Source: a virus | Virus record (IMG/VR): IMGVR_UViG_3300037963_005532 | Span: 1-27,669 of that record | Length of the DNA: 27,669 bases | Strand: one strand, 5' to 3' | Shown here: piece by piece, positions 1-27,669 of the stretch | Layout of the letters: the number at the start of each line of letters is the position of its first letter | Position numbering within the stretch: the first letter of the stretch is position 1 | The notes under the pieces: model-generated | What the model was told of the DNA's origin: nothing | What the model saw: only the letters and a program-made list of their open reading frames with translations | Database searches by the model: none | Position numbers and translations under genes: made by a program

Positions 1-123
1 TGCTTCGTTAAGAAAGAAGCGCACAACTTCACTGCGAGTCATGTTGAACTGCCAGGTATCAGGCCCACACTCATAAGTGTGAACCACACCATCAACTTCG
101 TAGCGCAAAGTTTTGTAGGTCAT
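1..123 (-). CDS. Partial CDS of unknown function, C-terminus beyond left edge
   Basis: The minus strand reads open from an ATG at 123-121 to the window edge, giving 41 residues beginning MTYKTLRYEVDGVVHTYECG. The ATG overlaps the TGA stop of the upstream gene by four bases (ATGA), which is the usual translational-coupling layout in phage operons and supports the start. I recognise no family. The visible part looks like a small beta-rich protein (short alternating hydrophobic strands, one Cys, one Trp). It is the third gene of a minus-strand run with the genes at 120-419 and 422-832, probably an early operon of small accessory proteins. Confidence 0.55.
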   Translation of the reverse strand, partial: MTYKTLRYEVDGVVHTYECGPDTWQFNMTRSEVVRFFLNEA

Positions 124-419
124 GATTGTTTAGTGAGGTAGGTGTTTACTTTGGTGCAGAATTCGTCCATGGATTTACAGTTCTGTTTGCGGAACTTACC
201 CATGCGATTGTTTGCTGTAACTAGCAGCATCTTTCCCTCAGATTTATGCCACATGAACGTGGCGAATCGTGAGTTCTCGTAGATACAGTTGACCCACTTA
301 TCTGGATCGTCTATTGATACTCTCAGTGCGAAAGATTCGCGACCAGCAAGTTCAATAGAACGAACGCGAGAATAAGGTGCATTTACACCAGGAACATTCA
401 AGCGGTCAGTGTTAGTCAT
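120..419 (-). CDS. Small protein of unknown function (99 aa)
   Basis: An ATG-started frame of 99 codons on the minus strand. It begins two bases after the stop of the 422-832 gene, and its TGA overlaps the ATG of the next gene by four bases, so all three are probably co-transcribed. The product is soluble with no signal peptide or membrane segment. The middle (residues about 30-75) alternates hydrophobic and charged residues with several aromatics (FATFMWHK), and the C-terminal 25 residues look helical (MDEFCTKVNTYL). I do not recognise a family. The tight spacing on both sides argues that it is a real gene. Confidence 0.6.
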   Translation of the reverse strand: MTNTDRLNVPGVNAPYSRVRSIELAGRESFALRVSIDDPDKWVNCIYENSRFATFMWHKSEGKMLLVTANNRMGKFRKQNCKSMDEFCTKVNTYLTKQS

Positions 420-421
420 GA

Positions 422-832
422 TCAGTACTGCTCAGGAAGATAATCAGGATGGGGAAGTTTCAACAGCATCTGATACTGTGAAAACGTACATTTGTGATGC
501 ACGGCGTAATCAAAGGAACGACGAACGCGACCGGGAACACAATCGCGACCGTAATATCCTTCGTCATAAGCAAATATGGCTTGCCCGTCGTCAGCAGCAA
601 TAACCCAAACGCGGCGTGGATTGCCGTCGCGGTCACTGCCGCAGTTCAAAATCGTGAAGCGGTGTGGAAGATTTAGCTGATCATAAAGATCGCGTTGTTT
701 GTCAGTCATTCGAGCGTAACTGGACATGAGATCAACAGTTACGTCAGGACATTTGCTCACAGTCATAATGAAATCGGAAACAAATTGACGTTGGTGAAGG
801 TGTGAAACCTTCAGGTAGCCGTTGATAAACAA
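422..832 (-). CDS. Protein of unknown function (136 aa from TTG, 114 aa from the first ATG)
   Basis: The minus-strand frame can start at a TTG at 832-830 or at an ATG at 766-764. The TTG lies inside an inverted repeat (GTAGCC at 815-820, GGCTAC at 834-839) at the edge of the structured RNA region, so the ATG start is a serious alternative. The long form begins MFINGYLKVSHLHQRQF. Residues about 70-105 contain a stretch that looks like a folded beta domain (RRVWVIAADDGQAIFAYDEGYYG). No catalytic motif, signal peptide or membrane segment is seen. It is the first gene of a three-gene minus-strand set. Function unknown. Confidence 0.55.
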   Translation of the reverse strand: MFINGYLKVSHLHQRQFVSDFIMTVSKCPDVTVDLMSSYARMTDKQRDLYDQLNLPHRFTILNCGSDRDGNPRRVWVIAADDGQAIFAYDEGYYGRDCVPGRVRRSFDYAVHHKCTFSQYQMLLKLPHPDYLPEQY

Positions 833-839
833 GGGCTAC
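815..839. other. Hairpin at the boundary between the minus-strand operon and the RNA region
   Basis: GTAGCC (815-820) pairs with GGCTAC (834-839) around a 13-base loop. It covers the putative TTG start of the minus-strand 136-aa gene and sits about 20 bases before the first helix of the large RNA on the plus strand. It could be part of the RNA's 5' end or a structure in the leader of the minus-strand operon. Confidence 0.35.
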
Positions 840-1053
840 AGGGAAGTTTCAAAAAATGTGTTTCACCCCATGATCATAAGTGATCAAGAGAGATAGCAAA
901 CCGGCAGAGAATAACTGAAGTTACTCAATACCTGCGTTCTGCATGAAGTAAAAAAGATTCACGGGGTGAAAAACAAATCGACGCACTGCGATTATACAGT
1001 GCACAGAAAGCGTGATAGGAGGGATCTCCTCGTATTTGTAACTAACAAGAAAG

Positions 1054-1065
1054 CGAACCGGTTCG
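1054..1065. repeat. 12-bp palindrome CGAACCGGTTCG, copy 1
   Basis: A perfect 12-bp palindrome, repeated exactly at 1555-1566. Because it is self-complementary, the two copies can pair with each other as a long-range 12-bp helix. They can also fold locally, or pair with the same segment of a second RNA molecule. Both lie inside the large structured RNA. Confidence 0.75.
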
Positions 1066-1554
1066 TTCGATGATTACCCTACTAGGGCTCACCTTAGTGT
1101 TAGTTAACTAAGCCGATAGATACCGAGGGCCTTACTGCGGGAACAAGGTTAGTCGGGGTGGTTCAGAGTATTAACTCGCACCGGACACCTTGCCAGACGT
1201 GGGTTTAGTAGAAATTCACTACCACGTCATTGGCTACCCATGCAACTGGGGGGATCGGATACCTCCGGACCTAGTGTTAGTTAAAGGGTGCAAGGGCCAG
1301 GAACTACCTGACTCACTCGGTTCGATAACTAACGGGAGCCCCGTTGGCTGATGGCTGGACTTGGATCAGAAGCGGCGTGGCTTCCGATGGAACTAAGTTA
1401 CAGGATTGCTACCGCTTGGGAAGAATCTTGTGATGGTTTGGCGACTGGCACAGAAGGCGAGTTGCCTGGCGGATGGAAGATCGCGACTCATCTGAGTCCG
1501 TTTCGATCCGTTGCAAGCAACATAGGACCACACCGTGCGTTAGGTCAACCCCTT

Positions 1555-1566
1555 CGAACCGGTTCG
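1555..1566. repeat. 12-bp palindrome CGAACCGGTTCG, copy 2
   Basis: Identical to 1054-1065, about 500 bases downstream and near the 3' part of the structured RNA. A long-range helix between the copies would close the core of the molecule. Confidence 0.75.
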
Positions 1567-1756
1567 GTGATTGTCACACACACTGTGCGCTGCATGTAAC
1601 TAAGACATGAACCAGGTGCGCGTTAATAAATCATACCACCCACCCATCCGTCAAGCCCCTGATACATAAGGGGAACTAATGATGATAGGAACCTTCCCTC
1701 ACCAAGTCACACTAGCCCTTCACATGTGTGCCCACTATGTGTAATTTACCCACCCC

Positions 1757-1782
1757 GCAATCTGAAATTGTTGCCTTTTTTT
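1757..1782 (+). terminator. Possible weak intrinsic terminator after the large RNA
   Basis: GCAA (1757-1760) can pair with TTGC (1771-1774), or CAAT (1758-1761) with ATTG (1767-1770), directly before a run of seven T (1776-1782). The stem is short and weak. The position, just after the last helix of the structured RNA and about 145 bases before the next gene, fits an RNA 3' end. Confidence 0.35.
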
Positions 1783-1928
1783 ATATACTTGACTTTATCA
1801 TCGACGTGGGCGAGAAGGGTCTGGGTATCTTCTAGGTAAATTGGGGTCAAAAGTTTTGGGGTAGCAACATAATAACAGCGGTTTTAAAAAAAAATTAGAT
1901 TTAGAATAAAGGATCGAAACTTTTGATC

Positions 1929-2756
1929 ATGAGGCAACCGGTTGGAAGTACGCCACAAGTTATCCCAGCTGGTTCTTTTGATCCAAAAACACCAGGACGT
2001 TTTGCAGCTACTCCAGAAGTATTAGATACTATTCAGCGAATTAAAGACAAACATGGGTTAGAAGTAAAAATCGAACCTATGCCAGCGTACGCACCCTCGT
2101 GGGCAGCCGGTCTTTATATGACAGAAGGACCTGGTGGTAGTTACGACCCCGAGACAAGAACAGTTTATTTAGGTGAAAATCCAGATCTGTTTACTTTGGA
2201 GCATGAGCTTGGACATGCCTTAGACCCGACTTTGACCAAAAGTACGAATTTCGAAAGAGAATTACAAAATCAGTTTTTTGATAAATTGAATAAAGGAGAA
2301 TTAAGAACACCAGCTGAACGTCTTAAGGCTCACATGTTGGGTACTCCTAGAAGAAAATTAGATACTGAATTAACTGCACAAAAGTATGCTTTAGAAAGAA
2401 TGAAAGAAAAAGGTTTAGAAGACGATCGAACTAGAGGAGATCTAAGACTATATCCGTTAGCGTACATCGACCAAGGTATTAGAACTTCTCAAAGGGGGGA
2501 GATGATGATGGATGGTCGAGATGTTCCTGATTCAGTTGCACTAATTAAACATAGAGTATTTGATCGCCCTTACGGTGATGTTTACTCAGGACAAGTAGAA
2601 ACTTCTTTTATGCCTAATGCGAATACAGTTGTTGACTATAGTGACTCGGTTGCAAATACTTTATTAAAGCTGGCTCTAGATAAAAATTACCAGAAAGCAG
2701 CAAATAAGGAAAAAGATAGAGCTGTGGCTTATGCCACGCGTCGTATGGGTTATTAA
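1929..2756 (+). CDS. Putative zinc metalloprotease (HExxH) of unknown family
   Basis: From the ATG at 1929 the product has 275 residues; an in-frame TTG at 1923 would add two. I prefer the ATG because AAAGGA lies at 1911-1916, a plausible if distant ribosome-binding site. Residues 92-96 read HELGH in the context LEHELGHALDP, the HExxH zinc-binding and catalytic motif of zincin peptidases, preceded by a strand-like YLGEN. A third zinc ligand is not obvious. There is no signal peptide, so the protein probably acts in the host cytoplasm or in the virion. The second half is charged and helical. Possible roles are maturation of phage proteins or attack on host proteins; neither is shown by the sequence. 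It is the first protein gene downstream of the large RNA, same strand. Confidence 0.7.
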   Translation: MRQPVGSTPQVIPAGSFDPKTPGRFAATPEVLDTIQRIKDKHGLEVKIEPMPAYAPSWAAGLYMTEGPGGSYDPETRTVYLGENPDLFTLEHELGHALDPTLTKSTNFERELQNQFFDKLNKGELRTPAERLKAHMLGTPRRKLDTELTAQKYALERMKEKGLEDDRTRGDLRLYPLAYIDQGIRTSQRGEMMMDGRDVPDSVALIKHRVFDRPYGDVYSGQVETSFMPNANTVVDYSDSVANTLLKLALDKNYQKAANKEKDRAVAYATRRMGY

Positions 2757-2943
2757 CGTTTTGGGTGACTCAGACAGAATAGAATTTTCAGCCGACGTGG
2801 TCTGTGCAAGGCTCTTGAGGAACGCTGTTTCTGAATATTTGAGAAATTGGCCCGGAGGTCCACCAGACGAGCAGGTGACGCTACAACACATCAAAACAGA
2901 GTTAGATCGAGGGATATTGGAGCTATTACTGGGAGATCAGTAG
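2731..2943 (+). CDS. Small protein of unknown function (70 aa)
   Basis: The ATG at 2731 overlaps the end of the metalloprotease-like gene by 26 bases. An in-frame TTG at 2761 just after that stop would give 60 residues and avoid the overlap. The product contains a Gly/Pro turn (NWPGGPPDEQ) followed by a helix (VTLQHIKTELDRGILELLL), suggesting a small helical protein. No family recognised. It lies 24 bases before the next plus-strand gene and probably shares its transcript. Confidence 0.5.
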   Translation: MPRVVWVINVLGDSDRIEFSADVVCARLLRNAVSEYLRNWPGGPPDEQVTLQHIKTELDRGILELLLGDQ

Positions 2944-2967
2944 ACTGACAGCACTGGTGTAGTTGAA

Positions 2968-3294
2968 ATGCTGTCGACAGAACTTCGTAAGCGTTGTGAA
3001 TATATTTGCAATCGAATCGCCAATAACGCCGAAGTTCAGTTAGAAGACATTATTTTTGTCCAAAAACTCGCTAAAGCTAACCACAGCGCTGATGCGATGC
3101 TGCGGAGAGCGCGTAGAGAAGCCAATAGGGGTGCGCAACCGGAGGGCGGTCTGGATGCTTTTCTCGATGATATGGATTTGGGTGAGCCGGATTCAAGCGA
3201 TCACTTAGTTGGACCGCAAGATCCGGACTCATTAGCCAACTGGTTTACCGCAAAACGCAAATGGTTCGTGGATGACGAAGGTTTTCGCGATTAA
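2968..3294 (+). CDS. Small acidic helical protein of unknown function (108 aa)
   Basis: ATG start, 108 residues. The first 55 residues are helical and basic (ELRKRCEYICNRI, then AMLRRARREANRG). The rest is acidic and probably loose (GGLDAFLDDMDLGEPDSSDH), ending in a Trp/Phe-rich tail (NWFTAKRKWFVDDEGFRD). This basic-helix plus acidic-tail layout is common in small phage regulators and assembly factors, but I recognise no family. It ends tail to tail with the minus-strand gene at 3291-3992: the two stop codons share TTAA at 3291-3294. Confidence 0.6.
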   Translation: MLSTELRKRCEYICNRIANNAEVQLEDIIFVQKLAKANHSADAMLRRARREANRGAQPEGGLDAFLDDMDLGEPDSSDHLVGPQDPDSLANWFTAKRKWFVDDEGFRD

Positions 3295-3992
3295 TCGGGG
3301 AAGATAAACCAGTCGTCTTTAGCTTTGCGGTACTTGATCAGGTCTTTTTCCTGAAATCTTTGAAGCGCGTTCGACAAAGCACTCTTCCAAGAGGGTGTAT
3401 TGGCGCTAGTACGCACAAGATCGATGTCTGCGAACTGCAAACCCCGGTCTCTTGTGTATTTCCAGGAAACCCAAGTACACAGAGCTTCGTATTTAAAGGA
3501 AGATTGCTCTTGTTTGAGTATTTTTTCGATGTACTCGGTAATTAATTCCTTTAAAACGGTTTCATTTAGGGGCTCAGCGCGTTGAATTACTGGTTTTGGC
3601 CTGGAAGCAGTGAACTCATTCGCTCTAGCGACTTCAATCCGGGTCTCACGCGTCTCGGTTTTAATTCGAGAAATGGCTGCAAAGGCAGATTTTTGACATT
3701 TGCGTGGGAGTAGGTCTTTAACTGCTCCGATTTGATTGATTATTTCCTTTTCTCGGTTGTTGTTTATGTTGTACACCTTCCAAAATCTAGGGATATTCGA
3801 AATCATGGATATTGCTTCGCAACGAGAGACATCTGAAGCCAGTAAATCCGCCAAAGTTATGTTTTTGGCGACTTCGAAAGTCTCTTCTGACATTGTGTCT
3901 AATGCTTCTTGAGTCTTAAGTTGGACAAAAGCGTCAAGCGGGTAAGGATGCTCTGGATAGTGCGGACGGTTGGGCGGGACGGCAAACGTCAT
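3291..3992 (-). CDS. Protein of unknown function with a possible winged-helix C-terminus (233 aa)
   Basis: Minus-strand ATG at 3992-3990. Residues 1-110 form a Pro-rich start followed by helices (DTMSEETFEVAKNITLADLL). Residues about 110-145 are charged and probably a linker. Residues about 145-233 run through several helices and end LQRFQEKDLIKYRKAKDDWFIFPD, which resembles the last helix and wing of a winged-helix domain, so nucleic-acid binding is possible. This is inference from pattern only. The region upstream of the start (3993-4117) is shared with the divergent gene at 4118 and holds a perfect hairpin at 4014-4027. Composition matches the neighbours. Confidence 0.6.
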   Translation of the reverse strand: MTFAVPPNRPHYPEHPYPLDAFVQLKTQEALDTMSEETFEVAKNITLADLLASDVSRCEAISMISNIPRFWKVYNINNNREKEIINQIGAVKDLLPRKCQKSAFAAISRIKTETRETRIEVARANEFTASRPKPVIQRAEPLNETVLKELITEYIEKILKQEQSSFKYEALCTWVSWKYTRDRGLQFADIDLVRTSANTPSWKSALSNALQRFQEKDLIKYRKAKDDWFIFPD

Positions 3993-4013
3993 AGTACTGA
4001 TTCATGGGTTTGT

Positions 4014-4027
4014 GCCTTTTGCAAGGC
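4014..4027. other. Perfect hairpin in divergent intergenic region
   Basis: GCCTT (4014-4018) pairs with AAGGC (4023-4027) around TTGC. It lies 22 bases upstream of the minus-strand start at 3992 and about 90 upstream of the plus-strand start at 4118. It has no following T-run on either strand, so it is not an intrinsic terminator. It may be an operator or leader structure. Confidence 0.35.
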
Positions 4028-4088
4028 GTGGGAAAAGCATACCAGACACTCCAGGTAACTTGATGATTTTTTATAAGTTAATTAGAAT

Positions 4089-4098
4089 GGTATATCTT
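4089..4098 (+). promoter_or_regulatory. Promoter-like box GGTATATCTT
   Basis: GGTATATCTT lies 19 bases upstream of the ATG at 4118 in an AT-rich stretch. The same ten bases recur at 7736-7745, 12 bases upstream of the ATG at 7758. The TATATC core could act as a -10 element; no matching -35 is clear. Confidence 0.35.
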
Positions 4099-4117
4099 AG
4101 TTTTAACTTTTGGGGTT

Positions 4118-4321
4118 ATGGAAGCACTCCTGATTAAAGAGATGAAGCGCGACCCTCAGGAGTTTGTAATTGAGTATTTAGCTGGTATGCCTAGTTTTGA
4201 AATCCCTCAGATACCTCGCGAAGCTACGCGTGAAGAGGTTAGAGAGATCAATAGGCGACTTTTACCTGGTTATGACCGTGTTCGCGAAAGGGTCTTAGGA
4301 GCTTTATACGGAAGGGTCTGA
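4118..4321 (+). CDS. Small charged helical protein of unknown function (67 aa)
   Basis: ATG start at 4118, 67 residues, with a candidate promoter box 19 bases upstream. The product is rich in Glu and Arg (EATREEVREINRRLLPGYDRVRERVLGAL) and predicted helical with no membrane segment. Family not recognised. It faces the minus-strand gene at 4331-4654 tail to tail with nine bases between the stops. Confidence 0.5.
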   Translation: MEALLIKEMKRDPQEFVIEYLAGMPSFEIPQIPREATREEVREINRRLLPGYDRVRERVLGALYGRV

Positions 4322-4330
4322 TTTATATAA

Positions 4331-4654
4331 CTAACTGAACTGTACAAAAAGCTCTTCAGGGTGTTCTGGGAAGTAATGCAGCGTGGCTGGACACAACCAA
4401 CCTTCTTTTTCGTTGTATTTGTACCAAGCACCGCCTTGTTCTGGGTTTATTTTGGTCAATTTTCCGTGTGAACCAGGGAAATCAGAGGCAGAAAAGGTGA
4501 TTCGGTGTGTTTTTTGAGTCTTATCGCTAAATTTTTCGATAAATTCGTCGATGATTTCGGGTATGCCTGCCACGAACGGCTCGTTTTCAAGTCCTTTGTA
4601 TGGATCAGTAAAGGCCCATGTGCCATGGTGCCTGTAAATCTCGATAATCATCAT
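4331..4654 (-). CDS. DUF6717-like small protein (107 aa)
   Basis: The minus-strand frame opens at a TTG (4666-4664), but I take the ATG at 4654-4652, giving MMIIEIYRHHGTWAFTD. The N-terminal pattern (aromatic, HGTWAFTDPYKGLENEPFVAGIPEIIDEFI) resembles my recollection of the DUF6717 family: short proteins with a strand, a conserved WxFxD, and an EPFVxG turn. A second half rich in aromatic residues (WYKYNEKEGWLCPATLHYFPEHPEELFVQF) completes a small alpha/beta domain. The family has no known function. The family name should be treated as tentative because it was assigned from memory of the pattern. It stands alone on this strand. Confidence 0.6.
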   Translation of the reverse strand: MMIIEIYRHHGTWAFTDPYKGLENEPFVAGIPEIIDEFIEKFSDKTQKTHRITFSASDFPGSHGKLTKINPEQGGAWYKYNEKEGWLCPATLHYFPEHPEELFVQFS

Positions 4655-4740
4655 GGAGTTGCTCAAGAAAAAACGGTGCGTTGTGCAAGCTGCAAGTGTA
4701 ACACCCCGTGGAAGGCTTTGTTCCTAACCACGGTTTAGAA

Positions 4741-4747
4741 TATATAA
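4741..4747 (+). promoter_or_regulatory. Promoter-like TATATAA box
   Basis: TATATAA ends 16 bases before the GTG start at 4764. An identical box at 18445-18451 ends 13 bases before the large-terminase ATG. Both precede long plus-strand structural runs, so this may be a phage late-promoter element. No -35 partner is clear. Confidence 0.35.
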
Positions 4748-4763
4748 AAGTGACAATAGTAAA

Positions 4764-7190
4764 GTGCCTGCTCCTGAGTACGGGTATAAGTTTCTTGATC
4801 GTGAGTTAAATCGTAGGCGTCAACCTACAGAAGTGGTTGTTTCAGAAGACGTTGTTCCTTCTGAAGCTCCTCTTCAAACACCCGTAGAGTCAGCACAAAG
4901 CAGTAGCCCTTCGCGTCCTTTCGGGGAACCTTTACTTTGGGATGAAGCTGGTAACGAAGTAGAGCCCGTTTCTCAAAACCGTCAAACTGAGTTATTCAGA
5001 CCTGAGGAAACTTTTGAGACAAATATTGAGGACATGTTTCCTCAAGTTCGTCAAGCCATTGAAAATTACAATCGTCGCGAAGGCATTCCTAGGGGGGCTC
5101 GTACTTACGCTATTTCTGACAGAAATCGAAGAATAGCAGATAGAAATAGAGAGTTGTATGCTGCAGATCAAGCGCGTCAAGACTTACAGAGGCAAATAAG
5201 ACTGCAAGAGGCATTTAGGGGTTCGGGGCCACCGAGTGTTGATGTTGACCAAAGACAATCTCTTATAGATTTTCCTTATACCGAAAATATTGGGGGTGGT
5301 CTCGAACAAGAAGTTATCGGAGGGGTTTTTGGTCCTCTTGCAGACGACATATTAGAACTGAACGAGCAAAGAAAAGTTTTTAATACTGGACTGGCTGTAA
5401 AACAAGTAGAAGATCTGATCAAAAAATATCCTGAGCTTGAATCTATGCTTAGGAACCCTGTGGAAAATAAGGGGGTAGTAGCTCAACGTATAGACCCTAA
5501 ATCTTTTGAGAAGTACAAACAGTACACAGACTTAGAGCAGAAATATTCTGATCCAGATGTACGTGCAGGTATTTATCAAGATATTCTTGACACTACATTA
5601 AATAAATTGGATCTCGGAGATACTGAGTATCAAGACGTTAGGGATATTCTCAAGGACGCAGAGATTCTTTATACATCAGGTAACCCCTCTTTACAGAAGG
5701 AAGCCCGTGAAGTTATACGAAGTTTTGGTGTAGATCTTGATGCGTATGAAAAACCAGCGTTTCAAACAAATAAACCAATTATTGGTGGAGGTGGTTACGT
5801 ACTACCTGAAGAAAGTGAAGACTTTAAATATATAAAACAAAGAGCAAGTGACTTAAGTGATGCGGTTGGGGGTCTCGATTACAGCACATCTAAGGCTTTA
5901 GAGGAGGCATTTCCGGGTTTAAACTCGTCTTCTTTCTACGATGATACTGAGCGCTCCTATTTTGGACCCACTGCTTTTATCAGAGACTCGACCTTCGATC
6001 CTGATGACCCAGCTACCCGAGTTAGTATTTCTCGCGGTTACAGTAGCCCTGACACGATTTTAGAGGATTTTCAGTCACTCCCTAGGACTACTGAGGTTTC
6101 ACGAAATGTTCTTAAGTTTTTAAGAGATAACCCTGGTCTTGGGTCGCAAAGCATTTCATTTAGAACTGCTGCGCCTGGTGAAGATAACTTAGATTTTGAC
6201 GCTAAGGATTTACCTGACGACGTTAAAACTGCTGTTATGCGCTTCGTTCGCGATGCGTCGATGACAGACAGGCGCGGAGGAACAATTTTAAAAAATTCGC
6301 CTATAAGTAGTGAAGATTTGATTCAAGAGGCTTACGACAAAGGATTAGACGAAACAACTAGTAGTTACATAAGGCAAGCTAAACCTTTCCTGGATGCAGG
6401 GGTGGACCCCCCTTCGTTACGTGGAAAAGCTTATACCTTAAGTGGTTTTGGCCCCCCAACCGAAAGAAGAGGTCAATACACCTTTATTGATAACGAAGGT
6501 GACGCAGTGCCTTTACAACTTACGAAACCAGAACAAGCTCTTGTTGGTCGAGTTAGGTTTGTTGGTGATGAAGTTGTGGGTAAACCTGCTGTTCCTTACA
6601 AATCTCAGCCAAGGTTCTATTCGACTTTGGTTCCAGGCATGACGCCAGATGCAATTAACAATCTCGATTTGAGCGGGCTGGCGAAAAACGTCCGAAAAGT
6701 TCCTGCTTCTCTAGCGCCTGGTGTTGCTGATTTGATACCCAGTGCTCAGTCTGTGCGAATTGGTTACGAGCAAGGACCCGTGGCTATGGGACAAAACATG
6801 GCTAAGGAGTTCCTTCAAGGTATTCCAGTAAGTGCAGCTGCAGTTCCGATCTTGGCTGGTCCGGCTGCTCCACTCGCTCCAGGAATCGGTGCGGGTTTGG
6901 TTGGTTCAGCCTTAGTTGAAGCTGGCGATGAAATTGTCAGGCAAGAGACTGGTGAAGGCATTGTGCCTAAGTTCCGTCAGTTCATTGGTACTGAAAAGCG
7001 TACGGGTGTGGCCGATAAACTCACGCCAACGACGTTTAGCCTTGTTACGCCAGAGATAACTGCGACCCAACAGCGGAGTCCTATTGAACGAATTACTGAC
7101 GGGATTCGTTTTAGGGCAGATCTTGCTGGTGAACGGTTTAACCCACGTCGCGGTGAGTTTGGTTTAAGTGAGCTTATTTTCGGTCGTTGA
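4764..7190 (+). CDS. Large probable virion protein of unknown function (808 aa)
   Basis: GTG start at 4764; the first internal ATG is 90 codons later, and the frame is clearly coding from the beginning. Residues 1-90 are Pro/Glu/Ser-rich and probably disordered. Residues about 100-170 are Arg/Gln-rich helices. The middle is Asp-rich alpha/beta sequence without a motif I recognise. Residues about 690-740 are an Ala/Gly/Pro-rich hydrophobic stretch (AAAVPILAGPAAPLAPGIGAGLVGSAL) that could insert into a membrane. Size, lack of enzyme motifs, and the hydrophobic stretch between soluble parts fit an internal or ejected virion protein, or a tail-associated one; this is inference. It heads a four-gene plus-strand run to 8718. 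Confidence 0.7.
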   Translation: MPAPEYGYKFLDRELNRRRQPTEVVVSEDVVPSEAPLQTPVESAQSSSPSRPFGEPLLWDEAGNEVEPVSQNRQTELFRPEETFETNIEDMFPQVRQAIENYNRREGIPRGARTYAISDRNRRIADRNRELYAADQARQDLQRQIRLQEAFRGSGPPSVDVDQRQSLIDFPYTENIGGGLEQEVIGGVFGPLADDILELNEQRKVFNTGLAVKQVEDLIKKYPELESMLRNPVENKGVVAQRIDPKSFEKYKQYTDLEQKYSDPDVRAGIYQDILDTTLNKLDLGDTEYQDVRDILKDAEILYTSGNPSLQKEAREVIRSFGVDLDAYEKPAFQTNKPIIGGGGYVLPEESEDFKYIKQRASDLSDAVGGLDYSTSKALEEAFPGLNSSSFYDDTERSYFGPTAFIRDSTFDPDDPATRVSISRGYSSPDTILEDFQSLPRTTEVSRNVLKFLRDNPGLGSQSISFRTAAPGEDNLDFDAKDLPDDVKTAVMRFVRDASMTDRRGGTILKNSPISSEDLIQEAYDKGLDETTSSYIRQAKPFLDAGVDPPSLRGKAYTLSGFGPPTERRGQYTFIDNEGDAVPLQLTKPEQALVGRVRFVGDEVVGKPAVPYKSQPRFYSTLVPGMTPDAINNLDLSGLAKNVRKVPASLAPGVADLIPSAQSVRIGYEQGPVAMGQNMAKEFLQGIPVSAAAVPILAGPAAPLAPGIGAGLVGSALVEAGDEIVRQETGEGIVPKFRQFIGTEKRTGVADKLTPTTFSLVTPEITATQQRSPIERITDGIRFRADLAGERFNPRRGEFGLSELIFGR

Positions 7191-7224
7191 TTAAAATAAA
7201 ACTAGTGGCTACACGTTTGTAGGG

Positions 7225-7725
7225 ATGTCTTTTCAATATTCGAATCGAATTGTTGATCCTATGGGTTTAGTGGAACGCAGTAGCGGTGTTATAGATCCTT
7301 TTATTTTTGTACCCCGCACTCCCAGAGGGCCGATTTTAAAGGACGGCGGCATGGTGCCTATGCCCACGTTGCCTAAAATCACAGGTCCTTCTATGCCTGA
7401 GTTCCCTGATATTTTAGGGGGTTCTATACCAATGCCTGAGCTTCCTAGAGGTGGCGCTTCGAAAGAATCGTGTGCGGAGTGCCGAAGCAGGCAAAATCCT
7501 TACGAGATGAACATAGTGGATCCTTGTATGAATCAGTGTTCCGGAGGAGGGGGAGGTGTATTCAGACTCCCAGATATGCCCTTTCCTCGCGGTGAGGACC
7601 GTTTTCCATCCCAAGATTTTGAGCTTTTAAATTTCCCGAAAGGAGGTGGATCTTCTATCCCCGATTACATCGTGCCTGCAGCACAGCTGTTGGGAACGTT
7701 CCTAGGAAAAATCTTGAACAAGTAA
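7225..7725 (+). CDS. Proline/glycine-rich Cys-containing protein, probable minor virion protein (166 aa)
   Basis: ATG start at 7225, 34 bases after the 808-aa gene. Much of the sequence is Pro, Gly and Met in short repeats (MVPMPTLP, SMPEFPDIL, SIPMPELP), so it is likely extended. A central Cys cluster, C83-x2-C86 and C101-x3-C105, could bind zinc or form disulfides. The C-terminus (IVPAAQLLGTFLGKIL) is a short hydrophobic helix, too short for a confident membrane span. No family recognised. The context between a large virion-type protein and two further plus-strand genes suggests a structural role. Confidence 0.55.
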   Translation: MSFQYSNRIVDPMGLVERSSGVIDPFIFVPRTPRGPILKDGGMVPMPTLPKITGPSMPEFPDILGGSIPMPELPRGGASKESCAECRSRQNPYEMNIVDPCMNQCSGGGGGVFRLPDMPFPRGEDRFPSQDFELLNFPKGGGSSIPDYIVPAAQLLGTFLGKILNK

Positions 7726-7735
7726 GCTAGAGTAA

Positions 7736-7745
7736 GGTATATCTT
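7736..7745 (+). promoter_or_regulatory. Promoter-like box GGTATATCTT, second copy
   Basis: An exact repeat of the ten bases at 4089-4098, here 12 bases upstream of the ATG at 7758. Two copies just before gene starts make a shared control element more likely than chance. Confidence 0.35.
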
Positions 7746-7757
7746 TGGTAGCTAGAT

Positions 7758-8480
7758 ATGGCCCGCATGGCAGGCGAAGACTTCGATAAGGAGTCTTACG
7801 AAAAATATTTAGATGCCTACGACTTGAAGGGACGTGGTGCAGGTTCTGATAAGAAGCCTCCTGTGAGTCGCTTTAGCGGGAAAGACGTTCGTTATGTGTT
7901 TGATCGAGGTATTGATCGCGGTGGTTCTAAATCTGACGTAGCGCGTCTTGTTTTGGATTATGCCGATGACATGAGGGGCAAAACCAAGATGGGCGGTGCT
8001 ACGGAGGCAGCTTTAAATAAACTTCGTGGGTATTTGAAAGATGAAGATGTTATGCAAGGTGAGCCAGATCAACCTGTAAGCGTCGACCCCATTCCGGCAG
8101 ATCCGACCTTACCTGGACCCGTTGATTTCGCAACGCGAACCGAAGAGGCAACATATCCTCCTTTTGCAGGATCTTATTCTCAGTTTATCGGTGGTGATCC
8201 TAGTAATCCCGCTAATTATTATCAAGGCGATCCGACGTTTGACCCCAATCAAGCATTTGTTACTGCAATGCGTCCGGCTGATTTCGTGAATCCTGTTCCC
8301 GGTGATCTCAGTAGTTTTATTCGCTCAGTTCAAACCGGTTCGTATTTAAGTGATGTTCTTGGTGATTTAGCTGGCGGAGACGATATGTCTGAAAGGACTT
8401 ATGAGACTGAATCAGATCGAGTTGCTCGCCGTGTGTCTGACGGGATGAATTTTCTGACAGGCGCTTTCGCGGTAATGTAA
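7758..8480 (+). CDS. Protein of unknown function, helical N-terminal domain and disordered middle (240 aa)
   Basis: ATG start at 7758. Residues 1-90 look like a compact helical domain (SGKDVRYVFDRGIDRGGSKSDVARLVLDYADDM followed by AALNKLRGYL). Residues about 95-190 are Pro/Asp/Thr-rich and likely unstructured. The C-terminal 50 residues are helical and charged. No membrane span or enzyme motif. It shares its strand and probably its transcript with the virion-type genes upstream and the membrane protein one base downstream. A structural or assembly role is inferred from position only. Confidence 0.6.
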   Translation: MARMAGEDFDKESYEKYLDAYDLKGRGAGSDKKPPVSRFSGKDVRYVFDRGIDRGGSKSDVARLVLDYADDMRGKTKMGGATEAALNKLRGYLKDEDVMQGEPDQPVSVDPIPADPTLPGPVDFATRTEEATYPPFAGSYSQFIGGDPSNPANYYQGDPTFDPNQAFVTAMRPADFVNPVPGDLSSFIRSVQTGSYLSDVLGDLAGGDDMSERTYETESDRVARRVSDGMNFLTGAFAVM

Positions 8481-8481
8481 G

Positions 8482-8718
8482 TTGACCCCTGGAGAGTTTC
8501 GACCGAAGCTCTTTTTGCTACGTGCGTTAGTAGGGGTATTTTTGTATCAAGGCGTAGCGGTTATGATCGCTATAGTCTTGTGCGGACAGCAGGCCAAGAT
8601 GAATAACAGTACACGGGTTGCTGAAGCGTGTCCTGATTTAGCAGGGCGTATGGAAAATTTGTTTGGTGTAGCAACTGCCACTATACTGTCGTTACTGTCG
8701 AGCGATAAGCTGAAGTAA
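8482..8718 (+). CDS. Small membrane protein, possible holin or lysis accessory (78 aa)
   Basis: TTG start at 8482, one base after the upstream TAA. Residues 11-34 form one clear membrane helix (LLRALVGVFLYQGVAVMIAIVLC). A loop with C50 follows, then a shorter hydrophobic stretch at 60-73 (LFGVATATILSLLSS) and a charged end. A short N-terminal segment, one or two spans and a charged tail fit small phage holins or spanin-like proteins, but no diagnostic motif is present. A second holin-like gene lies at 25397-25705, so one of the two may have another role. Confidence 0.55.
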   Translation: MTPGEFRPKLFLLRALVGVFLYQGVAVMIAIVLCGQQAKMNNSTRVAEACPDLAGRMENLFGVATATILSLLSSDKLK

Positions 8719-8724
8719 GAAAAA

Positions 8725-8944
8725 AGACCGTGGGCCTAAAGAGCTAAGGGGAAAGGGTAGAAGGTCTGAAGTTTTGAATAAAAACGATCAAGACGCGATG
8801 CTGTTGTAAATTCTTCTGTGGACGCAGTGCTTGCGTGAATTGCCACATGCGTTAAATTCGGTATGAAACCGAGATCCCCCGGCTGTGTTGGACGAGGCAC
8901 AGCTTTCGGTTTCCGTTGAGGGGTCGTAGGTGCTTCACGACCCC
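8725..8944. ncRNA. Hairpin-rich non-coding region, possible second structured RNA
   Basis: The 328-base gap between 8718 and 9047 has no credible protein gene. It holds a 5-bp pairing AGACC 8725-8729 with GGTCT 8763-8767. Four hairpins follow in line: CGCA 8823-8826/TGCG 8832-8835; TCGGT 8858-8862/ACCGA 8868-8872; GCTGTG 8882-8887/CACAGC 8898-8903; and GGGGTCGT 8920-8927/ACGACCCC 8937-8944. All pairings are perfect, so there are no G-U pairs to tell the strand. The last hairpin lacks a following T-run on either strand and so is not an intrinsic terminator. Bases 8945-9046 show no clear structure. Confidence 0.45.
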
Positions 8945-9046
8945 AAAACGTTATCCTCCTGCGGCAAATGTAAAGAGAATTAGCAGCGTAGGAAGCATAA
9001 GTGGGCTGAGGAGCAAGAAAAGCTGCCCGAAATCATCAGGTGACAT

Positions 9047-9241
9047 TTAAGAAAGAATGTCGCACTTACCTCTCACCTTAGTCCGAAGGTAATAAACGAT
9101 TTTTAATCGCTCTGCTAGTGGTAACTTTTCGTTAACCAAGATCTGTTTTGATCTGGTTTGCCACGTTTCACAGGTCATTGACCAGTGCCAAGGAGCGTGG
9201 TTAACTTGAAAAGTTGTTAGCAGAGCGATTAAAAAGCTCAT
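9047..9241 (-). CDS. Small protein of unknown function (64 aa)
   Basis: I choose the ATG at 9241-9239, which overlaps the TAA of the upstream methyltransferase gene by one base (TAATG), rather than the longer frame starting inside that gene. The product begins MSFLIALLTTFQVNH and contains a Trp/Cys-rich segment followed by a helix (LPLAERLKIVYYLRTKV). Coupled start, ordinary residue mix and a helix of protein-like pattern support coding. However, most of the gene is spanned by an inverted repeat with arms at 9100-9117 and 9218-9235 that can fold as RNA, so a structural RNA in place of, or in addition to, a protein is possible. Confidence 0.5.
   Translation of the reverse strand: MSFLIALLTTFQVNHAPWHWSMTCETWQTRSKQILVNEKLPLAERLKIVYYLRTKVRGKCDILS
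9100..9235. repeat. Inverted repeat with 18-bp perfect outer arms
   Basis: TTTTTAATCGCTCTGCTA (9100-9117) is the exact reverse complement of 9218-9235. Pairing continues inward imperfectly (AACTTTTC near 9123-9130; GTTAACC 9131-9137 with GGTTAAC 9199-9205). Inner hairpins exist at 9139-9143/9150-9154 and 9173-9176/9180-9183, with CCACG 9161-9165 able to pair to CGTGG 9196-9200. Confidence 0.8.
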
Positions 9242-9996
9242 TAGTCCTCTCCGTGGGATCTTTTGTAGTCGCTGACGACTCCAACAAGCTGCCAACCGGT
9301 GAAGATCGCAAGATCAAAGGTGGCAAAAGCGTTTAGAGACATATCAACGGCACGTCGGACGTCCGGGTGAGCGTAATCATCAAAGAAAACAACGCCACCA
9401 GGCTTAACTAATGGTACGTATAAAGTCACATCACGAGCAACTGACGTGGAATCGTGGGCTCCGTCGATGTAAAGAATGTCGATCCACGGTTCAGCTCCGT
9501 AGCGATGATGAAGGTGAGGGTAGATGAGATGGGAATACCCTTTGATCACCTCCACTTTTCCTGCATTTTTCGATTTAGCGATATTCGAACGCGCTGTGGT
9601 CTCAATAGTCGCTAAACCAGCGTATTTTTCGGGGTCACGTAGGTGTTCTTCGCTCCCGGTAAAGGGGTCAATAGTAATTAAGCGAGAATCTTCGTGATCT
9701 AAGTAGAAATCTGACCAGAAACAGGATGAAGCTCCTTCATAACAACCAATTTCGAGGATTTTCTTTGGTTCTTCTGGCGTTAAGTCGATCGTTTGTCCAT
9801 GGTTATTGTGCTGTACAAGCCATTCACTGTTAAGAAGTGCGTCGTACCACCCTTCTGTAAAGTTATATTTGTCTGAAAGAGTTTTCTTCTTATCAGGTGA
9901 AGGGAGTTGTGCTTGGTTTTGAGGTTGGGGAGCAACTTTGACGGTCGGGTCCTCTTTGAGTTGCCCCATAAGGTCCTGAAAAGAAGAAGCAGTCAC
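9241..9996 (-). CDS. Class I SAM-dependent methyltransferase (Methyltransf_24-like)
   Basis: GTG start at 9996-9994; 251 residues. Residues 1-40 are a Gln/Pro-rich, probably flexible extension. The Rossmann methyltransferase core follows: motif I LEIGCYEGAS (81-90) for SAM binding, an acidic end of strand 2 in TIDPF (108-112), ILYIDGAHD (174-182), and VKPGGVVFFDDY (197-208). The IDGAHD plus DDY pair is typical of the Methyltransf_24 group, which often methylates sugars or small hydroxylated compounds; the substrate here is unknown. It is followed by the 64-aa gene with a one-base overlap. With the methyltransferase at 11618 and the glycosyltransferases nearby, a role in tailoring a glycan is plausible. 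Confidence 0.85.
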   Translation of the reverse strand: MTASSFQDLMGQLKEDPTVKVAPQPQNQAQLPSPDKKKTLSDKYNFTEGWYDALLNSEWLVQHNNHGQTIDLTPEEPKKILEIGCYEGASSCFWSDFYLDHEDSRLITIDPFTGSEEHLRDPEKYAGLATIETTARSNIAKSKNAGKVEVIKGYSHLIYPHLHHRYGAEPWIDILYIDGAHDSTSVARDVTLYVPLVKPGGVVFFDDYAHPDVRRAVDMSLNAFATFDLAIFTGWQLVGVVSDYKRSHGED

Positions 9997-10074
9997 TTTT
10001 AAATTTCTGCGAGCATCAGCATGGTAACAGTCTTAAAAGTTTTTGACAGTGCTTTTCGGGTCTGAGATTAGGTG

Positions 10075-10080
10075 TATATT
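10075..10080 (+). promoter_or_regulatory. Possible -10 element for the tRNA gene
   Basis: TATATT lies ten bases upstream of the tRNA-Leu 5' end. A TTGACA occurs at 10043-10048, but the spacing of 26 bases is too long for a standard pair. Only the -10 is suggested. Confidence 0.3.
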
Positions 10081-10089
10081 CTTGGTGCC

Positions 10090-10175
10090 GGGAGTATGCC
10101 GGAATTGGTCTACGGAACGGACTTAAAATCCGTCGAGCTGTAAAGCTCTTGCGGGTTCAAGTCCCGCTACTCCCA
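10090..10175 (+). tRNA. tRNA-Leu (anticodon UAA)
   Basis: The acceptor stem GGGAGTA (10090-10096) pairs with TACTCCC (10168-10174), with discriminator A at 10175. The anticodon stem ACGGA/TCCGT (10117-10121/10129-10133) holds the loop CTTAAAA, anticodon TAA at 10124-10126. A long variable arm (GAGCT-GTAA-AGCTC) marks a class II tRNA, and the T arm carries GGTTCAAGTCC. CCA is not encoded. The tRNA appears intact. It reads UUA (and UUG by wobble), which would suit an AT-rich phage in a host that rarely uses UUA. Confidence 0.95.
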
Positions 10176-10190
10176 TTAAAATTCTTTTCC

Positions 10191-10583
10191 ATGAAGCACT
10201 TCGACAAACCAAACAAAGCTAAAGAAGCAGCAGATAAACGCTGGCTCATGAACAAAGCTGACTTTAACTTTGGGAGACGTAAGTTAGAACTTGCTTGCGA
10301 CGGATGTGGGACCAAATTAATTCGATATTCCCAGAACGTTCGTCTTGAATGCGGGCACGTCTGTAAGGAGTGCAAAAAGAAGATGCCTCAGATGTTTACC
10401 CCTGAGACCACTAGAGGCTCTAAAAACCCGAACGCAAAGCTTACGGAGGATGATGTGCGTTCTATTAAGACTATGCTTAAGGAAGGCGTCAAGCGATTGT
10501 ATATCGCTCAGCAGTATGGTGTTATTTACCACACAATTTATGAGATAGACACTGAACGCAGCTGGAGGCACGTTACTATTTAG
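10191..10583 (+). CDS. Zinc-ribbon plus helix-turn-helix protein, related to homing-endonuclease DNA-binding modules
   Basis: The frame can be read from 10149 inside the tRNA, but the ATG at 10191, 15 bases after the tRNA, is the sensible start and gives 130 residues. Residues 36-39 (CDGC) and 54-61 (CGHVCKEC) form a four- or five-Cys zinc ribbon. Residues 74-128 (RGSKNPNAKLTEDDVRSIKTML, then YIAQQYGVIYHTIYEI and SWRHV) match the HTH module found at the C-terminus of many phage HNH homing endonucleases. No HNH catalytic His/Asn motif is visible, so this looks like a DNA-binding protein or a remnant of a mobile endonuclease beside a tRNA gene. It could also be a small transcription regulator. 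Confidence 0.7.
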   Translation: MKHFDKPNKAKEAADKRWLMNKADFNFGRRKLELACDGCGTKLIRYSQNVRLECGHVCKECKKKMPQMFTPETTRGSKNPNAKLTEDDVRSIKTMLKEGVKRLYIAQQYGVIYHTIYEIDTERSWRHVTI

Positions 10584-10593
10584 TGCGTATCTA

Positions 10594-10821
10594 GTGAACG
10601 AAAAACCAGTGCCAGAGACTAAATGGGAACGCGAATGGATTCGTGGAGAGAAAGGAGGTCTTTATTATCTAGATGACTGGGGGCGGAGGGTTTACAAGAG
10701 ACCTAAACGTGCCGCACAGAAGCAAAAACCCAAGAGAAGCTTTACGCCGAAGAAAGGGTGTTTTTATCGCCATCTTCAAAACCAGATTGACTCTGATGGT
10801 AAGAGCTTAGATTTGTGTTAG
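10594..10821 (+). CDS. Small basic protein of unknown function (75 aa)
   Basis: GTG start at 10594, ten bases after the zinc-ribbon gene. The N-terminal 35 residues are Trp/Arg/Glu-rich (TKWEREWIRGEKGGLYYLDDWGRRVYKRP). A Lys/Arg-rich stretch (KRAAQKQKPKRSFTPKK) then suggests nucleic-acid or surface binding. Two Cys lie near the end. No membrane segment and no recognised family. Coding status rests on spacing and residue pattern. Confidence 0.45.
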   Translation: MNEKPVPETKWEREWIRGEKGGLYYLDDWGRRVYKRPKRAAQKQKPKRSFTPKKGCFYRHLQNQIDSDGKSLDLC

Positions 10822-10844
10822 CATACTGCCATTGCTAACTGTTG

Positions 10845-11615
10845 ATGAACAAAATCCCAGTTATCGGTACGGCAATCGTTAATACGCCTTATTGGTTGCA
10901 TCGGCTCTATATGAGCATCGACTATCCTGTAGAGCACTTTGTTGTTTTCAATAACAACGGTCGGGGTCAAATCACTCACGAAGTCGATCTACTCAAGGAG
11001 ATCCCTAATAAGTTCATCGAGAATGTTCATGTTTGTCACTTACCCGCAAACGTCGGGTGCAGCGGCGCGTGGAACCTAATTATCAAGAGCTTTATGAAAG
11101 CTCCTTACTGGGTTATCGCGAATCATGACGTTAAGTTTGAGCCTGGTTTTCTTCAGGAGATGAATGAGAAAGCTCAGGATAATGAAGTTGGGATTGTTCA
11201 CGGTAGTGGCGGCGGTTGGGATATCTTTCTGCTGAAGGACTGGATGGTCGAAAAGTATGGCCTTTTTGATGAAAACTTATATCCGGGTTACTGCGAAGAT
11301 ATGGATTACGGGATGCGCTTTATACATGATGATGTAAAGCGTGTACTTGATCTAGAGCACGGTTATTACCACGGCAGTAAGAAGAACGATTATTCCGATG
11401 GCTCTCAGACTTGGAGGTCAGAACCTTCGATAGCTCAAGGTATTCACGTAGCGCACGAAATGAACAAGCGTTACCTACACCTTAAGTGGAATGAAGCGTG
11501 GCAAGGACATGTGGAGGGTCTGACTAATAAGACTCCTTTTAATCTGCCTGACATGCCTGTGAGTTTCACGACTTACGACCTAAGCTTCGTCCGCCGCAAA
11601 CACCTGGGATTCTGA
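10845..11615 (+). CDS. Family 2-like (GT-A) glycosyltransferase
   Basis: I use the ATG at 10845 (256 aa); an in-frame TTG at 10842 would add one residue. The GT-A features appear in order: FNNNG (35-39) after the first strand, the nucleotide-sugar region ANVGCSGAWN (68-77), ANHDV (92-96) at the DXD position, and FDENLYPGYCEDMDYGMR (141-158), which carries the ED acidic pair used as catalytic base in family 2 enzymes. The metal-binding motif reads HDV rather than DDV, a small deviation. No membrane anchor. It should transfer a sugar from a nucleotide donor to an unknown acceptor. The methyltransferase at 11618 follows after two bases, implying one transcript and one pathway. Confidence 0.8.
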   Translation: MNKIPVIGTAIVNTPYWLHRLYMSIDYPVEHFVVFNNNGRGQITHEVDLLKEIPNKFIENVHVCHLPANVGCSGAWNLIIKSFMKAPYWVIANHDVKFEPGFLQEMNEKAQDNEVGIVHGSGGGWDIFLLKDWMVEKYGLFDENLYPGYCEDMDYGMRFIHDDVKRVLDLEHGYYHGSKKNDYSDGSQTWRSEPSIAQGIHVAHEMNKRYLHLKWNEAWQGHVEGLTNKTPFNLPDMPVSFTTYDLSFVRRKHLGF

Positions 11616-11617
11616 TC

Positions 11618-12301
11618 ATGCGAGTAGTACGACACCGTATTCCTAGTGAGTGTTGGTCGACCGACGACGACGCGGCGGCTCAGAGCTTCAGCAACTGGGA
11701 CTATGTTCTTGACAGTGTTTCGACTGCTTCAAAATGTCATATTAATATTGATAACCCTTACGCTAACGCTTTCCCTGGCGATCACTATCGGCTTCTTGCT
11801 GGTCTCATTTTTAATCTCGACCGCAGGGGCGGACCTCTCAGCCTGGTCGATATCGGAACGCACTACGGAGCTTCTACTCGCGTAATGCTTGACTACTCAC
11901 CCAACCAGGACAAGGTATCTACCTTTGATGTAACACCGTGGAAGAAACATCAAACCACTTATTTGACCGAAGAGGATTTTTCGAGCGGGAGGCTAACACA
12001 GCATATAGAAGACCTTAAGAAAAGTGAGGTATTTAGCAAGTTCGTAAAGTTACTTGTTAACGCCGACTTCATTATGTGTGACGGCCCGAAAGACGGTGTA
12101 TTTGAAAGAACTTTCGCTAGTTTATTAACAACAATCGAGTTTCCTAAAAAAGATCGTTGGCTACTCCTGGACGACATTCGTTTTCCTAGCGAACTGCCCC
12201 TTTGGCGTTTGATTGCTTCTCCTAAAATCGATCTAACGTCGTTTGGTCACTTCAGCGGTACAGGTTTGGTCAATATCTCTGAGGGGCTAAAACTTGGCTA
12301 A
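11618..12301 (+). CDS. Class I SAM-dependent methyltransferase
   Basis: ATG start at 11618; 227 residues. Motif I is LVDIGTHYGAS (76-86), the strand-2 acidic residue is in TFDV (102-105), then IMCDGPKDG (152-160) and WLLLDDI (181-187). The layout resembles the methyltransferase at 9241-9996 but the two are clearly diverged, so they are not a recent duplication. The substrate cannot be read from sequence; direct coupling to the GT2-like enzyme suggests sugar methylation. The TAA stop overlaps the ATG of the HTH gene by one base (TAATG). Confidence 0.8.
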   Translation: MRVVRHRIPSECWSTDDDAAAQSFSNWDYVLDSVSTASKCHINIDNPYANAFPGDHYRLLAGLIFNLDRRGGPLSLVDIGTHYGASTRVMLDYSPNQDKVSTFDVTPWKKHQTTYLTEEDFSSGRLTQHIEDLKKSEVFSKFVKLLVNADFIMCDGPKDGVFERTFASLLTTIEFPKKDRWLLLDDIRFPSELPLWRLIASPKIDLTSFGHFSGTGLVNISEGLKLG

Positions 12302-12573
12302 TGCCTTTTTACTCAGCACATACAGCCAGCGGTTACCTGGTTAATAATCTGACCAGCTTGCTTGCAGAGAAGGATTTATCTTCTTTTGCTTTAAGCAAGC
12401 TGGCTTCTCTGTCTCCCACAACTACGCGGAAGATATGTAGCGATAAAACATATATCCCCTCGCCGGATGTATTAGAAAAGATCTGTTTGACCCTAGAAGT
12501 TACACCAGGCGACGTTCTTGGAATACAGAGTACAATGGAATTAACTGTTGCTGTAGGTTCCGGTGTTTTCTAG
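12301..12573 (+). CDS. Cro/CI-type helix-turn-helix regulator (90 aa)
   Basis: ATG at 12301, one base overlapping the preceding stop. Residues about 16-74 form an XRE-family HTH: LTSLLAEKDLSSFALSKLA (first helices), SPTTTRKICSDKTYIPSPDVL (recognition helix and turn) and EKICLTLEVTPGDVLGI, the final helix with the usual TPGDVL ending. The remaining 15 residues are a short hydrophobic tail. It should bind DNA, probably as a dimer, and may control the structural genes that begin directly after it. No integrase or opposing repressor is seen, so a lysogeny switch is not supported. Confidence 0.8.
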   Translation: MPFYSAHTASGYLVNNLTSLLAEKDLSSFALSKLASLSPTTTRKICSDKTYIPSPDVLEKICLTLEVTPGDVLGIQSTMELTVAVGSGVF

Positions 12574-13069
12574 GGCAGATTATGAATTAGCGTCTCGGAT
12601 GCTGGGTCTTCCTATGCCCGAGACTCCCGACGAACAAGCTGCTGCAGCCCCGATGGTGGCCTACGTCTTGCGTAGCTTTGCGCAAGGAAAGGCTCCTCGG
12701 ATGGAAGGAGAGCCTGGCGGTATGTACACCGGGGCCACTCGTTCACTTAATTCTTATCCGGATATTGATGATCCTATGGGTCGCAACCAGTTAGCGGCTC
12801 GTCTGCGTGTGGAACAAGCTGATCCTCCGGCTATGGATCCTGTTCTGGTTGAACTGCTTGATCGTGTTTGTGAAAGACCAGATCTTATTGATGAGATGCT
12901 GGAGATGTTAGATATTCTTGAGCGTCAAGGGGATATGCACATGGATGAGCTTTCTGCTCAGCGTCCTGCTGAATACGACACACCGAATATGGGCGGTAAT
13001 TATTCGATGCTCAACGCTCCTTCGAGCAACAATATTCCTCCTTCAATCCAGTTCCAACAGTTGAGCTGA
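12563..13069 (+). CDS. Probable virion or assembly protein of unknown function (168 aa)
   Basis: GTG start at 12563 overlapping the HTH gene by 11 bases. The product is Met/Pro/Asp-rich. Residues 1-45 are helical (ADYELASRMLGL, AAAAPMVAYVLRSFAQG). Residues about 92-125 form an acidic helix pair (DPVLVELLDRVCERPDLIDEMLEMLDILERQ), and the last 45 residues are polar and disordered. Its stop overlaps the next ATG by one base (TGATG). It opens a run of five tightly overlapping genes to 15495 that look structural. No family recognised. Confidence 0.6.
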   Translation: MFSRADYELASRMLGLPMPETPDEQAAAAPMVAYVLRSFAQGKAPRMEGEPGGMYTGATRSLNSYPDIDDPMGRNQLAARLRVEQADPPAMDPVLVELLDRVCERPDLIDEMLEMLDILERQGDMHMDELSAQRPAEYDTPNMGGNYSMLNAPSSNNIPPSIQFQQLS

Positions 13070-13302
13070 TGGACAGAAAACAACAATTACGCGAGCGGGA
13101 CGTTAGAAAAGATGCTCCTGTTCAAAACCCAAATGAGTTTTTAGGTCGTTACTTAGCGTCTAACTTCCCACAGACAGCTGCTATTGCTTCTAAAGAACAA
13201 AGGGATGCAGAAGTTGCACCAATGCCTCCTGGTGAAAATGACTTAAAATCGATAAAGAAACCGCTTAGCGGGACACAGTACGACAAACCTGGAGTTAACT
13301 GA
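13069..13302 (+). CDS. Small polar protein of unknown function (77 aa)
   Basis: ATG at 13069 and stop at 13302 each overlap the neighbours by one base (TGATG), strong support for a coupled gene. The protein is very polar, starting MDRKQQLRERDVRKDAP, with one possible helix (PNEFLGRYLASNFPQTAAI) and a disordered Lys/Pro-rich end. Function unknown; position suggests a minor virion or assembly component. Confidence 0.6.
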   Translation: MDRKQQLRERDVRKDAPVQNPNEFLGRYLASNFPQTAAIASKEQRDAEVAPMPPGENDLKSIKKPLSGTQYDKPGVN

Positions 13303-13814
13303 TGGGCTTCCCTGCTGCTGCTATTCCTAGCGCTCCCGCTGCTGCTGCGGCTTCCGTCGGTACTCCTGCTGGATTCAAAACAGCACTCGCTGCTGATATT
13401 CTGACCCAACTGGGGGTTAGAGGTTTAGATTCTTTGTTTGGCAATAAACCAGCCCCTGCTACTGGGAGTAACTCAAAATTCACGATTACAGCAAACGATC
13501 TACTTGCTTTTGAGCAGTGGGCTGCAGGTGAAAATTATAGACGTAGTCTGCTCGGTAAACCTCCGATCGACGTTCAGGCAAAATTACAAGAAGCTATTGC
13601 TCTCAACAATAAATATTTAGAGGAGTCCTCACGCAGAGAGGCTTATTTAGAACGTGTAAGAGGTGAACAGCAGAATATCGGTCAAGCTATTGCTTCTCTT
13701 GGTGCCTTGGGTCAAGAAGAAGAAAGAACTCTGCAAACCGCAATTAATAAAATTTTAGCTCAAGATCCAGTAGGATCTAATCAAGCTCTAGCTAACTTAA
13801 GCAGAGGTTTCTGA
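13302..13814 (+). CDS. Probable internal virion protein, Ala-rich N-terminus (170 aa)
   Basis: ATG at 13302. The first 25 residues are almost all Ala/Pro/Gly (AAAIPSAPAAAAASVGTPAG), followed by an amphipathic helix (TALAADILTQLGVRGLDSLFG). Residues about 60-170 are long polar helices rich in Gln and Glu (VQAKLQEAIALNNKYLEESSRREAYLERV), likely coiled coil. This style of Ala-rich start followed by extended helix is common among packaged or injected phage proteins; the assignment is by style and position. The next gene starts after two bases. Confidence 0.6.
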   Translation: MGFPAAAIPSAPAAAAASVGTPAGFKTALAADILTQLGVRGLDSLFGNKPAPATGSNSKFTITANDLLAFEQWAAGENYRRSLLGKPPIDVQAKLQEAIALNNKYLEESSRREAYLERVRGEQQNIGQAIASLGALGQEEERTLQTAINKILAQDPVGSNQALANLSRGF

Positions 13815-13816
13815 TT

Positions 13817-14566
13817 ATGGATAACCAGACTAAATTCGAAGATCTTAACCCATTCTTTAAAGCAGTAATGGGAGGATCGCAAGGTTCTAGTCAACAGCTT
13901 AGCGACCTTACAAACGTGCAATTTCTCCCTAAACCGATGGATCGGGCAGTCAGGGATGCAACCCGTGGAACCGGCAGAGCTATTGAAAGTGTTTACGGTC
14001 AGTTAGATAAAAATGTTTTCGGCGGCCTTCTCCCTGGAGGAGCTGAAAGTATATTTGGAAAGGTGAAACGTGTGGTAGATGGTGATGTTCCTATTCAAGT
14101 ACAACCTCCTGCAACGACTTCTCAAGTACAACCTCCTGCAACGACTACACCACAGACATCGACAAAGTTGCCGGGTGATCAGCCAGAGAACACGACTACT
14201 ATGCTCCCTGGTCTAGCTGGCGTTCTTGAGAGAGAGTTCGAGGAACGAGGTAAGCGATTTGATCGCATCACTTCTCGTGAGTACTTAGACGACCAACAGC
14301 GTCGGAGGCAAGAGGAATTAGCGTACGCCACCAATCTTCTTTCAAGAGCCCAGATGGCTCAGATGAAAGAAAGTACCCGCCGAAATGTTATTAACGCTTG
14401 GCGAGACGTCACTAATCAGCAGATTAAACGTGACGCTGTTCTTGGATCATCTATGCTACAAGCAGCATATTTATCTGCCACGCCTAACGCAAATGTGTTG
14501 AGTGCTTTAGCAGGTCCAGCACAACAAGCCATGGCTGCATTTAAACCCGGACAAGCGGTGATCTAA
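13817..14566 (+). CDS. Probable internal virion protein (249 aa)
   Basis: ATG at 13817. Residues 1-90 contain short helices and Gly-rich turns (DKNVFGGLLPGGAESIFGKV). Residues about 94-112 hold a nine-residue tandem duplication (QVQPPATTS, QVQPPATTT) in a Pro/Thr linker. Residues about 130-249 are long helices with many Arg, Gln and Ala (LDDQQRRRQEELAYATNLLSRAQMAQ). No enzyme motif. It fits the same group of helical, Gln/Ala-rich proteins as its neighbours and may form part of an inner core or be injected with DNA. Confidence 0.6.
   Translation: MDNQTKFEDLNPFFKAVMGGSQGSSQQLSDLTNVQFLPKPMDRAVRDATRGTGRAIESVYGQLDKNVFGGLLPGGAESIFGKVKRVVDGDVPIQVQPPATTSQVQPPATTTPQTSTKLPGDQPENTTTMLPGLAGVLEREFEERGKRFDRITSREYLDDQQRRRQEELAYATNLLSRAQMAQMKESTRRNVINAWRDVTNQQIKRDAVLGSSMLQAAYLSATPNANVLSALAGPAQQAMAAFKPGQAVI
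14096..14146 (+). repeat. Tandem duplication with 27-base unit
   Basis: A 24-base stretch at 14096-14119 is repeated exactly at 14123-14146, separated by TCT, so the period is 27 bases and the reading frame is kept. It encodes QVQPPATTS-QVQPPATT in a linker. Exact identity at the third codon positions suggests a recent slippage event. Confidence 0.85.
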
Positions 14567-14568
14567 TT

Positions 14569-15495
14569 ATGGGTTTCTTTGACGCTTTAGGAAACATCGC
14601 TCAAGTCGCCGCTCCTATCGTGGGCGCTGCTGTCGGTGGGCCAGCTGGTTTTCAAATTGGTTCAGCTGTTTCCGGAGGGATTGGAGCACTCCAGGGTAGC
14701 GGCGGACAAGCTAGCGCTCAGGGAGCACCCGCTGGAACTGGCGGCGGTCAGTATGGATATCAGCAGATTCCTTACGACTTTTTCGCTAAGTATGGCACTG
14801 AAGCTGCTGCAGCTAACGTACCGCTTACCCTTGCTGGTTTGCGGTTTGCTGAACAAACTGGTGCAAATATCGGTGCTCAAGGTCTTCTCGGAGAGGGTTT
14901 GAGTACTGGGCAGAAAACTATCCTGGCTGATGCAGCCCGTGATTCTGCAGGTGCTCGACAACTTCAAATGAATGAAGTTCAAGGGATGCTTAACGCTGGT
15001 CAACGACTTGCTGAGCAGACCGGACAAGCAAAACTTCAGTTAGAGCTTTTAAACCCTGCATTCGCTGCTCAAGCAGGCAGCGCAATGCTGAACCAAGACA
15101 ATCGTTTAGCTGAGAGTTTAGCGAATACTAATCTTGGCTTGAGAGCACTACAAGAGGGAGCTAAGACGAATATTGCAACTAAGTTCGCGGATACACTTGG
15201 GACCATGTTGGGAACCAGGGCCGCGACAGAAGGAGGATTAGCTCTTGGTCAACAAAATATTCAAGGCAAATTAGCCTTAGGCCAACAAAGCGTTCGGAAT
15301 CAACTGTCTTTAGGTGAGCAGCGAATTGCTGGTGCTTTAGCTCTTGGCGATCAAGGGATCATTGGTGATCTGGCCCGCAATCAGGCGAAAGTTAAAGGCA
15401 ACATTGCGCAAATCCGTGCAAATGCCATGGCTACCGATGATCTGCGTAATCGTTCGGCAGCAAGGGCTCTAAACGCTCAGGCTTTCTTCGGATGA
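14569..15495 (+). CDS. Probable ejected internal virion protein with glycine-zipper start and five 11-residue repeats (308 aa)
   Basis: ATG at 14569. Residues 4-43 are a hydrophobic Gly/Ala segment with a glycine-zipper look (APIVGAAVGGPAGFQIGSAV), of the type that inserts into membranes in phage and colicin-like proteins. A Gly/Gln-rich linker (43-65) is followed by long Gln/Ala helices. Residues 224-278 contain five back-to-back 11-residue units beginning LALGQQNIQGK, LALGQQSVRNQ, LSLGEQRIAGA, LALGDQGIIGD and LARNQAKVKGN, which should form a hendecad coiled coil. A membrane-active head plus long coiled coil suggests a protein injected with DNA. Its stop overlaps the next ATG by four bases. 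Confidence 0.65.
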   Translation: MGFFDALGNIAQVAAPIVGAAVGGPAGFQIGSAVSGGIGALQGSGGQASAQGAPAGTGGGQYGYQQIPYDFFAKYGTEAAAANVPLTLAGLRFAEQTGANIGAQGLLGEGLSTGQKTILADAARDSAGARQLQMNEVQGMLNAGQRLAEQTGQAKLQLELLNPAFAAQAGSAMLNQDNRLAESLANTNLGLRALQEGAKTNIATKFADTLGTMLGTRAATEGGLALGQQNIQGKLALGQQSVRNQLSLGEQRIAGALALGDQGIIGDLARNQAKVKGNIAQIRANAMATDDLRNRSAARALNAQAFFG

Positions 15496-16016
15496 TCGAT
15501 ACTAAAACTGAGAACACAGTTGCAGAGTGGCTGCAATCGCTGGATAAAACACAGAAAGACGCATTCCTGCATCACGCCAAGAACTCAACCAGTGACATTG
15601 AGTCTTACTTGTACGCTCGGTTTATGCGCCCAGCGTACGATGGGTCTATTGCAGACATCACTGCGTATATTCAAGAAAAGTATCCCAAACAAGACTTACG
15701 TAAAGTTCTCTTGATTGAGATCGATGCGATTAGAGAAGATATTCATAACGTTAGGCAGATGACTCTGACTGGGATGCTCGACCATGCCACAGCGGCAACC
15801 AAGATTTCAGTCCTTCAAAAAGAACTCCGCTCGCACATCCAAGCGGTCCGACAGCTCACTGATGGTCTTGATCGCCGTGGGCTTTTACTTGCTGGTGCGG
15901 ATCGTTGTTTACGTGAACTCATGAATACATTTGAAGACACACCAACGATGGCTGACCTTTTAGAGGAAGCATCGATGGTGGTCTGGTCGACTATGGAGCG
16001 AGAAGAAAAGTCGTGA
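15492..16016 (+). CDS. Candidate small terminase subunit (174 aa)
   Basis: ATG at 15492 within ATGA overlap. Residues 1-75 are helical and could hold a DNA-binding fold (NTVAEWLQSLDKTQKDAFLHHAK). Residues about 73-135 form a long helical hairpin (LLIEIDAIREDIHNVRQMTLTGML, then ATKISVLQKELRSHIQAVRQL) that could be the oligomerisation core, followed by an acidic tail. Size, helix layout and position upstream of the large terminase fit a small terminase subunit, but 2.4 kb with two minus-strand genes intervene and no diagnostic motif exists. An alternative is another assembly protein. Confidence 0.45.
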   Translation: MIDTKTENTVAEWLQSLDKTQKDAFLHHAKNSTSDIESYLYARFMRPAYDGSIADITAYIQEKYPKQDLRKVLLIEIDAIREDIHNVRQMTLTGMLDHATAATKISVLQKELRSHIQAVRQLTDGLDRRGLLLAGADRCLRELMNTFEDTPTMADLLEEASMVVWSTMEREEKS

Positions 16017-16228
16017 CAGACGATCAATCGTCCTTGACGCATCGTGAAAGACTTATCGAGTACATAGAAGACACTGAATACGACCGTGAGGTGCTTCCTC
16101 ACTACGGCTTAATCCCTGATTGGTTTATTCGGTATAAAGAACTCAGGGATCTAACCTGTGCTTTTTTAAACAGTCTCGAGTATTCCAAGGATGTTGACGA
16201 GAGGGCATCGGAAGATACCCATAAATGA
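16013..16228 (+). CDS. Small protein of unknown function (71 aa)
   Basis: GTG start at 16013 overlapping the upstream stop by four bases (GTGA). The first 55 residues are an aromatic- and acidic-rich helical sequence (RERLIEYIEDTEYDREVLPHYGLIPDWFIRYKEL). The last 21 codons overlap head-on with the 3' end of the minus-strand GH130-like gene, so its C-terminus may be the less constrained part. Function unknown; coupling to the candidate small terminase suggests a packaging or assembly accessory. Confidence 0.5.
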   Translation: MTDDQSSLTHRERLIEYIEDTEYDREVLPHYGLIPDWFIRYKELRDLTCAFLNSLEYSKDVDERASEDTHK

Positions 16229-17257
16229 GTCGTTAACACCTAGAGGTAACTCGATACAATCTGTTTCTTCGTCGTACTCTCCACCGAAGGGAAGGATACA
16301 AGCTGGTTGTTTTGATACAGGTGCCCCCGTGGCGTCGGTCCACCAGATGAGTTTGTCTTCTGTAGAACCACTAAACAGAGCCTCTGTGCACATCCGAGTT
16401 ATCTTCGTCATCTCTTCGTCGAGTGTGTAAGCTCCCAGGTGGTACAAAAGATAAGTAATCTGCTTTTGGGCATCAAAAGCCATGTACTTCCAGTGGAAGA
16501 ACACAAGCCATTCGTCTCCGATTTTTATAGGAGCTGTCGAGTTGAAAGTCGGATTCTCTCCGACAACTTTTTTAAGGCAGCTGGAATCGATAGTCTTATC
16601 TGGTTTGCCTGGTGTTTTAATTGTCAGGGGGATGGTTGAATAAAGAAGTTTTAGTTCTTCTTTGTCGGTGAAGAAGCACCAGTTCTTTTCTGGTTTTCCT
16701 GCTTCGAGGTTTTGTCCTGCAGGAGGATAGACACAATCCACTACCTCACCGTGGGTCGTAAGTTTACCCACGCAGACCTTTGGTTGATTTACAAGAAGAT
16801 GCTTAGAGCTGTCCCATTTAGACGCGTAAGAGCTTGTGATGAACTGACAGTAAATTTCACCGTCAGGTGCTTTGAACAATCGTGGATCTTCGTAGCTGAG
16901 ACGGTGCGGAGCAGTTCGAACCTTACGAGCGCCGAGGATCGTGTCATCACTTACTAGCTCCCCTACGTAGACCTCTGTGGGAGTGTTGTTGTAGTAAAAA
17001 TATTTTTGATCATGCCGAAATACGAATGGTTCGGGTTGACTACGGAACGCAAGAAGAAGATGTCCCTTTTCGCGGACCAAACAAGGGCTGAAATTAGCAA
17101 TCGATTGATCTGGCAAACCCCAGCAAATCCTTGTAAAAGTGCCTCCGATATCTTCTGCCTGTTGGTAGACAGTCCCGTAACCGGAACTAGGTCGCATCTT
17201 AATAGGATGCTCTAGATAAGTAAGTGCTGCTGCGTGACGTACGTGTTGAGTAGTCAT
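16166..17257 (-). CDS. GH130-like five-bladed beta-propeller glycosidase or phosphorylase
   Basis: Minus-strand ATG at 17257, overlapping the GT4 stop by four bases. The 363 residues show repeated strand pairs of a beta-propeller, with motifs of the GH43/GH130 type: NFSPCLV (55-61), YEDPRLF (122-128, with the acidic residue expected in the active site), EKNWCFF (190-196), NPTFNSTAPI (235-244) and ELPLGVND near the end (about 339-346). GH130 enzymes cleave or phosphorolyse beta-mannosides and related glycans. No signal peptide, so a cytoplasmic role. Exact activity is not predictable. Coupling with the GT4 suggests the two act on the same glycan, perhaps trimming or recycling what the transferase builds. 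Confidence 0.65.
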   Translation of the reverse strand: MTTQHVRHAAALTYLEHPIKMRPSSGYGTVYQQAEDIGGTFTRICWGLPDQSIANFSPCLVREKGHLLLAFRSQPEPFVFRHDQKYFYYNNTPTEVYVGELVSDDTILGARKVRTAPHRLSYEDPRLFKAPDGEIYCQFITSSYASKWDSSKHLLVNQPKVCVGKLTTHGEVVDCVYPPAGQNLEAGKPEKNWCFFTDKEELKLLYSTIPLTIKTPGKPDKTIDSSCLKKVVGENPTFNSTAPIKIGDEWLVFFHWKYMAFDAQKQITYLLYHLGAYTLDEEMTKITRMCTEALFSGSTEDKLIWWTDATGAPVSKQPACILPFGGEYDEETDCIELPLGVNDSFMGIFRCPLVNILGILETV

Positions 17258-18420
17258 TTGAGCACCTCCATGGCTTTAGTGAAACCTTCAGCGACTTTGT
17301 CCCATCTATAAGACGGGTTTTGAGTCACTTCGTAGCATTGGTCAGCGATCTTACTCCGATATTCCTTGTCGTCGTAGAGGTCGTTGAGAAGTTTCGCTGC
17401 GTGTTTGTAGTCGATAACCCCACGCTCAACGCCTAGATCTTTATCTGTGATCCACGCGGCAACATCGATGAGAAGACCTTTGTTCTTCCAGATGTCTTGG
17501 CAGGAGGTGTGGTTAGGAACGATCTGAGGTTTTCGGCAAAGAGCGTGTTCGAAAGGCACAAGTCCCCAACCTTCACCGTTTGCTGTATTGATCCCTACGT
17601 CCACAGCGTTGTACACGATATTTAAGTATTCGTCGGGAGGAGCTGATATGTAATTGATGTTTGGTGTTAGGCACATCTTCTGAGTCGGGTCCTCACCCCT
17701 TCGACGCATCTCAGTTTCAAAGAGTTCTCTAACTGCCCAACCTAAGTCTTTCTCTCCCATGTTCAGGTAGAGCATGACATCTTTCTTGCCGACAGCGAAT
17801 TCAGCAAAAGCTTTGATCGTTTGATCAATAAGCTTTCGAGGCTGGTTTCTATTTCCGTTAAATACGATGAATTTGTCATGAGGCAAACCAAGCTTGTTCC
17901 TTGCCTCCTGCATATCCATTTCAAAGAATTTACCTTGATCTAAGCCATGAGGGAGGACACCTAGTTTCTTCGGTTTTACCCCGTGAGCCATCAAACGCTG
18001 AGCTTGTTCGATGGTGAACGTGATCGCAAAGTCCCAGTCCTTAATAAATCGAAGCATCGAGAGGGGATACCACTCGGAATCGATGGGGAAGTATGCAATA
18101 AATTTAAATTTCAGGTGGTTCTTCAGGAGATGAATCCTTTCCCACACTTGATTAACTACCCAGATGTCGTTCAGACAAAAGAAATAATCTGGTTTCTCCT
18201 TATCAACAATCTGATGGATCCTACCTAAGCCAAATCGATCAGCCGGATTTGCAGCTGCAGCTGGGTAAATCTTGAAAGGATAATCATGAGGATCTCCCGT
18301 ATGGTTGATACCAAAGACAACTACTTCATGATCTTTACTCAAGTGCTCTAGTATGCTATGCGTTACCCGAGCGAACCCTGTATTTGAAACAGCGTCTCCG
18401 TACCAGAGTATCTTTGCCAT
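17254..18420 (-). CDS. Family 4 (GT-B) glycosyltransferase
   Basis: Minus-strand ATG at 18420; 388 residues, normal for GT4. The N-terminal Rossmann half begins MAKILWYGDAVSNTGFARVT with the Gly-rich acceptor loop. The C-terminal half contains NGNRNQPRK (188-196), the domain-start strand with basic residues that bind the donor phosphates, and EGWGLVPFEHA (283-293), the E-x7-E motif of GT4 enzymes. No membrane segment. It should transfer a sugar from a nucleotide donor with retention of configuration. It is the first gene of the two-gene minus-strand unit with the GH130-like enzyme and diverges from the large terminase at 18465. Confidence 0.88.
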   Translation of the reverse strand: MAKILWYGDAVSNTGFARVTHSILEHLSKDHEVVVFGINHTGDPHDYPFKIYPAAAANPADRFGLGRIHQIVDKEKPDYFFCLNDIWVVNQVWERIHLLKNHLKFKFIAYFPIDSEWYPLSMLRFIKDWDFAITFTIEQAQRLMAHGVKPKKLGVLPHGLDQGKFFEMDMQEARNKLGLPHDKFIVFNGNRNQPRKLIDQTIKAFAEFAVGKKDVMLYLNMGEKDLGWAVRELFETEMRRRGEDPTQKMCLTPNINYISAPPDEYLNIVYNAVDVGINTANGEGWGLVPFEHALCRKPQIVPNHTSCQDIWKNKGLLIDVAAWITDKDLGVERGVIDYKHAAKLLNDLYDDKEYRSKIADQCYEVTQNPSYRWDKVAEGFTKAMEVLK

Positions 18421-18444
18421 ACAGGGTTAGAATTTCGATAACAG

Positions 18445-18451
18445 TATATAA
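18445..18451 (+). promoter_or_regulatory. Promoter-like TATATAA box before terL
   Basis: Same heptamer as at 4741-4747, ending 13 bases before the large-terminase ATG in the 44-base divergent gap with the GT4 gene. A short leader and no clear ribosome-binding site follow. Confidence 0.35.
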
Positions 18452-18464
18452 GCACTTTTAAGAG

Positions 18465-19985
18465 ATGCCTAGCAGAGAGACGTTTGCATATCGTCGTGCT
18501 TTAAAAAACAAAGCCCAGAAAGCTGTAGAAAGAGATGACTCCAGTATCGATAGTGTATTTTCAAGAGCCCAAGATGATTTTCTGACATTCTGTACTCTGC
18601 TTGATAAACCTCCCGCTGCTCACATGCTTGAGTGGCACAGAGAGCTGATTACCGGAGAGAGCAATAAGTACTTGTTAGATATCGCTGGTCCAAACCTGGA
18701 CATCCTTAGTCCGCGGGGCTCAGCGAAGTCGACCGTTTTAAACCTTTTTACCGCGTGGGTTATCGGGAGACACACCTCTGACGGGAGACCTCTTCAGATT
18801 ATTTACTGTTCGTATAACATCGCCACGGCTATCCCAAAGAGTCGAATTATTAAACAGATTATCGACTCTTCGACTTTCAAGAAAATATTTCCGAAAGTGA
18901 GGCTTAGAGCAGGTATGCAGAGCGATATTGGTTGGTCGATTGACTTTGATTACGCCGGTATTCAACGAGTCGGTGATGAAGAATTCACCCTTCGTGCAGC
19001 GGGTCTAAGGGGTTCGATTACGTCTAAACGTGCTCACCTAGTCATTGTGGATGACCCTATTAAGTCAAGCTCGGACATCAAGAACCCTGCTGTTCGAGAC
19101 GAGATGAATAACAACTGGTCTTCAGTTATTGCACCCATTGTTTTCGAGGGTGGTCGTTGTATTTGCTTGGGTACTCGATTTCATCCTTTGGATATACATA
19201 AAACTATGTTCATTCCTAAGAAAGGGTGGAAGCAAGTTGCACAAGAGGCGCTTACATACGACAACAGCGGTGAACCAATTAGCTATTGGCCTGAGCAGTG
19301 GTCAGTTAATTATTTGCTTGGTCAGAAAGAGTTAGATCCTGTTGCTTTTGCTTATCAGTACCAGCAACAACCGGTCATGACTTCCGACCTTGTGCTATCT
19401 CCTGATTTGCTTATTAAAGGTGAAGTAGAAACAGAGTTTGATACTCTTGCAGTTGGTATTGACCTCTCAGCGAGTAAAAACGAAACGTCTGACTACACAG
19501 CCTTTGTCTTAGGTGGTCGTCTCAAAGATAAATACTACATTATCGACTCTCACCAAGTTCGCTCCATCGGCAACCTGGAGAAGATTGACTTGCTGTGCGA
19601 CATGCTTGTTGAGTGGGGGATTCTCGAACTCCAAGGCGACCAGTATTTTCCTACTTTTTCAACAGTCACGCTTGTTGTGGAAGCTGTTGCTTACCAGGCT
19701 TCGTTGGCTGCTGACCTTAAAAGGGTGTTGTTAGATGAACGAGGCTTAGGTAATCTCCACATCCACGAGGTTAAAGGCTTTCGTGGTGACAAAGTCGCAC
19801 GTTTTAGAGGCACTCTTGGCTTACTGGAGAACAAAAAAGTAACATTCAATAAGTTCAGAAAGTTTGAGGCTCTTCACGATCAAATACTTAATGTTGGTGC
19901 TACTTCTCACGATGACTTACTAGACGCATACACTCACTTAATCGCTTATCTCCAGAAACGAGGCAACTACAACATCGAGTATTGA
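18465..19985 (+). CDS. terL: Terminase large subunit (packaging ATPase and nuclease)
   Basis: ATG at 18465; 506 residues, a usual length. The N-terminal ATPase has Walker A SPRGSAKST (82-90) and Walker B LVIVDDP (192-198), followed by CLGTRFHP (234-241), the likely coupling motif. The C-terminal RNase H-like nuclease shows its acidic residues in GIDLSASKNETSDYTA (D333), LVVEAVAYQ (E406) and HDDLLDAYTHLI (D483, D484, D487). It pumps DNA into the prohead through the portal and cuts concatemers. The stop overlaps the next ATG by one base. The candidate small subunit lies 2.4 kb upstream, separated by minus-strand glycan genes. Confidence 0.96.
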   Translation: MPSRETFAYRRALKNKAQKAVERDDSSIDSVFSRAQDDFLTFCTLLDKPPAAHMLEWHRELITGESNKYLLDIAGPNLDILSPRGSAKSTVLNLFTAWVIGRHTSDGRPLQIIYCSYNIATAIPKSRIIKQIIDSSTFKKIFPKVRLRAGMQSDIGWSIDFDYAGIQRVGDEEFTLRAAGLRGSITSKRAHLVIVDDPIKSSSDIKNPAVRDEMNNNWSSVIAPIVFEGGRCICLGTRFHPLDIHKTMFIPKKGWKQVAQEALTYDNSGEPISYWPEQWSVNYLLGQKELDPVAFAYQYQQQPVMTSDLVLSPDLLIKGEVETEFDTLAVGIDLSASKNETSDYTAFVLGGRLKDKYYIIDSHQVRSIGNLEKIDLLCDMLVEWGILELQGDQYFPTFSTVTLVVEAVAYQASLAADLKRVLLDERGLGNLHIHEVKGFRGDKVARFRGTLGLLENKKVTFNKFRKFEALHDQILNVGATSHDDLLDAYTHLIAYLQKRGNYNIEY

Positions 19986-20866
19986 TGGAAAAAATCTACA
20001 TCGCAATCACTGCTCACGACCCGATGTCACGGGTCGAATCGACTCTTGCAGTTTTAAGAGCTTACGAGACTTTGCCTCTTGACGTTTATGTAGAATTTTT
20101 TATCGATCATAACCACAAGCATGATTTAGATGAGTTTTCTCTAATTGTTGGCTCTCACTGCCATCTAAGGCAAACAAGTTTTGAAGTAGCATCCCCAGAT
20201 TTTGAGGGGTATTACTTGTGTTGGGCACACAAGAAGAGGTTTTCCAGAAAAGTACTAAATAAAGAGTTTGATTATTACATGTACTCTGAAAACGATATGT
20301 TATTCGGTGATAAACAGTTTGCTTATTGGAAAGACTACAAAGATAAACTTAGACCTCTTAACCTAGAGCCCGGTTTCTGTAGGTTCGAACATTACAAAGA
20401 CCTAGATATTCCTTTCGATAACTATAAAACTTGGAATCTTGACCGAGAGACTAAATCTGTTTGGGGTGAAATAGGTTACGACTGTGGATTCATCCTTACA
20501 CACAGTGATCCTAACTTTGTTGGTTTTACTTCTCTTGGTAATCCTTACGCAGGTCTCATGATTCTTGATCAACAGGACGCTGAAAAATATATAACTAGCG
20601 CAAGTAGTGATCCTTGTAAAAGCTACGAGATTATTGGTAAACGTGACTGGCCCATAGCTGACAGGAGTTCGATGGGCTTGGCGTTTGAAAATTTGCTACC
20701 TGGTCAAGAACACAGAAGAGTGGTTCCGTTAGTGAAAGACGGAGAAAATCTCGAAATTCATCCGTGCGCCTTAGTAAGGCATCTAGATGTGAAGTATTCA
20801 AAGCAGCTTTACGACAAAACCAATACGATCACCGTAGATAAAATGTTCAGCTATGGAAACTGTTAA
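19985..20866 (+). CDS. Putative GT-A-type glycosyltransferase (293 aa)
   Basis: I use the ATG at 19985, overlapping the terL stop by one base (TGATG), rather than the TTG at 19982. The N-terminus MEKIYIAITAHDPMSRVESTLAVL resembles the first strand and helix of a nucleotide-sugar fold. YMYSENDMLF (98-107) sits where GT-A enzymes carry the metal-binding DXD motif, here as END. A later aromatic-rich region (GYDCGFILTHSDPNFVGFTSLG) and conserved-looking SSMGLAFENLLPG follow. I cannot assign a numbered family. It probably acts with the other glycosyltransferases in the window. The 3' end overlaps the DUF3310 gene by 14 bases. Confidence 0.65.
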   Translation: MEKIYIAITAHDPMSRVESTLAVLRAYETLPLDVYVEFFIDHNHKHDLDEFSLIVGSHCHLRQTSFEVASPDFEGYYLCWAHKKRFSRKVLNKEFDYYMYSENDMLFGDKQFAYWKDYKDKLRPLNLEPGFCRFEHYKDLDIPFDNYKTWNLDRETKSVWGEIGYDCGFILTHSDPNFVGFTSLGNPYAGLMILDQQDAEKYITSASSDPCKSYEIIGKRDWPIADRSSMGLAFENLLPGQEHRRVVPLVKDGENLEIHPCALVRHLDVKYSKQLYDKTNTITVDKMFSYGNC

Positions 20867-21068
20867 CCACCCGGTTCACTATACGCAAGGTGATATTGAG
20901 TGCATTGACGCCATGGCAGCGGCTGCGGGGTCCGAGGGGGTTAAATCTTTTTGTCAGCTTTCCTGCTTCAAGTATCTCTGGCGCTTTCAGCACAAGAACG
21001 GAGTAGAAGACTTGAAGAAAGCAAAGTGGTACTTGGATAAACTCATCGAGCTATATACAGTAGACTGA
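20853..21068 (+). CDS. DUF3310 protein (71 aa)
   Basis: ATG at 20853. The sequence matches the DUF3310 pattern closely: NHPVHYTQGDIECIDAM at the start, then FKYLWRFQHKNGVEDLKKAKWYLDKLI. The family is widespread in phages, is sometimes annotated as SaV-like or nucleotide kinase-like, and has no established function. The length is normal for the compact form. It overlaps the preceding glycosyltransferase-like gene by 14 bases, so the two are translated from one message. Confidence 0.9.
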   Translation: METVNHPVHYTQGDIECIDAMAAAAGSEGVKSFCQLSCFKYLWRFQHKNGVEDLKKAKWYLDKLIELYTVD

Positions 21069-21085
21069 AAGAAAATAAAGTCGTA

Positions 21086-21373
21086 ATGGACATCAAGGCT
21101 TTTGGATCGGTTTATGGGCAGACTGCTCCTCTGCCTATGTGTAGTGGTTTTGTTTGGGTGCCTTCTGACGGTGAAAAGACTTTTGGTACTTGCAGGGCTC
21201 TTTTTGTTGAGTCAAAAAGCTCGGTAGGGACGGACGATTTTTACGTTCGTTTAAACGACATGGCTGTTAATCAATATCTCCATGTGGAGAATGTTGGAGG
21301 TGATACGCAGCTTGATTGGGCGGCGGTAACGCTGAGTGGCGGGTCTGTTAACGGTGTCATTGTTCTCTACTAA
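21086..21373 (+). CDS. Small beta-rich phage protein, possible head or neck component (95 aa)
   Basis: ATG at 21086. The sequence is nearly all short strands: GFVWVPSDGEKTFGTCRALFV, DDFYVRLNDMAVNQYLHVENV, and an ending SGGSVNGVIVLY. The order (a small-polar turn, then CRALFV, then a final IVxLY) resembles a small phage beta-sandwich protein often found near portal and capsid genes, with a characteristic ALYVG stretch. I know that protein only by pattern, so the assignment is weak. The stop overlaps the next ATG by one base (TAATG). Confidence 0.5.
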   Translation: MDIKAFGSVYGQTAPLPMCSGFVWVPSDGEKTFGTCRALFVESKSSVGTDDFYVRLNDMAVNQYLHVENVGGDTQLDWAAVTLSGGSVNGVIVLY

Positions 21374-21666
21374 TGGAAAATTACAACACAACTGGAAGCA
21401 CTCTCGCAGGTCGCTATGCAAATGCGGTCAGAGCTGCTGATAAAGAACGTCGTGAAGACGCGGAATCAAGTGCAGAGTTTGACTCATACGTTCAAAGTGA
21501 TTTTGATCGAGAAACTAATGGTCCAACTCCGCCTGAGGAACCCGAAACTAATGAAGAGCGCATGGATGCTCAGTTTGGTCCTGCTGACGAAGGGACCGTT
21601 GACCGTACTAAAGAGTACCTAATAAACAAAGCTAAAAGCCAAGTAGCTGGCGTTGCTGATATGTAG
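21373..21666 (+). CDS. Acidic disordered protein of unknown function (97 aa)
   Basis: ATG at 21373 with one-base overlap. The protein is strongly acidic and polar, with two helices (GRYANAVRAADKERREDAES and VDRTKEYLINKAKSQVAGVA) separated by a Pro/Glu-rich loop (PTPPEEPETNEERMD). No family recognised. Strict coupling to the beta-rich gene suggests a joint structural or assembly role. Confidence 0.6.
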   Translation: MENYNTTGSTLAGRYANAVRAADKERREDAESSAEFDSYVQSDFDRETNGPTPPEEPETNEERMDAQFGPADEGTVDRTKEYLINKAKSQVAGVADM

Positions 21667-21701
21667 AAGCGTGGTATCGTAAAACATCTAATCGTGTCAG
21701 C

Positions 21702-22514
21702 ATGTTGTTAGATTGTTTTCCGTACTTCAACGAGAAAGAACTTCTTGAGCTTCGTATTCGCACCCTAGAAGACCATGTAGATGGTTTTTTGATTACTGAT
21801 GCAAATAAAACTCACAGAGGTGAAGATAAGCCGTTTACGTGCCTAGATACGATTCGAGAGCTTGGTCTACCCGAAGACAAAATTCAAATTCTCCACGTCG
21901 AGTTACCTACTTACGAAGAAGCCCCTGACCCGTGGGTTCGTGAGCGCGGTCAGAGAGACGCACTGAGCGTTGGTCTCTTTATGACCCCGGACGACACTTT
22001 TTTTATCTGCAGTGACTGTGATGAAATTACTAACCCCGACAAACTAGAAGAAATCAAAGAAACGGTTCTAGAAAACAAAGATAAAGTCGTGCGCATGAGT
22101 ATGTCTATGCACTACGGACGTGCTGATCGTCAGTTGATTTCTCCCAAAGGAGAAAAATTTGACTGGCGTTGCGGCACAGCTTCTACTGTGGGACAACTGC
22201 GAGATTTTGGTACTTTGTCCTCCCTCAGGGCCTCTACAAACAACGTTTATGTAGGGGATCGTGACGCTGGTTGGCACCTTAGTTGGATGGGTGATGCCGA
22301 CAAGCGGAAGACCAAACTTCGTTCTATAGCAGAGTATTACATCTGGGATAAACCAGAAGTTCAGGAAAAATGTGAAAACTTTGTGCCTGAAGAAGGTAAT
22401 ACAGACATGTTAGGTCGAGAAGATCACCTTATTACTACTTATCCGGTATCTGACCTTCCTGAACCTACCCTTAGAATAGAACGAGTACGGAACTACCTTC
22501 TGCCTGACAGCTGA
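21702..22514 (+). CDS. Family 17-like glycosyltransferase
   Basis: ATG at 21702; 270 residues. The start DCFPYFNEKELLELRI (4-19), the following VDGFLITDANKTHRGEDKPF, the acidic DXD-type motif ICSDCDEI (102-109) and GWHLSWMG (190-197) are the landmarks of GT17, the family of beta-1,4-N-acetylglucosaminyl transferases first known from eukaryotes and also widespread in phages and bacteria. No membrane anchor, so it would work in the host cytoplasm. Acceptor unknown. It sits directly before the portal gene, 14 bases apart, and may therefore be expressed with the head genes, which fits sugar addition to a virion protein or to host surface glycan precursors. Confidence 0.85.
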   Translation: MLLDCFPYFNEKELLELRIRTLEDHVDGFLITDANKTHRGEDKPFTCLDTIRELGLPEDKIQILHVELPTYEEAPDPWVRERGQRDALSVGLFMTPDDTFFICSDCDEITNPDKLEEIKETVLENKDKVVRMSMSMHYGRADRQLISPKGEKFDWRCGTASTVGQLRDFGTLSSLRASTNNVYVGDRDAGWHLSWMGDADKRKTKLRSIAEYYIWDKPEVQEKCENFVPEEGNTDMLGREDHLITTYPVSDLPEPTLRIERVRNYLLPDS

Positions 22515-22528
22515 GGGTCAAATAAATA

Positions 22529-24745
22529 ATGACAGCTTCCATCGATGTCCGTAGTCAGTTTGAAGAGATTTTAGAGGCAGCTCGCACTCAAGATCGTTCT
22601 AATCAAGCTGCAACGATGGTGGTCTTGAGCCATCTACAGCAGATGACTCTTCTGATGATCAAGAAGGGTCTGTCTTTTTATTGTGATCAAGATACGTATA
22701 AATCCAGAACTAGGTTTTTAAACGACGTTATTGAGCTGAATAGGTTAGATATTCGTTTCCCTGCGATTATTCGTAACTTTTTAATCGATGGTTGCGGACT
22801 TTTTTACTTTAGACCTGACCCTAAATTGAAATATCAGATCTACTTCTTCAATAAGAAGCAGTATCGGGTCTTTCACGACGCTAACGGTCAGATTGAAGAG
22901 GTCGTAATCATTTATGACTACAAAGTAAAGAACAATAATCTTGGTTTACCGAGTGATGTGTACGGTCAGAACAAGCGTTATGTGCGTCTGAGCATCACTG
23001 CGGATTATATCGTTGAGAACGAGTCCGATACAGAGCTTAGTTTTGAGCTTGAACCTGGCGGTGTTCTTACAGCAGACCGTAAAAGACCGAATTCACTCGG
23101 TTTTGTCCCTGCTGTTGAGGTTTTAAACAAACCAAACGCCAGCGGGACCGAAGGAGAAGGTGATTTCGACCCGTTCATGGAGCAGATTGTGCTTCATGAC
23201 CAGATGATTAAGAATATTTCGAAAAATATCGAGTTTTTCGGCAACCCAACGCTTATTTCGAGTCGACCTAGGTCAGACCTGGTCGAAGCAAACGACTCTG
23301 GTAACACTTTTCGACCCACAATCAGCTCTCAGTCGGGTTTTGCGGGTCAAAATACGCCTTCCACACGGGTTAGTGAGCCTTTTGGCTCCTCGATGGGTGG
23401 TGGGCTGCGTGTTCCACGCATTATTGCCAACGTAGAGCCTTCGGACCGAGTCGGTTACATGACTCCGGACCCGATTAGCGGTGATATGAACCGCTATGCG
23501 CTTCTTTTACGCGAAGAAATCCGTACAGCCCTCGGCGGTGTGGATGAAATCTCTATTTCAGCCGGAGCAACGGCTACAGAGATTAAAGGTTTGATGGGAA
23601 GGGCTCAAGCGACCGCAACGAGGAAGAATAAGAGCTTCCTTACTTATGGTTTCTGTGCTCTTTTGGAAATGATGATTTTCCACCAGGAAAACATCTTCCG
23701 TGAGTCATTTATTGCGGCGATCGGTCTAAAAGAACCAAAAGTCCCTGAAGAACAGACTGAAGAAACCTTTGAGCGTTATCAAAAAGCTCGTTTCCGCTTT
23801 GAGCAGAAACTTGATAAGGAAATGCTCAAAGCTGTCACCGAAAACAAAGTACCAAGGGGTGTCGTTGGTCTTCCTAAAGACGGCGCACGCAACGTCAGTT
23901 ATAGATATCAAGGTGATGTCTATGAAGACACTGCTTACGACGTCCTTCAGAAGTCCATGGTCGTTCGAAATATGCAGGAGTTAGGTGTTGAGAGTGTTGA
24001 AGCTCTTAAATACCTTTTCCCTGATAAAAATGAATCCGAACGTGCCGAAATGTTGAAAGGATTTCCTTTCAGAATGGTTGGACAAGTACAGTCGTCAATG
24101 CAGCAATTCCTGGTATTATTAAACCAGATGTTGCAGTCTCCGCATCCTCTTGCGCCTGATCAACCTTTAGCGGCTGATCCTAGGCTGAATATCACTCCGC
24201 TCCTGTACAGGACATTCGACCATCTTGCGGAAGAACTAACTTATTCCGGTAGCTATGAGCCAGCAGATCCAAGCTTCGATCCCGAGCCCGGTCTCCCCGG
24301 CACCAGCGCCGGTAATCAGCGACCAGGGTTCAACAACAGTCTCACCCCAGCAATGGGTGGTGCAAGGAGCTACCCCGGTGGTAGCTTCGGCTCCTACAGC
24401 CCAACCGCCGTCCCAGGTGGCACCGGCTTCGGACCCTTCTATCAGCAGCCAGTCCAGCCAGTCAACGTTCAGCTCCTCCCCAACCAACCCTTGGGAAGCA
24501 GCGATGGGCTCACTGGAGCGGGTTCTGACTTCCCAGTCACAGTCCCCCAGCCAGGCAGCGTCGTATCCAACCCAGGCTCCACTGCAGGCTACAACACCGA
24601 TCAGTCAGCCTTCACAGGCCCAGCCCTCGGTTTACCAGCAGCCGGTTCAGCAGACCTCGCCTACCAGCGCCTCTCAGACCCAAGCTTCCTCCAAGGGTTC
24701 TACGGACCCGAAACTAAGCGAGGCAAGCGCAGAGGTCGTTCGTAA
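22529..24745 (+). CDS. Portal protein, with C-terminal extension overlapping the scaffold gene
   Basis: ATG at 22529 with a good ribosome-binding site GAGGG at 22513-22517. Residues 1-575 look like a portal: helical start, FLIDGCGLFYFRPDP and FFNKKQYRVFHD clip or wing strands, then VLHDQMIKNISKNIEFFGNPTLI, the long helical stem region with ISAGATATEIKGLMGRAQATATRKNKSF. It forms the twelve-fold ring through which DNA enters the head and to which the terminase docks. Residues 576-738 are Gly/Pro/Ser-rich low-complexity sequence that shares its DNA, in another frame, with residues 1-163 of the scaffold protein. The extension may be real, or the original stop may have been lost. Identity is inferred from fold pattern and position. 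Confidence 0.85.
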   Translation: MTASIDVRSQFEEILEAARTQDRSNQAATMVVLSHLQQMTLLMIKKGLSFYCDQDTYKSRTRFLNDVIELNRLDIRFPAIIRNFLIDGCGLFYFRPDPKLKYQIYFFNKKQYRVFHDANGQIEEVVIIYDYKVKNNNLGLPSDVYGQNKRYVRLSITADYIVENESDTELSFELEPGGVLTADRKRPNSLGFVPAVEVLNKPNASGTEGEGDFDPFMEQIVLHDQMIKNISKNIEFFGNPTLISSRPRSDLVEANDSGNTFRPTISSQSGFAGQNTPSTRVSEPFGSSMGGGLRVPRIIANVEPSDRVGYMTPDPISGDMNRYALLLREEIRTALGGVDEISISAGATATEIKGLMGRAQATATRKNKSFLTYGFCALLEMMIFHQENIFRESFIAAIGLKEPKVPEEQTEETFERYQKARFRFEQKLDKEMLKAVTENKVPRGVVGLPKDGARNVSYRYQGDVYEDTAYDVLQKSMVVRNMQELGVESVEALKYLFPDKNESERAEMLKGFPFRMVGQVQSSMQQFLVLLNQMLQSPHPLAPDQPLAADPRLNITPLLYRTFDHLAEELTYSGSYEPADPSFDPEPGLPGTSAGNQRPGFNNSLTPAMGGARSYPGGSFGSYSPTAVPGGTGFGPFYQQPVQPVNVQLLPNQPLGSSDGLTGAGSDFPVTVPQPGSVVSNPGSTAGYNTDQSAFTGPALGLPAAGSADLAYQRLSDPSFLQGFYGPETKRGKRRGRS

Positions 24746-25169
24746 CTTCGGCATTGAGGCTCCTGGGATCCTCAATGCTTACGCCTGCTCCCTGGAAGAT
24801 CTGCTGATGGAGCAAGCCCAGAAGACGGACGTTGTTCTTGATCGCGCTCGCGGAATGGAGACGATCCTGACCAACCCGGATCACCTGGCTGACTACACCG
24901 ATCGGTTCTTTACTGAAGTCGTGCCTGTTGATCTTGACGAAGACCTTTACGTCAACAATCAAGAAGCAGCAGCCGGTGCTTACCAGCAGCAATACGACAT
25001 GCCTGCTCCCCCCGTGGGATCCGCTGGTCAAGGCCAAGTTCCTGCCGGTCAGTCCTGGGAACAGTTCGGTGAGGTTATGAGCCGTTCTCCTGAAAATGCT
25101 TGGCGCGTCCTTAGCTCCATGCAACCTGAAGCACTTCGGTCTAAGCTCCTGTTCATGGAGCCCTCCTGA
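24255..25169 (+). CDS. Probable scaffold (capsid assembly) protein (304 aa)
   Basis: ATG at 24255, inside the end of the portal frame. Residues 1-150 are Pro/Gln/Ser/Thr-rich and disordered, apart from a short conserved-looking NPWEAAMGSLERVLTS (78-93). Residues about 150-304 are folded helices (EASAEVVRNFGIEAPGILNAYACSLEDLLMEQAQ, DYTDRFFTEVVPVDLDEDLYVNNQEAAAG) ending SPENAWRVLSSMQPEALRSKLLFME. A disordered acidic-polar protein between portal and capsid genes fits a scaffold. Codon use is C-ending and GC-rich compared with upstream genes, as in the capsid gene, suggesting high expression. A strong terminator follows at 25200-25229. Confidence 0.65.
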   Translation: MSQQIQASIPSPVSPAPAPVISDQGSTTVSPQQWVVQGATPVVASAPTAQPPSQVAPASDPSISSQSSQSTFSSSPTNPWEAAMGSLERVLTSQSQSPSQAASYPTQAPLQATTPISQPSQAQPSVYQQPVQQTSPTSASQTQASSKGSTDPKLSEASAEVVRNFGIEAPGILNAYACSLEDLLMEQAQKTDVVLDRARGMETILTNPDHLADYTDRFFTEVVPVDLDEDLYVNNQEAAAGAYQQQYDMPAPPVGSAGQGQVPAGQSWEQFGEVMSRSPENAWRVLSSMQPEALRSKLLFMEPS

Positions 25170-25199
25170 GCAAAGGGCTCTTAAATTTGGGGGAACCGA

Positions 25200-25229
25200 C
25201 CTCGCTGTTAATTCAGCGGGGTTTTTTTG
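25200..25229 (+). terminator. Strong intrinsic terminator after the scaffold gene
   Basis: CCTCGCTG (25200-25207) pairs with CAGCGGGG (25214-25221), eight pairs including one G-U, around loop TTAATT, followed directly by seven T (25222-25228). It should end transcription of the portal-scaffold message. Downstream capsid expression then needs its own promoter or read-through. Confidence 0.9.
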
Positions 25230-25254
25230 TGTTTACACTGGAGAAAAAGAATCA

Positions 25255-25407
25255 ATGACACGTCGTAGTGCACCTAGGAAAAATCACGACGGCAATACCC
25301 GTCGACACCCAGACCGCCGACAGTCGACCCACGTAAGGCAGTCAGCTTGGGCGACAGTTAGAGAGGAACCTCAACCTGAGGTCTTTGATGAAGACGTTAG
25401 TCTTTAG
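25255..25407 (+). CDS. Small basic protein of unknown function (50 aa)
   Basis: The frame is open from 25096, but the ATG at 25255, after the terminator and with GGAG at 25240-25243, is the likely start. The product begins MTRRSAPRKNHDGNTRRHPD, is very Arg/His-rich, and ends with an acidic stretch (PEVFDEDVSL). It could bind nucleic acid; nothing more can be said. Its last 11 bases overlap the 3' end of the holin-like gene on the other strand. Confidence 0.45.
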   Translation: MTRRSAPRKNHDGNTRRHPDRRQSTHVRQSAWATVREEPQPEVFDEDVSL

Positions 25408-25705
25408 TTTCCTTGTTAAATCGATTAGATGCGATCTTTTCGGCGGCTGCGACGATACGTATTCCGAAGTAACCGCCGATAAAGCAAATAGCTGTGGACT
25501 CGTTCTTAGTTAATTCAAATCGATCTGTTATCGCTGGTGACACAAAAACAGCTAAGGCCCACCCCACAAATAAGGCTTTAGTTAAATGAGCCACAAAACT
25601 ACGCGCTTCTCGCGGGTGCATAATTGACTCCGTGACTGAGCCTGCGACAGAACTTCCCACGTTTTCGCTGCTGACGACAACGACGTCCATCACTTTTTCG
25701 ATCAT
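25397..25705 (-). CDS. Holin-like protein with two membrane helices (102 aa)
   Basis: Minus-strand ATG at 25705. Residues 43-59 (KALFVGWALAVFVSPAI) and 70-88 (STAICFIGGYFGIRIVAAA) are two membrane helices joined by a short polar loop, with a basic cytoplasmic end (EKIASNRFNKETKD). Length, two closely spaced helices with Gly in the second, and a charged tail fit holins, which form the membrane lesion that times lysis; the pattern resembles superfamily III-type holins. No endolysin is seen nearby. It is the only minus-strand gene in the portal-to-capsid region and has its own upstream gap at 25706-25767. Confidence 0.65.
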   Translation of the reverse strand: MIEKVMDVVVVSSENVGSSVAGSVTESIMHPREARSFVAHLTKALFVGWALAVFVSPAITDRFELTKNESTAICFIGGYFGIRIVAAAEKIASNRFNKETKD

Positions 25706-25726
25706 CTTTCGTCAGTCTTTAATACA

Positions 25727-25746
25727 ACTCTAATAGGAATTAGAGT
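25727..25746 (+). promoter_or_regulatory. Perfect 8-bp hairpin with AGGA loop upstream of copper-domain gene
   Basis: ACTCTAAT (25727-25734) pairs with ATTAGAGT (25739-25746) around AGGA, ending 21 bases before the ATG at 25768 and 22 bases upstream of the minus-strand holin-like start. It could be an operator between divergent genes or a leader hairpin that exposes a Shine-Dalgarno-like AGGA. The AT-rich stretch 25747-25767 includes TAAAAT. Confidence 0.5.
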
Positions 25747-25767
25747 GAGAAAAATTAAAATCAAAAC

Positions 25768-26976
25768 ATGACGTATGCTTCTCTAACAAACTGGAAATAC
25801 GACAAAAGTTTATACCACCCTATTCAGTCGGGTCCGCAACATACTGGTAATAATTTAGATTTAACTGACACTTATAGTGTTGTAGGTAGTGGCTACGTAG
25901 ATTCAAAAGGTAACGTAGTTCAATGGTATGGTGTAAACAATCAAGGAATTGATTTTGGGCGTATAGTTCCTGGTCCTCCTCAGTCTTTTGCGTCTGATTT
26001 AGGTTTCGAAACTACTTCGTACCCTGAAACAAAAACTTTCGAAGTTACTGTTGTAAGTGATGACGGTAATAAATTTGCCCTAGACGGTGTTTCTCAGAAG
26101 AGTCTCACACTCATCCAGGGAAGTACTTATATTTTTGATCTGTCTGATACAAGCGTTAGCTCTCATCCTTTCCGATTAAGCGAAACAGAGTACGGGACGT
26201 GGGCTAGCGGAGTTGAATTTACAAATGGAGTAACGACATCTGGTGTACAGGGAACACCAGGCGCATACTTACAAATAGTCGTCGCTTCGGGGCAACAAGG
26301 AGCTGTATATCCTTATTGCACAGTTCACTCAGGTATGGGTGGAAGTGCTGTCTATTCCTTTAACGGACCTCCGTACAACTTACCTTTGTACGAGAGCACT
26401 GATTGGAGGTACGTTCCTACAGCAGTTCCTGGGTATTGGAACAACTATGACGAGTCTTATCCGGAAGCTTCTGGTGTTTTAACAGCACGCGATGGTTATA
26501 GACGACAGGGTCTGTTTAATACAGCTAATTCAACTGTTCAGACCGCATATGGCCCTGAACCTGGTCTTAAAAGCATTGGCGCTTATACATATTACAACGG
26601 TGTTGTTCCTTCTAATCAGGCATATAGTCCTTTTCAAACTCCTGCAGGTAATACAACCGCAGAAGGAAGCACTGGGGGAGCTGGCACATACCCACGTAGC
26701 CAGAACCCGATGTTAACTAACCCAACAAATAACAGTTCAGGAAGTCGCGCACCGTGGGTCTATAACGGACCGGTTTATTGCCAAACTTTCGTTCAATCTA
26801 TTAGGTCAGATTTGCCTGGAACCATGGAAACAGTTTCACGCGATATGTATAGAGGTAGGTCTTCGTACTATGTACCAAATTATGCCTCTGTTTACGGTGT
26901 GCTTGGTGAGGGTGTTCGAGGAATGATTCACACGTTCAGTGCATCTGTAAACAGCTCAAATCAGAAGGGAATTTAA
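25768..26976 (+). CDS. Probable virion protein containing a blue-copper (plastocyanin-like) domain (402 aa)
   Basis: ATG at 25768. Residues about 88-200 form a cupredoxin domain: FEVTVVSDDGNKFALDGV, LIQGSTYIFDLSD, then SSHPFRL with H133, and YPYCTVHSGMGG with C184, H187 and M190. This is the full His-Cys-His-Met set of a type 1 copper site with the C-x2-H-x2-M spacing of plastocyanin-like proteins. Similar domains are known inside structural proteins of cyanophages. Residues 1-85 and 200-402 are Tyr/Gly/Ser-rich beta sequence of unknown fold, with a more ordered C-terminus (CQTFVQSIRSDLPGTMETVSRDMYRG). No signal peptide. Placement just before the capsid gene suggests a head decoration or other virion protein. 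Whether it binds copper in vivo is unknown. Confidence 0.8.
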   Translation: MTYASLTNWKYDKSLYHPIQSGPQHTGNNLDLTDTYSVVGSGYVDSKGNVVQWYGVNNQGIDFGRIVPGPPQSFASDLGFETTSYPETKTFEVTVVSDDGNKFALDGVSQKSLTLIQGSTYIFDLSDTSVSSHPFRLSETEYGTWASGVEFTNGVTTSGVQGTPGAYLQIVVASGQQGAVYPYCTVHSGMGGSAVYSFNGPPYNLPLYESTDWRYVPTAVPGYWNNYDESYPEASGVLTARDGYRRQGLFNTANSTVQTAYGPEPGLKSIGAYTYYNGVVPSNQAYSPFQTPAGNTTAEGSTGGAGTYPRSQNPMLTNPTNNSSGSRAPWVYNGPVYCQTFVQSIRSDLPGTMETVSRDMYRGRSSYYVPNYASVYGVLGEGVRGMIHTFSASVNSSNQKGI

Positions 26977-26996
26977 CGCTACAAACGCGACATTTT

Positions 26997-27002
26997 TATA
27001 CT
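26997..27002 (+). promoter_or_regulatory. Possible -10 element for the capsid gene
   Basis: TATACT lies in the 79-base gap before the capsid ATG (27056), after a T-run. No -35 is clear. A promoter here would make sense because a terminator lies upstream at 25200-25229. Confidence 0.3.
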
Positions 27003-27055
27003 GACAGAGCTTGTTTTGATCTAGTATTACTAAGTAGTTTCTACGGAACTTATCG

Positions 27056-27669
27056 ATGTTCATCGATAATGATTTTCCGAAGATCCTTGGGGCTGAATTA
27101 TATAGGCCCCACCCGGCTTACATCGTGGAAATGGCGGCTGAGCCCGTTGTTGTCCATGATTTCTCTAAACAGCCAGGTCAAACGGTCCAACTTGACCGTT
27201 ATCGGTTCTTCGGAAATCCTGGCTCTAAGGAGTCACGCGAGCGTACTGCTGAGCAAACCATCGGTACGGCAAATAGCCGGAACATTGTTAAGGACAAGGT
27301 CCTGGTGACTCTTAAAGAGTACACCGGTCCTGCCGACTCCAATGACCCGACTCAGCCCTCTACCTTTAAGGTCGCCCGTGAGACCCTGATCACTGCGCAG
27401 CGCCTGCTGCTTGATACCGGTAATCTCACTACTTTCCACCAGTCAATCGGCAGCCTCACGCTGTTAGACGACTACCGTCGTTGGCGTGATCGGGTGTTCA
27501 TCAATGAACTCCTGAAAGCTGTTTCCAAGGGTCAGTCTTCTGACTCACAGGGTGGTTACTACTTCCCTGGCGACCTGGCTACCGGCGCTCTGACCTACAC
27601 CAACGCCGAGCAAGCCAAGTTTGACGTTAAGGACGACCTCCTCCGTGTGGTCAAATCCCTGCGTAAGCG
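27056..27669 (+). CDS. Probable major capsid protein, truncated by window edge
   Basis: ATG at 27056, open without a stop to the right edge, giving 204 residues starting MFIDNDFPKILGAELYRPH. The sequence is well-ordered alpha/beta with a flexible N-terminal stretch (SKQPGQTVQLDRYRFFGNPGSKESRERTAEQTIG) and a long helical segment (FHQSIGSLTLLDDYRRWRDRVFINELLKAVSKG). This fits an HK97-like capsid subunit, though I see no single diagnostic motif. Support comes from position (portal, scaffold, then this) and strongly C-ending codons, unlike most genes in the window, as expected for the most abundant virion protein. An alternative is another abundant head protein. Confidence 0.7.
   Translation, partial: MFIDNDFPKILGAELYRPHPAYIVEMAAEPVVVHDFSKQPGQTVQLDRYRFFGNPGSKESRERTAEQTIGTANSRNIVKDKVLVTLKEYTGPADSNDPTQPSTFKVARETLITAQRLLLDTGNLTTFHQSIGSLTLLDDYRRWRDRVFINELLKAVSKGQSSDSQGGYYFPGDLATGALTYTNAEQAKFDVKDDLLRVVKSLRK

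Follow-up and report, generated by a model that had tools for sequence, protein, structure and literature searches.

To our knowledge, few giant structured phage RNAs are known, and GOLLD, ROOL and OLE all lack a well understood function. GOLLD and ROOL form nanocages that are often encoded near tRNA islands and whose function is unknown; GOLLD combines a conserved 3' region with a variable 5' region, while the solved example of ROOL measures 659 nt (PMC12286853). The long non-coding RNAs (lncRNAs) of the kayvirus phage K, whose expression is known, have been likened to both by their proximity to tRNA genes and their abundance (PMC9241854). Here we describe a locus in an IMG/VR virus record of 27,669 bases (the window, analysed over its whole length) which probably encodes a large, non-coding structural RNA in S-EIV1-like cyanophages, belonging to a class absent from Rfam and transcribed leftward with discrete ends.

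Akin to GOLLD, the element is phage-borne and ornate, some parts of the molecule are conserved and others variable, and its predicted ends place it in the GOLLD length range (above ~800 nt in phage or prophage); unlike GOLLD, it is without a covariance-model match on either strand and is described here from its sequence. With ROOL, which is often found near tRNA genes, it shares the character of a large phage or prophage RNA with a complex fold, but it has no Rfam match, and the 659 nt of the solved ROOL compare with a mosaic element of ~800-1250 nt across phage contigs, as measured between predicted ends. The lncRNAs of phage K are likewise long non-coding phage RNAs, but they come from a staphylococcal phage and are set beside the element by description, not by sequence. 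The element is thus nearest to the GOLLD/ROOL kind in its size, in coming from phages and in its ornate fold, and perhaps it may work like them.

The terminase large subunit of the window is 44% identical to its counterpart in Synechococcus phage S-EIV1, and phage structural genes lie to the right of the locus, so that the label 'cyanophage-like' given in the initial annotation holds. Leftward genes are located at 120-419 and 422-832, the left edge of the gap falls at the leftward gene end (about 767-832) and the first rightward gene starts at 1923. The intervening ~1.1 kb had been described as lacking a credible gene, and we arrive at the same result: the sole ORF (1351-1599, 82 aa) is as long as the mean in shuffled sequence (82), is disrupted in L124 and L127 (homologous loci are labelled in this manner), which are the two closest relatives of this block, by stops and by frameshifting indels whose lengths are not divisible by three, and had no match in a Pfam search. 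In the comparison with L124 and L127 its substitutions are spread across all three codon positions. A conserved protein frame, which the initial annotation had named as a sign against an RNA, was looked for among relatives and none was found across the gap, which by this measure holds no protein-coding gene. Two small hairpins occur at 793-838, upstream of the first leftward gene; at the equivalent place relatives have other stems (GAGGG/CCCTC, GAAGGA/TCCTTC) of the same shape, as judged by eye.

When positions 841-1790 were compared by blastn with the complete records of those contigs that carry a related terminase, 17 of the 49 records matched; 15 of them were retrieved, and in these the matches are colinear and occupy an equivalent place in the genome. 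Additional homologues came from a motif scan, a scan with the right-end module, a search with a small downstream protein and a final motif scan, resulting in 26 homologues and, with the window, 27 distinct sequences, all from IMG/VR phage contigs related to S-EIV1. Wherever the flanking genes are kept, the element lies between the leftward genes and the rightward block. The isolate S-EIV1 (KJ410740) has a related right-end junction module (at ~44440) at the same genome position, but only ~410 nt at the equivalent intergenic place (44032-44440), whose sequence bears no detectable resemblance to the RNA element. When three family members were compared by blastn with 50,697 named phage records, tRNA genes were matched and nothing else, and a related-locus search using two flanking proteins found no relative. 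A genome scan with one RNA motif gave a single match in a verrucomicrobial MAG, which showed no further similarity and was taken as chance.

Divergence among the homologues is rapid and their make-up mosaic, so that two members may be highly identical in some blocks and have nothing in common in others. Between L143 and L125, identity is 93% over approximately the first 420 bases and 83% beyond a stretch at ~425-579 for which no match was reported; at 177-433 of the query the window shows 84% identity to L143, whereas at 410-783 it is closest to L124 and L127, and the final 205 bases are common to L124 and L132 at 94%. In the branch comprising L173, L176 and L177, the short motif TGACAAG is repeated many times and several stems are made of TAACTAAC/GTTAGTTA.

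The folding energy of the region in the window is lower than that of dinucleotide shuffles on both strands (z -3.56 on plus, -5.60 on minus). However, a control stretch within the portal-like gene (23000-23900) also folds unusually well, with z -5.1 on one strand and -3.8 on the other; folding energy alone is therefore unspecific, and the case rests on covariation and comparison. Compared with alignments simulated along the tree, block folds are far lower in energy and contain more compensatory pairs. This is clearest in the left block of the window, where the fold has z -6 to -8 and 16-19 compensatory pairs stand against a null maximum of 13-14, and in L155/L176/L177, with z -12 to -14 and 46-50 pairs against a maximum of 33. 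The second branch of the family was likewise far above controls, on an alignment built without structure. The best supported part is a multi-helix junction domain at 1106-1272 (minus strand), in which 22 of 44 pairs show changes on both sides (62 cells; shuffles average 22.5 cells and 0 of 500 reach 62, while slid controls give at most 8 cells and slid pairs at most 6) and 89% of the cells of the alignment are paired. A covariance model of this domain on the minus strand, R1, built from five members, retrieved six held-out, highly diverged members (the L134-L138/L151/L169 subgroup) at the syntenic place. As the alignment of the domain was fitted to R1, this held-out retrieval and the hairpin at 1196-1228 are the cleaner facts.

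The stem of that hairpin (minus strand; 1196-1202 with 1222-1228, GACGTGG/CCACGTC) can be read directly in each sequence, and relatives have other minus-strand stems: GGTATGG/CCATACC (L124), GACGCGG/CCGCGTC (L128), GGTGCGG/CCGCATC (L138) and GGCGGGG/CCTTGCC (L135). Beside it, a small hairpin at 1166-1177 (minus strand; stem 1166-1169/1174-1177, plus-strand letters GAGT-ATTA-ACTC) keeps its four-base loop in relatives while the stem changes to GTCT/AGAC (L143) or GCGT/ACGC (L124). One small hairpin block, when tested alone, was not significant (z -1.5). In the right-hand 440 bases, no base pair reached significance when all pairs were tested for covariation against a phylogenetic null, probably owing to the small number and mosaic make-up of the sequences. 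Compensatory change among homologues, a signal that the initial annotation proposed to test for, lies far above shuffle and slide controls, as expected for a structured non-coding RNA, and together with synteny and the lack of coding it supports the giant structured RNA claimed there.

The initial annotation had placed this RNA at 861-1741. A structured unit does exist there, but it is better delimited at ~970-1776, where the body of ~800 nt (strand and ends predicted, minus strand favoured) combines the lack of a conserved ORF with 26 homologues and a conserved structure, and 861-970 appears to be a flank of its own on the left. A reported 9-bp stem spanning 100 bases is present (860-868/962-970), but its conservation was not seen in relatives and it is probably outside the RNA. 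The flank includes a palindrome, TGATCATAAGTGATCA (871-886, TGATCA-N4-TGATC(A)), which is kept in many members and is a possible operator.

Within the body, all parts being given on the minus strand, a left arm (1017-1105) with a helix at 1039-1046/1099-1106 is backed by a block alignment of the window, L143, L125 and L128. It contains the 12-base palindrome CGAACCGGTTCG (1054-1065), of which a second copy (1555-1566) lies in the middle part. This middle part (1250-1623) is common piecewise to L124 (76.5% identity) and L127 (81.4%), these identities applying over parts, and gave z -3.7 on plus and -2.4 on minus in a block fold test. The block at the right end (1627-1775) is the most widely shared part among members, with z -2.3 on plus and -7.6 on minus. 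At its left end stands a hairpin followed by a U-rich tract (965-1004, minus strand), a terminator-like 3' end that recurs in many of the members grouped with the window; relatives show compensatory variation in the hairpin (GCGC/GCGC, GCAC/GTGC). On its right, a run of seven T is followed by a junction module (1776-1890) which includes the TATAAT-like CATAATA and is kept in nearly all members; it may be a divergent promoter region where the two arms of the genome meet.

We consider it likely that the RNA lies on the minus strand, although this is only a lean, since a mirrored plus-strand model scores equally well. In each of the 14 members tested the folding z-score is better on minus, although these are not 14 independent tests because the members are related, and the energy gained by allowing G-U pairs is larger on minus in 21 of 25 members; the initial annotation had taken G-U pairs to point to the plus strand, and both counts run against it. 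In the second branch, too, the consensus fold is better on minus, and the hairpin at 1196-1228 has G-U pairs on minus and no A-C. Substitution-type counts equalled their shift control and are neutral as to strand; an apparent excess of A-C, at one point taken as strand evidence, was withdrawn for that reason.

The same RNA could instead be read from the plus strand, starting near 890 and extending rightward as far as the T-run (1776-1782), and we regard this as unlikely. A T-run of 7-8 is found at the identical place in members whose right end is kept, and in three blocks (the window with L124 and L127, L131/L129/L127 and L146/L161) the plus fold is the more significant one; yet most members lack a stable hairpin before the T-run, whereas the left end on minus has the conserved hairpin and U-rich tract, and the z-scores of all 14 members and the G-U pairs of hairpin 1196-1228 favour minus. 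A plus-strand consensus found independently (R2) retrieved none of the held-out members, while plus-strand helices mirrored from R1 (R3) retrieved the same six as R1. The contrast between R1 and R2 was accordingly rejected as proof of strand, as R3 showed that the difference lay in the choice of helices.

It is rather improbable that the element is a long structured 5' leader, with a minus-strand transcript continuing into the leftward genes and regulating them in cis. On minus, the element does lie directly upstream of these genes, and further hairpins precede the first start codon (by eye), but the terminator-like hairpin and U-rich tract stand at its left end, 800-1250 nt would be very long for a leader and the left flank at 861-970 is separate, with its own palindrome.

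That the element belongs to GOLLD or ROOL and has merely diverged far, one of two readings offered in the initial annotation, appears very unlikely, despite the similar size, phage location and ornate fold. The Rfam covariance models of GOLLD and ROOL found nothing on either strand, both in the window and in 20 further loci, the searches covering the window at the gathering score, 700-1950 at E up to 10, 14 loci at gathering and 7 at E up to 5. The other Rfam 15 families, self-splicing introns included, gave tRNA matches alone at the gathering score, and lax thresholds added nothing beyond tRNA and chance matches. Proximity to tRNA genes speaks for a relationship in one subgroup (L134-L138/L151), where a tRNA gene with anticodon CAT, as read from the sequence, is found directly to the right of the element (L134 3278-3350, L135 4464-4536, L151 1179-1251); these genes resemble tRNA-Met/Ile genes of Synechococcus phages. 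The only tRNA of the window, Leu (TAA), is 8.3 kb from the element. The other reading offered there, a new class, fares better, and the best reading of the element is as a new class within the GOLLD/ROOL kind and not as a shown member of either. A DNA element such as a replication origin or a packaging site with secondary structure, to which the position between the two diverging arms of the genome and the failure of substitution-type counts to separate the strands would be congenial, is scarcely credible, as the wobble-type variation in the best hairpin favours RNA and we know of no phage origin that resembles an ~800-nt nested-helix fold with conserved unpaired segments.

A leftward structured RNA at the junction between leftward genes and rightward structural genes would be transcribed from the conserved module at ~1776-1890 and end at the hairpin and U-rich tract at ~965-1004, yielding a transcript of ~800 nt. 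Its modules could be swapped between phages while ends and general position are kept. We speculate, by analogy with what has been proposed for GOLLD and ROOL, that it might serve as an abundant RNA scaffold during lytic infection. The two copies of CGAACCGGTTCG do not co-occur in all members and hence do not form a fixed intramolecular helix; self-complementary segments of this sort could, as a guess, join copies of the RNA. More tentatively, the family may constitute a separate class unrelated to GOLLD and ROOL, in which domains are exchanged like cassettes between fixed ends at a fixed position, giving many architectures that do the same job in infection. An apparently independent class, with 27 sequences and a cultured relative, S-EIV1, sharing the locus, would open another way of asking why giant RNAs are carried by phages, and its mosaic make-up would let conserved parts be distinguished from free ones.

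Two further observations concern other parts of these genomes. At 10090-10583 of the window, the tRNA-Leu (TAA) gene is followed by an ORF with matches to HNH-endonuclease PHROGs and overlaps the annotated start of this ORF. The terminase gene of S-EIV1 (KJ410740, 54080-56617) is ~1 kb longer than that of the window (18465-19985) and matches it in two pieces, possibly because of an insertion such as an intein in the S-EIV1 gene.
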